Shown: positions 1 through 64,000 of the stretch, piece by piece | Layout of the letters: every line of letters begins with the position of its first letter | How positions within the stretch are numbered: position 1 is the first letter of the stretch | Source: an uncultured Bacteroidales bacterium | Lineage (GTDB): Bacteria > Bacteroidota > Bacteroidia > Bacteroidales > UBA932 | Length of the DNA: 64,000 bases | Reading direction: 5' to 3' | Assembly (NCBI GenBank): GCA_944323245.1 | Contig: CALURT010000004.1 | Span: forward strand, 1-64,000 | Program-made: the position numbers and the translations under genes | The notes under the pieces: model-generated | What the model saw: the letters and a program-made list of their open reading frames with translations, nothing else | The model's database searches: none | Told to the model about the DNA's origin: nothing

Positions 1-74
1 GCGGTAGTTCAGCTGGTTAGAATACGGGCCTGTCACGCCCGGGGTCGCGGGTTCGAGTCCCGTCCGCACCGCCA
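1..74 (+). tRNA. tRNA-Asp (GTC), missing first 3 nt at window edge
   Basis: The cloverleaf is readable: anticodon stem CGGGC/GCCCG around loop CTGTCAC, with anticodon GTC at 32-34. The T arm contains GTTCGAGTC. The acceptor 3' strand CCGCACC (64-70) is followed by discriminator G and an encoded CCA (72-74). The 5' acceptor strand should be GGTGCGG, so the window starts at its fourth base and the first three bases lie outside. tRNA genes are common integration sites, and mobile-element remnants begin within 70 bp downstream. Confidence 0.95.
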
Positions 75-97
75 AAAAGATTTGGCGAATTAAAGCA

Positions 98-131
98 AAT
101 CCTTGAAGTCCAACCACTTCAAGGATTTTTT
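98..131 (+). terminator. Intrinsic terminator of tRNA-Asp
   Basis: A perfect 12-bp stem, AATCCTTGAAGT (98-109) with ACTTCAAGGATT (116-127), closes a 6-nt loop and runs into T6 (126-131). It lies 24 nt after the tRNA CCA, which fits termination of the tRNA transcript. Confidence 0.85.
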
Positions 132-142
132 GGTATATGCCA

Positions 143-225
143 GTAATGGTGCAAAAAAGTAGTTGGTGAAACCATAGATAAGTAATGGTAATGATGCACA
201 AAATGGTTGGTAAAATCACGGATAA
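143..225 (+). repeat. Duplicated subterminal motif at IS left end
   Basis: The left terminal repeat (143-181) is followed directly by a diverged copy (182-225). Both begin GTAATGGT, contain a GTTGGT block and end GATAA. The right end has only one copy. In other IS families such subterminal repeats are transposase binding sites; that role here is inference. Confidence 0.6.
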
Positions 226-249
226 GTAATTGAAATATATAAAATTATG

Positions 250-288
250 AGTAGTTTGATGAAATGCGTTTCATCAAACTACTTTTTT
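250..288 (+). terminator. Terminator-like hairpin in transposase leader
   Basis: A perfect 15-bp stem, AGTAGTTTGATGAAA (250-264) with TTTCATCAAACTACT (269-283), has a 4-nt TGCG loop and is followed by T6 (283-288), directly before ATG 289. It has the form of an intrinsic terminator placed inside the IS upstream of the transposase. It would block read-through from outside promoters, a known way for insertion sequences to limit activation by flanking transcription. Confidence 0.75.
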
Positions 289-1281
289 ATGTCAAAAACA
301 AGACGGGAAAGATGCCCCAAATGCAGTTCAATAAATGTGATAAAATGGGGCCGACAAGCCAATCATCAGAGATGTAAATGCAAGCGGTGCGGAGTGTCCT
401 TCACGCTCAGGAGGAAAGATGTATCGCTCAACAATATGTTCGTATGGTTCAAGTGGTGGATTGTAGGGAAGCAGACAATAGAGCAGATATCCTTATTGGG
501 CGGGCACAGCGTAAGACATCTGAAATCCGTGTTCTACAAGTACCTGGATCGGGCGCCCCAATGGACAATAAAAGAGGAGTGAGGCTGTCAATCTGCTGAT
601 AGACGGGACATATTTCCGCAACAAGGTATGCCTGGTCGTATACAGGGGCATCATATAAAATCCACTCTTTTCTACCGACTGACGGACAAGGAGCGGGAAT
701 GGGAGATAATCCAGGATCTGCAGACGCTCAAGGCTCTGGGCGTAAAGATAGAGAGTGTCACATCAGATGGCGCCCGGGATATCATAAAGGCAGTCAGGTA
801 TGTATGCCCATACGCCACCAGACAGCGCTGCCTGGTGCATATCGAGAGGGAATGTCTGTCATGGATAACGCAGTTCCCAAAGACTTCGGCCGGAATCGCC
901 ATCCGCAGGCTTGTGCTCCAGATAAGCGACATTGCCACGCACAACGACGAGAGGTTCTGGAAAATGCAGCTGGAAAAGTGGCATCTTGAGTATGGCGAAT
1001 TTCTTAAAGAGAGGACTGTATCCAAAACGACAGGTACATCCTCATATACGCATGACAAACTCAGAAAGGCTTACTTTCATATCTGGAGGGCTTTGCCTGA
1101 CATGTTCAGTTTCATCGACAATCCCAGAATCCCGAAATCTACCAACGCCCTTGAATCTTTCTTCGGGCATCTTAAAGATAATCTCCGATTGCACCGCGGA
1201 CTATCTCTAGAACATCACAAGAACTTTATCAAGTGGTATCTCTTTTTCAGAGAAAATATCAACAAATCCAGCACAAAATAA
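289..1281 (+). pseudogene. IS256-family transposase, variant Zn-binding type, frameshifted
   Basis: The N-terminus has a zinc ribbon with paired CPKC and CKRC knuckles. The C-terminal part is a MULE/IS256-type DDE domain: TSDGARD carries one Asp and STNALESFFGHLKDNL the Glu. The first catalytic Asp (LLIDGTYF) is encoded only in the +1 frame at about 577-650. The coding path is frame 1 to about 575, frame 2 to about 650, then frame 1 to the stop, so two compensating shifts interrupt it. I chose ATG 289 rather than 247 because 247 lies in the leader hairpin and the extra residues are just its translation. The protein is probably inactive unless frameshifting is programmed or the shifts are assembly errors. 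Confidence 0.75.
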
Positions 1282-1319
1282 TCGGTAATTACCAACTACT
1301 TTTTGCACCATTACCAAAA

Positions 1320-1499
1320 ATGTCAATTATACCTTTTTGGGTAATGTGGACAAAAATCTATTCATTGTTCAATGTGGAGGCGAAGGACTGCTACCGCATC
1401 TATTCAGACCTCAAACTGCGCAAGAACGACAGCCGTACCTATTTTTTTGACAAAATGCAGGAAAGGCTCAACCGGCGCATGGATATGGACGATGAGTGA
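1320..1499 (+). pseudogene. RteC-like regulator, C-terminal remnant
   Basis: About 60 codons survive, ending with CYRIYSDLKLRKN...RTYFFDKMQERLNRRM. This matches my memory of the C-terminal pattern of RteC proteins, the regulators that control excision of CTnDOT-type conjugative transposons in Bacteroides. No start or N-terminal domain is present; upstream sequence is the IS right end. The IS may have been inserted into, or recombined with, an rteC gene. Its position beside a tRNA fits the scar of a lost integrative element. Identification rests on a short segment and has not been searched. Confidence 0.45.
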
Positions 1500-1596
1500 G
1501 AAAGAACGAGGCGGTAAACGAGTCAAGCCGGAGTGCTGTCCGTATCTCCTGTATTTTTTGTAATTTTGCAAAATAATCAAACATCTCATTTTACAA

Positions 1597-3081
1597 ATGA
1601 AATTAGAGACATTGGATGATATAAAAGACCTTATCACCTCTGATACCGAGACGGAGAAGATAGAGTTCAAGGGGACTACCGGACAGTTGGAACGCGGTAT
1701 GGAGACACTTTGTGCCTTTCTTAATGGTGAAGGCGGTACGGTGCTGTTCGGAGTGACGGATAAAGGAAAGATTACCGGGCAGGAAGTTGCCGGCAAAACC
1801 AAGGAAACCATAGGCGAAGCCATAAGCAGGCTGGAGCCAAGTGCCGGTGTTCAGGTTTTCTATGTTCCCATGCCTGACAGTGAGAAGAAGGTCATCGCTT
1901 TACATACTGACAATTCAATGATGGAACGCCCATTCTGTTATAAGGGGCGACCGTATATGCGCTTTCAGAATGTTACCACTGTGATGCCACAAGACAAATA
2001 CAGGCAACTGTTGATGCAGCGGGGAGGTAGTTATAGTTGGGAAGTGATGACCAATCCGAATCTCAAGATTAAGGACCTCGATGAAAATGCCATTATGGGT
2101 GCAGTACGTGGAGGAATACGGGGAGGTCGTCTGCTGGAAACCACTATTGCTGAAAGTATTCCTGCTATTCTTGAAAAATTTGACTTGCTGCATGACGGAA
2201 AATTAAATAACGCAGCAGCAGTTCTGTTCGGGCGTGATTTCTATTTCTATCCTCAGTGCCTGCTCCGGATGGCGCGTTTCAAAGGAACGACAAAAGACGA
2301 ATTTATAGACAATCAGCGTATTACAGGCAACATCTACGCACTGCTGGATGCTGCTATGACATTCTTTTTCAAGCATCTGTCACTTTCAGGAAAAATAGAA
2401 GGACTGTATCGGGAAGAAGAATTGAGTGTGCCATACAAAGCGTTGAGAGAATGCTGTATTAACGCATTTGCACATCGTTTTTATCATGATTCCGGAACAT
2501 CTGTCAGCATAGCGATATATGATGATCGGATAGAGATTACCAATAGCGGGGTTTTCCCACAGGATATGTCAATGGAGAGACTTTTGGGCCTGCACGACTC
2601 TCAACCGCATAATCCTATTATTGCCAATGTTTTGTATAAAAGCACCGTCCTTGAAAGTTGGGGACGTGGTATAAAATTGATGGTTGATGAGTGCCGCCGT
2701 GTAGAAATCCCGGATCCGGAATTTCATTGTGACGGTGGATTTGTGTGGGTTGTATTTCACTATAAGAGGTATGTTGCCGGACAAGTACCCGACAAGTACC
2801 CGACAGTTACCCCACAGCTACCCGACAGTTACCCCACAGTTACGCCACAAGTGGGAAAAGTGTTGTCAGTAATCGGGGAGCGGACACTTTCGGCCAAAGA
2901 GATTATGGGTACAATAGGTTTGAAGGACAAAAGCAATTTTTTGGAACTTTACCTGTATCCTGCTACAAAACAGAATCTTGTAGAACCTATTTATCCGGAA
3001 AATCCGAAACATCCCAAGCAGAAATACCGGCTTACTGAACAAGGAAAGGCATTGTTACAGGATGGCGAACAGAAACATTAA
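1597..3081 (+). CDS. AlbA_2 / divergent ATPase-like DNA-binding protein
   Basis: This 494-aa soluble protein has no signal peptide. Residues ~10-130 form a Schlafen-type AlbA_2 domain (TEKIEFKGTTG, then NGEGGTVLFGVTDKGKI). Residues ~270-390 resemble the GHKL-like half of RecG-like/AAA_4 regulators (CCINAFAHRFYHDSGTSVSI, ITNSGVFPQDMSMERLL, ESWGRGIKLM). The C-terminus (~425-490) looks like a winged helix. Between them is an in-frame 11-residue duplication (PDKYPTVTPQL / PDSYPTVTPQV). Family members are usually called putative transcriptional regulators or ATP-binding proteins and are frequent in mobile regions; some Schlafen-like proteins act in defence. The exact role is unknown. An intrinsic terminator follows. 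Confidence 0.75.
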   Translation: MKLETLDDIKDLITSDTETEKIEFKGTTGQLERGMETLCAFLNGEGGTVLFGVTDKGKITGQEVAGKTKETIGEAISRLEPSAGVQVFYVPMPDSEKKVIALHTDNSMMERPFCYKGRPYMRFQNVTTVMPQDKYRQLLMQRGGSYSWEVMTNPNLKIKDLDENAIMGAVRGGIRGGRLLETTIAESIPAILEKFDLLHDGKLNNAAAVLFGRDFYFYPQCLLRMARFKGTTKDEFIDNQRITGNIYALLDAAMTFFFKHLSLSGKIEGLYREEELSVPYKALRECCINAFAHRFYHDSGTSVSIAIYDDRIEITNSGVFPQDMSMERLLGLHDSQPHNPIIANVLYKSTVLESWGRGIKLMVDECRRVEIPDPEFHCDGGFVWVVFHYKRYVAGQVPDKYPTVTPQLPDSYPTVTPQVGKVLSVIGERTLSAKEIMGTIGLKDKSNFLELYLYPATKQNLVEPIYPENPKHPKQKYRLTEQGKALLQDGEQKH

Positions 3082-3100
3082 GAAGCCGACAATCATAAGA

Positions 3101-3147
3101 GGAAATCCGCAACCCGGTCGTGAACCGAGCTGCGGATTTCCTTTTTT
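3101..3147 (+). terminator. Intrinsic terminator after AlbA_2 gene
   Basis: The 11-bp stem GGAAATCCGCA (3101-3111) / TGCGGATTTCC (3131-3141) is followed by T6 and lies 20 nt after the stop codon. Confidence 0.85.
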
Positions 3148-3554
3148 CACCTTTGGCGTTCCTATTTTTTTTCTGCAACTAAGCGTTTTTGTACCAGCTC
3201 GAAAAAGATTCAATACTTCATGAGTGCTGTCTGTTATTGAAAAATTTTTCATACTTTTGCAATGCCGGGTAGCCGGCATACATATTATTGAAAGTGTTTT
3301 CGCACTGTCCTTTCAGGAAAATGTGGAAGTTTTCAAAGTCAGAAGGACAACGGACGGCACTCATTCATTCGTTTAGAGTATGTGGCATGGGGATTTCTCC
3401 CCGTCTGTTCTCATATCTATACGGGTGTGGAGTATTGGGTACGTTTATTTCTGACACGGTTCTTCCACAACCTTCTTGAAGATAGACGAATTGCTGCTCC
3501 TCACTTTTCTTTTTAATAAATCCCTTTCAGGAGCAGGAGAGGCCATTGTAGATT
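3148..3554 (+). promoter_or_regulatory. Long leader region of FISUMP-type gene, with -7 box
   Basis: TACTTTTG at 3252-3259 is an exact Bacteroidetes -7 box with no clear TTTG at -33. The predicted leader is about 290 nt. It ends with the inverted repeat CTGCTCCT (3494-3501) / AGGAGCAG (3529-3536) just before the start at 3555, which could hide a purine-rich stretch. A 63-codon frame at 3288-3479 begins inside this leader; I cannot decide whether it is translated. Nothing else is recognised here. Confidence 0.4.
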
Positions 3555-4256
3555 ATGGAAAATATCAATTTGTTTCCGGTTAAGCCTGAATATCAGGCAA
3601 GAGAGAGGCAAGACGCAGGCAAGGCGTTGATTGGTTCGGCAAAATTGCGCAATAAAGCGCAGCTTTTTGCCATGACTCTATTATGCATGATACTGGGTAT
3701 TTCTGTTTCATGCAGCAAGAAAGACAATAATAACGGCAGCAGATTGCCTGAATTCACGGTCCCTTTATCAGAAGATGCCGGCACGGCCGTGGACTTGGGC
3801 CTTTCGGTCAAGTGGGCAGACAAAAATCTTTCCGGTTACTACGGATGGGGTATTGTTGAACCTTTGGGTTCGAGAGAAGATCCGTATGACTACCAGAAAG
3901 AGCACGAATATCCCGGCAACGGATACAGGGATATCATATCCGCATCAGAATATGATGCTGCAAGAATGAATTGGGGCGGAGGCTGGAGAATGCCTACGTA
4001 TGATGAGTTTCAGGAGTTGCTGGACAAATGTACCTTTGAATATAACGATCGCAGCAAAAAGATTATTGTAACTGGCCCGAATGGCAATACTTTGGTTTTT
4101 GGGAACAATATCGATTATTATATGTCCTTTGATATGTATTATACAGGAACTACCATGATTGCGTTTGACATACATTATGATACTACGTTCAAACAATTTG
4201 ATCTGTGGAGTTCAGTTACGTCAGGAGTGCACATGATCCGTCCGGTATGTGATTGA
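3555..4256 (+). CDS. FISUMP-like secreted lipoprotein
   Basis: The 233-aa product contains the FISUMP-type pattern: AVDLGLSVKWADKNL near residue 75, WGGGWRMPTYDEFQELLDKC near 140, and SSVTSGVHMIRPVCD at the end. Such domains are common in Bacteroidales surface lipoproteins of unknown function. A lipobox (ISVSC, Cys ~53) follows a hydrophobic stretch, but 40-50 residues precede it, far more than a normal signal peptide. Either the true start is internal (ATG 3672 or a TTG near 3627) or the N-terminus is extended. The downstream intergenic repeat separates it from the oppositely oriented protease. Confidence 0.65.
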   Translation: MENINLFPVKPEYQARERQDAGKALIGSAKLRNKAQLFAMTLLCMILGISVSCSKKDNNNGSRLPEFTVPLSEDAGTAVDLGLSVKWADKNLSGYYGWGIVEPLGSREDPYDYQKEHEYPGNGYRDIISASEYDAARMNWGGGWRMPTYDEFQELLDKCTFEYNDRSKKIIVTGPNGNTLVFGNNIDYYMSFDMYYTGTTMIAFDIHYDTTFKQFDLWSSVTSGVHMIRPVCD

Positions 4257-4314
4257 ATTTTGCCGTGGTCATCTTCTGTCAGCATCGTAATGAACATTGA
4301 AAATCAATGATCCT

Positions 4315-4394
4315 GTCATGTTGAGCGGAGCAAAGCGTAGTCGAAACATCTCCCATCGCACTACATGAGACCCTTCGACTACGCTCAGGGTGAC
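4315..4394. repeat. REP-like palindromic intergenic repeat
   Basis: Left arm 4315-4352 and right arm 4367-4394 are imperfect inverted copies around the core GCGTAGTCGAA / TTCGACTACGC, flanked by GTCA...TGAC. On the minus strand it reads HPERSRRV, a translation typical of dispersed REP-like palindromes in many bacteria. It lies between two genes that converge, and it may end both transcripts; this is inference. Confidence 0.7.
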
Positions 4395-4447
4395 AAAATG
4401 ATAGTGACTTTACATTATGATACACCCTCCTCATCTCATTGTTGCGG

Positions 4448-5743
4448 CTATTGCTGTTTTTCTCCACGTATAAACATGTTCTGATAGTTAATAACCAGCC
4501 GTTTGAATGATAGTACGAAATCCGCTCCTAATGAGCTGGAAAATAACTGACTGCCGGATTCCGTATTTTTAATGACGTCCGTATTATATAATGTGACTGT
4601 AGAACCTGCTACTTCAAAACGGAACTCGGGTAATACAACTGCTTTTGTTTGTGATATTCCGCCAAAGCCTCCACGGGAGGTTGTCTGTTCGGCGAGCCCC
4701 TCTATTGCATCGGGAAATGTTTCTGCAAATTTATTTCCCAAATCAGATTTTACGTTTCCAGTATCAAAAATCAAATCAAAAGGATGTCCATTGTAGCTAA
4801 TCCTCACTTGAGGCGTATTTGATGACAGATACATATTCGGTTCTCCATCAGATGCTTTCTGTGGAAATACAAATCTGCCCGCTTCATTGTCTATGATTAT
4901 TTCCCGTGCGTCCCTGATAAAGTGATAGCCCAGCACTCCGTCAAATGCAAACACCGAGTCCACTTCATTGTCAGGAGGTGCAACCATAAAAACAGGATTA
5001 TGGTATACTATTTCTCCGACTTTCAACGAATCCGCCATAGCAAGTTTTACAAAGCCTATTTCCATACCCGATACAGGAATTGAATCTGCCACTACCTTCA
5101 ACCCGACTTCTTCCGCATACTTTTCTGAAACGAAATTGCCGAATGAACAGCCCGTATCGAAAATATAGTTCTTCGTTATACCGTTTACTTCCACAGGTAT
5201 ATGAATGTGCTGGCCTCTTCCCACAGTTTCCACAATTGACGGTACAGTAATGTCCCGGTCTGGGCGTTCAAGATAAGGCTTAGGTACATTGGCAAGTGCT
5301 TTTCCGACTTTCTCTATAAACACAAAACTATAAAGAGCTTCAAACGGTACAGAATTTTTAAGTGCATTAACCAAGGCTTCTCCGACCTTTCCGGCTTGCT
5401 CATACATTCCCGAATTCAAGAAATTCATACCCTGTAAGGCTGCCATTCCTATTGATGTCTCAGCACCAAGCTCCGCCTGATGGAACTGCAACAGACTATC
5501 CAATGCAGCACCTGCTCTTTCCAATTGGTTGAAACCTATACCGAGTTGTACTTCAGACACAAGATTCAACATTTCTATGCTGACAGAATCCTTTAATATC
5601 GGATATTGCTCCCTGATTTGAAATAAATCACCGTTGTTCAGAATTTCACCCATTTTCACATCCGCCAGTGTCTGCGAATAGACAGAAGTATAGCCGGACA
5701 GAATAGCTATTAGAAACAGGGACACTCTTTTTGTAATTCTCAT
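4448..5743 (-). CDS. Secreted two-domain retropepsin-like aspartyl protease
   Basis: This 431-aa protein has a Sec signal peptide (VSLFLIAILSGYTSVYSQ). The N-terminal ~150 residues are helical and TPR-like. Two retropepsin-type lobes follow, each with a catalytic signature: FDTGCSFGN (~195) and FDTGNVKSD (~325). A single chain with two DTG motifs could form the full active site without dimerising. It lies 31 nt after the DUF362 gene on the same strand and may be its operon partner. The periplasmic substrate is unknown. Confidence 0.8.
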   Translation of the reverse strand: MRITKRVSLFLIAILSGYTSVYSQTLADVKMGEILNNGDLFQIREQYPILKDSVSIEMLNLVSEVQLGIGFNQLERAGAALDSLLQFHQAELGAETSIGMAALQGMNFLNSGMYEQAGKVGEALVNALKNSVPFEALYSFVFIEKVGKALANVPKPYLERPDRDITVPSIVETVGRGQHIHIPVEVNGITKNYIFDTGCSFGNFVSEKYAEEVGLKVVADSIPVSGMEIGFVKLAMADSLKVGEIVYHNPVFMVAPPDNEVDSVFAFDGVLGYHFIRDAREIIIDNEAGRFVFPQKASDGEPNMYLSSNTPQVRISYNGHPFDLIFDTGNVKSDLGNKFAETFPDAIEGLAEQTTSRGGFGGISQTKAVVLPEFRFEVAGSTVTLYNTDVIKNTESGSQLFSSSLGADFVLSFKRLVINYQNMFIRGEKQQ

Positions 5744-5774
5744 AACGATATATTCAACATGAGGACAAGTCTTC

Positions 5775-6854
5775 CTAATCCTCCGCCTTGAACGGCTTGA
5801 GGTCCTTTACGGCTTCTTCCGGGGTGATACGTCTGCCGCCGTTGTCAAGGTCAATGAGAATGTATCTGTCGTTGCCCATCCCGAGTTCCTTCATGTATGA
5901 GAGCTGTCTCAGGCCGTGGCGGCTTTCGATACGTTCCACCAAATCATGGTTTTCCGCCTCCGTCATGGCATAGACGAGGTCGATGCAGGCCTGATCAAGG
6001 GCAAGAATATCCGTTGAGGAAAGGATGCCGACGTCCGGTGTCACTACGGGAGCGGCATTCACACCTTCACAATCGCATGAAACGGACATGTTACGCATCA
6101 CGTTGACGTATGTGATGTGTTTCTCGAAATAATCGACGACAGCTTTGGTGGATTCCGTCATGCGTTCCATGAATTCCTCCTTGGCTATGTCCCACTGGTT
6201 GTCCTGTCCCGGCGTGGTATGTATCCATGCCTTGCCGATGCGTCCGTCGGCGCAGCCGATGCCGATGTTTTTGTTGCTGCCGCCGAAACCTCCCTGAGAG
6301 TGGCCCTTGAAATGAGTCAGCACGACAAGGGAATTGTAGTCCGGAAGATGGCTGCCTACGGCCATTCTGTCGAACCATTTCCCTCCGGTGACCGGAATCG
6401 TGGTGGTGTCCTCTTCGTCCATGATATCCACAGGACAGAATGTCCATCCGTTGACTTCCAGTGTCTTGCGATGTTGCTCCGTAGTATATCTGTCACCTGT
6501 GTAGTAAGTGTTGGTCTCGACAATTTTCGCATCAGGCAGGTCTTTCATCATCAATTCCTTTACCCATTCGTGAGGAATGATATTAGGGCCGTTCTGCTCT
6601 CCGGTATGCAATTTGACACCGGTATTGCCTTCGATATTGGCGCAGACCATTTCGTACGCCTTGATAAGGCCTTCTGCGCTGAGATTCCGGGTAAAATATA
6701 CTATGGATTCGTTGCCAGTACGCTCTTCGTAAGGAACGTATAGGCTTCCGTCCGTAGCGGAATCCCTGTCATTTGTCCGGGCCGCACAAGAACCGGCAAT
6801 GCTGCAGCATACCAATGCGGCCAATAATACCCTTGTCAATATTCTTGTTTTCAT
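5775..6854 (-). CDS. DUF362-domain lipoprotein
   Basis: The 359-aa product starts with a lipoprotein-type signal (LVCCSIAGSC, Cys ~23). The body matches DUF362: YNSLVVLTHFKGHSQGGFGGSNKNIG followed by a Cys pair (SVSCDCEG) and DILALDQACIDLV. DUF362 proteins are often fused to ferredoxins; no 4Fe-4S CxxCxxC cluster is visible here. Family function is uncertain, with a redox or metal role suspected. It starts 35 nt after the guaA stop, so it may be cotranscribed with guaA and followed by the aspartyl protease. Confidence 0.8.
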   Translation of the reverse strand: MKTRILTRVLLAALVCCSIAGSCAARTNDRDSATDGSLYVPYEERTGNESIVYFTRNLSAEGLIKAYEMVCANIEGNTGVKLHTGEQNGPNIIPHEWVKELMMKDLPDAKIVETNTYYTGDRYTTEQHRKTLEVNGWTFCPVDIMDEEDTTTIPVTGGKWFDRMAVGSHLPDYNSLVVLTHFKGHSQGGFGGSNKNIGIGCADGRIGKAWIHTTPGQDNQWDIAKEEFMERMTESTKAVVDYFEKHITYVNVMRNMSVSCDCEGVNAAPVVTPDVGILSSTDILALDQACIDLVYAMTEAENHDLVERIESRHGLRQLSYMKELGMGNDRYILIDLDNGGRRITPEEAVKDLKPFKAED

Positions 6855-6889
6855 ATCAATGCGTTTCTATGATTTGTTCCCATCCGATT

Positions 6890-8467
6890 TTATTCCCATT
6901 CGATGGTTGCAGGCGGTTTGGAACTGATATCGTAGACAACCCTGTTCACGCCCCGTACCTTGTTTATGATGTCATTGCTGACCTTGGCCATGAAATCGTA
7001 AGGGAGGTGGACCCAGTCGGCCGTCATCCCGTCCGTGGAAATCACGGCACGCAGAGCAATGGTACTTTCGTATGTCCTTTCGTCACCCATGACACCTACA
7101 CTCTGTACAGGAAGCAGGATGGCTCCGGCCTGCCAGATGGAATCGTACAGGTTTGTGGCGGTCATCGTAGGGTCGGAAGCGGACGGAACCCCGTCGATCC
7201 GGTATTCCCTCAGCCCTCTTATGAAAATGTCGTCGGCTTCCCTCAAAATGCGCAACTTTTCTTCCGTCACTTCGCCTATTATGCGGATTCCCAATGACGG
7301 TCCCGGGAACGGGTGCCTGCCGATGAGTTCGTCCTTGATTCCGAGCGCACGGCCGACACGGCGCACCTCATCCTTGAAAAGGGCTCTCAATGGCTCCACT
7401 ATTTTCAGGTTCATTTTTTCAGGCAGTCCGCCGACATTGTGATGCGACTTTATCGTGGAAGACGGTCCGTTTACGGATGCAGATTCTATGATGTCGGGAT
7501 AAATCGTACCCTGGGCAAGCCAGCGGGCGTTTTCTATCCTGTGTGCATATTCGTCGAATGTCTCGATGAAAAGCCTGCCTATAACTTTCCTCTTCTTTTC
7601 AGGTTCGGTCACGCCTTTCAGCTGTTCGATAAATGCTTTGGAAGCGTCAGCTCCTATTACATTCAGACCCATGTCCTGATAAGATGCCAGCACGTCTTCG
7701 AATTCGTTTTTGCGAAGCAGCCCGTTGTTGACGAAAATGCAGGTCAGGTTCTTGCCGATGGCCTTGTGAAGCAGGACGGCGGCCACTGTCGAGTCTACGC
7801 CTCCGCTCAGTCCGAGTATCACCTTGTCGTCGCCGAGCCTGTTTTTCAGTTCCGCAACCGTGGTGTCGATGAATGATGCAGGAGTCCAGTCTCCCTTGCA
7901 TCCGCATATCCCGAGGGCGAAATTCGCGAGGATTTTGCTGCCTTCGACGGTATGGTAGACTTCTGGGTGGAACTGTACGGCGTACGTCTTTTCACCTTTA
8001 ATATAATAGGCGGCATTCTCCACGTCATCCGTGGAAGCTATCACTTCCGCATTGTCGGGGAGCTTCTCGATGGTGTCCCCGTGCGACATCCATACCTGGG
8101 ACTTGTCTGAAACCCCTTTCAGCAGAGGCGAGTCCTGTGCTCTTATTTTGAGTATCGCACGTCCGTATTCGCGTGCAATGGAGGCATTGACCTTGCCTCC
8201 GAATTTTTCGGCGAGGTACTGCGCCCCGTAGCAGATGCCGAGAAGCGGAATTTTACCCTTGATATCCGACAGGTCGGCCTGCGGAGCATTGGCATCCCTC
8301 ACCGAGAACGGGCTTCCCGACAGGATGATGCCTTTTACGCTTCCGTCAAGTGCCGGAATCTTGTTGTAGGGATATATTTCACAGTAGACGTTCAACTCCC
8401 TCAGCCTTCTTCCGATAAGCTGGGTAACCTGCGAGCCGAAGTCGAGAATTACGATTTTTTCTGTCAT
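6890..8467 (-). CDS. guaA: GMP synthase (glutamine-hydrolysing)
   Basis: GuaA amidates XMP to GMP using glutamine and ATP. The 525-aa chain has the class I glutamine amidotransferase domain (GICYG with nucleophile Cys; FHPE), the PP-loop ATP pyrophosphatase domain ([12 protein letters not shown]) and the C-terminal dimerisation domain ending TIEWE. Start 8467 ([13 protein letters not shown]) is preferred over 8488 because a -7 box (TATTTTTG on the minus strand, 8486-8493) overlaps the longer start and family proteins begin here. It is transcribed divergently from typA. Confidence 0.97.
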
Positions 8468-8485
8468 TTTCCGGAATATTTGCGG

Positions 8486-8493
8486 CAAAAATA
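8486..8493 (-). promoter_or_regulatory. guaA promoter -7 box
   Basis: The minus strand reads TATTTTTG, an exact TAnnTTTG match. It lies 19 nt before ATG 8467, so a transcript would begin around 8480. No clear -33 TTTG is seen. Confidence 0.6.
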
Positions 8494-8526
8494 ATATAAA
8501 AACTTCATTTTAATCAGAGAATTATA

Positions 8527-8534
8527 TATTTTTG
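8527..8534 (+). promoter_or_regulatory. typA promoter -7 box
   Basis: TATTTTTG is an exact -7 match about 65 nt before ATG 8599. It sits 34 bp from the divergent guaA box, so both genes share a compact intergenic control region. Confidence 0.55.
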
Positions 8535-8598
8535 CAGTCCTTTTTTCTCCGCCATTCCCGTAATTGGCCGTGAGAGATTGATTATTAAGCAAAAAGAT

Positions 8599-10404
8599 AT
8601 GCAGGAAATCAGAAACATTGCAATTATAGCTCATGTCGACCATGGGAAAACCACATTGGTGGACAGGATGATTTATCAGGCCAAACAGGCCCGTGAGCAG
8701 GAAAAGTTGGGAGAACTTATCCTTGACAACAACGACCTCGAACGGGAAAGAGGAATCACGATTCTTGCAAAGAACGTTTCGGTACCGTATAAAGGAGTTA
8801 AAATCAATATTATAGATACTCCGGGCCATAGCGATTTCGGAGGCGAGGTCGAGAGAGTCCTCAATATGGCCGACGGTGTGATCCTGCTCGTGGACGCATT
8901 CGAAGGCTGTATGCCTCAAACGAGATTCGTGCTGCAGAAAGCCATTGAAATGGGCAAGAAACCCATTGTCGTGATAAACAAGGTGGACAAGCAGAATTGT
9001 CGTCCCGACGAGGTGCAGGAAGAGGTGTTCGACCTGATGTTTTCTCTCAATGCGACTGATGACCAGCTGGATTTCAAGACATTGTACGGAAGTGCCAAGC
9101 AGGGCTGGATGTCCACGGACTGGAAGAAGCCGACGGAAGACATCACGGCTCTCCTCGACACCATCATTGAGGTGATACCTGCTCCGGAACACAACCCGGG
9201 AACGCCTCAGATGCTGATTTCGTCATTGGAATATTCCCCGTATGTGGGACGTATCGCCATAGGAAGGGTGACAAGAGGCGAACTGAAGGCCGGAATGAAC
9301 ATCAGCCTCTGCAAAAGGTACGACATCATACAGAAGCAGAAAATCAAGGAACTCATGATATTCGACGGCCTGTCCAAGACCAAGGTGGACACAGTCCAGT
9401 GCGGTGATATCTGCGCTGTGGTCGGACTCGACGGATTCGAGATAGGGGATACGATAGCCGATTTCGAAAATCCGGAGCCGCTCCCTCCGATCGAGGTTGA
9501 CGAACCTACCATGAGCATGCTTTTCTGTATCAACAACTCCCCGTTCTTCGGCAGGGAAGGCAAGTTCGTGACTTCCCGTCACCTGAAGGAAAGGCTTGAA
9601 AAGGAGTTGGAGAAGAATCTTGCCCTGAGGGTCAAGCCGGGTCCGAATGCCGATTCGTTCATAGTTTACGGCAGGGGAGTGCTTCATCTTTCCGTGCTGA
9701 TTGAGACCATGAGAAGGGAGGGTTTCGAACTTCAGGTCGGACAGCCTAAAGTTCTCGACAAGACCATCAACGGCCAGCGTTGCGAGCCAATAGAGAATCT
9801 TACGATAGAAGTTCCTGAAGAATTTGTCGGCAAGGCCATCGAGATTGCCACAAGGAGGAAGGCTGCCCTTCTGCACATGGAAAACAGGGGTGACAGGACG
9901 CACCTTGATTTCGATATTCCTGCAAGAGGTCTCATGGGACTCCGGAGCAATCTTCTGACTGCCACGCAGGGAGAAGCCGTCGTAGCCCACAGATTCAAGG
10001 ACTACGAGCCGTACAAGGGTGACATAGAGCGCAGGACAAACGGCTCTTTGGTTTCGCTTGAGACCGGCGTCGCAGTGGCCTATTCCATGGACAAGCTTCA
10101 GGACAGAGGCCGTTTCTTCGTGAATCCGGGTGATGAAATATATGCAGGCCAGGTCGTGGGAGAGCATACGAGGGAAAGAGACCTGAATATCAATATATGC
10201 AAGACCAAGAAACTGACCAACATGCGTGCGTCCGGAAGTGACGACAAGGTCATGCTTCCTCCGCCTATAGTCTTCTCTTTGGAGGAGGCCCTCGAATATA
10301 TTCAGGAAGATGAATTGGTTGAGGTTACTCCTAAATCGATGAGAATCAGGAAAATAATCCTTGATGAAATCGAAAGGAAGAGAAAAAGCGGAAATTTGGA
10401 TTGA
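8599..10404 (+). CDS. typA: Ribosome-associated translational GTPase TypA/BipA
   Basis: This 601-aa translational GTPase has G1 AHVDHGKTT, G2 RGITI, G3 DTPGHSDFGGEVERVL and G4 NKVDK, then EF-G-like domains and the TypA C-terminal domain (RTNGSLVSLETGVAVAYS, ASGSDD). TypA helps 50S subunit assembly and stress adaptation. ATG 8599 (MQEIRNIAIIAHVDHGK) matches the family start; an in-frame ATG at 8578 would add seven atypical residues. The next gene's promoter overlaps its stop codon. Confidence 0.95.
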   Translation: MQEIRNIAIIAHVDHGKTTLVDRMIYQAKQAREQEKLGELILDNNDLERERGITILAKNVSVPYKGVKINIIDTPGHSDFGGEVERVLNMADGVILLVDAFEGCMPQTRFVLQKAIEMGKKPIVVINKVDKQNCRPDEVQEEVFDLMFSLNATDDQLDFKTLYGSAKQGWMSTDWKKPTEDITALLDTIIEVIPAPEHNPGTPQMLISSLEYSPYVGRIAIGRVTRGELKAGMNISLCKRYDIIQKQKIKELMIFDGLSKTKVDTVQCGDICAVVGLDGFEIGDTIADFENPEPLPPIEVDEPTMSMLFCINNSPFFGREGKFVTSRHLKERLEKELEKNLALRVKPGPNADSFIVYGRGVLHLSVLIETMRREGFELQVGQPKVLDKTINGQRCEPIENLTIEVPEEFVGKAIEIATRRKAALLHMENRGDRTHLDFDIPARGLMGLRSNLLTATQGEAVVAHRFKDYEPYKGDIERRTNGSLVSLETGVAVAYSMDKLQDRGRFFVNPGDEIYAGQVVGEHTRERDLNINICKTKKLTNMRASGSDDKVMLPPPIVFSLEEALEYIQEDELVEVTPKSMRIRKIILDEIERKRKSGNLD

Positions 10405-10431
10405 CAATATTAAATCTTTTTTCTATCTTTG
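10401..10431 (+). promoter_or_regulatory. DUF177-rpmF operon promoter
   Basis: TTG (10401-10403), 20 bp spacer, then TATCTTTG (10424-10431): a complete Bacteroidetes promoter. The TTG that could pass as an alternative start codon is the -33 element. Confidence 0.75.
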
Positions 10432-10457
10432 CAGGCTCAAAAATCTGTTTAACGGTC

Positions 10458-10997
10458 ATGGAGAAGAATGATTTTTTAATACCATTAAATGGATTGCCTC
10501 AGGGGCTCTCTGAGTTCGGGAGGAAGATTGGGAAAGAGTTTTTTAGAGATTTTGACAATACTGAAATCCTTGATGCGGAAGTCGGAGCGACGATTCGTGT
10601 GGAAAAGTCAGGGCGTTATGTCGGTGTGGATAGCGATTTGTGCGGGGAAGTGACCGTGGAGTGTGACAGATGTCTCGAACCATTGACATTGCCGGTGGAA
10701 GTTTCCATAAGACTCAGCGTCAAATACGGCAGCGAGGCTTCTTCGGAAGAAAAAGAGGAAAGCGAACCGTCAAGGGAAGTGATTTATCTCCCGGAAGATG
10801 ACGCAGACCTTGATTTGAGCCAGATAATTTATGATTACCTGTGTCTCGCATTGCCTCCTCAGAGATTTCATCAGGACGGGGAATGCAATCCTGAAGTGCT
10901 GAAATATCTCGCAGACGGTATCAAGGTGGAGGGTAAAGACAAGACCGGAAATCCTTTTTCCGTTTTGGAAGGGTTTCTGGCGGATAAAAAAGAATAA
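10458..10997 (+). CDS. DUF177 (YceD-like) protein
   Basis: The 179-aa product carries the family core VTVECDRCLEPLTLPVEV and an acidic segment (YLPEDDADLDLS) before a conserved C-terminal Cys region. YceD/DUF177 proteins are encoded next to rpmF in most bacteria and are implicated in 23S rRNA or large-subunit assembly. Here rpmF starts 17 nt downstream, preserving that pair. ATG 10458 is used because the longer TTG frame begins inside the promoter. Confidence 0.9.
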   Translation: MEKNDFLIPLNGLPQGLSEFGRKIGKEFFRDFDNTEILDAEVGATIRVEKSGRYVGVDSDLCGEVTVECDRCLEPLTLPVEVSIRLSVKYGSEASSEEKEESEPSREVIYLPEDDADLDLSQIIYDYLCLALPPQRFHQDGECNPEVLKYLADGIKVEGKDKTGNPFSVLEGFLADKKE

Positions 10998-11014
10998 TTT
11001 AACGAAAGTATAAA

Positions 11015-11197
11015 ATGGCACATCCGAAACACAAAGTCTCCAAACAGAGAAGAGACAAAAGAAGAACGCACGACAAGGCTGTAGTGCCTACATTGTCGAC
11101 TTGTTCAAACTGCGGCGCTACCGTATTGTACCACAGGGTTTGCCCTGAATGCGGATATTACAGAGGCCGTCAGATTATCGAGAAGAGCGCAGAATAA
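11015..11197 (+). CDS. rpmF: 50S ribosomal protein L32
   Basis: This 60-aa basic protein begins [16 protein letters not shown] and holds the zinc-type Cys set CSNCG...CPECGYY, as in Zn-binding L32 paralogues. It is cotranscribed with the DUF177 gene. A tRNA-Arg follows after 18 nt. Confidence 0.97.
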
Positions 11198-11215
11198 GAC
11201 CGCTCTTCACCGAAT

Positions 11216-11287
11216 GGCCCTGTAGTTCAACGGATAGAATGGAAGTTTCCTAAACTTTAGATAGCAGTTCGATTCTGCTCGGGGCTA
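11216..11287 (+). tRNA. tRNA-Arg (CCT)
   Basis: The acceptor GGCCCTG (11216-11222) pairs with CGGGGCT (11280-11286), including G-T wobbles. The anticodon loop TTCCTAA lies in stem GAAGT/ACTTT and gives anticodon CCT (codon AGG). The T loop is TTCGATT. Discriminator A is at 11287; CCA is not encoded, unlike the tRNA-Asp at the window start. Confidence 0.93.
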
Positions 11288-11309
11288 CACTTTCAAATAC
11301 TTGTCGGTC

Positions 11310-11684
11310 ATGAAAAAGATTATTGCAACGGAGAATGCTCCGAAAGCTGTCGGACCGTATTCCCAGGCGGTCGAGGTCAATGGCACAGTCTATATTTCCG
11401 GTCAGATTCCGGTAGTACCGGCCGACGGTTCGATTCCTGAATCCATCGAACTCCAGACAAGGCAATCCTTGAAGAACATAGGCGCCATTCTCGAAAAGAC
11501 GGGGCTGACCTATTCGAATGTAGTGAAAACGACCGTATTGCTGGCCGACATAGCGGATTTCGCTTCGATGAATGCCGTATATTCTGAATTTTTTACGGAA
11601 GAAAAGCCTGCAAGGGCCTGCTATCAGGTGGCTGCCCTCCCTATGGGAGTCAAGGTCGAGATAGAGGCGATTGCAGTAAGATAG
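11310..11684 (+). CDS. ridA: RidA family reactive-intermediate deaminase
   Basis: RidA hydrolyses reactive enamine/imine intermediates made by PLP enzymes. The 124-aa protein shows the family motifs APKAVGPYSQAV, YISGQIP, the conserved Arg in KPARACYQVAALP and KVEIEAIAV at the C-terminus. ATG 11310 (MKKIIATENAPKAVGPYSQA) is the usual family start; an in-frame TTG at 11301 is less likely. It lies 22 nt after tRNA-Arg and 4 nt before the Wzi-like gene. Confidence 0.92.
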   Translation: MKKIIATENAPKAVGPYSQAVEVNGTVYISGQIPVVPADGSIPESIELQTRQSLKNIGAILEKTGLTYSNVVKTTVLLADIADFASMNAVYSEFFTEEKPARACYQVAALPMGVKVEIEAIAVR

Positions 11685-11688
11685 TTAT

Positions 11689-13206
11689 ATGACTCGTTTT
11701 ATGGTTATGGCTGCGTTGTCCGTTTTGGCAGCGCAGTCTTTTTTTATGCCGGAAATTTCAATGGCAGCCGACGGAAACGACTCTGCAGCGATTACGGATG
11801 ACATCCGGAGAGGCAGTGTCTCGTGGGACGTGTCCATGTACGGATTCGGGGCGACCGAAAATACTTTGCCGTTCTGGGCTGTGACCAACAGGCACGGAAT
11901 CTTTCCGGATACGCACGGCGGTCTTCTTCTCGGCCGGGCGGATTTGAAGTACACTGCCAAGCCCGCTCTTGACATTTATTCAGGACTTTCATTGGCAGGA
12001 AGTTATTCTGGCGGCGGCGTGGCCGGAATGGTAGACGAACTGTATTTCGGCATCGGCTGGAAAAATCTCAGGCTCGACATCGGCATGAAGGACAGGTCGC
12101 AGGATCTTTTTCACGGACTGTCACTTACCGGCGGTGACATGATCATGACTGGAAATTCACGGAATTTTCCGGGATACAATCTGAGCACGTTTTTCATAAA
12201 TGTTCCAGGCACCAAGGGAATATTTGCCTTCAAGGCCAATTTTGCCGACTACAGGATGATTGATGACAGATATGCACAGGGGGCAATGCTTCACAATCAG
12301 GCGCTTTCATTCAAGTTTGCCGTACACAGACGGGTAGACATAATTCTTGCGCTCGAGGTATGGAGCCAATGGGCGGGAGTCCTTCCGCCGTCCGGGAGCA
12401 GGACGGAGCCGCTTCATCAGCCGTGTTCCTTCAAGGATTATCTGAGAGTGATTTTCGGACAGGGCGGAGGCTCGGATGCCACTAAGAGCGATCAGATCAA
12501 TGCTCTCGGAAACCATCTCGGGAGAGAACTCATAAGGGTGGACTGGAAGGCGGACGACTTTACCATGATTTTCCAGCACGACATCCCTTTTGAAGACGGT
12601 TCCGGGATGGGCATGCAGAATTTCCCCGACGGGGTCAATACGATTTCCTTTTCATTCAAGGACAGGGACAGGTGGGTGACCGACCTGATTTACGAGTTCG
12701 TATTTACCAAATGGCAGTCGGGCAAGTCCCATGACAGGCCGGCCCATGAGGATGAATTGCAGAAGAATCCCGACAAGCTGTATTATGTGATAGGAGGGAA
12801 CGACAACTATTTCAACAACGGCGAATACCGTTCAGGATGGACATATTACGGTCGCACGATCGGGCTGCCGCTTATTACTCCGGTGGCTCCGGATGCGGAC
12901 GGAATCGTCCTCGGGGTAAACAACAACAGGCTGACTGCCCATCATTTCGGAATCGGCGGAAAGATCGCAAGAGTGCTTCCCTACAAGTTCATGGCGACAT
13001 ACAGCCGCAATTTCGGGACATACAGCCGCCCGTTCGGGAAAAGACTGGATCAGGTCTCCCTTGCTTTGGAAACTACGCTGCCGAGACTCGGCAAAAATGT
13101 GCCTCTGTCTCTTTCCCTCGGCCTGTACGGTGATTTCGGCGAGCTTTATCCGGACAACTTCGGCCTCACCCTCCGTCTCTCATGGTCCGGCAATACGAAA
13201 TTCTGA
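11689..13206 (+). CDS. Wzi-family capsule assembly protein
   Basis: The 505-aa protein has an N-terminal signal peptide (~26 residues ending SMAA). Features typical of Bacteroidetes Wzi homologues include PFWAVTNRHGIFPD, GLSLTGGDMIMTGNSRNFPGY and NNRLTAHHFGIGGKI...TYSRNFGTYS, with alternating aromatic and hydrophobic beta-barrel strands ending in Phe. Wzi is an outer-membrane lectin barrel that holds capsular polysaccharide on the surface. There are no other capsule genes nearby. It starts 4 nt after ridA. Confidence 0.85.
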   Translation: MTRFMVMAALSVLAAQSFFMPEISMAADGNDSAAITDDIRRGSVSWDVSMYGFGATENTLPFWAVTNRHGIFPDTHGGLLLGRADLKYTAKPALDIYSGLSLAGSYSGGGVAGMVDELYFGIGWKNLRLDIGMKDRSQDLFHGLSLTGGDMIMTGNSRNFPGYNLSTFFINVPGTKGIFAFKANFADYRMIDDRYAQGAMLHNQALSFKFAVHRRVDIILALEVWSQWAGVLPPSGSRTEPLHQPCSFKDYLRVIFGQGGGSDATKSDQINALGNHLGRELIRVDWKADDFTMIFQHDIPFEDGSGMGMQNFPDGVNTISFSFKDRDRWVTDLIYEFVFTKWQSGKSHDRPAHEDELQKNPDKLYYVIGGNDNYFNNGEYRSGWTYYGRTIGLPLITPVAPDADGIVLGVNNNRLTAHHFGIGGKIARVLPYKFMATYSRNFGTYSRPFGKRLDQVSLALETTLPRLGKNVPLSLSLGLYGDFGELYPDNFGLTLRLSWSGNTKF

Positions 13207-13234
13207 TGCCTGTATTCCGTAAAAAATAAATTAT

Positions 13235-13242
13235 TATCTTTG
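13235..13242 (+). promoter_or_regulatory. -7 box of the 13331 gene
   Basis: TATCTTTG is an exact -7 match 28 bp after the Wzi stop. The predicted transcript starts near 13249, giving an ~80-nt leader that is almost all one hairpin. Confidence 0.65.
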
Positions 13243-13257
13243 CGCAATAATGAAATG

Positions 13258-13322
13258 TGAGGTTGAGCCAAAAGGAGGAATATCAAGCGTAACGCAGAAA
13301 GTACCCTTTTGAGTCAACCTCA
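13258..13322 (+). promoter_or_regulatory. Structured 5' leader hairpin
   Basis: TGAGGTTGA (13258-13266) pairs with TCAACCTCA (13314-13322). Inside it, after a 2x2 mismatch, CAAAAGG (13269-13275) pairs with CCTTTTG (13305-13311), leaving a 29-nt apical loop. The outer stem's 3' strand abuts AGGAG (13322-13326), 4 nt before ATG 13331. Folding could therefore control translation. I do not recognise a known riboswitch class. Confidence 0.5.
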
Positions 13323-13330
13323 GGAGTAAC

Positions 13331-15601
13331 ATGAATAGAAAATCCATTATAATTTGCCTGTCGGTTACAGCCGTTTTCATCGTGCTGATTACCATTGCAT
13401 TGTCAATATTGTATTCGGGCCAGGGAGAAGAAAGGGCATCATCCCTGTACGACAGCCGGGAATACGGTCTGATGTCGGCTGTGCCTGCGGATGCCGTCTA
13501 TGTATTGAAGGCTTCGGATTTTTCCGATTGTCTCGATATCCTGTCTCCTGAATCATCGGTATTGGGAATGCTCATCGGGACGAAGACGAGGGAAAGCGCA
13601 TTCATGTCTTTTATAGACAGTCTTTCAGCGACTCCGGACATTATCCCCGATGTCACGGCCGTGATTTCCGGTCATCACATCGGTACCATAACGCCGTTGC
13701 TGCTTATGGATGCGGGACGGGCCGGTGACGCTCCGAACGGAAAAATCGAAGCGGTTTCGGAAATTGCAAGACAGAAAGGCCTTTTCACGGCGTATGTGGA
13801 TGTATCCGAGTCCACACGCAATTCCTCTTATCTGAAAAAACGCTCCGTGCTGATGGTGTCGCCGTCGGACATTCTCATACAGTCTTCTGAAAGACATCTG
13901 AAAAGAGGAATATCCATCATAGATTCGGAAGGCGTCACGCAAGCGGTCGAATCAGTCTCTTCCAAGAATATCCTTGTCTTTCCAAGCGCCGGATTCAAAA
14001 AGACAGTGACCGAAAACATGGACCGCAGGTTCAGGTCCCAAGCGGAATTCCTTGCCGGTTTTTCTGATTGCGTGGCATTCGACATCCTTTCCTGTACGGA
14101 CGGGGAGCTGTCCCTGTGCGGAAGTCCGGCTTCGGGAGAAAATCCCCAGTATTTCGCCAATGTTTACAACGAAGTCAGGTCTTCGTCTTCCAAGGTCTCG
14201 GACATGATACCGTCATACACTGTCTTTGCCGCAGCCTTGCCTATGGATGATGTTGCAGCCTATAATTCCGCTTATATGAAATTCGCAGGAACGAGGTCTC
14301 TTTTCAGGAAATTGGAGGAAGAACGCAAGCAGCTTCTCAGAAAGACCGGAACAGATCCGGTATCATGGGCCAAGGGCATTGACATCGAAGAAGTTGCCGT
14401 ATCGGCCTTCAATGTCGGCCGTTCATTGGAAAAAGTCCTCTTGATTCGTGTCGGTCATGAAGACAGACAACTGATTTTCAAGGGTATGGACCAGGATGCC
14501 GTCAAGAGTTACGACGGCGGGATACTTTCCTATCCGTTCGGAGGCTTCACTTCTGTCCTTTTCGGAGAACTTTTTTCTCTCCGGGACGAACGTAATTTCA
14601 TTTTCCGGGACGGCTGGATTATAGTAGGAAGCCGTGCGGCTCTTGAAGAATATGTTTCGGGACGTGCCGAAGAATACACATTGTCGGAATACATCTCCGA
14701 TGCAGGGCTCAAAAACGGCCTTGCAGGAAAGGACACGTATTTTGCAGCCTATTATTCCGTTTCGGAATTCCCTCAGATGGCCGACAGCCTTTTCTCCGGC
14801 TCCTTCTCTGCCGCCCTGCAGCAGTCGCTTGACGGTATTTCCTATGAACCCGTGTTCCTGTCAGTCTGTGACGGCAAGACCGGCCTTAATGTCCTTGTGG
14901 ACATGGACAGGGAAGTCGTATTGAAGAGCAAGGCCCCTGAGTTCGAAAGGGATACGACGGTCGTTATTCCTTCAGGTCCGTTCAGGGTGAAAAATTCCGG
15001 TACGGGCAGAATGAACCTTTTCTACCAGCAGAAGAACATGTATCTCTGCCTTCAGGAAGAAAACGGCAAAGGTATCTGGGGCGTGCCGTTCAAGACTCCG
15101 ATTTGCGGCTGTGCACAGACGGTGGACTATTTCGCCAACGGCAAACTTCAGATTCTCTTCGCATCCGGCAGCAAACTGTATCTCATAGACCGTCTCGGAC
15201 GCTTCGTAAATCCTTTCCCTGTGGACTTGGGCAAGGAAATCCTCATAGGTCCTGACGTATATGACTTCGCCGGCAAACGCAAGTACAACGTCATGATACT
15301 TCACAAGGACAATACCGTCGAAATGTACAATCTTCAGGGACGTAAGCCGGACGGCTGGAAGGGAATCGCCCCGTCCGAAACAATCACGGCCATGCCTGAA
15401 AGAATCGATTTCGGCAGCGATACCTATTGGATTGTAAGGACATCCATCCAGACCTTGATTTATGATTTCTACGGAGGCGAACCGCTGACCAAGTTCGAAG
15501 GCGACAGAATGATCCGCAGCGACAGCAGGATAGTATCCGCCGGAGACCATACCGTGGAAGTGACCTGCTATGACGGGAAGCGGCACAGGATAAAACTGTA
15601 A
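13331..15601 (+). CDS. Large membrane-anchored conserved protein, unknown function
   Basis: The 756-aa protein has one N-terminal transmembrane segment (residues ~5-27, SIIICLSVTAVFIVLITIAL) and a long extracytoplasmic part. The middle (~45-540) has a repeated alpha/beta look reminiscent of DUF3352-type proteins (AVPADAVYVLKASDF; MIPSYTVFAAALPMDDV). The last ~200 residues look like a beta-propeller (VDYFANGKLQILFASGSKLY, LIDRLGRFVNPFPVDLGK, YNVMILHKDNTVEMYNLQGR). I do not recognise a function. It has its own promoter and a structured leader. The acyl-CoA ligase starts 27 nt downstream. Confidence 0.7.
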   Translation: MNRKSIIICLSVTAVFIVLITIALSILYSGQGEERASSLYDSREYGLMSAVPADAVYVLKASDFSDCLDILSPESSVLGMLIGTKTRESAFMSFIDSLSATPDIIPDVTAVISGHHIGTITPLLLMDAGRAGDAPNGKIEAVSEIARQKGLFTAYVDVSESTRNSSYLKKRSVLMVSPSDILIQSSERHLKRGISIIDSEGVTQAVESVSSKNILVFPSAGFKKTVTENMDRRFRSQAEFLAGFSDCVAFDILSCTDGELSLCGSPASGENPQYFANVYNEVRSSSSKVSDMIPSYTVFAAALPMDDVAAYNSAYMKFAGTRSLFRKLEEERKQLLRKTGTDPVSWAKGIDIEEVAVSAFNVGRSLEKVLLIRVGHEDRQLIFKGMDQDAVKSYDGGILSYPFGGFTSVLFGELFSLRDERNFIFRDGWIIVGSRAALEEYVSGRAEEYTLSEYISDAGLKNGLAGKDTYFAAYYSVSEFPQMADSLFSGSFSAALQQSLDGISYEPVFLSVCDGKTGLNVLVDMDREVVLKSKAPEFERDTTVVIPSGPFRVKNSGTGRMNLFYQQKNMYLCLQEENGKGIWGVPFKTPICGCAQTVDYFANGKLQILFASGSKLYLIDRLGRFVNPFPVDLGKEILIGPDVYDFAGKRKYNVMILHKDNTVEMYNLQGRKPDGWKGIAPSETITAMPERIDFGSDTYWIVRTSIQTLIYDFYGGEPLTKFEGDRMIRSDSRIVSAGDHTVEVTCYDGKRHRIKL

Positions 15602-15628
15602 AATTGCACACATAAAAAGATTCAAGAC

Positions 15629-17290
15629 ATGATCGAATTCAAATCCGTAAACAAGCTTTACGAAAAAAGTTTCAAAGAAAACTGGGACAGACCTGCTTTG
15701 TCCAATTACCAGGGTGTGACCCTGCATTACAGGGACGTGGCAAGAAGAATTGCCAAAATGCACATCATGTACGAGCATTGCGGTCTGAAGAAAGGCGACA
15801 AGGTGGCCATCTGCTCGAGAAACCAGGCCAACTGGGGAGTTTCTTTCCTGTCGGCGCTGACATACGGTGCAGTCCCTGTGCCTATTCTTCACGAGTTCAA
15901 GGCAGGAAACATCCATTTTCTCGTAAACCATTCGGAAGCGAAGATACTTTTCGTGGACGACGTGGTCTGGGAAGGACTGACCGAGACCGAAATGCCTGGG
16001 CTCCAGGCCGTGGTCCAGATCAACACTTTCAATTTCCTTTATGCGAAAACGGACAAGATAAGGGAAATCAGGGAGCACCTCAACGAACTTTTCGGCAGGA
16101 AATATCCGAACAATTTCACTCCTGACAGCATCGAGTACTACGAGGATTCGGCCGACGAACTTGCGCTGATAAACTATACGTCGGGAACATCCGGATTTTC
16201 CAAAGGAGTGATGATTCCTTATAGGGCCCTGTATTCGAATATCAAGTTTGCATGCCAGGTTCTTCCGATGCTCGACCATACCTCCAACGTGGTGGCTATG
16301 CTTCCGTCGGCGCACATGTACGGAATGATGTTCGAGCTGCTTTTCGAACTCAGCATAGGCATGCATGTACACTTCCTGACGAGGGTTCCGAGTCCGAAAA
16401 TCATAATGCAGGCCCTTGCCGAAGTCAAGCCGAATATCGTGATAGCCGTACCTCTGATTATCGAGAAAGTTTACAGGAGCAAGCTGAAACCGATACTTGA
16501 AAAAGGCGGAATCCGCTTCATGATGAGGGTTCCGGGTCTTGACCATGTCCTCATGAAGAAAATCAGGACCGAATTGGTCAATGCCTTCGGAGGAAGTTTT
16601 GAAGAAGTGATTATCGGAGGAGCTGCCTTCAACAAGGAAGTGGAACAGTTCTTCAAGAAGATCAACTTCCCGTTCACCGTAGGTTACGGAATGACCGAAT
16701 GCGCACCTATCATTTCCTACGATGACTGGAGGACTGCCCGGGAATTTTCATGCGGAAAGGCTGCGCCAAACATGGAGATAAAGATAGATTCCCCTGATCC
16801 CGAGACCGTTCCGGGAGAAGTGCTTGTAAGGGGAATGAACGTATTCCTCGGATACTACAAGAACGAGGAAGCCACGAACGCCGTGTTTACAAAGGACGGA
16901 TGGTTCCGCACCGGAGATATGGGCATAATGGACAAGGACGGGTATCTGTATCTCAGGGGCCGTTCGAAATGCATGATTCTCGGACCTTCAGGGCAGAATA
17001 TCTATCCTGAGGAAATAGAATGCGTCCTGAACAACATGCACTATGTGGTCGATTCCCTTGTAATAGAGGACAAGGGAGCGCTTACAGCATTGATTTATCC
17101 TGATTTCCATCAGGCGGAAGCGGACGGGCTGACCAAGGAGCAGTTGGAAGCGGATCTGAACCAGTCCCTGTCCGTGACAAACAAGGAACTTCCTAATTAC
17201 GCAAGGGTAAGCAAGATAGAAATCATGCCCGAGGATTTCGAAAGGACTCCTAAGCGCAGTATCAAGAGATACCTTTACCAGAGAAATTAA
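15629..17290 (+). CDS. AMP-dependent long-chain acyl-CoA ligase
   Basis: This 553-aa ANL-superfamily enzyme activates a carboxylate, probably a long-chain fatty acid, to acyl-AMP and then acyl-CoA. Visible motifs are the P-loop YTSGTSGFSKGV (~184), the adenine motif GYGMTECAPI (~352), the core WFRTGDMG (~425) and the hinge YLRGRSKCMIL with QNIYPEEIE (~450). The C-terminal lysine region PKRSIKRYLY is present. Length is in the bacterial FadD range. There is no signal peptide. Chain-length specificity cannot be read from sequence. Confidence 0.9.
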   Translation: MIEFKSVNKLYEKSFKENWDRPALSNYQGVTLHYRDVARRIAKMHIMYEHCGLKKGDKVAICSRNQANWGVSFLSALTYGAVPVPILHEFKAGNIHFLVNHSEAKILFVDDVVWEGLTETEMPGLQAVVQINTFNFLYAKTDKIREIREHLNELFGRKYPNNFTPDSIEYYEDSADELALINYTSGTSGFSKGVMIPYRALYSNIKFACQVLPMLDHTSNVVAMLPSAHMYGMMFELLFELSIGMHVHFLTRVPSPKIIMQALAEVKPNIVIAVPLIIEKVYRSKLKPILEKGGIRFMMRVPGLDHVLMKKIRTELVNAFGGSFEEVIIGGAAFNKEVEQFFKKINFPFTVGYGMTECAPIISYDDWRTAREFSCGKAAPNMEIKIDSPDPETVPGEVLVRGMNVFLGYYKNEEATNAVFTKDGWFRTGDMGIMDKDGYLYLRGRSKCMILGPSGQNIYPEEIECVLNNMHYVVDSLVIEDKGALTALIYPDFHQAEADGLTKEQLEADLNQSLSVTNKELPNYARVSKIEIMPEDFERTPKRSIKRYLYQRN

Positions 17291-17310
17291 TCGCGGAGAC
17301 GGACAGAACA

Positions 17311-17715
17311 ATGGAGAAGTTCGATCACAGTTATTTGCAGATGGCTGCCATTTGGGCGCAGAATTCATATTGCAAGCGTCGTCAGGTGGGAGCGCTGATA
17401 GTGAAGGACAGAATGATAATCTCGGACGGGTACAACGGTACTCCGTCCGGATTTGAAAATATCTGCGAGGATGAAAACGGGGTTACCAAACCGTACGTAC
17501 TCCATGCGGAGGCAAATGCCATAACCAAAGTGGCCCAGTCCGGCAACAGCAGCCTCGGGGCTACCCTGTACGTTACGGCCGCCCCATGTCTCGAGTGCTC
17601 GAAACTGATAATCCAGGCAGGAATAAAGCGGGTCGTCTACAAGGACGAATACAGGCTTACCGATGGAGTGGACCTGCTCAGAAGGGCCGGGATAGAGGTC
17701 GAAAAAGTGGATTGA
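17311..17715 (+). CDS. dCMP deaminase family protein (ComEB-like)
   Basis: The 134-aa zinc deaminase has HAEANAI (Zn ligand His and catalytic Glu) and PCLECSK (two Zn-binding Cys), plus the NGTPSGF substrate loop. It probably converts dCMP to dUMP for thymidylate synthesis. It lies in a run of same-strand genes, 20 nt after the acyl-CoA ligase and 7 nt before the S41 protease, a pairing also seen in other Bacteroidales as far as I recall. Confidence 0.92.
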   Translation: MEKFDHSYLQMAAIWAQNSYCKRRQVGALIVKDRMIISDGYNGTPSGFENICEDENGVTKPYVLHAEANAITKVAQSGNSSLGATLYVTAAPCLECSKLIIQAGIKRVVYKDEYRLTDGVDLLRRAGIEVEKVD

Positions 17716-17722
17716 TAAAGGA

Positions 17723-19306
17723 ATGAAGCAGAAGGAATATACTTACATCGTCGCCCTTCTCGGCATCGTGCTCGGTGTCCTTGCGGCGTCTTTGGTATTC
17801 AAATACAATGCACGCAACATGCGTTTCGACGGCGATTACAACCGCTGGCGCAAACTCAATCTCATTCTGCAGGAGATCGAGAACAATTACGTGGACACGA
17901 TTGACATGAAATCGATGACGGATGCGGCAGTCACCGCGGCTCTGACCAAGCTTGACCCGCATTCCGTCTACCTTCCTCCGGTGGACTTGGAGGAGGCCGA
18001 GACAGAACTGGCCGGTAATTTCGAAGGAATAGGCATCCAGTTCAACGTGCCGAACGATACGGCCATTGTCCTGAACGTTATTCCGGGCGGACCGTCGGAA
18101 AAGGCAGGCCTGCTTCAGGGTGACAGGATCATCAAGGTGGACAAGTCCGTCATAGCCGGGACCAAGACCCCTCAGGACAGCATGGTAGCGAGGATGAAAG
18201 GCCCTTCCGGGACCAAGGTGCTGATAACGGTAAACAGGGACGGAGTACAGATTCCCTTCGAAATCACACGCGGCAAGATTCCGGTACATTGTGTCGACGC
18301 TTCTTTCATGATAGACGATACAACAGGCTATCTGAGGCTGTCCAAATTCACGAGAACGACATACATGGAAGTCGCTCAGGCAGCGGACAGACTTCTTTCG
18401 TCCGGCATGAAAAAGCTCATATTCGACATAAGGGACAACACCGGGGGATATTTCGACCAGGCATTGCTCGTATGCAACGAATTTTTGGAGAAAGGTTCTC
18501 CTATAGTCTATATGGAAGGACTGCACAGACCGAGACAGGACTATGATGCCGACGGTTCCGGCAAATTGAAGGATGTCGGACTTGTCGTGCTGATAAACGA
18601 ATCATCCGCTTCTTCGAGCGAGATATTTGCCGGAGCGATGCAGGACAATGACAGAGGATTGATTGTGGGACGGCGTTCTTTCGGAAAGGGGCTTGTCCAG
18701 GAACCTGTCAATTTTACCGACGGTTCAGGACTAAGGCTCACAGTGGCGAGGTTCTATACCCCGTCCGGAAGATGCATCCAGAAACCGTATTCGGATGATT
18801 ATGCCTACGATATATACGAACGTTATGCCCATGGGGAGATGACGGATGCGGACAGCATGAAAGTGGACAAATCCACGGAATATTTCACTGCGGGAGGCCG
18901 TGTCGTATATGGAGGCGGTGGAATTATTCCGGACGTTTTCGTTCCGCTTGATACTACCAAGGTGGGGGATTTCTTCGTGCAATGCAACAGGAACGCCCTT
19001 CAGATGCGTTTTGCGTCTTCGGTTTTCGACAGGTACAAGTCCCGCCTTGCCGGGATAGACGATTTCTCCGAACTCGAAAGGTATCTTGAAAGTCTTGACC
19101 TGAGGACGCAATTCCTGAAATATGCCGCTTCTCAGGGCATCGTACTGCCGGCTTCGGAAAGGAAGAATTTCGATACTTACATGATGCCTCAGATCAAGGC
19201 GTTGGTGGGAAGATATTCCAAGTTGGATGACGAGGCTTTCTACCGCTTCTATCTTGAAATAGATGAAACCCTTGCAGTAGCCATGAAATCCGAAGGTCTG
19301 GGTTAG
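17723..19306 (+). CDS. S41 family C-terminal processing peptidase
   Basis: The 527-aa protease has an N-terminal membrane anchor (~8-28), a PDZ domain (~95-180, GIGIQFNVPNDTAIVLNVIP...GDRIIKVD) and the S41 catalytic core. ESSASSSEIFAGAMQDNDRG supplies the Ser nucleophile and GRRSFGKGLVQ the Lys base. CtpA/Prc-type enzymes cleave periplasmic proteins from the C-terminus. A bidirectional-looking terminator follows its stop. Confidence 0.93.
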   Translation: MKQKEYTYIVALLGIVLGVLAASLVFKYNARNMRFDGDYNRWRKLNLILQEIENNYVDTIDMKSMTDAAVTAALTKLDPHSVYLPPVDLEEAETELAGNFEGIGIQFNVPNDTAIVLNVIPGGPSEKAGLLQGDRIIKVDKSVIAGTKTPQDSMVARMKGPSGTKVLITVNRDGVQIPFEITRGKIPVHCVDASFMIDDTTGYLRLSKFTRTTYMEVAQAADRLLSSGMKKLIFDIRDNTGGYFDQALLVCNEFLEKGSPIVYMEGLHRPRQDYDADGSGKLKDVGLVVLINESSASSSEIFAGAMQDNDRGLIVGRRSFGKGLVQEPVNFTDGSGLRLTVARFYTPSGRCIQKPYSDDYAYDIYERYAHGEMTDADSMKVDKSTEYFTAGGRVVYGGGGIIPDVFVPLDTTKVGDFFVQCNRNALQMRFASSVFDRYKSRLAGIDDFSELERYLESLDLRTQFLKYAASQGIVLPASERKNFDTYMMPQIKALVGRYSKLDDEAFYRFYLEIDETLAVAMKSEGLG

Positions 19307-19337
19307 CGGGGACAGTGCGAGTATCGGGCAAATAAAG

Positions 19338-19370
19338 AGGGTGGTCAGGAAATCCATGGCCACCCTTTTT
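19338..19370 (+). terminator. Intrinsic terminator of the S41 gene
   Basis: AGGGTGG (19338-19344) pairs with CCACCCT (19360-19366), with an inner CA/TG extension, followed by T5. It lies between two convergent genes and may serve both, though the minus-strand U tract is weaker. Confidence 0.75.
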
Positions 19371-19392
19371 CAAATATCTGACAAGTCCGGGA

Positions 19393-21015
19393 CTACCAGA
19401 CGAAATCGAACCTGATGTCTCTCGGAATCCTGTGTGCGTTTATGTTCGCTATATCGGCTGAGAGAGCTTCCGGAATGAATGCATGTTCGGCAGTATATGC
19501 CTTGGCAAATTCATAGTCTCCGGTAGCCTGTGTCTTCAGAATGAGACCCGCCCATTCGTCGATGGCCTTGAGCGATTGCTCATAGTCGATATGGTACTGG
19601 CCGTCCTTGTTGCGGACGAAGGCTCCATGCTCTTTCATGAAATTATAGCACATCATGTTGGCCTTTCCATGCGAGGATGCCGTACCGAAACGGACCGAGC
19701 GCACGAGCCCGGCTATGTAGGTAGTGATGGCGTCTTCCTTTGAAATCAGAGGGATCTCACCCTGTTCTATCAGCTTGCACACCATGAAGAGACCGAGAAT
19801 GTCGGCCTTGGCCTCTTCCCATGTGGTCTTTTCGGAGCCGAGAGCGTCATCCACGCTTCCCTTGCCGTTGACTGTTTCCTTCACTCCGAGACCGTGTGCC
19901 ACCTCATGGAAGGTCACATTCCAGAAGAACGCTTCGGAACGCAGATGTTTCTGCTGCTCAGGCTCGATGAGAAGACGGCCTATAGGGAGAAGAATCTTGC
20001 CGAACTTGGCATCCATGCTGTTGTGAAGCTGGAGACGTCTTGCACCTTTTACCGACTGCACCCTGTCGTCGTTCGGAAGATTGATGGCGATGGTCTTGCT
20101 GCCGCAGTTGCAGTCTCCTGCATAATAGATTGCATCGTAGACATTCAGATCGGAAGACGTTCCCGGAACGAAAGTCTTGTATTGAGGCTCGCATGGCAGC
20201 ATTTTCTGGAGTTCGGGGAGCATCGACACGAATTTTTCCAGTTCGGCGCTGCGTTTCTCGTCCTTCAGGAGGATGAAGCACTCGTAGGATGTCTTGGTCT
20301 CGCTGAGTTTGTCGTCATAGTTCTCTATCGGACCGATTACTATGTCTATCTTGCTGTCCTTCATGTCCATCCATGCGAGGTCGCTTTCGTAGTAGTCGTC
20401 AGTTCTGAAGGCTTCAACCCTTTTCAGGAGATAGTTCTTCAGACCCTTGTTTTCAGTGATGGCCGCAGCTTCTTCGAGATAGCTGCAGATCTTTCCGATT
20501 TCTTCACTGTATTCATCCCTGTACCAGACGCATTTCAGATTCCCGTCTTCGTCTCTCCGTATGACCGTGTACTGGCTGTTCTTGTCAGGATCGTCGAAAG
20601 CCTGCCATTCCTTTTCCGTCATGTCGGCAGGATAGTAGTTCGCTCCGAGAGGTTTCTCCCCGTATCCGGCTACGAACGGGGCGTTGGCGTCAAGCCTGTC
20701 CCACGGGCCGTAGTTTATCATGGCGTAGTCACGTGCTGCCTCGTCCTGAAGCGACACCATCAGTTCCTTGTCTCCGAAGGTCTGTTTCCAGAATATCTCG
20801 TCTGCGACCTTTCCTGCTTCACGGAACAGGTTGAGGACCTGTCTGTCCTTGTCCGAGAGTCCGTCCATAAGGGGAGACTTCACTTCAACTACGGCGTATT
20901 CGTCCACTTTGGACTGTATGTCAGTCTTTTCAACTCCCGTACACGAAATCAGGGCAAGACCTGTCAAAAAAACCGAAGGGTGATTGAAAACCACCCTTGT
21001 AAGAATATTTTTCAT
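19393..21015 (-). CDS. M49-like (dipeptidyl-peptidase III-type) metallopeptidase lipoprotein, HEXXH variant
   Basis: The 540-aa protein has a lipoprotein signal (LTGLALISC). The Zn site is FHEVAHGLG followed ~30 residues later by WEEAKADILGLF, arranged as in M49 peptidases (HEXXGH...EECRAD). Here the first motif is HEVAH, the five-residue HEXXH form. The gene at 32248 in this window has the standard six-residue form. ATG 21015 (MKNILTRVV) gives a normal signal peptide; the longer frame from 21036 overlaps the tpiA stop region. It is probably cotranscribed with tpiA. Confidence 0.75.
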   Translation of the reverse strand: MKNILTRVVFNHPSVFLTGLALISCTGVEKTDIQSKVDEYAVVEVKSPLMDGLSDKDRQVLNLFREAGKVADEIFWKQTFGDKELMVSLQDEAARDYAMINYGPWDRLDANAPFVAGYGEKPLGANYYPADMTEKEWQAFDDPDKNSQYTVIRRDEDGNLKCVWYRDEYSEEIGKICSYLEEAAAITENKGLKNYLLKRVEAFRTDDYYESDLAWMDMKDSKIDIVIGPIENYDDKLSETKTSYECFILLKDEKRSAELEKFVSMLPELQKMLPCEPQYKTFVPGTSSDLNVYDAIYYAGDCNCGSKTIAINLPNDDRVQSVKGARRLQLHNSMDAKFGKILLPIGRLLIEPEQQKHLRSEAFFWNVTFHEVAHGLGVKETVNGKGSVDDALGSEKTTWEEAKADILGLFMVCKLIEQGEIPLISKEDAITTYIAGLVRSVRFGTASSHGKANMMCYNFMKEHGAFVRNKDGQYHIDYEQSLKAIDEWAGLILKTQATGDYEFAKAYTAEHAFIPEALSADIANINAHRIPRDIRFDFVW

Positions 21016-21036
21016 AGCTATTACTTTGATTGACAA

Positions 21037-21789
21037 TTAAAATGACAATGCAATCGCTATGAAGTCATCAGCCTTGAGGGCTGCGCCTCCTATAAGTCCT
21101 CCGTCAATATCAGGACATGCGAAGAGTTCCTTTGCGTTCGACGGTTTGCAGCTGCCTCCGTAGAGTATGGTGATTTCCTCTGCAAGCGGACCGAATTTTT
21201 CGGCGAGCACCTTGCGGATGCAGGCGTGGATTTCCTGAGCCTGTTCTGCAGTGGCTGTCTTGCCAGTACCGATGGCCCATACCGGTTCGTAGGCCACGAT
21301 TACCTTGGCCATTTCATCTGCGGAAAGGGTATAGAGCACGTTCTTGATCTGCGAAGTCACTACTTCGAAATGACGTCCTGCTTCACGCTCGTCAAGGTTT
21401 TCTCCGACGCAGAAAATAGGGGAGAGGCCTTTGGAAATGGCGAGTTTTACCTTCTCGGTAAGAGTGGCGTCGGTTTCTCCGTAATACTGCCTTCTTTCGG
21501 AATGTCCGAGGATGGTATATTCGCATCCTGCCGATACGAGCATGTCTGCCGATACCTCACCTGTATAGGCTCCTTTCTCCTTGTCGGCGCAGTTCTGTGC
21601 GGAAAGACCCACAACGCTGCCCTTTACGATTTCAGAAACCGGTACGAGGTGTGTGAATGGAGGTGCTACGATCAGTTTGACCGAGGCAGGAACCTCGGAG
21701 GATTTTGCAACTACTGCCTTTGCCAATTCGATACCTTCGGCAACGTTCGTGTTCATTTTCCAGTTGCCGGCGACAATATTCTTTCTCAT
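21037..21789 (-). CDS. tpiA: Triosephosphate isomerase
   Basis: TpiA interconverts DHAP and glyceraldehyde-3-phosphate in glycolysis. The 250-aa protein has VAGNWKMN with catalytic Lys, the His in [17 protein letters not shown] with catalytic Glu, and the phosphate loop [10 protein letters not shown]...GGLIGGAAL. Length and start are typical. The M49-like gene starts 21 nt downstream. Confidence 0.97.
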
Positions 21790-21851
21790 GATAAATTATG
21801 ATTAATTGTTGAATTTTCCAATCGGCTGCGAATTTAGCAATAATTTTGGGA

Positions 21852-22274
21852 TTACCGTAATATTTTTACTACTGCCCCGATCTTGTTCTTGCTGTTCCAC
21901 AACCAGACTTTCCCGCTCGCATCGTCGGTTTTGGTGACTTCGAACGAAATGCCGTTCCTTGTCTTGATGTCGTTGTCCGTCGTGTAGGTGAGGTCAGCCT
22001 TGACCGTAGCGCCCGAGGACGGGAACTGATAGCATTTGAGGATGAAATAGTCTGCCATGTTGTCGTCGTTGACCCTGAATACCATGTCGGTCTCGTTGTA
22101 GGCAAGCTGGTAGGTGAGCGGGTCGTATGTGATGATGTCAAGGCTTCCTATTTTCAGCCCTATCCCTTCCGAACTGTTGAATTCCTCGATTCTCAGTTTG
22201 TCGTCGGGGTTGCAGCCGGCAAGCAGGATGCCGCATGCCGCAACCAATGCGTATCTTATTGTCCTTGTCTTCAT
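21852..22274 (-). CDS. Small lipoprotein, unknown function
   Basis: The 140-aa product has a clear lipobox (ILLAGC, Cys ~20). The rest is a short beta-rich domain (YQLAYNETDMVFRVNDDN) with no family I recognise. Its start overlaps the stop of the M6 protease gene by 4 nt (ATGA), so the two are translationally coupled and probably act together at the cell surface. Confidence 0.75.
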   Translation of the reverse strand: MKTRTIRYALVAACGILLAGCNPDDKLRIEEFNSSEGIGLKIGSLDIITYDPLTYQLAYNETDMVFRVNDDNMADYFILKCYQFPSSGATVKADLTYTTDNDIKTRNGISFEVTKTDDASGKVWLWNSKNKIGAVVKILR

Positions 22275-24502
22275 TTCAATTCGATTTCTTTGGATACTAT
22301 GTCCTTGCTTCCGTCGCCGTAATATATTTCGGCGGTCATGACACCTGACTTTTCAGGCGTGAAATATCCGTTCTTTCCTGTGGAAATCTCTTCTCCGTCG
22401 TATTTCCACACGATTCCGTCGGCATCCGTTGCATTGAACAGCCTGAGCGGGAATTTCGTTCCTGCAGGGAATGAGCCGTCGTCGTTGCGGGCGACATATT
22501 TGAGGTATATGAACGGGTAGTTCATCGCTCTCTTCGCACTTGTGGTGAATTTTATTTCTTCGGTCTCGCCTTTCAGCTCATCCTTTTTGAAATAGATGCT
22601 GACGGTGTAGGCTGTCGAAGGAGTGAGACCCTCGTATGTGACGGAAAATTTCCCGCTTTCGTATGCATCGACTTCCTTTTCTTCCGGCTCGATGCCCTTG
22701 CCTTCTATCGAGACGTATGCTTTTCCGGAGACGCCGTCAGATGCCGACCATGAAATGATGGCTGCATCCTGATAGTATTCCGCATTTATCTCCGTGGCAT
22801 AGGACGGGCGTCCGGTGTCACGGCTGACGGTGAATACGATGTTGTCCCCGTCGCGATGTATGTTCGTAATGGCGAGATATGAAGATTTCCCGCTCCAGAA
22901 TGTAAAGGCCGGTGTCGTATATGCGGTGAAGGAATTGCGGTCCTCGTACGGGAAGAATACCTGGCTCACGTCTCCGGCATTCGGATATGCCTTGACGATA
23001 TACGCACACTGGTGGGCCGGGTAGCAGTTGATTTCATTGTAGACCCATCTTTGGGATGCGGTGAATGTCCTTCCGTAAGACTCGGAATGTCCTGCGGAAT
23101 TCATGGACTTGTCGACATGGTATATGAGAAGCCCGCTGCCTCCGATATATTTGTCCCAGCCCTCGTTGTTCCTGCATTCGAGCAGGAAATATTCATCTTC
23201 GGTATCCGTGTCTATCCTGTAGTATTTCCCTGAATTCTGGATAGGTTCGAGAGTGTATGTCCCTTCTTCGGTGATGGTTTCAGGGAGGGATGTCCCGACG
23301 CATTCCCTGTCTATCGCATTGTAGTTCGGCGGAGTGTTTCCGAAATTGTTCCCGTTTCCTGCGTCCATAAGCGCAGTGGTGTTCCATAATGCCTCGGCCT
23401 GGCCGCCGCTTCCTTCATAATCAGTATCGTAATAGTCCATCAGTCCGAGCGTATGGCTGAATTCGTGGCAGAAGGTCCCGATGCCGGCCATGTCGTAATT
23501 CGTGAAATCCAACCTCGTAAGTTCCGACGTGCAGGCGTATCTGTTTATTACCTTGCCGTCGAGTGTAAGGTTTATGTCGGCTCCGTCCCGCACGTACCAT
23601 GCATGCGACCATATCCTGTCGTCACCCGCATATTCGGCCTCGTCCCCTCCGGCGAAGAACACGAAGACGTTGTCAACCTCGCCGTCGCCGTCGTCATCGT
23701 AGAGGGAGAAGTCTATCTCGGCATCCGCAAGCCGACATGCCTCTGCTATCATTTCTGCCGGCCTCAAATCGTCCCCGTTGCGGTCATTGCCTCCGTAGTA
23801 GGCGCAATTGTTGGAAAGGGTAACTATATTGCTGACGTCGAAAGAGAAAGTGAATACCCCTTCGAACTGGTCATTGAAATAATCCACGGCCGAGCCGTCG
23901 GCTCCGTTGTAATTGTAGCCGTTCTGCGTAAGCATCGACACGAAATTGTCTCTCGTGAACTGGAATTTCAGGTCTTTGAACTGGGCAAGGATGACTATGC
24001 CGTGTCTGTTGACCGGTGCAGGCTCCGTTTCCGAAGTCCTGCCCGCAATGTCTGAGGCAGCCCTGAGCCGTTTCATGATGTTGGGCTTTCCGGCTTCGAT
24101 TTCAGCCGTTTTCTGCCGCTTTTCGGCGGCTTTCTGCCTCAGGAGGGAATATGGGATGTTCATGCTCCGTGAAAGGACGTCAGCAGGCGCCTTGCTTCCG
24201 ACTTTCCAGTCTGTGGCGATGAGACTTCCCCCGGCATCGTAGCATGCGTAATAGTAGAATCCGTCTTCCTTCTGTCTGATGGCATGGCCTTCCGACGTGG
24301 TCTTGATTTTCAGGAATTCGTCTCCCTGTATCCTTGCGTTGAATACGGTGCCGTCGGGCTGCATGACAGTGAAGTTCCCCTTTTTCGCCGGAGCCGCATA
24401 AGCAGTCCCGGAGAAGGAAATCAGGCATGTGATGACGGCAAAAGCCGCTATTGCCGAGGATAATTTCAATACGGGCATAGTGTGTGTGCTTCTTTTGCTC
24501 AT
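22271..24502 (-). CDS. Secreted M6 (immune inhibitor A-type) metalloprotease
   Basis: The 743-aa protein has a signal peptide ending near AYAAPAKK, a propeptide, and an M6 catalytic domain with HEFSHTLGLMDYYD (HEXXH plus downstream metal-turn residues). A fibronectin-III-like module (~550-640, TPSTAYTVSIYFKK) and a C-terminal Ig-like module end the chain. No T9SS-type C-terminal domain is evident. M6 enzymes are secreted, usually Zn-dependent proteases. The small lipoprotein gene overlaps its stop. It is divergent from the PCMD gene. Confidence 0.88.
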   Translation of the reverse strand: MSKRSTHTMPVLKLSSAIAAFAVITCLISFSGTAYAAPAKKGNFTVMQPDGTVFNARIQGDEFLKIKTTSEGHAIRQKEDGFYYYACYDAGGSLIATDWKVGSKAPADVLSRSMNIPYSLLRQKAAEKRQKTAEIEAGKPNIMKRLRAASDIAGRTSETEPAPVNRHGIVILAQFKDLKFQFTRDNFVSMLTQNGYNYNGADGSAVDYFNDQFEGVFTFSFDVSNIVTLSNNCAYYGGNDRNGDDLRPAEMIAEACRLADAEIDFSLYDDDGDGEVDNVFVFFAGGDEAEYAGDDRIWSHAWYVRDGADINLTLDGKVINRYACTSELTRLDFTNYDMAGIGTFCHEFSHTLGLMDYYDTDYEGSGGQAEALWNTTALMDAGNGNNFGNTPPNYNAIDRECVGTSLPETITEEGTYTLEPIQNSGKYYRIDTDTEDEYFLLECRNNEGWDKYIGGSGLLIYHVDKSMNSAGHSESYGRTFTASQRWVYNEINCYPAHQCAYIVKAYPNAGDVSQVFFPYEDRNSFTAYTTPAFTFWSGKSSYLAITNIHRDGDNIVFTVSRDTGRPSYATEINAEYYQDAAIISWSASDGVSGKAYVSIEGKGIEPEEKEVDAYESGKFSVTYEGLTPSTAYTVSIYFKKDELKGETEEIKFTTSAKRAMNYPFIYLKYVARNDDGSFPAGTKFPLRLFNATDADGIVWKYDGEEISTGKNGYFTPEKSGVMTAEIYYGDGSKDIVSKEIELK

Positions 24503-24525
24503 ATATTGAAAGTTGGTTATATTTG
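24493..24525 (+). promoter_or_regulatory. Promoter of the PCMD gene
   Basis: TTTTG (24493-24497), 20 bp spacer, TATATTTG (24518-24525). The -33 element lies over the start of the divergent M6 gene. Confidence 0.65.
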
Positions 24526-24566
24526 CATGTCAGTTTACAATTGACCTGCATATTTAGCGAATTTTT

Positions 24567-25559
24567 ATGAGACGACCAATTATTCTTACCGCTTTTTTTG
24601 TTTTGTGCATTGTCATGTACATTTCCGGCATCCCGGTTTCCGCACAGCCGCGTGACGCCGTAGACCTTATAAATGAATACGGCGATTTCGACAGATGGTG
24701 CGCAAGGGAAGTCAAGGAATCCGGAATCATCGGAGGCAAAAGGAAATTTCTGTACGAGTTTTACGGGAATTATGAAACATCGGTCTGCGACAGGGAGCCC
24801 TTTGTCGGACCGGAATGGTATCTGTGGCGTACGAACAATGTCCTTGCCGTGGTAGCCGGTGTCGTGAAGACGAGCACGACCGTGTTTCCCGAACCGCGTG
24901 ACAGCGGCTATTGTGCGAGGATAGAAACCCATGTGGAAAAGGTGTCGGCTTTAGGCATAGTCAATATGGAAGTCACATGTCAGGGAGCAATGCTCGTAGG
25001 AGCTTTGGAAGAACCTATAAAGGACACCAAGTCTCCTATGGCCAAGGTTATATACGGTGTCCCGTACAATGGAAGGATAAAGTCGCTTACGTTCGACTAC
25101 AAGGCCGATGTGGGGCATGAAACCGTCCGCGGAACGGGATTTTCTCCTTTGAAAAACATGGGTTATCCGGATTATCCGTCGGTGACAGTGATTCTCCAGA
25201 AAAGGTGGGAAGAGCCTGACGGCAGCGTAAAGGCACTCAGAGTAGGGACGGCCATACACAGGTTTACCGAAAACAGCAGCGAGTGGGTAAACGGTTTCGA
25301 AATGAAAGTCGGATACGGAGATATTACCGGGGAAGAGTATTTCGAAGACTATATGGGTCTGAACAATGATGAGGAGACTGCGTATCACTGCATAAACAGC
25401 CGCGGAAAGAACGTTGTGGTGGAGGAAACAGGCTGGGCCTCTCCCGACGAGCAGCCCAATTATCTGATAGTGATGTTCCTTTCGAGTTCCGGCAAGGCCT
25501 TCTACGGGGGTGTCGGCAATACCCTCTGGATAGATAACGTAAGACTTGAAAGGGAATAA
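24567..25559 (+). CDS. PCMD-domain (putative carbohydrate metabolism) secreted protein
   Basis: The 330-aa protein has a signal peptide (~26 residues, ending PVSAQ) and a PCMD-like fold: LTFDYKADVGHETVRGTGF, then YPSVTVILQKRWEEPDG, ending NTLWIDNVRLERE. PCMD is a Bacteroidetes surface domain with a jelly-roll-like pattern and a proposed glycan link. No catalytic residues can be assigned. It has its own promoter and is followed by two hairpins that terminate transcription from the opposite strand. Confidence 0.7.
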   Translation: MRRPIILTAFFVLCIVMYISGIPVSAQPRDAVDLINEYGDFDRWCAREVKESGIIGGKRKFLYEFYGNYETSVCDREPFVGPEWYLWRTNNVLAVVAGVVKTSTTVFPEPRDSGYCARIETHVEKVSALGIVNMEVTCQGAMLVGALEEPIKDTKSPMAKVIYGVPYNGRIKSLTFDYKADVGHETVRGTGFSPLKNMGYPDYPSVTVILQKRWEEPDGSVKALRVGTAIHRFTENSSEWVNGFEMKVGYGDITGEEYFEDYMGLNNDEETAYHCINSRGKNVVVEETGWASPDEQPNYLIVMFLSSSGKAFYGGVGNTLWIDNVRLERE

Positions 25560-25599
25560 AAGAAAAAGGCGACGGAAACTGCTACGTAAACCGACGCCT
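25560..25599 (-). terminator. Minus-strand hairpin with T tract
   Basis: AGGCGACGG (25567-25575) and CCGACGCCT (25591-25599) pair with one mismatch. Read on the minus strand the hairpin runs into TTTTTCTTTT, so it looks like a second stop for transcripts coming from the histone-like gene. Confidence 0.5.
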
Positions 25600-25677
25600 A
25601 AACGTGTACTAAAACCTAAACCTGCCCTATAGATGCGGCAATGTTTCCGAATGTTGCATCATGAATGAAAATTTTTG

Positions 25678-25723
25678 AAAAAAATGTTAGAGGGTGACCG
25701 GAAAATTCTTTCGGGTCACCCTC
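25678..25723 (-). terminator. Intrinsic terminator of the Hc1-like gene
   Basis: GAGGGTGACC (25690-25699) / GGTCACCCTC (25714-25723) is a perfect 10-bp stem followed on the minus strand by T7. It starts 27 nt after the stop codon of the gene at 25750-25923. Confidence 0.8.
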
Positions 25724-25749
25724 TTCATGGTCTTGTGATAAAAAGATTC

Positions 25750-25923
25750 TTACTTGGCGCTCTCTACAGAGACTTTTCTGAAATCTTTCATCATTTTCAT
25801 GATGTTCAAAGCTGCTTTACGGGCACGTGCACCGGCTGCCTTGTTTCCTTTTTCAACCTGTGCGTCTGCATTTGCGGCAAAAACTTCGTACTCGGCTTTG
25901 ATCTGATCTACAAGCTCTTTCAT
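25750..25923 (-). CDS. Hc1-like histone H1 family small protein
   Basis: This 57-aa protein, too short for many gene callers, starts MKELVDQIKAEYEVF and contains EKGNKAAGARARKAALNIMK, the Lys/Ala/Arg-rich core of the Bacteroidetes Hc1-type histone-like family. It likely binds DNA non-specifically. A TAATTTTG match (minus strand, 25931-25938) lies only 7 nt before ATG, so the mRNA may be nearly leaderless. It has its own strong terminator and is monocistronic. Confidence 0.85.
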   Translation of the reverse strand: MKELVDQIKAEYEVFAANADAQVEKGNKAAGARARKAALNIMKMMKDFRKVSVESAK

Positions 25924-26041
25924 CTTAGTTCAAAATTAATATACGTTAAACATTAGGCATCAAAACTTCGTGCAAGTTAGGCATTTTATTCGAAATTGCA
26001 AGCACTTGAGTATAAAAATGTAAAAACACAGGAAAAATCAG

Positions 26042-26049
26042 TATATTTG
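26042..26049 (+). promoter_or_regulatory. -7 box of the PqqD cluster
   Basis: TATATTTG is an exact match, separated from ATG 26054 by only CGTC. With the usual spacing the transcript would begin at or next to the start codon, so the mRNA should be leaderless. No -33 TTTG is seen at the right distance. Confidence 0.65.
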
Positions 26050-26053
26050 CGTC

Positions 26054-26320
26054 ATGAAAATTTCGGAAAAATACAAGGTCCGCGAAATGGCCGGACAGCA
26101 TGTGGTCATCATCCAGGGACGCCATGGAGAGGACATGACAAAGATCATTTCATTGAATGATTCTTCCCTTTTCCTGTGGAATAAATTTTACGGTACGGAT
26201 TTTTCCGTCGGACAGGTTGCCGCCGCCCTTATGGACGAGTACGGTATCGACGAGTCTGTCGCAACCCGTGATGCCGGGACATGGTGCGGAAAACTGAAGG
26301 ATTGCGGATTGATAGCTTAA
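26054..26320 (+). CDS. PqqD-family peptide-binding (RRE-like) protein
   Basis: The 88-aa protein has the PqqD pattern: basic beta strands (KYKVREMAGQHVVII), ISLNDSSLFLWNKF, then a winged-helix tail (DESVATRDAGTWCGKLKDCGLI). PqqD-like domains (RREs) bind leader peptides in RiPP pathways. It heads a four-gene cluster; its TAA is directly followed by the ABC transporter ATG. No precursor peptide or modifying enzyme is found nearby, so the ligand is unknown. Confidence 0.8.
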   Translation: MKISEKYKVREMAGQHVVIIQGRHGEDMTKIISLNDSSLFLWNKFYGTDFSVGQVAAALMDEYGIDESVATRDAGTWCGKLKDCGLIA

Positions 26321-28027
26321 ATGGTTTTCAGGGATATATACGGTATCCTTCCGGCGGCTTTCAGAAAAAGGGGAGTCGGAGTTGCCCTGTCCATATTTCT
26401 GAGAGCTGTCCTTGACTTTGCCGGAGTCGCCGTACTTGTTCCCGTCCTTGCCGGTCTTTTGGAAAAACGCGAGGATCCCATGTCAGTGTTGCCGGTGGCT
26501 CTCGGCGCCTTGGGCTTTATCGTATTGAAAGGAGTTGCAGTCACCTTCCTTACCAAATTCAGAAGCAGGTACGTCTTTTCCCTTTATTCGGAGTTGTCCG
26601 GGCAGGTGCTGGAAAGGTTTCTCCGGAAAGGGCTTCTGTTTATCAGACAGTCTGACAGCGTGGATCTTGCCAACAAGGTCAATGCCGTCACCATGGTCTT
26701 CGCATCGGGAGTGATATTAGCCTTGCTCAACATCATGTCCGCCCTGATTCTCCTGACAATCATTCTTGCCGCTCTCTTTGTCTACGATGCCGTTTCCACT
26801 TTGCTGCTCATGGCGGTCATAGGTCCGCTGATGGTGGGTTATTCCTGTCTGATAAGGCGCAGGATGAAGAATCTCGGTGCGGAGGAAAATACGGCGAGAA
26901 AAAAACAGGTGCGGAGCGTATTCGACCTGTTCAGGGGCTATGCGGATTATTCCGTCAACGATGCGTTCGGATATCAGATAGAGAGGTTCGACACTGCGGT
27001 GAAAAGCGTCGGCAACGTCAGACTCCGCACTGAAAGCTGGTCTGCGGTTTCGTCAGGATTCATGGAAACGGCTGTCATACTTTCGATTATAATTCTGATG
27101 TTGATGTCGTTTTCCTCCTCATGGGAAATTTCCATGACATTCGGGGTCTTCGCCTTGTCCGCATTGAAAATCCTCCCGGCCGTAAGGACGGTAGTGTCGG
27201 GCTGGCAGTCCGTCCAGAGTTCGGAATACAGTCTGGACATTTTGAAGGACATCCTTTCGGACTCCGGGGCTGCGTCTTATCCTGTTTCGGAGGACTGCAG
27301 GGAACCATTGATATTTTCCGATGAAATATCGCTCAGGAATGTCTCTTTCAGATATCCCGGGTCAGACAGGTACATCTTCAAATCCCTTGACCTCACAGTC
27401 AGGAAAGGCGAATATGTCGGTATCAGAGGCAGTTCGGGCATAGGCAAGACGACCCTGTTCAACATAATGATGGGCTTTTATTTCCCGGAAGAGGGCGGAG
27501 TCTACATAGACGGTGAGAAACTGACTCCGGACAACGTCCGTTCATGGCAGCGGCAGATCGGCTATGTGCCTCAGGACATCTTTCTCGTGAACGGTACATT
27601 CGTAGAAAACATAGCATTCGGTGTTTCTCCTGAAAATGTCGACAGAGACAGGATAGACGGGATATTGGAGAGGGTCGGGCTCAAGCAGTGGACAGACTCC
27701 ATGCCGCAGGGAATCGATACGCAGATAGCGGAAGCGGGAAATACGGTGTCGGGAGGCCAGAAGCAGAGGTTAGGCATAGCAAGGGCATTGTACAAAGGCG
27801 CTTCCGTGCTGTTTTTCGATGAGGCCACCTCGTCCGTAGATGCCGCTGCGGAAAATGAAATAAACGCTTTTATAAGGGAATTGTCGGCTGCCGACGGAGA
27901 TCTGACCGTAATCGTCATCGCTCACAGGCAGGAGACATTGGATTCCTGCAAAAGGATAATAGATATAGAAAAACTACCGCTGAGGAGCAGAACGCGTTCT
28001 GCGACGAGCCCCCGGCGAGGGGGATGA
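26321..28027 (+). CDS. ABC transporter, fused permease-ATPase (half-transporter)
   Basis: The 568-aa protein has six transmembrane helices in residues ~20-290 and a C-terminal nucleotide-binding domain: Walker A GSSGIGKTT (~372), Q-loop GYVPQDI, signature SGGQKQR, Walker B VLFFDEA, H-loop IAHR. It lacks a C39 peptidase domain, so it would not cut leader peptides itself. The gene 26054 upstream is PqqD-like and the two downstream are HPr-kinase-like and S26-like. The last ~15 residues (from about LPLRSR) are encoded by repeat element A, so the original C-terminus has been replaced. Confidence 0.9.
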   Translation: MVFRDIYGILPAAFRKRGVGVALSIFLRAVLDFAGVAVLVPVLAGLLEKREDPMSVLPVALGALGFIVLKGVAVTFLTKFRSRYVFSLYSELSGQVLERFLRKGLLFIRQSDSVDLANKVNAVTMVFASGVILALLNIMSALILLTIILAALFVYDAVSTLLLMAVIGPLMVGYSCLIRRRMKNLGAEENTARKKQVRSVFDLFRGYADYSVNDAFGYQIERFDTAVKSVGNVRLRTESWSAVSSGFMETAVILSIIILMLMSFSSSWEISMTFGVFALSALKILPAVRTVVSGWQSVQSSEYSLDILKDILSDSGAASYPVSEDCREPLIFSDEISLRNVSFRYPGSDRYIFKSLDLTVRKGEYVGIRGSSGIGKTTLFNIMMGFYFPEEGGVYIDGEKLTPDNVRSWQRQIGYVPQDIFLVNGTFVENIAFGVSPENVDRDRIDGILERVGLKQWTDSMPQGIDTQIAEAGNTVSGGQKQRLGIARALYKGASVLFFDEATSSVDAAAENEINAFIRELSAADGDLTVIVIAHRQETLDSCKRIIDIEKLPLRSRTRSATSPRRGG

Positions 28028-28210
28028 GAGGGGGTGGCGCCCCTTAACAAGTCGGGAGCGGTTTATGAGAATGTCCGGTGGACATTCGAAAGCGAGCAGG
28101 GTCGCTACAGCGACTGGGGATTAAGAAGAAGTGGGATTTCGTAGAAATCCTTAACGACGGTTCGACGAATTCTATAATCCTGAGCAACATAAATTCGTCG
28201 AATTGATGTT
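27975..28210 (+). repeat. Multi-hairpin repeat element, copy A
   Basis: Successive small hairpins share blocks with copy B (37808-38022): GCAGAA/TTCTGC (27987-28002), CCCCC/GGGGG (28009-28023), GTCGCT/AGCGAC (28101-28114), GGATTTC/GAAATCC (28134-28150), and the terminal TTCGACGAATT/AATTCGTCGAA (28161-28202). Copy A also carries GAATGTCC/GGACATTC (28069-28087), absent from B. The left end lies inside the ABC transporter gene; the right end is 16 nt before ATG 28226. Confidence 0.85.
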
Positions 28211-28225
28211 AAATATAGAAAAAAT

Positions 28226-29101
28226 ATGATGAAGAAAATAAAAATAGCCGGTTTCGTGATAGGAATCTCGGGAGACAATTTCTGCAGGTTCATCGCTTCG
28301 GCAGGACGTGCATTCGGGGATTTTCTTACCGATGAGGATGCGGACTTTTCCGTGACTGAGGATTTGCCGGATGCGTCCGTAGCTCCGTACATGAATGAGA
28401 AAGCATTGTATGAAATAAGTTTCGAGGGGATCGGTTGCAGGTTCGGGAGATGCGGAGGACAAATATGGTTCACATCCGATGACAAGGCTGCGTCGGAGTC
28501 GCATCTGCTGCTTTGGCGTCCTGGCGATACGACAGTCCATGCTACGTCTTCGATTTGCAGCCCGACCCTTACGAGGTTTGCATTGTGGATGGCGGTCAAC
28601 ATGCTGCTTGTCGGCAGGAAATGTGCGGCGGTACACAGCTCGGTCAATGTGTCCGGTGGTTCGGCCGTAATGTGCCTCGGAGAATCCGGAACCGGGAAAA
28701 GCACGCATACGAGACTCCTGAGGGAAAATTATCCCGACAGTTTCCTGCTCAACGACGACAGCCCTTTCGTAAGGGCGTTCGAGGACGGCCGGATTATGGT
28801 TTACGGTTCTCCATGGAGCGGAAAGACGCCGTGCTACAAGCAGCTTGCCTTCCCGTTGAAGGCTGTCATACGCCTGAGTCAGGCTCCGTACAACAGAATC
28901 AGGGCTCTGTCCCCTCTGCAGGCTATAGGCGCCGTCCAGCCATCCCTGCCTCCGGCTTTCAATTATGACGATGAAATGTCCGACATGTCGTGCGCCCTTG
29001 TGTCCGATATCGTATCCAAAGTCAGGTTCTATCATCTGGAATGTCTGCCTGACGATGCCGCTGCCCGACTGTCTTACAGTACCGTATTCGATGAAAAATG
29101 A
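28226..29101 (+). CDS. HPr kinase/PEPCK-like P-loop protein
   Basis: The 291-aa protein has Walker A GESGTGKST (~157) and FLLNDDSPFVRAFEDG, equivalent to the HprK catalytic Asp region, with YGSPWSGKTPCY further on. It lacks the HprK N-terminal domain and no HPr is nearby. HprK-like kinases occur in lasso-type RiPP clusters, where some phosphorylate the peptide. Here it sits between the PqqD/ABC genes and an S26 peptidase, with its stop overlapping the next start. Substrate is unknown. Confidence 0.8.
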   Translation: MMKKIKIAGFVIGISGDNFCRFIASAGRAFGDFLTDEDADFSVTEDLPDASVAPYMNEKALYEISFEGIGCRFGRCGGQIWFTSDDKAASESHLLLWRPGDTTVHATSSICSPTLTRFALWMAVNMLLVGRKCAAVHSSVNVSGGSAVMCLGESGTGKSTHTRLLRENYPDSFLLNDDSPFVRAFEDGRIMVYGSPWSGKTPCYKQLAFPLKAVIRLSQAPYNRIRALSPLQAIGAVQPSLPPAFNYDDEMSDMSCALVSDIVSKVRFYHLECLPDDAAARLSYSTVFDEK

Positions 29102-29558
29102 AGCAGTAAAGAGCCTTGTCGTCCCGAACGATGAATTTTTCTCCCGTGTCATTGAAATATTGGAGGCGGGGGAGACCGTCACATTCACGGTCAAGGGATG
29201 CAGCATGTATCCGTTCATGCGCAGTGACAAGGACGCAGTCTGTCTGAAAAGGTATGACGGAGGTGTCTTGCGGAGGGGGGATGTCGTGCTTTTCCGTTAC
29301 AGAGGCAGGTATATACTGCACCGGATTGTAAAAGTGTCCGAAGGGATGTCTTGTGAACTGCAGGGTGACGGGAATCTTTCCGGAAGGGAAAGGGCCGTAC
29401 CGGATACGGTCTGCGGCGTCATGACGGGAAGAATATCCCCTTCGGGAAAAGAATGGAAATGTTCGTCCCTGTCGTGGAAGACCTGTTCGGCATTATGGAT
29501 GTTCCTGCGGCCTTTCAGACGTATCATGTTGGCCGTACTGAGAAGAATCTACCGCTGA
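29091..29558 (+). CDS. S24/S26-family peptidase (signal peptidase-like)
   Basis: The 155-aa product contains TVKGCSMYPFMRSDKDAV, the Ser-containing SMxP motif of S24/S26 peptidases, then RGDVVLFRYRGRYILHRIVKV, where a general-base Lys or His would lie. A basic hydrophobic C-terminus (LWMFLRPFRRIMLAVLRRIYR) may attach it to the membrane. ATG 29091 overlaps the HprK-like stop by 11 nt and fits the family N-terminus; the longer frame from 28965 would run in the shadow of the upstream gene. It may process an exported peptide. Its 3' end overlaps pth by 10 nt. Confidence 0.8.
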   Translation: MKNEAVKSLVVPNDEFFSRVIEILEAGETVTFTVKGCSMYPFMRSDKDAVCLKRYDGGVLRRGDVVLFRYRGRYILHRIVKVSEGMSCELQGDGNLSGRERAVPDTVCGVMTGRISPSGKEWKCSSLSWKTCSALWMFLRPFRRIMLAVLRRIYR

Positions 29559-30127
29559 GGCGGCTTGGTGTTTACTATATTCATTGCCCTGTCAGGGCCT
29601 GCCGTGGCGAAAATCCGGATTCCCTCGATGACGCGTTCGCAGATATCCGGAACTTCCTTTTTCTCATCGTCGCTCAGTTCGCCGAGGACGAAGTCTATCT
29701 GACCTCCTCTCCGGAAATCATTGCCGATACCGACGCGGATTCTGGCATAGTCCTGTGTCCCGAGGAGTTCGCTGATGTTCGTAAGACCGTTATGTCCGCC
29801 TGCACTTCCGTTTTTTCTCATCCTTATGGTCCCGAAAGGCAGGTTGAGGTCATCGGAAATCACGATCAGGTTTTCGAGAGGCAGTTTCAGTTCGGCCATC
29901 CAGTATCTGACAGCCTTTCCACTGAGATTCATGTAGGTGGACGGCTTCAGGAGAATGAATTTCTTGCCTTTGTATGATATGGTGGCGGTACTTCCGTAGC
30001 GTCCCGATACAAAAAAAGTATCGGATGCCCTGACCCAGGCATCCAATACCATAAAACCCATATTGTGTCTTGTATCAGCATATTCAGCGCCGATATTGCC
30101 CAATCCGACTACCAAATAGCTGTCCAT
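29549..30127 (-). CDS. pth: Peptidyl-tRNA hydrolase
   Basis: Pth releases peptides from peptidyl-tRNA. The 192-aa protein has the family motifs LVVGLGNIGAEYADTRHNMGF (catalytic His), KPSTYMNLSGKAV, and SDDLNLPFGTIRMRKNGSAGGHNGL. It is encoded 12 nt after the L25 gene, a common bacterial pairing. It converges with the S26-like gene and overlaps it by 10 nt at the 3' ends. Confidence 0.97.
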   Translation of the reverse strand: MDSYLVVGLGNIGAEYADTRHNMGFMVLDAWVRASDTFFVSGRYGSTATISYKGKKFILLKPSTYMNLSGKAVRYWMAELKLPLENLIVISDDLNLPFGTIRMRKNGSAGGHNGLTNISELLGTQDYARIRVGIGNDFRRGGQIDFVLGELSDDEKKEVPDICERVIEGIRIFATAGPDRAMNIVNTKPPQR

Positions 30128-30138
30128 GACTCCCTATG

Positions 30139-30720
30139 TTATGCGTTCTGCGCTGCAGCAGCCTGTGTAGTGGCACGGGTTGCCCTTACGGAGCAGATGA
30201 TGGTAGCTTTCGGAGAAACTATCGTAACGTTGTCGTAGTGAAGGTCTCCGGCCACAATCTGTTTGCCGATTTTCAGGGATGTGATGTCCACCTCGATGTC
30301 ATCAGGCAGTTTGTCAAGCATGGCGCTGATGCGGAGCTTGCGGGATGAAACGAGAAGTTTGCCACCGAGTTTCACGCCTTCGGAGTGTCCTGTAATCTTG
30401 ACAGGAACATCGATTACCACCGGTTTTTCGGAAGAAACGGCGAGGAAGTCCACGTGAAGGGCTTCGTCGGTTACAGGATGCCACTGGATTTCATGCAACA
30501 CTGCCTGGTATTTCTTTCCGTCGCTCAGTTCGAGGTCGATGATGTATGAATTCGGAGTGTGTGTAACGCTTTTGAGATCTTTTGCACTTACTGTGAAAAG
30601 TACGTTCTCCATTCCGAGACCGTAAAGATTGCAAGGTACAAGTCCTTCCTTGCGGATAGCCTTTACTACGGCTTTGTTGCCTGCCTCACGGATGAGGCCT
30701 TTCAATTCAATGTGTTTCAT
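30139..30720 (-). CDS. rplY: 50S ribosomal protein L25 (Ctc-type)
   Basis: The 193-aa protein binds 5S rRNA. It has the L25 N-terminal domain (RKEGLVPCNLYGLG; VLHEIQWHPVTDEALHVDFLAV) plus the C-terminal TL5/Ctc domain (GVKLGGKLLVSSRKLRISAM...DDIEVDITSLKIG) and an Ala-rich tail. A TATATTTG -7 box (minus strand, 30799-30806) lies 78 nt upstream. Confidence 0.96.
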   Translation of the reverse strand: MKHIELKGLIREAGNKAVVKAIRKEGLVPCNLYGLGMENVLFTVSAKDLKSVTHTPNSYIIDLELSDGKKYQAVLHEIQWHPVTDEALHVDFLAVSSEKPVVIDVPVKITGHSEGVKLGGKLLVSSRKLRISAMLDKLPDDIEVDITSLKIGKQIVAGDLHYDNVTIVSPKATIICSVRATRATTQAAAAQNA

Positions 30721-30798
30721 TTCGATAAATTTGAAAATGTGTTACTCAGTCCGTTTCCGGACCCCATTGCACCAAAAGCTTTCGCTTTTTCGGGGCTG

Positions 30799-30806
30799 CA
30801 AATATA
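30799..30806 (-). promoter_or_regulatory. L25-pth promoter -7 box
   Basis: The minus strand reads TATATTTG, an exact match, in a 144-bp gap between the C11 peptidase and L25 genes. The leader would be about 70 nt. Confidence 0.6.
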
Positions 30807-30864
30807 GACAATTATTCGATAAAAGAAAATTTAATTCGAAGAAATCCGGGATTTGACGTTCCCA

Positions 30865-32169
30865 TTACCTTACAAACTGCGTATCGGTATTCCATTTCAA
30901 TTCCTTGTAGAATCCGTCGAGGGTGTCGTTCCCGGCTGACGGAAGGTACATGCTGAGACCTGAAAACGTGAGCACATCCCCCACACTCAGGAGTGAAGGC
31001 GTATTTGCGTGGTACGGCACGCATTCATCCAGTATGGCCTCCAATTCGGCAGCCTCATCGTCCGTAATTCCCAACTTGTCAATGATGTCGCCGAAATCAT
31101 AGAACCACGGGGTCGGGTCCAGTTTCTGGACAATGGCTGCGTTGACGTAATTGATCTGGCTTCTGTATTTTTCGAAAATCCCCTTGCAGAAAACGGCCAA
31201 TGCATCCAATTTCCGGCAGTCTACCAAAGAAATCGTCGCAGACCTGTAGACGCCGCTCTGGGAGTTGTAATGGTCATAGAAATCCTGCGCCACCTTAAGC
31301 GGTCCGCCGGCTCCGGCCATCATCAGCCTTTGGATTATCGTAGTGTAGTCCATGCCGTCCGCCAATACCTGCGAAGACGAGAATACGAGCACGTTGCAGG
31401 CGTCCTTCAGTTCGTAGGCCACTTCAATGCCGCCCATAAGGCAGGCGTCGAATATTATGTAGTCGAGGCGGAACGGGATGGCGGCTGCAAAATCCTTCAG
31501 CTCCATTTCGTACGTATTCGTGTAACTTCCCACATACTGCGCCCCTATGCTTTTGACATCGGGGAGCATGTCCCTTTCATGCTGCGTCCTGAGTCCGTCA
31601 TGGAAGAAATTGACATGTGGGTCGTATGTGTTGACGGCGGACTCCCTGCCTGCACCGCTGCCTGCAGAGAAGCGTATGCTTGTAGTGGCGGAACCGTAAT
31701 ATCCCTTCGGAAGCCAGCCGGTGGCGTGTGACGAAAAGATGACTCCTGTCTCTTCTGAAGGATAGTTTTCGTGTATGTACCGGAGCACGTTGCCGAAGGT
31801 TTCCGCAGATGCAGAGCATGTGGTCTCGGGGTAGGTCAGGATGGTGTCCCTGACGATGTCGAGCTCCCGGTTTCTGTACACCTTTATAAGATAGGGTGAA
31901 GTCGGGGTGCTGTAATCTCCTGTCGCTGCCGTATGATGGGCGAAGATGAAAAGATGGTCGTTGAAAGAATCTTCCCACGGTACGAATCCGTTGCAGATGT
32001 CCTCTATGTCTTCCTTGAAATATCCGGTGAGATTGTTGTATCCGGCCGAATACAATATCACCGTCTTCGAGGTATGCAGAGGCAATTCCCCGACGGTCTT
32101 CGAACATGACAGCATGCATGTCGCCAACACGGATGCGGCGGCGAGAAATCCGTATCTTTTCAGTTTCAT
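30865..32169 (-). CDS. Clostripain-like (C11) cysteine peptidase lipoprotein
   Basis: The 434-aa product has a lipobox (CMLSC, Cys ~22) and the C11 dyad: His in FSSHATGWLP (~148) and Cys in IIFDACLMGGIEVAYEL (~244). C11 peptidases cleave after basic residues and are common in gut Bacteroidetes. The promoter (TACATTTG, minus strand 32194-32201) faces the divergent DPP III-like gene. Confidence 0.88.
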   Translation of the reverse strand: MKLKRYGFLAAASVLATCMLSCSKTVGELPLHTSKTVILYSAGYNNLTGYFKEDIEDICNGFVPWEDSFNDHLFIFAHHTAATGDYSTPTSPYLIKVYRNRELDIVRDTILTYPETTCSASAETFGNVLRYIHENYPSEETGVIFSSHATGWLPKGYYGSATTSIRFSAGSGAGRESAVNTYDPHVNFFHDGLRTQHERDMLPDVKSIGAQYVGSYTNTYEMELKDFAAAIPFRLDYIIFDACLMGGIEVAYELKDACNVLVFSSSQVLADGMDYTTIIQRLMMAGAGGPLKVAQDFYDHYNSQSGVYRSATISLVDCRKLDALAVFCKGIFEKYRSQINYVNAAIVQKLDPTPWFYDFGDIIDKLGITDDEAAELEAILDECVPYHANTPSLLSVGDVLTFSGLSMYLPSAGNDTLDGFYKELKWNTDTQFVR

Positions 32170-32193
32170 TTCAATCCCGTCAAATCAATCGCA

Positions 32194-32221
32194 CAAATGT
32201 ACGGATATTTCGCTATATTTG
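32194..32221. promoter_or_regulatory. Divergent overlapping promoters, C11 peptidase and DPP III-like gene
   Basis: TACATTTG on the minus strand (32194-32201) and TATATTTG on the plus strand (32214-32221) are 12 bp apart and diverge. Each promoter's upstream region covers the other's -7 box, so polymerase binding should be mutually exclusive. Confidence 0.6.
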
Positions 32222-32247
32222 CGTCCGGAACATTCAAAAAAAGAAAA

Positions 32248-34254
32248 ATGATAAAATTTGGAAAAATGTTGGCAATGGCGGGAGCGGCTGCGGCTTTGGC
32301 TTCATGCGGCACGAACGGAAAAGGTCAGGACGGCGATTTCAAATATCTTATTGACGAATTTGCCGATATCAAGATCATGAAATACCGGATCCCTGGATGG
32401 GACGGGCTTACCCTGCAGCAGAAGGAGTATGTCTATCATCTCGGCGAGGCTGCCAAATACGGCAGGGACATAATCTGGATGCAGAACTGCAAGGAAAACC
32501 TTCACGTGAGGAAGGTCATTGAGGCAATAATAGAGGATTATGACGGAGACAGGAATTGCGAGGATTTCGAAAAATTCATGGTCTATGCGAAAAGGGTCTT
32601 TTTCAGCAACGGAATCCATCATCATTATGCCGAAGACAAGTTCTTCCCTGAATGCTCCGAGGAATATTTCAGGACTTTGATGACTTCGGTCGGGCTGGAG
32701 GCCTCATGCGATGACATCCTGCCCGTAATATACGATCCGGACATATATCCGCAGAGAAAATCCATCGACAAGAGCAAGGACATAGTGGCTGCTTCCGCAG
32801 TCAATTTCTATGAAAACGTCACGAGGCGCGAGGCGGAGGCTTTCTATGCGGGAATGATTGACAGGAATGATCCGGAACCGGTTTCCTACGGTCTTAACAG
32901 CAAGCTCGTGAAAGGCGGCGACGGCGTGATACGGGAGGAAGTCTACAGAATCGGAGGTCTTTACGGCCCGGCGCTAGAAAAGATAACCGCCGAGCTTGAA
33001 AAGGCCAAGGCTGTAGCCGAGAACGAGACCCAGAAGCATTGCATCGACCTTCTCGTGGAGTATTACAGTACAGGCGACCTTGAACTTTGGGACGAGTACA
33101 ATATCGCATGGGTGAACGATACCCTCGGCACTGTGGATTTCGTCAACGGTTTCGTCGAGGATTACAATGATCCTCTCGGGCGCAAGGCCACATGGGAAGC
33201 TCTCGTAAATATCAAGGATCACGAGGCTTCGGAGCGTACTGAAATCATCAGTGCGAACGCCCAGTGGTTCGAGGACAATTCCCCTGTGGACAGCAGGTTC
33301 AGAAAACCTGTCGTGAAAGGCGTTTCGGCCAAGGTGATAAATGCCACAACATTGGCGGGGGACTGCTATCCGAGCACCCCGATCGGCATAAATCTTCCCA
33401 ATGCCGACTGGATCAGGAGGGAATACGGCTCCAAATCGGTGACTATCGCCAATATTACCCATGCCTACGATCTTGCTGCGCAGGAATCCCCGAACAGCAC
33501 TCTCAACGAATTCGCATGGTCCGAAGAGGAAATCGCCCGTTCCAAGAAATATTCTTCGCTGACGGATGAAATCCATACGGATTTGCACGAATGTCTCGGA
33601 CACGGTTCAGGACAACTGCTGCCGGGAACGTCCCAGGGTGCGCTCGGAGACTACAGTTCAACCCTTGAGGAGGCACGAGCAGACCTTTTCGGACTGTATT
33701 ACATAGCTGATCCGAAATTGGTGGAACTCGGCATCCTTCCTGACATGGAGGCCTACAAGGCTCAGTACGACAGTTATATCAGGAACGGAATCCTTGTTCA
33801 GTTCACCCGCGTGGAACTCGGACGTCCGAATACCGAGGCCCACATGCAGAACCGTAAACTGATAGCCGAGTGGTGTTATGAAAAAGGACTGAAAGACAAC
33901 GTGATAGAAAAGAAAGTCCGAGACGGCAAGACATATTTTGTCGTAAATGACTATGAAGCGTTGCGCGGGCTTTTCGGAGAACTTCTTGCCGAAGTCCAGC
34001 GTATAAAGTCCGAGGGTGATTATGAGGCAGGGAAGGCTCTTGTGGAAAAATATGCCGTGAATATCGACCCTGAATTGCACAAGGAAGTGAAGGAGAGGTA
34101 CGAGGCCCTTGCACTGAAGCCTTACGGCGGTTTCGTGAATCCTGAAATCGTGCCGGTGGAGAAAAACGGCAGGATAGTGGATTACAAAATAGAATATACC
34201 GACGACTATGTCGGACAGATGATGGAATACGGAAAGAAATATTCCACGTTGTAA
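32248..34254 (+). CDS. Dipeptidyl-peptidase III family (M49) lipoprotein
   Basis: The 668-aa protein has a short lipoprotein signal (AMAGAAAALASC) and the M49 metal site: HECLGHGSG (HEXXGH) and LEEARADLFGLYYI (EExRAD). M49 enzymes remove dipeptides from the N-terminus. ATG 32248 is chosen because the -7 box at 32214-32221 lies inside the longer frame from 32197, and the lipoprotein signal starts here. The gene at 19393-21015 is a distant relative with a shorter Zn motif. xerD begins 11 nt downstream. Confidence 0.88.
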   Translation: MIKFGKMLAMAGAAAALASCGTNGKGQDGDFKYLIDEFADIKIMKYRIPGWDGLTLQQKEYVYHLGEAAKYGRDIIWMQNCKENLHVRKVIEAIIEDYDGDRNCEDFEKFMVYAKRVFFSNGIHHHYAEDKFFPECSEEYFRTLMTSVGLEASCDDILPVIYDPDIYPQRKSIDKSKDIVAASAVNFYENVTRREAEAFYAGMIDRNDPEPVSYGLNSKLVKGGDGVIREEVYRIGGLYGPALEKITAELEKAKAVAENETQKHCIDLLVEYYSTGDLELWDEYNIAWVNDTLGTVDFVNGFVEDYNDPLGRKATWEALVNIKDHEASERTEIISANAQWFEDNSPVDSRFRKPVVKGVSAKVINATTLAGDCYPSTPIGINLPNADWIRREYGSKSVTIANITHAYDLAAQESPNSTLNEFAWSEEEIARSKKYSSLTDEIHTDLHECLGHGSGQLLPGTSQGALGDYSSTLEEARADLFGLYYIADPKLVELGILPDMEAYKAQYDSYIRNGILVQFTRVELGRPNTEAHMQNRKLIAEWCYEKGLKDNVIEKKVRDGKTYFVVNDYEALRGLFGELLAEVQRIKSEGDYEAGKALVEKYAVNIDPELHKEVKERYEALALKPYGGFVNPEIVPVEKNGRIVDYKIEYTDDYVGQMMEYGKKYSTL

Positions 34255-34265
34255 CGGTTCGGGAT

Positions 34266-35138
34266 ATGGATTGTCCGTACATTCTCGATGAGTACAGGGA
34301 TTATCTGAGAGTGGAAAGGTCCATGTCGGAGAATACCGTGTCATCTTATCTTTCCGATTTGCATTCTTTCTTCAAACATGTAGAATGTCCTCCGCAGGAA
34401 GTTTCTCCGGAGGACATAATTTCTTATTTTTCCGACAGGAAAAATATTTCCAAGAGGACGCAGGCCCGTGTACTGAGTTCCTTGCGCTCTTTTTTCGACT
34501 ATCTTCTTTCTGAAAGGAAAATCACCGACAATCCGTGCGACAGGGTGGACGCTCCCAAAATCGGGCGTTATCTTCCCGACGTCCTTTCCGTGGAGGAAAT
34601 AGATGCCGTCATTGCATCGGTGGATGAAAAGGACTGGACAGGAATCCGCGACAGGGCCATTCTTGAAGTCCTGTACGGTTGCGGTCTGAGGGTTTCCGAG
34701 GCCGTCGGGCTCAAATTGTCTGACATATTTTTTACGGAAGGTTTCGTCCGCATCGTAGGAAAAGGTGACAAGGAAAGGATCGTGCCTTTAGGTGAAATGG
34801 CTCAGAAAGCCCTTGAACGCTATATTGCCGTCAGGCCGCAGCCGTCCGGCTCCGATAACGAAGATGTGGTATTCCTCAATTTCCGGGGAGGAAGGCTGTC
34901 GAGGATTTCAGTGTTCAACATGGTGAAGAGGCAGGCGATGGCAGCAGGTATCCACAAGAGCATTTCACCGCATACGTTCCGCCATTCATTCGCCACCCAT
35001 CTTCTCGAAAACGGGGCTGACCTGCGGGCGGTCCAGGAAATGCTCGGACATGAGAGCATTCTTACCACGGAAATCTACACCCATATTGACAGGAGCGTAT
35101 GGCAGCGCACTATTCTCGACTGTCATCCGAGGAAGTAG
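34266..35138 (+). CDS. xerD: Site-specific tyrosine recombinase XerD/XerC-type
   Basis: The 290-aa recombinase has a SAM-like N-terminal core-binding domain ([21 protein letters not shown]) and the catalytic domain with Arg ([12 protein letters not shown]), [27 protein letters not shown] and Tyr (TTEIYTHI). XerCD resolves chromosome dimers at dif. XerD rather than XerC is a guess from overall look. No att sites or cargo lie beside it, so a housekeeping role fits. The 3' end overlaps tdk by 29 nt in convergent orientation. Confidence 0.9.
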
Positions 35139-35706
35139 CCGCCTGACGTGTCGCTTCGTTGTAGCAGTGGCGGCAGAGCGGTTCGTATGTGTCCTTTTCT
35201 CCGAGAACCACGAGCTTGTCATCCGACGAGAGTCTGTGGGAATTGTTTGCGAGACTTCCGCATTTGACACAGATCGCGTGGACTTTCTGGACGTCTTCCG
35301 CCACGGCCATCAGAGCCGGCATGGGCCCGAAAGGTTTTCCGGAGAAATCCGTGTCCAAACCAGCCACAATCACGCGTATCCCCCTGTTGGCAAGGGTCTG
35401 GGCCACCTCCACAATGGTGTCGTCGAAAAACTGTGCCTCGTCTATTCCCACTACGTCCACGTCGCTCGAAAGCAGAAGCATGCTGGCCGGAGTGTCAATG
35501 GGAGTGGAAGGAATGCTGTGCGAGTCGTGGGATACTACTGAATCCTCCGAATATCTTATGTCTACGGCGGGTTTGTAGATTTCCACTTTCTGATTGGCGA
35601 ACTGTGCCCTTTTCAGCCTTCTTATGAGTTCTTCCGTTTTCCCAGAGAACATTGAGCCGCATATTACTTCTATCGAGCCGGCTTTTTTTGTATATTCTAA
35701 AAACAT
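35110..35706 (-). CDS. tdk: Thymidine kinase
   Basis: The 198-aa type II thymidine kinase phosphorylates thymidine to dTMP. It has P-loop [19 protein letters not shown], and two zinc-binding Cys pairs (CVKCG, CRHCYN) in the lid domain. ATG 35706 ([15 protein letters not shown]) is used; a longer frame from 35829 only translates the repeat array. Three promoter-bearing repeat units lie directly upstream, unusual for this housekeeping gene. Confidence 0.95.
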
Positions 35707-35732
35707 TTCCTTAATTTTGTGGTTCGGCTCTG

Positions 35733-36098
35733 CAAATATACGCAGAAGCCGAGAGCAATGCAAGAGACGAGGGAATTTGCGAACAGGTTCGCAATATGAC
35801 CGACGGCTTTTGCAATTGCCGAGGCGCAACAGTATAAATGGCCGTCAGGCCAAATATACGCAGAAGCCGAGAGCAATGCAAGAGACGAGGGAATTTGCGA
35901 ACAGGTTCGCAATATGGCCGACGGCTTTTGCAATTGCCGAGGCGCAACAGTATAAATGGCCGTCAGGCCAAATATACGCAGAAGCCGAGAGCAATGCAAG
36001 AGACGGAGGGAATATGCGGACTGGTTCGCAATATGACCGACGGCTTTTGCAGTTGCCGAGGCGCAACAGTATATGTGGACACGAAGTGGCCAAAGATA
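35733..36098 (-). repeat. Tandem 118-bp repeat array with promoters for tdk
   Basis: Three units start at 35733, 35851 and 35969; the first two are 118 bp, nearly identical, and the third ~122 bp and diverged. Each begins CAAATATA, i.e. TATATTTG on the minus strand, and each has TTG exactly 20 bp further upstream (complement of CAA at 35761, 35879 and 35997). So each is a complete Bacteroidetes promoter aimed at tdk. A fourth -7 match (TATCTTTG, 36091-36098) closes the array. Each unit also holds the palindrome TTGCGAA...TTCGCAA. This array fills the gap between tdk and rsmI; nothing else is seen there. Confidence 0.85.
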
Positions 36099-36108
36099 AT
36101 ATTCAGTT

Positions 36109-36921
36109 ATGGTTAGGAAAAACACAGGAAGTCAGGATTCGGTGGAAAGGAATGCGGGAGCGGCAGGCCGGCTTTATATTGTGCCGACGCCTGTCGGGAA
36201 CCTTGACGACATGACATTCAGGGCAATCAGTGTCCTGAAGTCCGTCGACCTGATTCTCGCAGAAGATACAAGGACAAGTTCCGTCCTGCTCAGACATTAT
36301 GATATTCAGGGCCGTCTGCAGTCACACCACAAGTTCAACGAACACAAGACCGTGGAAATCATAAAGGAAAGGATTCTTGCCGGACAGAACGTCGCCCTTG
36401 TCAGCGATGCCGGGACTCCCGGTATTTCCGATCCCGGTTTCCTGCTTGTCAGGACCTGTGCCGAGGAAGGTATCGAAGTGGAAACCTTGCCGGGAGCCAC
36501 TGCCTTTGTCCCGGCCCTTGTAAGTTCGGGATATCCGTGCGACCGCTTCTGTTTCGAAGGTTTCCTGCCTGCAAAAAAAGGCCGGATGACACGCCTCGAA
36601 GAATTGTCCCGTGAGACGAGGACGATGGTTTTCTACGAGTCTCCTTACAGGCTTGTGAAGACATTGCAGCAGTTCGTCGGGGTTTTCGGAGCGGAGAGAG
36701 GTTGCAGCGTGGCACGTGAAATTTCGAAAATACACGAGGAGCATAGGCGCGGTCCGTTGTCGGACGTCCTGCAATGGTATTCGGAACATGAACCGAAAGG
36801 TGAAATAGTAATAATTGTGGAGGGAGCTCCCGAAAAAGGGAAAGTGAAGGAGGAAAAATCATGGAAGAAAAAAGAGGTGATGGAAGGAAGCGAAGGGAAT
36901 TGTCTGCATCTTCCAAAATAG
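36109..36921 (+). CDS. rsmI: 16S rRNA (cytidine1402-2'-O)-methyltransferase
   Basis: RsmI 2'-O-methylates C1402 of 16S rRNA. The 270-aa protein has the tetrapyrrole-methylase fold motifs LYIVPTPVGNLDDMTFRAI, AEDTRTSSVLLRHY, ALVSDAGTPGISDPG and LPGATAFVPALVSSG. The ~25-residue Lys/Glu-rich tail overlaps the next gene by 61 nt. ATG 36109 lies 10 nt after the repeat array; a plus-strand -7 box was not found, so its promoter is unclear. Confidence 0.95.
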   Translation: MVRKNTGSQDSVERNAGAAGRLYIVPTPVGNLDDMTFRAISVLKSVDLILAEDTRTSSVLLRHYDIQGRLQSHHKFNEHKTVEIIKERILAGQNVALVSDAGTPGISDPGFLLVRTCAEEGIEVETLPGATAFVPALVSSGYPCDRFCFEGFLPAKKGRMTRLEELSRETRTMVFYESPYRLVKTLQQFVGVFGAERGCSVAREISKIHEEHRRGPLSDVLQWYSEHEPKGEIVIIVEGAPEKGKVKEEKSWKKKEVMEGSEGNCLHLPK

Positions 36922-37805
36922 GGCTGATCGCTCTCGTATTTCTTGTAATAGGTTATCAGGCGGCCTTGTTCCTGCATCGTTCCGCCGTATTGAAAATTCT
37001 CAGTAACAGGGACCGTCCGGATACGGTATTCGTGATTGACAGGGTTCTTGCCGAACAGATTCTGAAAGAAAAGGAAATATCCGACCTCGGACGTGACACG
37101 TTCAGGTTTTCTTCTGTCGGAGGCGGCAACGCCATAGCAGTTACGAAAGAGACGGCACACACCCCGGAAATAAAGTCGGTCAGGGAAACCTATGCTCCTG
37201 AAAGGCGGGTCGAGACATTCAGGTTCAATCCCAATGAAATCCCGGTGGAGGGCCTTGTCAGGCTCGGTTTTTCCCGCAAACAGGCTGCGGCTATCGACAA
37301 TTACCGTCGCAAGGGCGGCAGATTCAGACGCAAGAGCGACTTCGCCAGGTCGTTCGTAGTCTCGGATTCTATTTACCGCAGGTTGGAGCCTTATATCGAT
37401 ATTCCGCTAGTGGATCTGAATGCAGCGGATTCAGCCGGTTTCGACGCTCTTCCGGGAATCGGCGGCCATTATGCGTCAGCCATGACGGAATTCAGGGAAA
37501 GGCTCGGCGGAAGTTATTCGTACAAGGAGCAGTTGATGGACATAAGAGGGTTCGACAGGGAAAGATTCGACGGGCTTTCGGATTTGATAGAAATTTCGTC
37601 TCCGAAGCCTTACGCTCTATGGACCCTGCCTGAAGATTCGTTGGAACTTCATCCTTATATCGGAACCTATGCGGCACATGGAATCATCCTCTTCCGGGAA
37701 AACAATCCGCGGGAGAAATGGACCGTGGCCGCACTCGACGCAGCCGGCGTACTGAAGCCCGGAATGGCCGAAAAGCTTTCCCGCTGCCTCATAGCCGCAC
37801 CGTAA
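36861..37805 (+). CDS. ComEA-like helix-hairpin-helix protein
   Basis: The 314-aa protein has one N-terminal transmembrane segment (~18-38, SKIGLIALVFLVIGYQAALF) and tandem HhH motifs: VEGLVRLGFSRKQAAAIDNY, then DLNAADSAGFDALPGIGGHYA (ComEA-type), and a partial third. ComEA-like proteins bind DNA in competence, but Bacteroidetes homologues with several HhH repeats are of unknown role. The start overlaps rsmI by 61 nt, suggesting coupling. Repeat element B follows the stop. Confidence 0.8.
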   Translation: MEEKRGDGRKRRELSASSKIGLIALVFLVIGYQAALFLHRSAVLKILSNRDRPDTVFVIDRVLAEQILKEKEISDLGRDTFRFSSVGGGNAIAVTKETAHTPEIKSVRETYAPERRVETFRFNPNEIPVEGLVRLGFSRKQAAAIDNYRRKGGRFRRKSDFARSFVVSDSIYRRLEPYIDIPLVDLNAADSAGFDALPGIGGHYASAMTEFRERLGGSYSYKEQLMDIRGFDRERFDGLSDLIEISSPKPYALWTLPEDSLELHPYIGTYAAHGIILFRENNPREKWTVAALDAAGVLKPGMAEKLSRCLIAAP

Positions 37806-37807
37806 AT

Positions 37808-38022
37808 ATAAATTCGTCAAGCGGTACGCTTTTACCGCAAAGGAGCAGCCTTATGGCTGCGACGAGCCCCCGGCGAGGGGGATGAGAGGGGGTGGCGCCC
37901 CTTGGAAAGGGGCTGTCGCTATAGCGACTGGGGTTTAAGATAGCGGGATTTCGAAGAAATCCTTAGCGACGGTTCGACGAATTACGTGATCCTGAACAAC
38001 ATAAATTCGTCGAACCGTCGCT
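37808..38022 (+). repeat. Multi-hairpin repeat element, copy B
   Basis: Same modules as copy A: GCGGTA/TACCGC (37821-37838), GCAGCC/GGCTGC (37845-37860), CCCCC/GGGGG (37867-37881), GTCGCT/AGCGAC (37915-37928), GGATTTC/GAAATCC (37946-37962), ending in a perfect 19-bp stem AGCGACGGTTCGACGAATT (37965-37983) with its complement at 38004-38022. ATAAATTCGTC also starts the element. The last stem overlaps the aldehyde dehydrogenase stop codon. It lies between two convergent genes. Confidence 0.85.
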
Positions 38023-39430
38023 ATTTCAAGAACATCCGGACCAATTTTTCGTGAAACCGCGTATATGGCTGGTAGCGCATCGGAAGGTCCATCCAGAACG
38101 GTTTGTCGACGATGCTCTTGAAATGCGAGAATGTTTCGAATCCGAATCTGCCATGGTAGGCACCCATTCCGCTTTCTCCCAAGCCCCCGAAAGGCATGTT
38201 TTCGGTGGCAAGGTGGATTATTGTGTCGTTCACGCAGCCGCCTCCGAAATGCAGCCGGCCCAACAGATGTCTTTTGGTCTTTCTGTCAGAGGTAAAAATA
38301 TAGGTGGCAAGCGGTTTCGGTCTCTGCTCGATGAATCTGACGGCATCTTCGAGGTTTTTCCATCTGATGACGGGCATCAGGGGACCGAAGATTTCTTCCT
38401 GCATTATACGGAAATTTCCGAGCCTGTCCTCATTTGCAGAATCCAATTCTCCGAGATCCAATATTGTCGGTTCTATTTTCAGCGATTCCGCATCACAGTG
38501 TCCGCCATGGATTGTTTTGGCGCCTTTGTCGGCAGCATCTTCGAGCGTTTCCCTGAGACGGTCGAAATGCTTGCGGTTGATTGTTTTTCCGTAATTCACG
38601 TTTGCCATGGCATCCCGTCCGAACATACTTTCAATTTCCGTGACGCATGAGTCCATGAATTTTTCTCCTACTGATTCGTGGACCAATACATAGTCGGGAG
38701 CGACGCAGGTTTGCCCGCAGTTGAGGTATTTGCCGAAGACTATCCTTCTCGCAGTTACTGCGATGTCTGCCGTAGCGTTGATGATTACGGGACTTTTGCC
38801 GCCGAGTTCCAATGTGACCGGGGTCAGGTGTGCGGAAGCCTTGGACATTACGAGCTTGCCGACTTCCTTGCTTCCGGTGAAGAAGATATAGTCGAACTTC
38901 CTGTCCAACAGGTCGGCGTTGACTTCCCGGCCTCCTTCTATTACGGCTACATGTCCGGGTGAAAAGGTGTTTGATATCAATTCCTTGATTATCCGGCTTG
39001 TGGCAGGGGAGTATGCGCTCGGTTTCAGTATGGCGGTGTTGCCTGCGGCCACGGCGCTTGCGAGAGGGCCGACTGTGAGCAGGAAGGGATAGTTCCACGG
39101 ACTCATGATGAGGACGTTGCCGTAAGGCTCCGGTATCATGTAGCTTCTCGCAGGGAATTGGGCGAGCGGAGTCCTTGCCTTGTGCGGTCTTGAGTATTGT
39201 TCTATGTGTCTTATGGCGTGTCCAAGTTCCGAAAGGACCATCCCGGTCTCGCACATATAACTCTCGAACCCGCTTTTCCCGAGGTCCTCCTTCAAGGCGC
39301 CGGCTATCCTGTCCTCCATGTCGAGAATGCCCTGCCTCAGGGCCTGCAATGTCCTCTTTCTGAATTTGACGTCAAGTGTCTTCCCTGAAAGGAAAAATTC
39401 CCTTTGCCGCTCAAGTATTTCCTCTGTCAT
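38021..39430 (-). CDS. Aldehyde dehydrogenase family protein
   Basis: The 469-aa NAD(P)-dependent enzyme oxidises aldehydes to acids. It has Rossmann motif FTGSKEVGK, catalytic Glu in TLELGGKSP and Cys in NCGQTCVAPDY. The fold pattern and C-terminal hydrophobic tail resemble the ALDH3 (fatty aldehyde) group. ATG 39430 is chosen because a -7 box (TAACTTTG, minus strand 39451-39458) overlaps the longer start at 39451. The stop codon lies in the last stem of repeat B. Confidence 0.92.
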   Translation of the reverse strand: MTEEILERQREFFLSGKTLDVKFRKRTLQALRQGILDMEDRIAGALKEDLGKSGFESYMCETGMVLSELGHAIRHIEQYSRPHKARTPLAQFPARSYMIPEPYGNVLIMSPWNYPFLLTVGPLASAVAAGNTAILKPSAYSPATSRIIKELISNTFSPGHVAVIEGGREVNADLLDRKFDYIFFTGSKEVGKLVMSKASAHLTPVTLELGGKSPVIINATADIAVTARRIVFGKYLNCGQTCVAPDYVLVHESVGEKFMDSCVTEIESMFGRDAMANVNYGKTINRKHFDRLRETLEDAADKGAKTIHGGHCDAESLKIEPTILDLGELDSANEDRLGNFRIMQEEIFGPLMPVIRWKNLEDAVRFIEQRPKPLATYIFTSDRKTKRHLLGRLHFGGGCVNDTIIHLATENMPFGGLGESGMGAYHGRFGFETFSHFKSIVDKPFWMDLPMRYQPYTRFHEKLVRMFLK

Positions 39431-39450
39431 GATTGCCGTATTTATCCACA

Positions 39451-39458
39451 CAAAGTTA
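39451..39458 (-). promoter_or_regulatory. Aldehyde dehydrogenase -7 box
   Basis: The minus strand reads TAACTTTG, an exact match 20 nt before ATG 39430. It excludes the upstream in-frame ATG as a start. Confidence 0.6.
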
Positions 39459-39479
39459 GCGAAAATCCCGGAAAATTAG

Positions 39480-39487
39480 TATATTTG
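39480..39487 (+). promoter_or_regulatory. Upstream -7 box, possible second SusC-operon promoter
   Basis: TATATTTG is an exact match. The first ATG after it (39489) opens only five codons, so it would drive either a long sus leader or a short RNA running through the CCGTTC repeats. Confidence 0.4.
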
Positions 39488-39544
39488 AATGATAAAGCCA
39501 ATCTGAGACCGTATGACTGTTCATGGTATTTCTGGAATTCATCT

Positions 39545-39595
39545 CCCGTTCAGTCAGAAAAATTGACCGTTCGACATACGTTTTGCACCGTTCGT
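39545..39595 (+). promoter_or_regulatory. Three CCGTTC direct repeats at 21-bp spacing (LytTR-like operator)
   Basis: CCGTTC occurs at 39546-39551, 39567-39572 and 39588-39593, exactly 21 bp apart, i.e. two helical turns. The extended sites ACCGTTCGA and ACCGTTCGT fit the published LytTR-domain consensus [TA][AC][CA]GTTN[AG][TG], whose tandem sites also have 21-bp phasing. The last repeat ends 34 bp before the SusC -7 box, a suitable place for an activator. No LytTR gene lies in the window. Confidence 0.6.
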
Positions 39596-39628
39596 CGCCC
39601 ATCAGTTCATTATGATTGGCGACATTTT

Positions 39629-39636
39629 TACTTTTG
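39629..39636 (+). promoter_or_regulatory. SusC operon -7 box
   Basis: TACTTTTG is an exact match 10 nt before ATG 39647. No TTTG at -33, which fits dependence on an activator at the upstream repeats. Confidence 0.6.
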
Positions 39637-39646
39637 TACGTTTATA

Positions 39647-42600
39647 ATGAATAACATTGAAATGAATAAACCAAGATTTTTGATTACGGCGCTTGCGTCG
39701 CTGATCATCTTCGCTTCATCGGCATTCGCAGAAGACGGATACGAAGTCAAGGGCGTGATTCAGGACAAGATCGGACCGGTCATCGGTGCCACTGTCGTGG
39801 AACAGGGTACGACGAACGGAGCCTCTACAGGTCTTGACGGCGACTATGTGATTGTCGCATCCGGACCCGATGCAATCCTCGAATTCAGCTGTCTCGGTTA
39901 CAGGACAATTACATTCAAGGCATCGGAAGTCCCTCCGGTGGTTACCATCGAGGAGGATTCGTTTTTCCTTGAAGATGCCGTCGTCATCGGTTACGGTACG
40001 GTCAAGAAAGAAGACATGACCGGCTCCATCGTTGCCATCAAGACGGATGAACTGAACCGCGGAGCAGTCGTTTCGACCCAGGACATGCTTAAAGGAAAAG
40101 TCCCGGGCCTGCAGATTATTCCGGGAGACGGCGGTCCGGGTTCCGGCTCGACCATACGTATCCGCGGCGCAGCATCCCTGAATGCATCAAACGATCCTCT
40201 TATAGTGATAGACGGTGTGCCTATCGCAGCGGACGGTGGGGCAGGAATGGCCAATCCTCTTGAAACCATCAACCCTAACGACATCGAATCCTTCACGGTG
40301 TTGAAGGACGCTTCATCAGCTGCAATCTACGGCTCGCGTGCCTCCAACGGTGTCATTATCATCACGACCAAACGCGGAAAAGGCAGCAGGCCTCAGGTAA
40401 GCTACAGCGGAAGCGTGAGCGTACAGACCAATTCGAAGCGTATCCCGACGATGACTCCGGGAGAATTCCGGGACTATGTTTCCGAGACATTCCCGGCAGG
40501 AACCTCGACTGGCGACTATGTCCGCGAGCATCTCGGCAACGTGGATACCGACTGGCAGGACCTGATATTCCGCACGGCCATTTCCCATGACCATAACGTG
40601 AGCCTCAGCGGAAACGTCAAGGAACGCATGCCGTACCGTGCATCCGTCGGCTGGACAAGCCAGCAGGGTACGCTCCATACTTCCGATTACGACAGAGGTA
40701 CACTCGACATAAGCCTTTCGCCGAATTTCTTCGACCACCATCTTACGGTCAGCCTCAGCGGAAGGGGAGTCTACACGCACCAGAACTATGCCGACGGCGG
40801 GACAGTAGGCAATGCCGCCTTTTTCAACCCGACCCAGGACCCGTATTTCAGGAATGAGGACGGTTCGATAGACTATACCACGACCAACGGCTTCTGGAAT
40901 TACGGTTCCGGTCGCGGAGAAAACTTCACTCCGAACACATTGCTCGGAGTCGGCCCTCTTTCCCAGCTCTATGATGTGGAAAATTACGGAAGTGCAATGC
41001 GTTTCATCGGAAATGCCCAGATAGACTACAAGGTACACGGATTCGAAGCCCTCAAGTTCAACCTGAGCCTCGGCCTCGACATGTCGCAGTACAAGTCCCA
41101 CAACGGTGTCAACCCGGGCTCTTTCCAGGCTTATTCCGATACGGAAAACAGAGGAATCGGCCAGTATTCCGAAGGAACGCAGTTCCGCCGCAACCAGGTC
41201 CTCGAATTTTACGCCAACTTCAATGAAGAATGGGGCATTCATCATCTCGATGTGATGGCCGGTTATTCATGGCAGCATTTCTACAGTTCCGACAGGACCG
41301 TGTCATACTTCAATATCACCAACGAACAGAAAGGTGACGATTCCCGTTATCCGTACAACTGGCAGGAAAGCTACCTCATATCCTTCTACGGACGTATCAA
41401 CTATTCAATAAATTCGAAGTACCTTTTCACGTTCACCCTGCGTGACGACGCTTCGTCGAGGTTTTCTCCGGAAACCCGCTGGGGACTTTTCCCGTCGGGA
41501 GCATTCGCATGGAACATCAAGGAAGAACCGTTCCTGAAGAACGTTTCGCCTCTGTCCCAGCTCAAACTGAGACTCAGCGCAGGACAGACCGGACAGCAGG
41601 AAATCGGAAGCAACTATCCTTACATGTCCATTTACAGTCTTTCGACAGACGTTTACAAGCAATATTATATGGGAAGCTACGGTTACCAGTTCTACTATAC
41701 TCCGGGGGCGTACGATCCTGACATCAGGTGGGAGACGACCACCACATACAACGCCGGTATAGACTTCGGTTTCCTGGACGACCGCATCACCGGTAACGTG
41801 GATGTCTACCTCAGGCAGACCAAAGACCTGCTGAACAGCGTGATAACCCCTATCGGCTCCAACTTCGGAAATACCGTCCTTACCAATGTCGGCTCCATGG
41901 AAAACAAGGGTATCGAATTCTCCCTCAACGTGATACCGGTACAGGGCAAGGACTGGAACCTGTCCATAGGATTGAACGGAACATTCCAGGATACGAGGTT
42001 CACCAAACTGAACAGCACCGATGATCCTTCATACGTCATTCAGGTCGGGAATATCAGCAAGGGTACCGGAAGCATGCTGAGCGTACACAAGGTCGGCTAC
42101 GCTCCGTATTCCTACAGGACATTCCAGCAGCTTTACGATTCTGAAGGAAAACCGATACAGAATGCCTTGGTGGACAGGGACGGCGACGGCGCAATTACCG
42201 ACAACGACCGCTATATCTCAGGGAAAAGCCCTAACGCCAAGTTCTTTTACGGAATCAACGTGAAACTTTCCTACAGGAATTGGGATTTCGGGTTCAACGG
42301 ACACGGTTCCGCCGGCAACTGGCTTTTCAATGATTTCGCCTCGGCCAACTCAACGTCCAATCTCGACGTGAATGCCGGAAATCTTCCGAACTTCGCCAAA
42401 TATGTGAAAGAGACAGGATTTACAGCTGCCAACAGCGGAGAACAATGGTATTCCGACATGTTTCTTGAGAATGCCTCCTTCTTCAGAATGGACGACATCA
42501 ATTTAGGATATACTTTCAGGGACATCAGAAACTGGGAAGGCAATATCCGTCTTGCACTGAGCGCACAGAGCGTATTCGTAATCACCGGCTACAGCGGTAT

Positions 42601-42691
42601 AGATCCGGAATGTTCCAACGTAACGGGCATCGACAACACGATATGGCCGCGCCCGCGTACCTTCTCCCTGCGTGTAAATGTTAACTTCTAA
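39647..42691 (+). CDS. SusC/RagA family TonB-linked outer-membrane transporter
   Basis: This 1014-aa TonB-dependent transporter imports oligosaccharides delivered by its SusD partner. After a signal peptide (ending SSAFA) come a CarboxypepD_reg-like domain (VKGVIQDKIGPVIGATVVEQG), a TonB box-like stretch, the plug (LKGKVPGLQI...GSTIRIRGAASLNASNDPL) and a ~700-residue barrel ending in Phe. Start 39647 (MNNIEMNKPRFL) or 39662 (MNKPRFL) both suit; upstream codons precede the -7 box. It is followed by SusD, SusE/F, GH13 and others, so starch or another alpha-glucan is the likely substrate. Confidence 0.95.
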   Translation: MNNIEMNKPRFLITALASLIIFASSAFAEDGYEVKGVIQDKIGPVIGATVVEQGTTNGASTGLDGDYVIVASGPDAILEFSCLGYRTITFKASEVPPVVTIEEDSFFLEDAVVIGYGTVKKEDMTGSIVAIKTDELNRGAVVSTQDMLKGKVPGLQIIPGDGGPGSGSTIRIRGAASLNASNDPLIVIDGVPIAADGGAGMANPLETINPNDIESFTVLKDASSAAIYGSRASNGVIIITTKRGKGSRPQVSYSGSVSVQTNSKRIPTMTPGEFRDYVSETFPAGTSTGDYVREHLGNVDTDWQDLIFRTAISHDHNVSLSGNVKERMPYRASVGWTSQQGTLHTSDYDRGTLDISLSPNFFDHHLTVSLSGRGVYTHQNYADGGTVGNAAFFNPTQDPYFRNEDGSIDYTTTNGFWNYGSGRGENFTPNTLLGVGPLSQLYDVENYGSAMRFIGNAQIDYKVHGFEALKFNLSLGLDMSQYKSHNGVNPGSFQAYSDTENRGIGQYSEGTQFRRNQVLEFYANFNEEWGIHHLDVMAGYSWQHFYSSDRTVSYFNITNEQKGDDSRYPYNWQESYLISFYGRINYSINSKYLFTFTLRDDASSRFSPETRWGLFPSGAFAWNIKEEPFLKNVSPLSQLKLRLSAGQTGQQEIGSNYPYMSIYSLSTDVYKQYYMGSYGYQFYYTPGAYDPDIRWETTTTYNAGIDFGFLDDRITGNVDVYLRQTKDLLNSVITPIGSNFGNTVLTNVGSMENKGIEFSLNVIPVQGKDWNLSIGLNGTFQDTRFTKLNSTDDPSYVIQVGNISKGTGSMLSVHKVGYAPYSYRTFQQLYDSEGKPIQNALVDRDGDGAITDNDRYISGKSPNAKFFYGINVKLSYRNWDFGFNGHGSAGNWLFNDFASANSTSNLDVNAGNLPNFAKYVKETGFTAANSGEQWYSDMFLENASFFRMDDINLGYTFRDIRNWEGNIRLALSAQSVFVITGYSGIDPECSNVTGIDNTIWPRPRTFSLRVNVNF

Positions 42692-42701
42692 TGATACTGT
42701 T

Positions 42702-44387
42702 ATGAAGACGATATATAGAAAATTCATTCTTGCTGCAATGGCCGTTTCGGCCGCTTTCGGATTGTCGTCCTGTTTGGGAGACCTCAATACCGTTCCACGC
42801 AATCCTTACGACAGGGTGCCGGAAACGGCATACGGCGCCGACGAAGCCGGATATGTGCAGGGATTGGCCAAACTTTATTTCCAGTTCATATCCAATGACA
42901 CCAAGGACCTTCAGGTAAGCGACGGAGGAGCTTCGGAGCTGATACGTGCCTTCTGGTCAGTACAGGAAACCACTACCGACGAAGCCAAATGTGCATGGGC
43001 GGACGATGCATGGGTGCGAGCCCTGAATACGAATACCTGGTCCGAGGCCCAGAACGATGCCACATACGCCGTGTATGTCCGTACCCTTCAGGGAATTTCA
43101 TACGTCAACGAATACCTCCGCCAGACGACGGACGACCTGCTTGCCGAAAGGGGAGCGGATGCCAATGTCCGTGCAAAGGTGGCCCAGTTCCGTGCGGAAG
43201 CACGTTTCATAAGGGCGTATTTCTACTGGATGGCAATCGATACTTTCGGAAACGTACCGTTCATTACCGAGGAGTCGGATTTCGGTTCGGGAGTCAATCC
43301 GCGTCAGGGCACCCGTGCGGAACTTTTCAATTTCTGCATCAGCGAACTGACCGACCTTGCTTCCGAAGGCAGTGCAATGCCTGCGGCACGGGCTGACTAT
43401 CCGAGAGCTGACAAGGGGGCCGTCTACGGACTTCTTGCGAGGATGTACCTGAATGCGGAAGTCTATACGGGTACGGCAATGTGGGAAGAGGCCAAGGCAG
43501 CCTGCGAAGAGATATTCAAGATGGGCTATGAACTTTGCCCTGACTACGAAGCCCTGTTCAGGGGCGATAACGGCGAAAACCCTGAAGCATTGCAGGAAAT
43601 CATCTTCGGCGCTGCATATGATGCGGAGCAGTCGCAGTCCTACGGCGGTACTTCCTACCTTACTCTTGCGGCAGTTGCTGCGGAAGACGTATTGGAAGAA
43701 ACCGTTGACGGCGAGACTTTGACATATTTCCCTAACGGTGTGAACAACGGATGGGCCGGTATCCGTGTCCCTTACGAGTTCGTATCAGCATATTTCGAAG
43801 TGTCGGACCAGGATTACGGAACCGGAGAATACACATGCGATGACAAACGCGGCAGGATGTTCTACATCAAGGGCCGGAGCGAATCCATGGACGGTACCCT
43901 CTATACCTTCTTCAACGGATGGTCCTGCCTGAAATTCAACAATGTGCCACACGATACCACGCCTGCCGAGTGGGCTGACGTATCCGTTTCCAAGGCTTAC
44001 AGCGACATCGATTATCCGCTGATCCGTTTGGGAGAGATTTATCTCATCTATGCAGAGGCCTGTCTTGAACTCGGACAGCAGACGGAAGGCCTGCCATACA
44101 TGCAGAAACTTGCAGCACGGGCAGGAATAGACGAGCCTACCGGTTATACCGCCTCGACCCTTATGGCGGAACGTGCGAGGGAACTTTACTGGGAAGGCCA
44201 CCGCAGGACCGACCTTATCCGTTATGACCGCTTCCATACGACCTCATATCTGTGGCCGTACAAGGGAGGGGAATCCTTCGGCGGACAGGGCTTCGATTCA
44301 TACAAGGATCTTTTCGCCATACCTCCTACAGACCTTGCGGCCAATGTGGAGATGAAACAGAACCCGGGTTACGTACAGACATTCTGA
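42702..44387 (+). CDS. SusD/RagB family glycan-binding lipoprotein
   Basis: The 561-aa lipoprotein (lipobox FGLSSC, Cys ~23) caps the SusC barrel. N-terminal VPRNPYDRVPETAYGADE, TPR-like helices (EARFIRAYFYWMAIDTFGNVPFITE) and the C-terminal SusD region (RARELYWEGHRRTDLIRYDRF, NPGYVQTF) are all present. ATG 42702 starts the signal peptide; the frame from 42678 would overlap the SusC stop. It lies 10 nt after SusC. Confidence 0.95.
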   Translation: MKTIYRKFILAAMAVSAAFGLSSCLGDLNTVPRNPYDRVPETAYGADEAGYVQGLAKLYFQFISNDTKDLQVSDGGASELIRAFWSVQETTTDEAKCAWADDAWVRALNTNTWSEAQNDATYAVYVRTLQGISYVNEYLRQTTDDLLAERGADANVRAKVAQFRAEARFIRAYFYWMAIDTFGNVPFITEESDFGSGVNPRQGTRAELFNFCISELTDLASEGSAMPAARADYPRADKGAVYGLLARMYLNAEVYTGTAMWEEAKAACEEIFKMGYELCPDYEALFRGDNGENPEALQEIIFGAAYDAEQSQSYGGTSYLTLAAVAAEDVLEETVDGETLTYFPNGVNNGWAGIRVPYEFVSAYFEVSDQDYGTGEYTCDDKRGRMFYIKGRSESMDGTLYTFFNGWSCLKFNNVPHDTTPAEWADVSVSKAYSDIDYPLIRLGEIYLIYAEACLELGQQTEGLPYMQKLAARAGIDEPTGYTASTLMAERARELYWEGHRRTDLIRYDRFHTTSYLWPYKGGESFGGQGFDSYKDLFAIPPTDLAANVEMKQNPGYVQTF

Positions 44388-44401
44388 AACAGGACTGAGA
44401 T

Positions 44402-47400
44402 ATGAAACCGTCAAGATATATAATGCTGATAGCTGCCGCAGCCGGACTGTCATACGGCTGTGTGCAGATGGAAGAGATGAGAACCTATGCACCGGAAGAT
44501 GTAGTTCCTCCCGTGCTCAATCCGCTCGACATAAATGACATAACAGTCACGGACGACAATTTGGACGAGACCGTGACATTTGTATGGGACGCCGCCGATT
44601 TCGGAGTAAGGGCGCAGGTGAATTATGCCATCGAAGTGACTTATGACGACGATGAAACCGGTGAGACAAGGAGCGTGACGATACAGTCCGGAATAAACGG
44701 CACTTCACATGAAATGACTTACGAGGAACTCAACTATACCGTCGGTCTTGCCGCCGATCTCGGAGGCCTCGGCGTTCCGCTCGAAACCCCGAGCACGGTG
44801 AGATTCTATGTGGGGGCTTCTGTCGGCTTGAGCGCCGATGTATATTGGTCGTTACCGATGGAACTCACGATGAGTGTCATTTATGCCGAACCGAGATATC
44901 CCAATGTCTGGGTTATCGGAAAGTATTCTAACTGGGATCACTCCCGTTCGCAGTTCCTTTTCAGTTTCGACAACAATGCAGAATTTGAAGGTATAATCGA
45001 TTTCGGTGAAAACGCTGCCGAAAACAACGGTGGTACCTCGGATGACGTAGGTTTCAAGCTCACCGGAGCGGCCAACTGGAACAACGCCACCGGAAACTGG
45101 GGTATCGGAGCGGAAATGCCTGATGCCGAGGCAGAGGAAATCACTCTTGTGAACAACGGCGGCAACATCGCCAACATCTATACGAAGCGTTATTACAGCC
45201 TGGCATACAATACCACCACTCTTGAGCTTACGAGACAGTATGCTTTCGACAGACTGGTGGTTTACGGAGACGCTGTCGGCGAAGAACAGACCATGCTCTT
45301 CAGCACGTTGGATCAGGAATTCTATCTTGATGCCACCCTTGTGGACGGAACCCTCAATTTCGCCCTCGTGGACGGCACCAGTCGTACTGTCCTCGGCTCT
45401 GCGACTGCCGGTATCCTTGATTCCGAAAACCCGATAACGGCGACAGCCGGCAATTTCAGGATATACGTGAACCTCAACAATTCGGATGAGAGGACATACG
45501 AGTTCAATGCTGAAGATTACGGCAAGGAAGTCGACGAGGAAGAGGAGATTACCGACCCTACCGGCCATACATGGGGTATCGTGGGTGAAATGAACAACTG
45601 GGGCGACCCTGTCGGAGATGAAGAGCCTGAGCCGGATCTTGCAATGGTTCTCGACGGAGACTACTATGTACGCAGGAACGTTTCCCTGACGGCAGGTGAA
45701 ATGTTCAAGATAAGGTATGACAACGACTGGCTGGACGCCGATGACAATCCTGCCAATTTCGGAGCTTCCGAAGATACGGAGATAGCGCCTGCCGACGGAC
45801 AGACCTACATGGCGGCAGTCCTCGTGTCGAACGGCGGCGGCAATCTTTATGTCAGCCGTACCGATGAATATGACATCTATTTCAATCCTGAACTCGGCTA
45901 CATTCACATCCGTCCGGCAGGTTCTGACGCTCCTGGCGACATAGATTGGGGACTCACGGGCTCGTTTACGGGATGGGAGCCTGGTGAAGACCTTCCGATG
46001 GTTGCGGCTGAAGGCGAAGGACAGGAATATTATATCTACGAAGGTCTTGAACTGACGGAAGATGCCATTCTGAAATTCAGATACGGCAACATGTTCAGGG
46101 ACGGAAGCGACAGCGCTTTCGGACTCCCTGCCGGAACTCCGGAGACAGGTACGAACGTCACCCTCAATGCTCCGGTAGCCTTGGATGCTGACGGAGGGGC
46201 GGCAGCCATAGCGCTTTCCGCAGGTACGTATGACCTTGTCCTGTACCCGACCCAGAGGACGGCATATTTCATTTCCGGTCCTGACGGTGTCGAAGTCCCT
46301 GACAGGATTACGTGGGGGATAACCGGTACCATGACAGGATGGGCTGACAATATGGACAGGCTGATGACGTCTTCCGACGGATATTATATCCTTGACAATA
46401 TCCATCTCGAAGCTGGAGCGGAATTCAGGTTCAGATACGGCAACAGCGCATCGGGAAGCGGTTACGGATTTGCGACGGATACGCGTGTGGCTGCGTCCGG
46501 CAATGTAATTGTCATGGAGTCAGGCGGCGAGGGCAGCCTGATAATGGATGCGGAAGGCGACTACGATATCTATCTTGACCCGAATTACGGTTTTGTCTAT
46601 ATAAAGGCACATGGAGATGATGCTCCTGCAGCCGTAACTTTCGGTATCCGTGCCGGAATCACCGAGGGAATGCCTGACCTGAGCATGATCCAGAGCGGCA
46701 ACGAATTTGTCTGCAGCAATGTCCGTTTCCCTGCATCGGATGCCTTCACCATCCGTGTCAGCAACAATGACGGACTCGTATTTGGAGGTACGTCATCCGG
46801 TACTGATACGGTGATAGCGGCTGTCGAAGACGGTTCTGCGATTTCAATTCTGCCTGGATTATATAATATCTATTTCAATTATGCCCGCAAGGAGATAAGG
46901 GTGACAGGTTCCGTTTCCGACCCTCAATGGGGAGTGGTAGGTACGTTCAACGGTTGGGGCAACGACTGGATAATGGTCGAGGAAAACGGTTACCTTGTAT
47001 GTTACGGCCTCAGATTCGACACTGACAATATCGTTGACGAAGATGGAGGCAACAGCAACGCCTTCAAGCTCCGTTACGGCTGGAGCTGGGATTTGGGCAG
47101 CGTGGGTGCACCTGGCAGCGAGGATTTGGAAGTTCCTGCCAATACAGCAGTCAACGTCGTCAATAACGGCGGTTCGAAGAATCTCATCGTTCCGCAGGCT
47201 GGTACGTACGACATTTATTTCGATCCTGATGCCATGCTCGTCTACGTCATGGACGAAGGAAAGACACCTGCCGATGCGGATACGCCTGACCCGACCGGAC
47301 ATTCATACGTCATAAGGGGAGAAGACTTCGGCTGGGATGCCGGTCTTGCCCTGACGGACAAAGGAACCTACGGAGTAGCCGAAGATATTGCAGCCACAAG

Positions 47401-47671
47401 TCTCCGGCAGTCTTTCAAACTTTACGACAATAATACCGGCCTGTGGTACGGACGCGGAGGCGGTGGAGATTACGTCCATCAGATTCCTGTCGGAGAAGCC
47501 GTCGAACTGTACAACAACAATCATTCGTCCGAAGGCCAAAGCAATGTCAGCCTTGTAGACACGGCATCGGAAGGGATGTATGACGTTTATTTCGTCTACC
47601 CTGCAGGAACAGGTACGGAAGACACGGGAACAATTTATATCATGAACGCAGGTGAAGTGCCGGCATTTTAA
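44402..47671 (+). CDS. Long SusE/SusF-like multi-CBM surface lipoprotein
   Basis: The 1089-aa protein has a lipoprotein signal (GLSYGC), an SusE N-terminal Ig-like domain (~35-160, FVWDAADFGVRAQVNYAIEV), then eight tandem beta-sandwich modules recognisable by starts such as WVIGKYSNW, WGIVGEMNNW, WGLTGSFTGW, WGITGTMTGW, FGIRAGITEG, WGVVGTFNGWG and YVIRGEDFGWD, each ending YDIYF-type strands. Classical SusE and SusF are under 500 aa with two or three such starch-binding modules. This single chain may replace both. The aromatic residues at module starts suit glucan stacking. It starts 14 nt after SusD. Confidence 0.85.
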   Translation: MKPSRYIMLIAAAAGLSYGCVQMEEMRTYAPEDVVPPVLNPLDINDITVTDDNLDETVTFVWDAADFGVRAQVNYAIEVTYDDDETGETRSVTIQSGINGTSHEMTYEELNYTVGLAADLGGLGVPLETPSTVRFYVGASVGLSADVYWSLPMELTMSVIYAEPRYPNVWVIGKYSNWDHSRSQFLFSFDNNAEFEGIIDFGENAAENNGGTSDDVGFKLTGAANWNNATGNWGIGAEMPDAEAEEITLVNNGGNIANIYTKRYYSLAYNTTTLELTRQYAFDRLVVYGDAVGEEQTMLFSTLDQEFYLDATLVDGTLNFALVDGTSRTVLGSATAGILDSENPITATAGNFRIYVNLNNSDERTYEFNAEDYGKEVDEEEEITDPTGHTWGIVGEMNNWGDPVGDEEPEPDLAMVLDGDYYVRRNVSLTAGEMFKIRYDNDWLDADDNPANFGASEDTEIAPADGQTYMAAVLVSNGGGNLYVSRTDEYDIYFNPELGYIHIRPAGSDAPGDIDWGLTGSFTGWEPGEDLPMVAAEGEGQEYYIYEGLELTEDAILKFRYGNMFRDGSDSAFGLPAGTPETGTNVTLNAPVALDADGGAAAIALSAGTYDLVLYPTQRTAYFISGPDGVEVPDRITWGITGTMTGWADNMDRLMTSSDGYYILDNIHLEAGAEFRFRYGNSASGSGYGFATDTRVAASGNVIVMESGGEGSLIMDAEGDYDIYLDPNYGFVYIKAHGDDAPAAVTFGIRAGITEGMPDLSMIQSGNEFVCSNVRFPASDAFTIRVSNNDGLVFGGTSSGTDTVIAAVEDGSAISILPGLYNIYFNYARKEIRVTGSVSDPQWGVVGTFNGWGNDWIMVEENGYLVCYGLRFDTDNIVDEDGGNSNAFKLRYGWSWDLGSVGAPGSEDLEVPANTAVNVVNNGGSKNLIVPQAGTYDIYFDPDAMLVYVMDEGKTPADADTPDPTGHSYVIRGEDFGWDAGLALTDKGTYGVAEDIAATSLRQSFKLYDNNTGLWYGRGGGGDYVHQIPVGEAVELYNNNHSSEGQSNVSLVDTASEGMYDVYFVYPAGTGTEDTGTIYIMNAGEVPAF

Positions 47672-47683
47672 TAGGATAGAGTT

Positions 47684-50284
47684 ATGAAAAAATATCTGTT
47701 ACTTGTAATTGTTTCTGTCTGTGCAGCTATCATTCCGGGCTGCACCCAAATGTCGGAGGAGATGTCCGAAGCCACACTTTCGGTTTCTACCTCATCCCTC
47801 TGGTTCGATGCCGCAGGCGGCAGGCAGATGATTGAAATCAGTACATACGCCGGCTCATGGACGGTGAGCATGGCCGACGGTTCAGACTGGTGTACTTCGG
47901 ACAAGACATCCGGTACCACTTCATCGTCATTCTATGTGGAGACTGTACCGAACGGCGGACAGCAGAGGGAAGCCACGCTTACCGTATCCGCTCCGGGATG
48001 CAAGGATGTCATAGTGACCGTCACCCAGAACGGAGAGGCAGACGAGCAGTTGTCATGGACTCCGGAAACGCCGGAAGCGGACAGCCCGCTTGTCATTACG
48101 TACAAGCCTGTACCCGAATCTGACTTGTATGACTACAACGGTGACCTCTATGCATACATAGGCGTGGTGGACGGAGATTTCTGGCGTTTCACCCCTGCCG
48201 ATTACAATACCAATGCGGAGAAAGCCAGGCTCAACCATGTCGGAGACAATACATGGACTCTCGAACTGGCTCCTACAATACGTGAATGGTTTGATGCCGG
48301 GACTGCGGAGGTCTCGAAGATAGGCCTGATAATCCGCAGCGAGGACATGGGCAGGGAAGCGTTCGAAGAGGATGTCTTCATAGAAGTGACTGACGGAGAA
48401 TACACACTTGTACATCAGGCTCCGGTTGAGAAAGCCGTTCCGGACAATCTCCCGTACGGTATCAACTACAGCGATGACGGTAAGCAGGTGACATTCGTAT
48501 TTGCCGCAGCCGACAATACCGGGGCGAGAAACTACGATTTCTGCTATCTGATAGGAGAGTTCAACGGCTGGCAGCCGTCATTGGCGTATGCCATGAAATG
48601 GGATCAGTCCCGCGGAGCGTGGTGGTACACCCTCTCCCTGAACGATCCTGACGGCGACCCTGCCACGGACGATGCTCTTGATCCGGAACAGGAATACATG
48701 TTCCAGTATTATATAGGGAAAAGTGATGACGACACACAGACCATAAGAGTTAGCGATCCGTTCACGGAGATAGTCTACTGCTCTGACGACCAGTATATAT
48801 CGTCATCCACATATCCTATGTTGCCTGAGTTCCCGGCCCAGCAGACGAGCGGTCTCGTTTCCGCCTTCTGCGCCAAACCTGCTGAATATTCATGGCAGAA
48901 CGACGGTTTCAGGATAGAGGACAAGAATGATCTTGTCATATATGAACTCCTGTTCCGTGACTTCTCCGCTTCTGGCGACATAAAAGGTGCCATGGAGCAT
49001 CTCGACTATCTTGAAAACCTCGGGATCAACGCCATCGAACTTATGCCGATACAGGAATTCGACGGCAACGACAGCTGGGGATATGCCCCGAACTCGTACT
49101 TTGCCATGGACAAGGCTTACGGCACGAGGGAAATGTACAAGCAGTTCATCGACGAATGCCATGGACGCGGAATAGCGGTCATCGTGGACGTCGTCTACAA
49201 CCATCTGACAGGCTCGAGCACCCTTGCGAAACTGTACTGGAACGATCAGACAGACCAGACGGCAGACAACAACCCGTGGTTCAATGTCACGGCCCCTCAT
49301 CCGTTCAGCGTCTACCATGACCTGAGGCACGATGTCCAGTTCGTCAGGGATTATGTGAAAAGGAGTCTCGAATATCTCCTTGAGGAATACCATGTGGACG
49401 GTTTCCGCTTCGACCTGACCAAAGGATTCACGCAGAACGATCAGGGAGATGCTTCCCGCTACAACAGCGAACGTATCGGTTACCTGACTGAATATTACAA
49501 TTTCATACAGTCGGTGAATCCGGATGCCGTGATGATTCTCGAGCACTTCTGCAACGGAGACGAGGAGCAGGAACTTGCATCAAGGGGAATGCAGTTGTGG
49601 AGCAATCAGAACAATGCCTACTGCCAGAGTGCAATGGGCTACAGGGAAAACAGCGAATTCTGGAACCTTTACACCGGAACCAACGGCAGCGGGGTGCGTT
49701 TCGGAGGCTATGTCGGGTTCATGGAAAGCCATGACGAGGAGAGGACGCAGTTCAAGGCCGTTGAATACGGACAAGCATCCGTAAAGGATGACCTTGAAGC
49801 AAGGATGAAAAGGGGAGGAGTCAATGCGGCCTTCTTCCTTACCGTACCGGGTCCTAAGATGATATGGCAGTTCGGCGAATTGGGATATGACTATTCGATT
49901 GAATACAACAACCGTACGGGTCGCAAACCTGTCCGTTGGGATTATTATGACGATCCTTACAGGAAAGGACTTTATGACAATTATTCGAAGCTCCTCGCTT
50001 TCAGAAGGGACAATCCTGAGTTCTTCGACGAAGGTGTGAACTTCTCATGGCAGGTTGGATATGACAACTGGACCAACGGAAGGACCATTACTTCGACCGC
50101 ATCCGACGGCAGGACCTTTGTCGTGGTCGGCAATTTCGACACCGAGGCAAGAAGGGACTTTGTGGAAGTGCCGGCAGGTGAGTGGAAGGATTATTTCACC
50201 GGCGAAAGTTACGAGCGGGATGCCAACGGCCTGCTGACCGTGGAACTCGGAGCAGGAGAATACCGTCTGTTTGTCAATTTCTGA
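47684..50284 (+). CDS. BACON-GH13 alpha-amylase-family lipoprotein
   Basis: The 866-aa protein has a lipobox (IIPGC), a BACON domain (~25-115, SSLWFDAAGGRQMIEIST...DWCTSDK), a linker region and CBM48-like module (~260-340, YLIGEFNGWQPSLAYAMKWD), then a GH13 barrel: DVVYNH, GFRFDLTKGF (nucleophile Asp), MILEHF (acid/base Glu) and ESHDEER. It probably hydrolyses alpha-1,4-glucan at the surface, in the SusG role. Its CBM48-like part leaves pullulanase-type activity possible. It starts 12 nt after the SusE/F gene. Confidence 0.92.
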   Translation: MKKYLLLVIVSVCAAIIPGCTQMSEEMSEATLSVSTSSLWFDAAGGRQMIEISTYAGSWTVSMADGSDWCTSDKTSGTTSSSFYVETVPNGGQQREATLTVSAPGCKDVIVTVTQNGEADEQLSWTPETPEADSPLVITYKPVPESDLYDYNGDLYAYIGVVDGDFWRFTPADYNTNAEKARLNHVGDNTWTLELAPTIREWFDAGTAEVSKIGLIIRSEDMGREAFEEDVFIEVTDGEYTLVHQAPVEKAVPDNLPYGINYSDDGKQVTFVFAAADNTGARNYDFCYLIGEFNGWQPSLAYAMKWDQSRGAWWYTLSLNDPDGDPATDDALDPEQEYMFQYYIGKSDDDTQTIRVSDPFTEIVYCSDDQYISSSTYPMLPEFPAQQTSGLVSAFCAKPAEYSWQNDGFRIEDKNDLVIYELLFRDFSASGDIKGAMEHLDYLENLGINAIELMPIQEFDGNDSWGYAPNSYFAMDKAYGTREMYKQFIDECHGRGIAVIVDVVYNHLTGSSTLAKLYWNDQTDQTADNNPWFNVTAPHPFSVYHDLRHDVQFVRDYVKRSLEYLLEEYHVDGFRFDLTKGFTQNDQGDASRYNSERIGYLTEYYNFIQSVNPDAVMILEHFCNGDEEQELASRGMQLWSNQNNAYCQSAMGYRENSEFWNLYTGTNGSGVRFGGYVGFMESHDEERTQFKAVEYGQASVKDDLEARMKRGGVNAAFFLTVPGPKMIWQFGELGYDYSIEYNNRTGRKPVRWDYYDDPYRKGLYDNYSKLLAFRRDNPEFFDEGVNFSWQVGYDNWTNGRTITSTASDGRTFVVVGNFDTEARRDFVEVPAGEWKDYFTGESYERDANGLLTVELGAGEYRLFVNF

Positions 50285-50350
50285 TCTGACGGTTTCAAGG
50301 ACAGGAGGGAATCAGGATATGGAAAATTAATTTTAACTAATTTTTATACA

Positions 50351-50485
50351 ATGAAAGAGAATATTTTAATTAAGAATGAGTATGTCGAGCCGGAGATATC
50401 CGTAGTAGACATGGAAGTGGAGGCAGGTTTTGCCGCCAGTACACGGGATCTGTTTTATGATGAACAGGATGTTGATTGGATCTAA
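50351..50485 (+). CDS. 44-aa peptide in the glucan-utilization operon
   Basis: This small frame starts MKENILIKNEYVEPEISVVD and continues with MEVEAGFAAS and an acidic, aromatic tail ending DVDWI. It sits between the GH13 gene (66 nt upstream) and the fimbrillin-like gene (25 nt downstream), on the same strand. Similar short proteins with a PEI/V...GFAAS core occur, from memory, in other Bacteroidetes, without known function. No signal peptide or membrane segment is visible. I judge it a real gene from position and composition. Confidence 0.6.
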   Translation: MKENILIKNEYVEPEISVVDMEVEAGFAASTRDLFYDEQDVDWI

Positions 50486-50510
50486 TGTCGGATTTTAAAA
50501 TTTTAAGGAA

Positions 50511-52055
50511 ATGAAAAAGATTTTGTTTTTGACATCCATGGCATTGGTTGCTGCAGTGTCTTTCAGCTGCAACAAGGAAAATATCGAGGGTAACGGCAAT
50601 GCTGCCGGCGAAGAGGTGGTGCTTTACGCTCCGCAATCAGTGATCAAAGCTTCTTCGGTAGAGACCAAAACCGCTTTGTCGGGTCTTGAAATCCTTTGGG
50701 AAGAAGGCGATGTCATCTCGCTTTTCAATGAGAACGACACTCCTATGAACTACAGTCTCATAAGCGGTGAAAACACCACTTCCGGAGAATTCCGGGCCGA
50801 GTCGGAGCCGGAAACAGGATATTCATACGCTATTTATCCTGCAGTGAGCGGTCAGGTTGACGTAACGTCGGTATCTGTGACTGTAGCACAGAACCAGACA
50901 TATCTCGCAGAAGGTTTCTCAACGGAATTCCCTATGGGAGCTGTCACTTCTGACGGTGAGAACTTCACGTTCACTAACCTCGCCACAGTGCTGAGCCTTC
51001 CTTTGCAGGGTGATGCAGTCGTACGTTCGATAAGCATCGAGGCCGTAGGCGGTGAAGGTCTTGCAGGTGACGCAACCGTGGATTTCTCCGGTGCAACTCC
51101 TGTCCTTGCAGCTGCCGGTGACGCATCTCCGGTTGTCACTTTGGATTGCGGCGAATCTGGAGTACAGCTTTCCGCTGACGCAGCTACAGTGTTCAATTTC
51201 ATCCTTATCCCAGGTGAATATACCCAGGGTTTCAAAGTAACTGTGAATGAAACCAACGGCAACTCCACTGTCAAGACTACAGGCAGTAATGCCATGACTT
51301 TGCAGGCCGGTTCTATCTTCAAGATCAAGTCCGCCCTTCCAGTAGTGACCCCGCAGGGCTGGAATTTGGTAGGTGGCTTTGTCGGAGATAATACCAAAGA
51401 CGATTGGTCTTCTTGGATTGAAATGGAAGGAGGAAACGGCCTGTATTACTGTTCGGATGTTACTGTTCCTGCAGATGCAGAGCGGAATCAATTCAAGGTG
51501 AGACATCGCGCAAACGAATGGTATGGATATAGTAATAAAGGTACCGTGACGTCAGTGACACTGCAGAAGGTATTTAAAATATATAGGACTGGCGGAGTTC
51601 CGGGTAGTGGAGACGAGTGGCCAGGTAAAGATGAAGGAAATTTGAGAGTCGAGCCGGCCGGTACTTATGATTTCTATTTTGTTGAAAACAATCATGAGGT
51701 AATCGTAATGCCTGCCGACGTCGCACCATTTGTCTTGACTGGAACCTTCAATGAATGGGGTGAAACTCCGTTTGAGATTGAAAATGGTCTGATGATAGCC
51801 AGAAACATCAGTTTTAGCGGTAATGACGTGTTCAAGATTAAACTTGCAAAAATTTCAGATGATGATAAAGGCAAGAATTGGGATGGCGGCTATAATATAG
51901 GTTCAAATAATGGCCAGCCTATTGTATCTGACGAATATTATTACCCAAATAATAGTACCGGTAGTAGCGATATCAGTACATCTGTTACAGGTACATACGA
52001 TATTACATTCGACATCAAGAATAACTCGATCATAATGACTGCTTCACAGAACTAA
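50511..52055 (+). CDS. Fimbrillin-like / SusE-F-type CBM chimeric lipoprotein
   Basis: The 514-aa product has a lipobox (AVSFSC, Cys ~20). Residues ~40-275 follow the fimbrillin (Mfa-like) pattern: KTALSGLEILWEEGDVISLF, YAIYPAVSG, FTNLATVLSLPL. Residues ~285-395 and ~400-514 are two modules like those of the SusE/F protein (WNLVGGFVG; FVLTGTFNEWGE), each ending YDFYF or YDITF. It may present glucan-binding modules on a fimbrillin-like base. The last ~450 nt are more AT-rich than the rest of the operon. A terminator follows. Confidence 0.75.
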   Translation: MKKILFLTSMALVAAVSFSCNKENIEGNGNAAGEEVVLYAPQSVIKASSVETKTALSGLEILWEEGDVISLFNENDTPMNYSLISGENTTSGEFRAESEPETGYSYAIYPAVSGQVDVTSVSVTVAQNQTYLAEGFSTEFPMGAVTSDGENFTFTNLATVLSLPLQGDAVVRSISIEAVGGEGLAGDATVDFSGATPVLAAAGDASPVVTLDCGESGVQLSADAATVFNFILIPGEYTQGFKVTVNETNGNSTVKTTGSNAMTLQAGSIFKIKSALPVVTPQGWNLVGGFVGDNTKDDWSSWIEMEGGNGLYYCSDVTVPADAERNQFKVRHRANEWYGYSNKGTVTSVTLQKVFKIYRTGGVPGSGDEWPGKDEGNLRVEPAGTYDFYFVENNHEVIVMPADVAPFVLTGTFNEWGETPFEIENGLMIARNISFSGNDVFKIKLAKISDDDKGKNWDGGYNIGSNNGQPIVSDEYYYPNNSTGSSDISTSVTGTYDITFDIKNNSIIMTASQN

Positions 52056-52102
52056 ACGTTCATAAAATTTCTCTGACCGGAACGAATTCGGTCAAATATA
52101 AC

Positions 52103-52145
52103 GTCCGGACAAATCACCCCGATTTGCCCGGACTTTTTCTTTTTC
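52103..52145 (+). terminator. Terminator of the glucan-utilization operon
   Basis: GTCCGGACAAAT (52103-52114) / ATTTGCCCGGAC (52122-52133) pair with one mismatch, followed by TTTTTCTTTTTC. It lies 48 nt after the last stop codon of the operon. Confidence 0.85.
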
Positions 52146-52171
52146 TGTAAATCCATATCAGATAAAATAAG

Positions 52172-52179
52172 TACCTTTG
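52172..52179 (+). promoter_or_regulatory. Promoter -7 box of the restriction-modification operon
   Basis: TACCTTTG is an exact -7 match, 17 nt before ATG 52197. A TTG at 52191 lies too close to the box to be a likely start. Confidence 0.6.
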
Positions 52180-52196
52180 CTATGTAAATCTTGAAT

Positions 52197-53483
52197 ATGG
52201 AAATAAAAACGGTACATACCCTTGTCAATGGAGACAGCAGGAATCTCTCCCTTATTCCTGATAAATCAGTGCATTTGATCATCACTTCTCCTCCATATTG
52301 GCAATTGAAAGATTATGGCGATGACAGACAGATCGGTTTTCATGACAGTTACGAAAGCTATATAAATAATCTTAATTTGGTATGGTCGGAATGCAATCGT
52401 GTATTGCATGACGGTTGCCGTTTATGCATTAATATCGGAGATCAGTTTGCCCGTTCCGTTTACTACGGACGCTACAAGGTCATACCTATCAGGACTGAAA
52501 TAATACGCTTCTGTGAAGCCATCGGAATGGATTATATGGGGGCTGTGATATGGCAGAAACAGACGACAATGAATACTACCGGTGGCGGCGCTGTCATGGG
52601 AAGTTTCCCGTATCCGCGAAACGGTATCCTGAAAATAGATTATGAGTTTATCCTGATATTCAAAAAACAAGGGAAAGCCCCTGCAGTTGCTCCGGAGCAG
52701 AAGAAATTGTCGGAAATGACGAAAGAAGAATGGAATACGTATTTTGCATCCCATTGGAATTTCGGTGGAGCCAAACAGGATGGTCATATAGCCGTTTTTC
52801 CTGAAGAATTGCCGCATCGCCTGATTAAAATGTTTTCGTTTGCAGGTGAAACCGTTTTTGATCCGTTCATGGGGAGCGGTACGACGGCATTGGCTGCTCG
52901 GAACCTGCAGCGAAATTCTGTCGGATATGAGATCAATGCCGATTATAGAAAATATTATGATGAGAAGGTAAACTCGTCTTTGCCTTTCGGGAACGCTGAA
53001 TATGTCTATAAGGAAGATACTTCTGTCTTTGATATAGATGGAAGGATGGATAAATTGCCATACAGGTTTCATGATCCGCACAGGATGGAAAATAAAATTG
53101 ACATCAAGCAACTGCAGTTCGGTTCACGGATAGATAAGGACAAAAAGTCCCGGGAAGAATATTTTTCAGTAAAGTCGGTTTTGTCTCCGAATACTGTCGT
53201 CCTGAACAACGGGTTGACTATACGGTTGCTCGGAATCAAGGAAAAACCGTCAGTCAATGGTAATGCTACAAGGTTCCTTATCGAAAAGACTAAAGGAAGA
53301 AAAGTGTATCTGCGTTATGATTCCGTGAAATATGATGAAAAGGATCATTTGCTGTGTTATTTATATTTGGACAACAGGACCTTTGTCAATGCACATTTGC
53401 TGAAAAACGGTTTGGCTGACATAGATTATTCCGTTGATTTCAAATACAAACACAAATTTGAAGAACTTATAAACTTACATTAA
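52197..53483 (+). CDS. Type II DNA methyltransferase with C-terminal SNase-like domain
   Basis: The 428-aa protein has motif IV TSPPYWQLKDYG (~30) before motif I VFDPFMGSGTTALAA (~220), the beta-class order; SPPY suggests N4-cytosine or N6-adenine methylation. Residues ~310-428 resemble a staphylococcal-nuclease fold (GLTIRLLGI, ATRFLIEKTKGRKVYLRYD, LLCYLYLDNRTFVNAHLLKNGLA). Catalytic SNase residues seem lost: the usual GIDTPE reads GIKEKP and GRLL reads DHLL. It may help DNA recognition. The cognate nuclease gene follows after 3 nt. The region is AT-rich, suggesting transfer. Confidence 0.85.
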   Translation: MEIKTVHTLVNGDSRNLSLIPDKSVHLIITSPPYWQLKDYGDDRQIGFHDSYESYINNLNLVWSECNRVLHDGCRLCINIGDQFARSVYYGRYKVIPIRTEIIRFCEAIGMDYMGAVIWQKQTTMNTTGGGAVMGSFPYPRNGILKIDYEFILIFKKQGKAPAVAPEQKKLSEMTKEEWNTYFASHWNFGGAKQDGHIAVFPEELPHRLIKMFSFAGETVFDPFMGSGTTALAARNLQRNSVGYEINADYRKYYDEKVNSSLPFGNAEYVYKEDTSVFDIDGRMDKLPYRFHDPHRMENKIDIKQLQFGSRIDKDKKSREEYFSVKSVLSPNTVVLNNGLTIRLLGIKEKPSVNGNATRFLIEKTKGRKVYLRYDSVKYDEKDHLLCYLYLDNRTFVNAHLLKNGLADIDYSVDFKYKHKFEELINLH

Positions 53484-53486
53484 GCT

Positions 53487-54059
53487 ATGGATAAATATTC
53501 AATGAATTTCGGACGCAAGGAGCGTGTATTGAATTATGCATGCCAGACTTATCAGCTTTCCCGGCCGAGCAAGGTCGGGGCAGTCATGGCATTGATACGG
53601 GTCTGCCAGCCTGCTTCATTTGAAGAATGGCAGCAGGCTTTCCGGGAATTGACGGAGAAAGACTGTATCGATTACATATACAATCTGACGATAAACCGTA
53701 CTTTTGACGGTTACTTACGGGAAAAGTCAGTAATCAATGATGGCTTGGCCAAACTTTTCCCGAGTTTGCGCTTTGAGGAAAGCGATCCGGAATTGGACCA
53801 TGCCGGAGATATAGACTATATTGCCAAATTAGGGGACAAAGCCATCGGCATACAGATAAAGCCTGTGACGGCAAGTGCTAATTTCGGTAGCTATTCCCTG
53901 ACGGAAAGGATGAAAGCCAGTTTTGAATCGTTTAAGGAACAATATGGAGGCAATGTATTTATTGTGTTCAGTTTGGATGGGGAAATCGCAAACAAGGATG
54001 TTATAATACAAATCCGGGAAGAAATCGGTCGTTTGTCTGACGGATCCCTTCCCGGATAA
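53487..54059 (+). CDS. MjaI-family type II restriction endonuclease, possibly shortened
   Basis: The 190-aa protein has LNYACQTYQLSRPSKVGAVM near the N-terminus and a PD-(D/E)xK-like centre DHAGDIDYIAKLGDKAIGIQIKP, where Asp and QIK would form the metal site. This looks like the MjaI family (CTAG specificity in MjaI; not assured here). From memory, family members carry ~40 more residues between FEEW and the QAF...TEKDCIDYIYN segment; those seem missing here. It pairs with the methyltransferase 3 nt upstream. Confidence 0.65.
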   Translation: MDKYSMNFGRKERVLNYACQTYQLSRPSKVGAVMALIRVCQPASFEEWQQAFRELTEKDCIDYIYNLTINRTFDGYLREKSVINDGLAKLFPSLRFEESDPELDHAGDIDYIAKLGDKAIGIQIKPVTASANFGSYSLTERMKASFESFKEQYGGNVFIVFSLDGEIANKDVIIQIREEIGRLSDGSLPG

Positions 54060-54078
54060 GCGAAGTCTTGCCAAAATA

Positions 54079-55068
54079 TCAGAATGCCCTGAAGCCGATG
54101 GCCTTGCGGACTTCCGTGAGGGTGGCGGAGGCGCTGGCACGAGCCCTGTCCCGACCGGAAGCGACCACTTTCGACAGATAGGCATCGTCGTTGTATATCG
54201 CATCGATTTTTTCCTTTATCGGCAAGGTTATCTTGCAGATGTCCTGTGCAAGCTGCTTTTTCAGGTCTCCGTAGCGGATGCTGCAGTCATTCCATTTTTC
54301 GGTGAAATAATCCACCGTAGACTGGTCCGATACGAGTCTGAGGAGGGTGAAGAGGTTCTCGATGACCTGCGGCATCGGTGAATTAGGCTCCGTAGGACCG
54401 GAATCCGTGACGGCTTTCATCACTTTCTTGGTAATGGTCTTTTCGTCATCATAGAGATAAATTCCGTTGCCGTTGCTTTTTCCCATCTTGCCTGTACCGT
54501 CAAGACCGGGGACTTTTATGGCCTCGCCCGTGAAAACCAGATTATGAGCCTCCGGAAAAACTTCCACTCCGTACATGCTGTTGAACCTGCGGGCATAGAC
54601 TCTTGCCATTTCCAGGTGTTGCTCCTGGTCCTTGCCTACGGGAACCCAGTTGGCCCTGTGAATCAGGATGTCGGAAGCCATGAGGACAGGGTATGTAAGC
54701 AGTCCTGCATTGACATTGTCCGGATTCTGACGGACCTTTTCCTTGAAGGTCACCGTCCTTTCCAATTCCCCCACGTATGCTATCATGTTGAGCAGTACGT
54801 AGAGTTCGCTTACTTCCGGCACGTCGCTTTGGATGTACAGCGTCGCCTTTTCAGGGTCGAGACCTGCCGCAAGGTATTCCGCAAGGATAGTTTTCACGCT
54901 TGCATGGAAATCATCCGGATGCGGATGGGTCGTAAGCGAGTGCAGGTCGGCTATGAAAAAGTAGCAGTTGTACTTGTCCTGTATTTTTACGAAATTCTTC
55001 AACGCTCCAAAATAGTTTCCGAGGTGAAGATGTCCTGTGGAGCGTATTCCGCTCAAAACTGTTTCCAT
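54079..55068 (-). CDS. trpS: Tryptophanyl-tRNA synthetase
   Basis: The 329-aa class I synthetase charges tRNA-Trp. It has GIRSTGHLHLGNYFGAL (HIGH-type motif), PVGKDQEQHLEMAR, and the GKMGKSNGN signature (KMSKS-type). ATG 55068 (METVLSGIRSTGHLHLG) is the family start; 17 upstream codons in frame look non-coding. It follows recA with a 57-nt gap and converges with the nuclease gene 20 nt away. Confidence 0.96.
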   Translation of the reverse strand: METVLSGIRSTGHLHLGNYFGALKNFVKIQDKYNCYFFIADLHSLTTHPHPDDFHASVKTILAEYLAAGLDPEKATLYIQSDVPEVSELYVLLNMIAYVGELERTVTFKEKVRQNPDNVNAGLLTYPVLMASDILIHRANWVPVGKDQEQHLEMARVYARRFNSMYGVEVFPEAHNLVFTGEAIKVPGLDGTGKMGKSNGNGIYLYDDEKTITKKVMKAVTDSGPTEPNSPMPQVIENLFTLLRLVSDQSTVDYFTEKWNDCSIRYGDLKKQLAQDICKITLPIKEKIDAIYNDDAYLSKVVASGRDRARASASATLTEVRKAIGFRAF

Positions 55069-55125
55069 TGTATATGTCGTATCATTAAAAAGCCGGCGCA
55101 ATTGCTTGGCAGCCGGCATATTGTT

Positions 55126-56157
55126 TTAGTCCTTTATTGAAGCGAGGGCTTCCCTTATCTTGGCCTCGATTTCGTCGCAGAGTTCCACGTTGTCGGCAAG
55201 GAGCTGCTTGACAGCCTCACGTCCCTGGGCTAATTTCGAGTCGTTGTAGCTGAACCACGAGCCGCTTTTCTTGATTATGTCAAGCTCCACACCGAGGTCT
55301 ATGATTTCCCCGACATGCGATATGCCTTCTCCGAACACGATGTCGAATTCGGCTTTCTTGAACGGCGGAGCCATCTTGTTCTTCACGATTTTCACCTTGG
55401 TCCTGTTGCCGAGGGCTTCCTCCCCGTCCTTGATCTGCGTGGTCCTGCGGACATCCACCCTGACCGATGCGTAGAACTTGAGGGCGTTTCCTCCGGTGGT
55501 TGTTTCCGGATTGCCGAACATGACCCCGATCTTGTCGCGGAGCTGGTTGATGAATATGCAGCAGGTGTTCGTCTTGCTGATATTTGCTGTGAGCTTTCTC
55601 AAAGCCTGGCTCATGAGCCTTGCCTGAAGACCCATTTTAGAGTCACCCATTTCCCCCTCGATTTCGGCTTTCGGCGTAAGCGCCGCCACAGAGTCGATGA
55701 CGATGATGTCGATCGCTCCGGACCTGATCAGATTGTCCGCTATTTCAAGAGCCTGTTCGCCGTTGTCCGGCTGGGATATGAGCAGTTTGTTCAGGTCTAC
55801 GCCGAGATTTTTGGCATAGGTCCTGTCAAAGGCGTGTTCGGCATCTATTATTGCCGCTATTCCTCCCTGTTTCTGAGCCTGGGCAATGGCATGTATGGCA
55901 AGCGTGGTCTTTCCGCTCGATTCCGGTCCGAAAATCTCGATGACCCTTCCTCTCGGATAACCGCCGATTCCCAATGCATGGTCGAGGGCAATAGAGCCGC
56001 TCGGAATCACGGATACTTCCCATTTGGGCTGGTCTCCGCCCAATGACATGATGATACCCTTGCCGTAATCCTTCTCCATCTTGTCGATTGTCGCCTGAAG
56101 AGCTTTCATCTTCGCTGCATTCACATCGACACTTTCCTTTTCAACTTCTTTGGCCAT
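55126..56157 (-). CDS. recA: Recombinase A
   Basis: The 343-aa RecA drives homologous recombination and repair. It has Walker [10 protein letters not shown], Walker [13 protein letters not shown], loop L2 region [30 protein letters not shown] and the acidic C-terminus. ATG 56157 ([13 protein letters not shown]) is used; the frame from 56202 spans the leader. A TACTTTTG -7 box (minus strand 56208-56215) gives a ~45-nt leader. No LexA-type operator was evident. RecX is encoded 4.6 kb away. Confidence 0.98.
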
Positions 56158-56207
56158 AATTGTAAGATTTATAATTAAATGGCACCGTCCGTCGGTACAC
56201 AATCAAA

Positions 56208-56215
56208 CAAAAGTA
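56208..56215 (-). promoter_or_regulatory. recA -7 box
   Basis: The minus strand reads TACTTTTG, an exact match 50 nt before ATG 56157. Confidence 0.6.
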
Positions 56216-56306
56216 CATAAAAACCGGAATCCAAGCAAATATTTTTTTTAGTCATGAGTCAGTGCTGGCGTCCGACCATGGCCGTGCCCGGGCCAAAGCC
56301 GGAGTC

Positions 56307-57110
56307 CTAATCCGACAGTGCTGCGCCGAGAGCCGTGCAGAATCCGGGGTGCTCCGGTATTATGAAACGGACTCCGTAGATTTTTTCCATTTCACCGAAA
56401 ATCCCACTGCATTGCGGCAGCGTGCAGAGCCGTCCGATAAGCACTAAGTCGGTTATGCCGTATCCCGCTGCGCAAAGTGCAGCACTGCTTCCGATTGTCT
56501 GCAGGACAAGGCGTATGAGCCCGGCTGCGGTATCTGCATCCGAGATACCTTGAGCCGCCTTGCCGAACAATGATGCCGTGGCATATAACGGAAGTCCGGG
56601 GAGAGCCGAGTCGCAAAGGTCCTTTATCAGGATGTCTGTGTTCTCTGCGAGGCCGGCAGCGGCCAAATCCGATACACCGTTGATGTCGTCTGTGCCGAGC
56701 AGAAGCCGGGAGAGCCCGGCCAATGTCCCTCCTCCGATTCCGAGACCTCCGGCATGGCGGGCAATCTTCCCGTCCACAAGGACGAATGATGTCCCTGTCC
56801 CCATGCTTACGACCATGAATTCATCTTTGTCCGAATAATATCTTGCTCCGGCTGCATTGGCTTGAAATTCATCTGTTTTTGATGCTGGAATCCCGCACAG
56901 GCTTTCTCCGGCGGACAGGCTTCCCACTCCGGTAAGCGTCGTTTTCTCCACGTCGCCGGCAATGATTCCATTGTCGGAAATGAATTTTTCCAAAGCATCG
57001 GCTATTCCGAACTCCCTGTATGGCGGAAATATTCCGGCAGCGACGGGTTTCCTCCCGTCAACGGCGACGATTTTGGTGGAACTTCCTCCGGCATCGATTC
57101 CTGTTTTCAT
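56307..57110 (-). CDS. Type II pantothenate kinase-like protein
   Basis: The 267-aa ASKHA-fold kinase has phosphate-1 GIDAGGSSTKIV, SMGTGTSF (phosphate-2), and HAGGLGIGGGTLAGLSRLLLG, typical of PanK II enzymes that phosphorylate pantothenate in CoA synthesis. ATG 57110 fits the family start; a TATATTTG box (minus strand 57129-57136) lies 19 nt upstream and would overlap an earlier in-frame ATG. The recA promoter is ~90 nt downstream. Confidence 0.88.
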   Translation of the reverse strand: MKTGIDAGGSSTKIVAVDGRKPVAAGIFPPYREFGIADALEKFISDNGIIAGDVEKTTLTGVGSLSAGESLCGIPASKTDEFQANAAGARYYSDKDEFMVVSMGTGTSFVLVDGKIARHAGGLGIGGGTLAGLSRLLLGTDDINGVSDLAAAGLAENTDILIKDLCDSALPGLPLYATASLFGKAAQGISDADTAAGLIRLVLQTIGSSAALCAAGYGITDLVLIGRLCTLPQCSGIFGEMEKIYGVRFIIPEHPGFCTALGAALSD

Positions 57111-57128
57111 TGACGTAATGATTTTTTG

Positions 57129-57175
57129 CAAATATACGAATAAGTGTGTTCGATGAATTTATTTACCTATCTTTG
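57129..57175. promoter_or_regulatory. Divergent promoters, pantothenate kinase and rlmN
   Basis: TATATTTG on the minus strand (57129-57136) and TATCTTTG on the plus strand (57168-57175) are exact -7 boxes serving genes starting at 57110 and 57201. Confidence 0.6.
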
Positions 57176-57200
57176 CCAATGATTGTAACAGGAAATTTTT

Positions 57201-58244
57201 ATGGCTCCGAAATCGAAATTGCTCGGAATGAATCCCGAAGAGTTGAAGAAAGTCGCTGCGGACAACGGTCTGCCGGGCTTTGCCGCAAAGCAGATGGCGA
57301 GATGGCTCTATGTGAAAAAGGCAAGGTCCATTGACGAAATGACAGACATCTCCAAGGCGGGGCGGGAAAGACTTTCCGAAAATTATGTCGTCGGGACGGA
57401 ACGGAGTATCGACAGGCTCGTTTCTTCGGACGGTACGGTGAAATACCTGTTTCCGGTGACTGCTGCCTTGGGCGGGCGGGACGAGTCCGGAGCCGTAGAA
57501 GCGGTAATGATTCCCGACGGAGACAGGGCCACGCTGTGCGTTTCCTCGCAGGCAGGCTGCAGGATGGGCTGCAGGTTCTGCATGACAGGACGTCAGGGAT
57601 TTCACGGGCAGCTTTCGGCAGCCGACATCATCAACCAGTTCCTTTCGGTGGATGAGACCGACCGGCTTACCAATGCCGTATTCATGGGTATGGGAGAGCC
57701 GTTGGACAATTATGACAACGTAATGAGGGCTATAGAGATACTTGTTTCTGACTGGGGCTTCGGGTGGAGTCCGAAACGCATTACCGTGTCGACAATCGGA
57801 GTCTTGCCGGCACTCAGACGTTTTCTTGACGAAAGCCGCTGCCACATCGCCGTGAGCCTGCACAATCCGTTCCCGGACGAAAGGCTGTCCATCATGCCGG
57901 TGCAGAAAGCCTATCCGATAGAGGATGTGGTGGCTCTCCTGAAGCAATATGACTTTTCGGGACAGAGACGTGTAAGTTTCGAATATACAATGTTTTTCGG
58001 CTTCAATGACACGAAACGCCATGCCGATGCTCTCGCAAGGATGCTTTCGGGATTGGAATGCAGGGTCAATCTTATCCGCTTCCACCAAATTCCGGATTTC
58101 CCATATACGACATCTCCCGAGCAGATTATCAGGGTTTTTCAGGAGAGGTTGGAAAGAGCTGGAATAGTCACTACGGTAAGAGCCTCCCGCGGGGAGGACA
58201 TATTGGCCGCATGCGGCCTTTTGGCAGGAAGACACGCTGAATGA
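57201..58244 (+). CDS. rlmN: Dual-specificity RNA methyltransferase RlmN
   Basis: RlmN is a radical-SAM enzyme that makes 2-methyladenosine at A2503 of 23S rRNA and A37 of some tRNAs. The 347-aa protein has CRMGCRFCMTG (4Fe-4S cluster CxxxCxxC), GMGEPLDNYDNVMRAI, SFEYTMFFGFND and the C-terminal catalytic Cys in LAACGLLAG. Start 57201 is 25 nt from the -7 box. Confidence 0.96.
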   Translation: MAPKSKLLGMNPEELKKVAADNGLPGFAAKQMARWLYVKKARSIDEMTDISKAGRERLSENYVVGTERSIDRLVSSDGTVKYLFPVTAALGGRDESGAVEAVMIPDGDRATLCVSSQAGCRMGCRFCMTGRQGFHGQLSAADIINQFLSVDETDRLTNAVFMGMGEPLDNYDNVMRAIEILVSDWGFGWSPKRITVSTIGVLPALRRFLDESRCHIAVSLHNPFPDERLSIMPVQKAYPIEDVVALLKQYDFSGQRRVSFEYTMFFGFNDTKRHADALARMLSGLECRVNLIRFHQIPDFPYTTSPEQIIRVFQERLERAGIVTTVRASRGEDILAACGLLAGRHAE

Positions 58245-58272
58245 CAGAGAAGACACTCGGAATGACGGATAT

Positions 58273-60717
58273 ATGAAAAGGATATTTACCATATTTCTGG
58301 CGATGTTTTTCATCCTGTCATCCGGATATGCTTTTCCGGAGACAATGAACCATGCCGGTACCGGGGATGCTTCTGTGCCGGAACCCCGTCCGTCCGGCCT
58401 TTCGACCAAGGCTGATTCGCTTTCCATAGCCGCAGTCAGAAGCAGGATGGATGAAATAAGGAAGAAAAGGCCGACTGTGGCCGTAGTGCTCAGCGGAGGA
58501 GGAGCGAAGGGAGCGGCGCAGATAGGCGTATTGAAATATCTGGAATCCATAGACATGCCCATAGACATGATTCTCGGGACGAGCATGGGCGGTCTTGTCG
58601 GAGGATTCTATGCGCTCGGCTACAACGCACACCAGATGGATTCGATAATCCGGACCATAGACTGGAACATGGTGATGAGCGATGCCGTGCCGAGAGAGTA
58701 CATTTCGTATGCAGAGAGCAAATACAAGGAAAAATACCTTATTTCCATCCCTTTCTATTATGATACAGAGTATTATAAGGAAATGCTCGAGGACGAAATG
58801 AAGTATGTCGATACGAAAAGGCACGAGGAACAGATTCAGCTCGGAGCGGATGCGGGCCGTTCTGTGGACCTGATCCGGGACAATCTTCTCGGAAGCCTCC
58901 CTTCGGGATATTATTTCGGACAGAATGTCTACAACCTCATCAGCGGACTTTCCGTAGGCTATCAGGATTCATTGGATTTCGGAACGTTGCCGATTCCGTT
59001 CGCATGCGTGGCCACTGAATTGGTGTCGGGAACGGCGAAACATTGGCATACGGGCCATATTGCTACTGCATTGAGGTCCACAATGTCGATTCCGGGCGTC
59101 TTCGCCCCGGTCAAGGTTGACGGGATGGTCCTCGTGGACGGAGGCATGAGGGACAATTATCCGACTGTCCTCGCCAGGGAAATGGGCGCCGACTACGTGA
59201 TAGGTGTGGAAGTGTCGACCGACAGGAAACAATACAATGAAATCAACAACATCGGGGACATCATCGATCAGGGCATAGACATGCTCGGCAGGGCTGTCTA
59301 TGAGCACAACATGACAGTGGCGGACATCAATATCCATCCCGAACTCGACGAGTACAACATGATGAGCTTCGACCCTGAAAGCATAGACGACATCCTGCAC
59401 AGAGGCTATGTCGCCGCATATAAGAACGAAGCAAGACTGCTTGCAATAAAGGCTGCCGTAGGAGAAGATTCCCTCGTCCTGCACAACCGCAAGGCCATAG
59501 ACATCAATACCGATTCCGTCACTATCACGGGAATCGACATAAGGGGAGTGTCCGACCGGGAAAAGGCAATCCTGATGAAAAAAGTCAGGATCGAGCCCGG
59601 CAGCAAGGTGTGCAAGGCAGACGTGGAGCATATCGTGGCGGAAATCTACGGGACGCAGTGCTATGACTACGTGACGTACGAAATGGAAGGTCCGGAAGAG
59701 CCGTTCAATCTGATAATCAACTGCAAACCCGGGCCGATACACCAGTTCGGAGCCGGAGTCAGGCTTGATACCGAAGAGATAGTTTCCCTGCTGATCAATG
59801 TCGGACTCAATGCGCACAGGCTTCAGGGTTCCCGTTATGATTTTACGGGCAGAATCAGCATCAATCCCTATTTCAAGTTCCACTATTCCTACGATGCCCC
59901 TAAGATACCTACGCTGAACGCTACGGCTTCCGTGAGGTGGACCGATCTGAATCTTCTCGATTTCACGTCCAACAGATTCAATCTCAGCTATCTCGACGTG
60001 CGTCAGGAGTTGTATTTCTCCAACCTGAAATGGTCGATGTTCGATCTGAAGGTAGGATTGCGGAACGATTATTTCAACGTACGCTCCCTCCTTTCGTCCG
60101 AACTCATCGTCGGAGACTATGACCTTGCCCAGCTGAGCAACGATTACGTGACTCTTTTCGCTGATGCCCGCAGCGATACTTTCGATGACGGATATTTCCC
60201 GTCCTCGGGCCATACGGTCGGACTTTCATACGGCTGGACTTTCGCCGGTTTCCCGCGGAGGTTCAACAATTTCCACGCTGTGCAGGCCGACGGCAAGTTC
60301 GTGATACCGTTCGGCAGGGTCTTCTCATTGATTCCGTCGTTCAATTTCAGGTTCCTGTTCGGTAACGAAGTCCCTCTTCCGTACGTCAATGTCATGGGAG
60401 GTTCTTTTGCAGGGAGGTATTTCGACCAGCAGATGCCGTTTGTCGGCGTGAACAATGTCAGTACGATGAGGAACATAGTCACCATGTTCAGGACGGACTT
60501 CCGGTTCAGGGTGGCGAAGAACCATTATGTGAAGGCAATCCTGAACTATGCAAGGGACTGCGACGATTTTACCACATATACCAAGGGGCTCGGATACTTC
60601 GGCGCGGGTGCGGAATATTCGTTCGATGCCTTCTTCGGTCCCGTTTCCGCAACTCTGCACTGGTCCAATATGACCAAAAGAGCCGGATTCTACATCAACA
60701 TAGGCTATTTCTTCTGA
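58273..60717 (+). CDS. Patatin-like phospholipase with C-terminal outer-membrane barrel
   Basis: The 814-aa protein has a signal peptide (~20 residues, ending SGYAF), a patatin domain (~75-330) with oxyanion loop SGGGAKGAAQIG, nucleophile GTSMGG and catalytic DGGMRDN, then a POTRA-like linker and a ~330-residue barrel ending in Phe (INIGYFF). This is the layout of type Vd-like and Bacteroidetes patatin-barrel proteins. It may cleave phospholipids at the outer membrane. It starts 28 nt after rlmN. Confidence 0.9.
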   Translation: MKRIFTIFLAMFFILSSGYAFPETMNHAGTGDASVPEPRPSGLSTKADSLSIAAVRSRMDEIRKKRPTVAVVLSGGGAKGAAQIGVLKYLESIDMPIDMILGTSMGGLVGGFYALGYNAHQMDSIIRTIDWNMVMSDAVPREYISYAESKYKEKYLISIPFYYDTEYYKEMLEDEMKYVDTKRHEEQIQLGADAGRSVDLIRDNLLGSLPSGYYFGQNVYNLISGLSVGYQDSLDFGTLPIPFACVATELVSGTAKHWHTGHIATALRSTMSIPGVFAPVKVDGMVLVDGGMRDNYPTVLAREMGADYVIGVEVSTDRKQYNEINNIGDIIDQGIDMLGRAVYEHNMTVADINIHPELDEYNMMSFDPESIDDILHRGYVAAYKNEARLLAIKAAVGEDSLVLHNRKAIDINTDSVTITGIDIRGVSDREKAILMKKVRIEPGSKVCKADVEHIVAEIYGTQCYDYVTYEMEGPEEPFNLIINCKPGPIHQFGAGVRLDTEEIVSLLINVGLNAHRLQGSRYDFTGRISINPYFKFHYSYDAPKIPTLNATASVRWTDLNLLDFTSNRFNLSYLDVRQELYFSNLKWSMFDLKVGLRNDYFNVRSLLSSELIVGDYDLAQLSNDYVTLFADARSDTFDDGYFPSSGHTVGLSYGWTFAGFPRRFNNFHAVQADGKFVIPFGRVFSLIPSFNFRFLFGNEVPLPYVNVMGGSFAGRYFDQQMPFVGVNNVSTMRNIVTMFRTDFRFRVAKNHYVKAILNYARDCDDFTTYTKGLGYFGAGAEYSFDAFFGPVSATLHWSNMTKRAGFYINIGYFF

Positions 60718-60724
60718 TGAAAGC

Positions 60725-61243
60725 ATGAAAGCCTCTGACGTGAACGAAAGGATACTCGACCGCATGAGACGGTTATGCTCGATGAGGGAATATTGTACGT
60801 CCGACATCGAAGGCAAAATCATTGCGGCATTGAAGAAGCGGCCGCAGGAGGATTCTCCGGAAGAGGACATTGGAAGGATTGTCCGGGACATGATGGAGCA
60901 GCTCCGGAAAGACGGTTATGTTGACGATGAAAGATATGCACGGGCGTATGTGAGGGACAAGTCCGCTCTCTCGGGATGGGGACGCTTCAAAATTGCAAGA
61001 GCGTTGTCAGCCAAAGGGATAGACAGTGAGACAGTCAGTACGGCGATGAAGGAACTTGATGACGGCAGGGCGAAGGGGAAAATGCGGAAGGTATTGGCAT
61101 TGAAGGCTGCTTCCCTTGCCAAGTCGGAAGACGGCATGACTTTGAGACAGAAGCTCCTGCGTTTCGCCCTCGGCCGCGGCTATTCATACGGGGAAGCAGC
61201 GGCCGCAATAGATGAAATTTTCAGTGAAAACAAATACCTTTGA
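60725..61243 (+). CDS. recX: RecX-family RecA regulator
   Basis: The 172-aa all-helical protein has the three-helix repeats of RecX: LRKDGYVDDERYARAYVRDKSALSGWGRFKIARAL and the later GRGYSYGEAAAAIDEIF. RecX inhibits RecA filaments. It is not next to recA, which lies 4.6 kb away on the other strand, but nearby on the chromosome. Confidence 0.87.
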   Translation: MKASDVNERILDRMRRLCSMREYCTSDIEGKIIAALKKRPQEDSPEEDIGRIVRDMMEQLRKDGYVDDERYARAYVRDKSALSGWGRFKIARALSAKGIDSETVSTAMKELDDGRAKGKMRKVLALKAASLAKSEDGMTLRQKLLRFALGRGYSYGEAAAAIDEIFSENKYL

Positions 61244-61247
61244 CAGA

Positions 61248-63236
61248 ATGAAAAAAACTTACAGAAGACTTACGGAACGGGAAATCGGCGTTCTCGAGTC
61301 CCAGATGTGCAGCGCCTCCGACTGGAGCAGGATAGAAGTGGTGGAGGATTTCTCTCCCGAATATATCAGATACACCCGTTTTTCGGGAGATATAAGGTTA
61401 GGTTCGTTCCGCAAGGAATTCGACCTTCCGGGAGGTATGAAAAAACATTCCGGACTGTATTACACGACACTCCACAATGTGACCGTAGGGGATGACTGCT
61501 GTATAGAAAACGTCAAGAACTACATAGCGAACTATGAGATAGGCCATGACAGTTTCATAGAAAATGTCGACATTATCCTGACGGACGGAGTCAGCAGTTT
61601 CGGCAACGGAGTGGAGGTCTCGGTACTCAACGAGACGGGAGGCAGGGAAGTGATGATACATGACGGGCTTTCGGCACACGAGGCTTACATCATGGCCCTG
61701 TACAGGCACAGACCGGGGATTGCAGACAAAATGCGTGCTGTCGTGTCCCGTTACGTGGATAACGTGTCGTCCGCCACAGGGCATATCGGTTCACATGTGA
61801 CGATAGTGGATGCCGGATACATAAAAAACGTGAAAATAGGCGATTATTGCAAGATAGAAGGTACTTCACGACTCAAGAACGGCAGTATAAACAGCAACCG
61901 CCACGCTCCCGTGCATATCGGAGTAGGCGTCATCGGGGACGATTTCATAGTTTGCAGCGGTTCGTCCATTGAGGACAGATCCACGCTTTCACGCTGTTTT
62001 ATAGGCCAGTCCTGCCATATCGGCCATACGTATTCCGCGTCTGATTCGCTGTTTTTCAGCAATTGCCATGGGGAAAACGGCGAAGCCTGCGCAATTTTCG
62101 CAGGACCGTTTACCGTCACCCACCATAAGTCCACCCTTCTGATAGCCGGAATGTTCTCTTTCATGAATGCCGGTTCGGGCTCAAACCAAAGCAACCACAT
62201 GTACAAGCTCGGTCCAATCCATCAGGGAATCATGGAAAGAGGCGCCAAAACCGCTTCGGATTCCTACATCCTGTGGCCTGCCAAGGTCGGGGCCTTCTCT
62301 TTGGTGATGGGCCGGCATGTGGCGCATCAGGATACGTCGGACCTTCCGTTTTCGTATCTGATTGAAAAACAGGATACTTCATATATTTTCCCCGGAGTGA
62401 ATCTCAGAAGCGTAGGTACGATAAGGGATGCCCAAAAATGGCCGAAAAGGGACGGAAGGACCGATCCTGTAAAATCGGACTGCATCAATTTCAATCTCCT
62501 GAGCCCTTACACGATTCAGAAAATGATGACAGGCACGAGGATTCTCAAGGACCTTGTGGCCGTCTCGGGGGAAATTTCCGACACCTATTCATACCAAAGC
62601 GCAAAAATCAAGAATTCGTCATTGAAAAAGGGCCTGAAACTGTATGACATTGCCATAAACAAGTTCATGGGCAATTCCCTGATCAAAAGATTGGAAACAG
62701 TTGCCACCGGGGACATTGAAGCCATAAGGGAGCGGTTGAGGCCGGATACGCCAGTCGGTGTCGGGCAATGGGTTGATATGGCGGGACTTATAGCCCCGAA
62801 AAGCGAGATAGACGCATTGCTCGACGACATCGAATCCGGACAATTGACCGACACAAGGGAACTGAATGCGAGATTCGCCGCAATCCACAGGAACTATTAC
62901 ACTTACGAATGGACGTGGGTTTACGGTAAATTCAAGGAATACTACGGTATCGACCTTGAACGGATAACTCTCGCACAGATTATTGAAGTAGCCGGAAAAT
63001 GGAAGGAATCTGTCGTGGCACTTGACAATATGGTGTACGAAGATGCCAGAAAGGAATTTTCATTGTCGGCGATGACCGGGTTCGGGGCAGATGGCGACAA
63101 ATCGCAGCAGAATCTTGATTTCGAGTCCGTCAGAGGCGGGGATTTCGAGTCCAATCCGTTCGTGACGGCGATTGTAGAGCACATAAAGGTCAAAAGCGCC
63201 CTCGGCGACGAATTTATCGCAAGGATGAAGTCCTGA
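61248..63236 (+). CDS. DUF4954 family protein (beta-helix acyltransferase-like)
   Basis: The 662-aa soluble protein is a Bacteroidales-type DUF4954 member. The N-terminal half has a left-handed beta-helix feel with hexapeptide-like turns (VGDDCCIENVKNYIANYEIGHDSFIENV; GSHVTIVDAGYIKNVKIGDYCKIEG) seen in sugar-phosphate nucleotidyl or acyltransferases. The C-terminal half is mostly helical. ATG 61248 is preferred over 61212, which overlaps recX. Function unknown. The next gene overlaps its stop (TGATG). Confidence 0.8.
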   Translation: MKKTYRRLTEREIGVLESQMCSASDWSRIEVVEDFSPEYIRYTRFSGDIRLGSFRKEFDLPGGMKKHSGLYYTTLHNVTVGDDCCIENVKNYIANYEIGHDSFIENVDIILTDGVSSFGNGVEVSVLNETGGREVMIHDGLSAHEAYIMALYRHRPGIADKMRAVVSRYVDNVSSATGHIGSHVTIVDAGYIKNVKIGDYCKIEGTSRLKNGSINSNRHAPVHIGVGVIGDDFIVCSGSSIEDRSTLSRCFIGQSCHIGHTYSASDSLFFSNCHGENGEACAIFAGPFTVTHHKSTLLIAGMFSFMNAGSGSNQSNHMYKLGPIHQGIMERGAKTASDSYILWPAKVGAFSLVMGRHVAHQDTSDLPFSYLIEKQDTSYIFPGVNLRSVGTIRDAQKWPKRDGRTDPVKSDCINFNLLSPYTIQKMMTGTRILKDLVAVSGEISDTYSYQSAKIKNSSLKKGLKLYDIAINKFMGNSLIKRLETVATGDIEAIRERLRPDTPVGVGQWVDMAGLIAPKSEIDALLDDIESGQLTDTRELNARFAAIHRNYYTYEWTWVYGKFKEYYGIDLERITLAQIIEVAGKWKESVVALDNMVYEDARKEFSLSAMTGFGADGDKSQQNLDFESVRGGDFESNPFVTAIVEHIKVKSALGDEFIARMKS

Positions 63237-64000
63237 TGTTTCTTGAGGAAATATATGGTTTCATACGGGACAATTCCGTTTCCTGCCGGATAATATCCTG
63301 CGAGGGTCTCGGCTTTGTAGAGGCGGAGTTTCCGTTGTCGGGGCAGACGCGTCATGTCTTCATCCTGCCGGTGCGGATTGATGCAGTCTCGCCTGAAGAA
63401 GCTTCCCTGGATGCCCGGAAACGGATAGCCGCCGTGCAACATCTGAAGCAGCATCTGAAGGACCATTTGAAGGAATCGCCCAGTCCGGAAACCGGCATTC
63501 CCGAAGTCATCACGTTGGCGGAAGACAGATGGAGACGCAGCCGTGAAATGTACGGGAAACGGCTTCTGTCCCATCTCGGAATATGCAACGGAATTTTTGC
63601 AAGGAATTGCGAAGCAAGGAAAATAGACAGGATGACGGCGGATGCCTTCATGAACGCCAATCATGCCTACGGGGCGGCAACATGCAGGCATTGTTACGGA
63701 CTTTTTGAAAAAAAGTCGGGGACAATGGTTGCCGCCGCCGCATTTTCGAACGCCCGCAGATGGCGCAAGAAGATAGCCGGGGAAGATGCAGGATGGGCTG
63801 AAATCCGCTCTTTCGAATGGGTAAGATATGCAAGCCTCGCCGAGACGAGGGTTGCCGGAGGCATGGGCAAAGTCCTGAACCGTTTTGTCAAGGACCTTTC
63901 TCCGGATGATGTGATGAGTTACGCCGATACCGAATGGTCAGGCGGTGCAGTTTATGAAAAGTTGGGATTCGAGGCGGAAGGACTCAGACAGCCGGTCATG
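63236..64000 (+). CDS. Conserved protein with GNAT/Mom-like C-terminal region, cut by window end
   Basis: The frame is open for 255 codons to the window edge, so the C-terminus is missing. ATG 63236 overlaps the upstream stop as TGATG. Residues ~140-250 contain YGAATCRHCYGLFEK, MVAAAAFSNARRWRK, RSFEWVRYASLAETRVAGGMGKVL and YADTEWSGGAVYEKLGFE, a pattern like acetyltransferase-like domains in phage Mom and homing-type proteins. The N-terminal ~100 residues may be a nuclease-like fold. I do not assign a function. Confidence 0.6.
   Translation, partial: MFLEEIYGFIRDNSVSCRIISCEGLGFVEAEFPLSGQTRHVFILPVRIDAVSPEEASLDARKRIAAVQHLKQHLKDHLKESPSPETGIPEVITLAEDRWRRSREMYGKRLLSHLGICNGIFARNCEARKIDRMTADAFMNANHAYGAATCRHCYGLFEKKSGTMVAAAAFSNARRWRKKIAGEDAGWAEIRSFEWVRYASLAETRVAGGMGKVLNRFVKDLSPDDVMSYADTEWSGGAVYEKLGFEAEGLRQPVM

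Follow-up and report, generated by a model that had tools for sequence, protein, structure and literature searches.

The locus raises the question of what a sequence built from consecutive small hairpins, present twice in the 64,000-nt stretch of uncultured Bacteroidales DNA analysed here (the window), might be doing directly at the 3' ends of genes. A preliminary description had reported two copies composed of common blocks in the same order, and these were recovered as matches of 47 nt (100%), 26 nt (92%) and 73 nt (89%). Chance is excluded as the source of the shared blocks, with an 18-nt seed expected 0.03 times in the window, and the repetition extends to the rest of the genome, where a DNA search with the element returned dozens of matches with E-values down to 9e-69. 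The exchange of stem sequence with pairing kept, to which the same description had drawn attention, is present as GCAGAA..TTCTGC in the copy near 28 kb and GCAGCC..GGCTGC in the copy near 38 kb. In the 38-kb copy the last stem pairs perfectly, as had been stated, over 20 bp instead of the 19 bp given.

The 38-kb copy (copy B of the preliminary description) occupies positions 37842-38023 of the forward strand and consists of a core followed by a terminal hairpin. The core (37842-37962) matched our core covariance model R1 with 135.3 bits and comprises five hairpins: H1 (GCAGCC/GGCTGC, 37845-37860), H2 (CCCCC/GGGGG, 37867-37881), H3 (CCCCTT/AAGGGG, 37898-37912), H4 (GTCGC/GCGAC, 37915-37928) and H5 (GGATTTC/GAAATCC, 37946-37962). 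Covariation was found at 5 of 7 pairs in helix 1, 4 of 5 in helix 2, 4 of 5 in helix 4 and all 7 in helix 5, and helix 3 is nearly invariant, with 99.8% paired. The terminal hairpin H6 (37964-38023) has the perfect stem mentioned above, scored 83.1 bits with our second model, R2, at 37961-38023, and contributes, as its 3' arm, the 3' terminal inverted repeat of the element. A remnant resembling this arm lies 5' of the core on the same strand (37805-37825, 81% identity to 37998-38018), and the resulting order of arm, core and H6 recurs at loci L119, L135, L142 and L151. The copy sits between two convergent genes, a helix-hairpin-helix protein gene upstream (36861-37805, forward strand; PF12836, E 5.9e-14) and an aldehyde dehydrogenase gene (38021-39451, reverse strand; PF00171, E 1.4e-87), whose stop codon (38021-38023) is formed by the last three nucleotides of the element. 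This H6 has TAGCG..CGCTA in place of TAACG..CGTTA; through the 3' change the aldehyde dehydrogenase stop is TAG and no longer TAA, with a compensating change in the 5' arm.

The 28-kb copy (copy A of the preliminary description, our L028) spans 27984-28212, also on the forward strand, with a core at 27984-28150 and H6 at 28151-28212, the stem of which is 81% complementary; an ATG follows 14 nt further on. The extra hairpin reported for this copy is a 49-nt module at 28051-28099, with the hairpin GAATGTCC GGT GGACATTC, inserted in the core where it takes the place of the H3 3' arm. The module occurs in 10 elements of the genome, two of which have it twice, and of an orthologous pair (L174/L117) only one copy has it, so that the suggested gain or loss of modules can be seen directly. 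Copies differ in the loop of the module hairpin, which reads either GGT or ACC (L113 near 2900, L240), as if the palindrome had been inverted. Placement at a gene 3' end, claimed for both copies, was evident here too: the upstream ABC-transporter-like gene (26321-28027, forward strand; PF00005, E 5.5e-33) runs 44 nt into the element. Its last codons and stop are supplied by the inserted sequence. The gene downstream (28226-29101, forward strand) gave a weak AAA_22 match below the cut-off. Neither window copy has an intact 5' repeat.

Such a repeat is present in complete copies of the family, which are about 235 bp long and run from a 5' hairpin, H0, through a linker and the core H1-H5 to H6. 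Their terminal inverted repeat is AACGTGAGTTCGATGAA; H0 bears the repeat TAACGTGAGTTCGATGAA, and the 3' arm of H6 ends in CGTTA. The sequence TAACGTSAGTTCGAYGAA occurs at both element ends and was counted at 94 sites with at most 3 mismatches, compared with 7 for the reversed control. R2 detected about 34 copies of the terminal hairpin in the genome, a core accompanying most of them. Three loci (L043, L058, L064) have H6 alone, four others (L026, L030, L041, L042) are type II elements with a different middle and the same ends, and lone H6 3' arms stand directly before ATGs at L056, L059, L060 and L062. At one site the genome G251 has a lone arm where G162 has arm, core and H6 (L233/L119), for which recombination between repeated arms is a simple explanation and insertion next to an older arm is another. 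The core was also found with other terminal sequences (L139/L144/L202, L140, L141, L143, and L145, where it is in tandem), and is therefore not tied to the IS982 ends described below; L139/L144/L202 is a core variant in antisense orientation at one orthologous site in three species.

The element is short, dispersed in many copies and without a transposase gene. Two contig ends of this genome start a longer element with the same terminal repeat, and relatives hold this longer element complete, at 1.04-1.07 kb with the same repeats (L212, L213); its protein is an IS982-family transposase (NF033520, E 1e-73). The assembly of the present metagenome-assembled genome includes only part of the IS982 element with these ends and lacks its transposase gene. 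Perfect 5-bp direct duplications flank 21 of 62 complete copies, where 1.7 are expected from shuffled flanks, and duplications of 2, 3 and 7-9 bp do not stand out. We had considered an IS630-type MITE with a 2-bp TA duplication on account of the TAACG..CGTTA ends, and rejected it with 2-bp flank identity equal to that of the shuffles and the 5-bp length standing out. G162 and G251 are sister species, and at several sites only one of them carries the element; at L118/L221 the empty site has a single AATAT, which is duplicated around the element at L118. At the 38-kb site, at least five relatives lack the element and have the same two convergent genes directly next to each other. Integron attC-like cassettes, a candidate suggested by hairpins before ATGs, were dropped once terminal inverted repeats, target duplications and empty sites had been found. 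The inverted repeats shared with IS982, the 5-bp duplications and the empty sites therefore define a family of IS982-type MITEs, very probably mobilised by an IS982 transposase, and there is good support for their insertion by this enzyme at A/T-rich sites between genes.

Of 250 species genomes of Candidatus Cryptobacteroides, a genus of uncultured gut bacteria within the Bacteroidales, 66 gave R1 matches to the core, and many of these 66 had at least 10 copies. Among 295 genomes sampled across the Bacteroidales, R1 matches were confined to the same genus except for one weak match (27 bits), and the matches listed by a GTDB pattern scan were all records of Candidatus Cryptobacteroides or of uncultured Bacteroidales. 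The homologues were recovered by the covariance model; a plain DNA search of relatives had matched 2 of 61 genomes, one of them the present genome. Rfam covariance models gave no match up to E 1 to window positions 27000-39500, and nothing was found in a scan of viral contigs for the IS end.

The covariance search, proposed in the preliminary description as a check, returned many copies with conserved pairing, and this pairing holds over more than 100 of them. Among 106 distinct core sequences, standard pairs made up 98.6% of pair cells, compared with 89.5% after shuffling; 22 of the 30 core pairs showed changes on both sides, and double-sided cells numbered 239, compared with 38 in the shuffles. 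When partners were shifted by one column, core pairing fell to 53-61%. Pairing in H6 was conserved to a similar degree (19 sequences), and compensatory changes thus maintain the terminal stem as well as all five stems of the core. RNAalifold offered an alternative pairing of CCCGGC with GCGACTGGG, which was set aside since H2 and H4 covary as separate hairpins. Because the core alignment had been fitted to the structure, a direct count in the stems is important. Among distinct hairpins there were 77 G·U pairs and 17 A·C mismatches with the outermost H6 pair excluded, and 79 and 26 with it included, in a count from which shared ancestry was not removed and of which a C-to-T bias on the sense strand could account for part. 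As the opposite strand would reverse these counts, they support the sense strand as the one that folds, and there is support for selection acting on the fold of the sense RNA. The sense core has 37% G and 22% C.

The position of the copies relative to genes was assessed at the best-scoring model matches, a choice in which decayed copies are under-represented and from which recognised orthologous duplicates were removed, with genes called by a hexamer score trained on the window. Sense orientation was seen in 64 of the copies between co-directional genes and antisense orientation in 6 (p 2e-13). In divergent gaps, 11 copies had their 3' end no more than 20 nt from a start codon and no copy had its 5' end so placed; four divergent gaps have a promoter-like TAnnTTTG motif 17-36 nt ahead of the element. 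A start codon was found within 15 nt of the element 3' end in 4 of 10 recent copies (complete, with perfect duplications), in 16 of 22 other complete copies and in 37 of 38 copies lacking the 5' repeat, fractions that use the first ATG past the element and so are looser than the called starts behind the figure for random sites; by called starts the fractions were 31/40 and 15/37, and random sites in co-directional gaps of the window lay within 15 nt of a start codon in 11% of cases (18% for A/T-rich sites). The difference between the recent copies and those without the 5' repeat (Fisher p 1e-4) is the basis on which we infer retention, and this gradient suggests that copies near start codons have been selectively retained and that insertion preference is not the only cause, though young copies are few. 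For orientation, recent copies were 8:2 in favour of sense and the oldest class 33:2, a difference that was not significant. The distance to the upstream stop codon varied from 0 to hundreds of nt, that to the next ATG was short, 21 copies were at convergent sites, and the downstream genes shared few families.

Based on these data, we consider it probable that this is a genus-restricted MITE family whose sense transcript forms a chain of hairpins, and whose copies have been kept as leader or intercistronic RNA where that RNA is least harmful or is helpful; we infer that the element RNA affects gene expression, and a regulatory role is possible. According to this explanation, an IS982 transposase would put copies into A/T-rich intergenic sites, and those copies would persist whose sense hairpins allow the following gene to be transcribed and translated. 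The compact, G-rich sense fold would leave only a short A/T-rich stretch ahead of the ATG, and the C-rich antisense strand would invite Rho-dependent polarity. Rho is favoured by RNA of C-rich, G-poor composition, and Bacteroidales of this lineage make little use of Shine-Dalgarno sites. The sense element may be tolerated in transcripts as one that does not load Rho and leaves the start codon accessible, and old copies without the 5' repeat would become the 5' leader or intercistronic region of the next gene. Against retention of this kind stands the antisense core variant at its conserved site in three species. If retention is indeed selective, the insertions show selfish DNA turning into gene leader sequence, and the sister species with filled and empty sites provide ready pairs for a comparison of expression. 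More tentatively, the core might be an independent RNA module that makes insertions ahead of genes harmless or beneficial, for instance by preventing transcription termination and leaving the start codon free, and that has been combined with several transposon ends and left behind as gene leaders, in effect a mobile supplier of 5' UTRs.

Several other explanations have to be weighed against retention of sense RNA. An ordinary selfish MITE, whose palindromes have a role only at the DNA level, in transposition, and whose position and orientation reflect only the insertion sites of the transposase, would likewise be mobile with inverted repeats and target duplications, its A/T-rich targets would resemble the stretch before start codons, recent copies already lean towards sense, and the small number of young copies leaves room for targeting by the transposase. 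We nevertheless regard this as unlikely: H1-H5 are internal and away from the ends and yet covary, the G·U/A·C asymmetry singles out one strand, closeness to the ATG climbs from fewer than half of the recent copies to nearly all of those without the 5' repeat, and the core is also found with other ends. A co-opted regulatory RNA, that is, a signal-sensing leader governing a regulon of downstream genes, would fit the covarying structure in 5' leaders and intercistronic gaps, the promoter-like motif upstream in divergent gaps and the conservation of the element at some orthologous sites. It is hard to reconcile with the few families common to the downstream genes, with sister species that differ in copy number and sites, and with freely variable loops in a core that is a simple row of hairpins and not a junction with conserved loops, and we consider it improbable.

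The preliminary description had also put forward an mRNA 3'-end stabiliser, and its suggestions of a mobile palindromic element and a structured RNA have fared better. A stabiliser, RNase target or terminator acting on the upstream gene, like some REP, ERIC and Correia elements, would account for the many copies close behind a stop codon and for the common convergent sites. The distance that stays constant is that from the element 3' end to the next start, with the upstream stop at variable distances, and together with the divergent-gap copies whose 3' end is at a start codon and the lack of a T run after the hairpins this makes such a function a poorer fit, to which we give little credence. 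Lastly, a TnpA_REP-type transposase had been proposed, that is, a REP/REPIN element moved by a RAYT enzyme; the family is palindromic, intergenic and multi-copy as this would require, but no Y1_Tnp (PF01797) match was found in the genome, the control genomes giving matches, and the direct 5-bp duplications and the ends held in common with a DDE-type IS982 element make this origin practically untenable.

Bacterial MITEs that fold in mRNA are known, and the present family differs from them in its host, its ends, its covarying hairpin chain and its position at start codons; we know of no bacterial MITE that combines covariation in nearly all stems, wobble pairs on one strand, a 10:1 sense bias and near-constant contact with a start codon. 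Compared with IS982 insertion sequences having the same terminal inverted repeat, the element lacks the transposase gene and its interior is unrelated and structured. Comparison with the following repeats was by anatomy and published papers, not by sequence. BOX of Streptococcus pneumoniae is likewise a modular MITE-like repeat, with variable internal modules and a predicted RNA structure, and is co-transcribed with genes (PMC3049150). Pneumococcal repeats are enriched downstream of genes (PMC3049150), whereas the present elements have their 3' end against start codons and show a strong strand bias. ERIC and Correia (NEMIS) are short palindromic MITEs in transcribed intergenic DNA that act through RNase E or RNase III sites, and in Yersinia the orientation of ERIC affects mRNA stability (PMC2229807); they differ from the present family, which has a 5-bp duplication and IS982-type ends. 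The BrickBuilt MITE of Porphyromonas gingivalis is also an intergenic MITE in the Bacteroidales, made of 23-nt tandem repeats, always intergenic at 49-591 nt from genes and with promoter activity (PMC4596501), in contrast to a chain of distinct hairpins a few nucleotides from start codons. REP, BIME and REPIN sequences are extragenic palindromes in many copies too; our element is longer, has inverted repeats and target duplications, and no RAYT gene was found in the genome. Nothing describing the Candidatus Cryptobacteroides hairpin MITE family was found in the open-access literature searched.

Several minor observations concern neighbouring or related repeats. L121 in genome G253 and L025 in the present genome are at the same locus and have proteins of 99% identity, and one of the two has core and H6 duplicated in tandem, a picture that points either to recent transfer or to very slow divergence. 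Another palindromic repeat, AGAGGTTGGCCCAAAAGG..CCTTTTGGGCCAACCTCT, is present in L043 of this genome (contig C8 near 42600), and a stretch related to it lies just upstream of the element in L007 (contig C21 near 19100). In the window itself, positions 35733-36087 hold a 118-nt unit three times in tandem, each ending near GGCCGTCAGGCC, the second and third units having 99% and 64% ungapped identity to the first. The GGCCTGACGGCC stretch of these units also occurs beside an IS982-type end on contig C8, and the unit is possibly a member of another repeat family.
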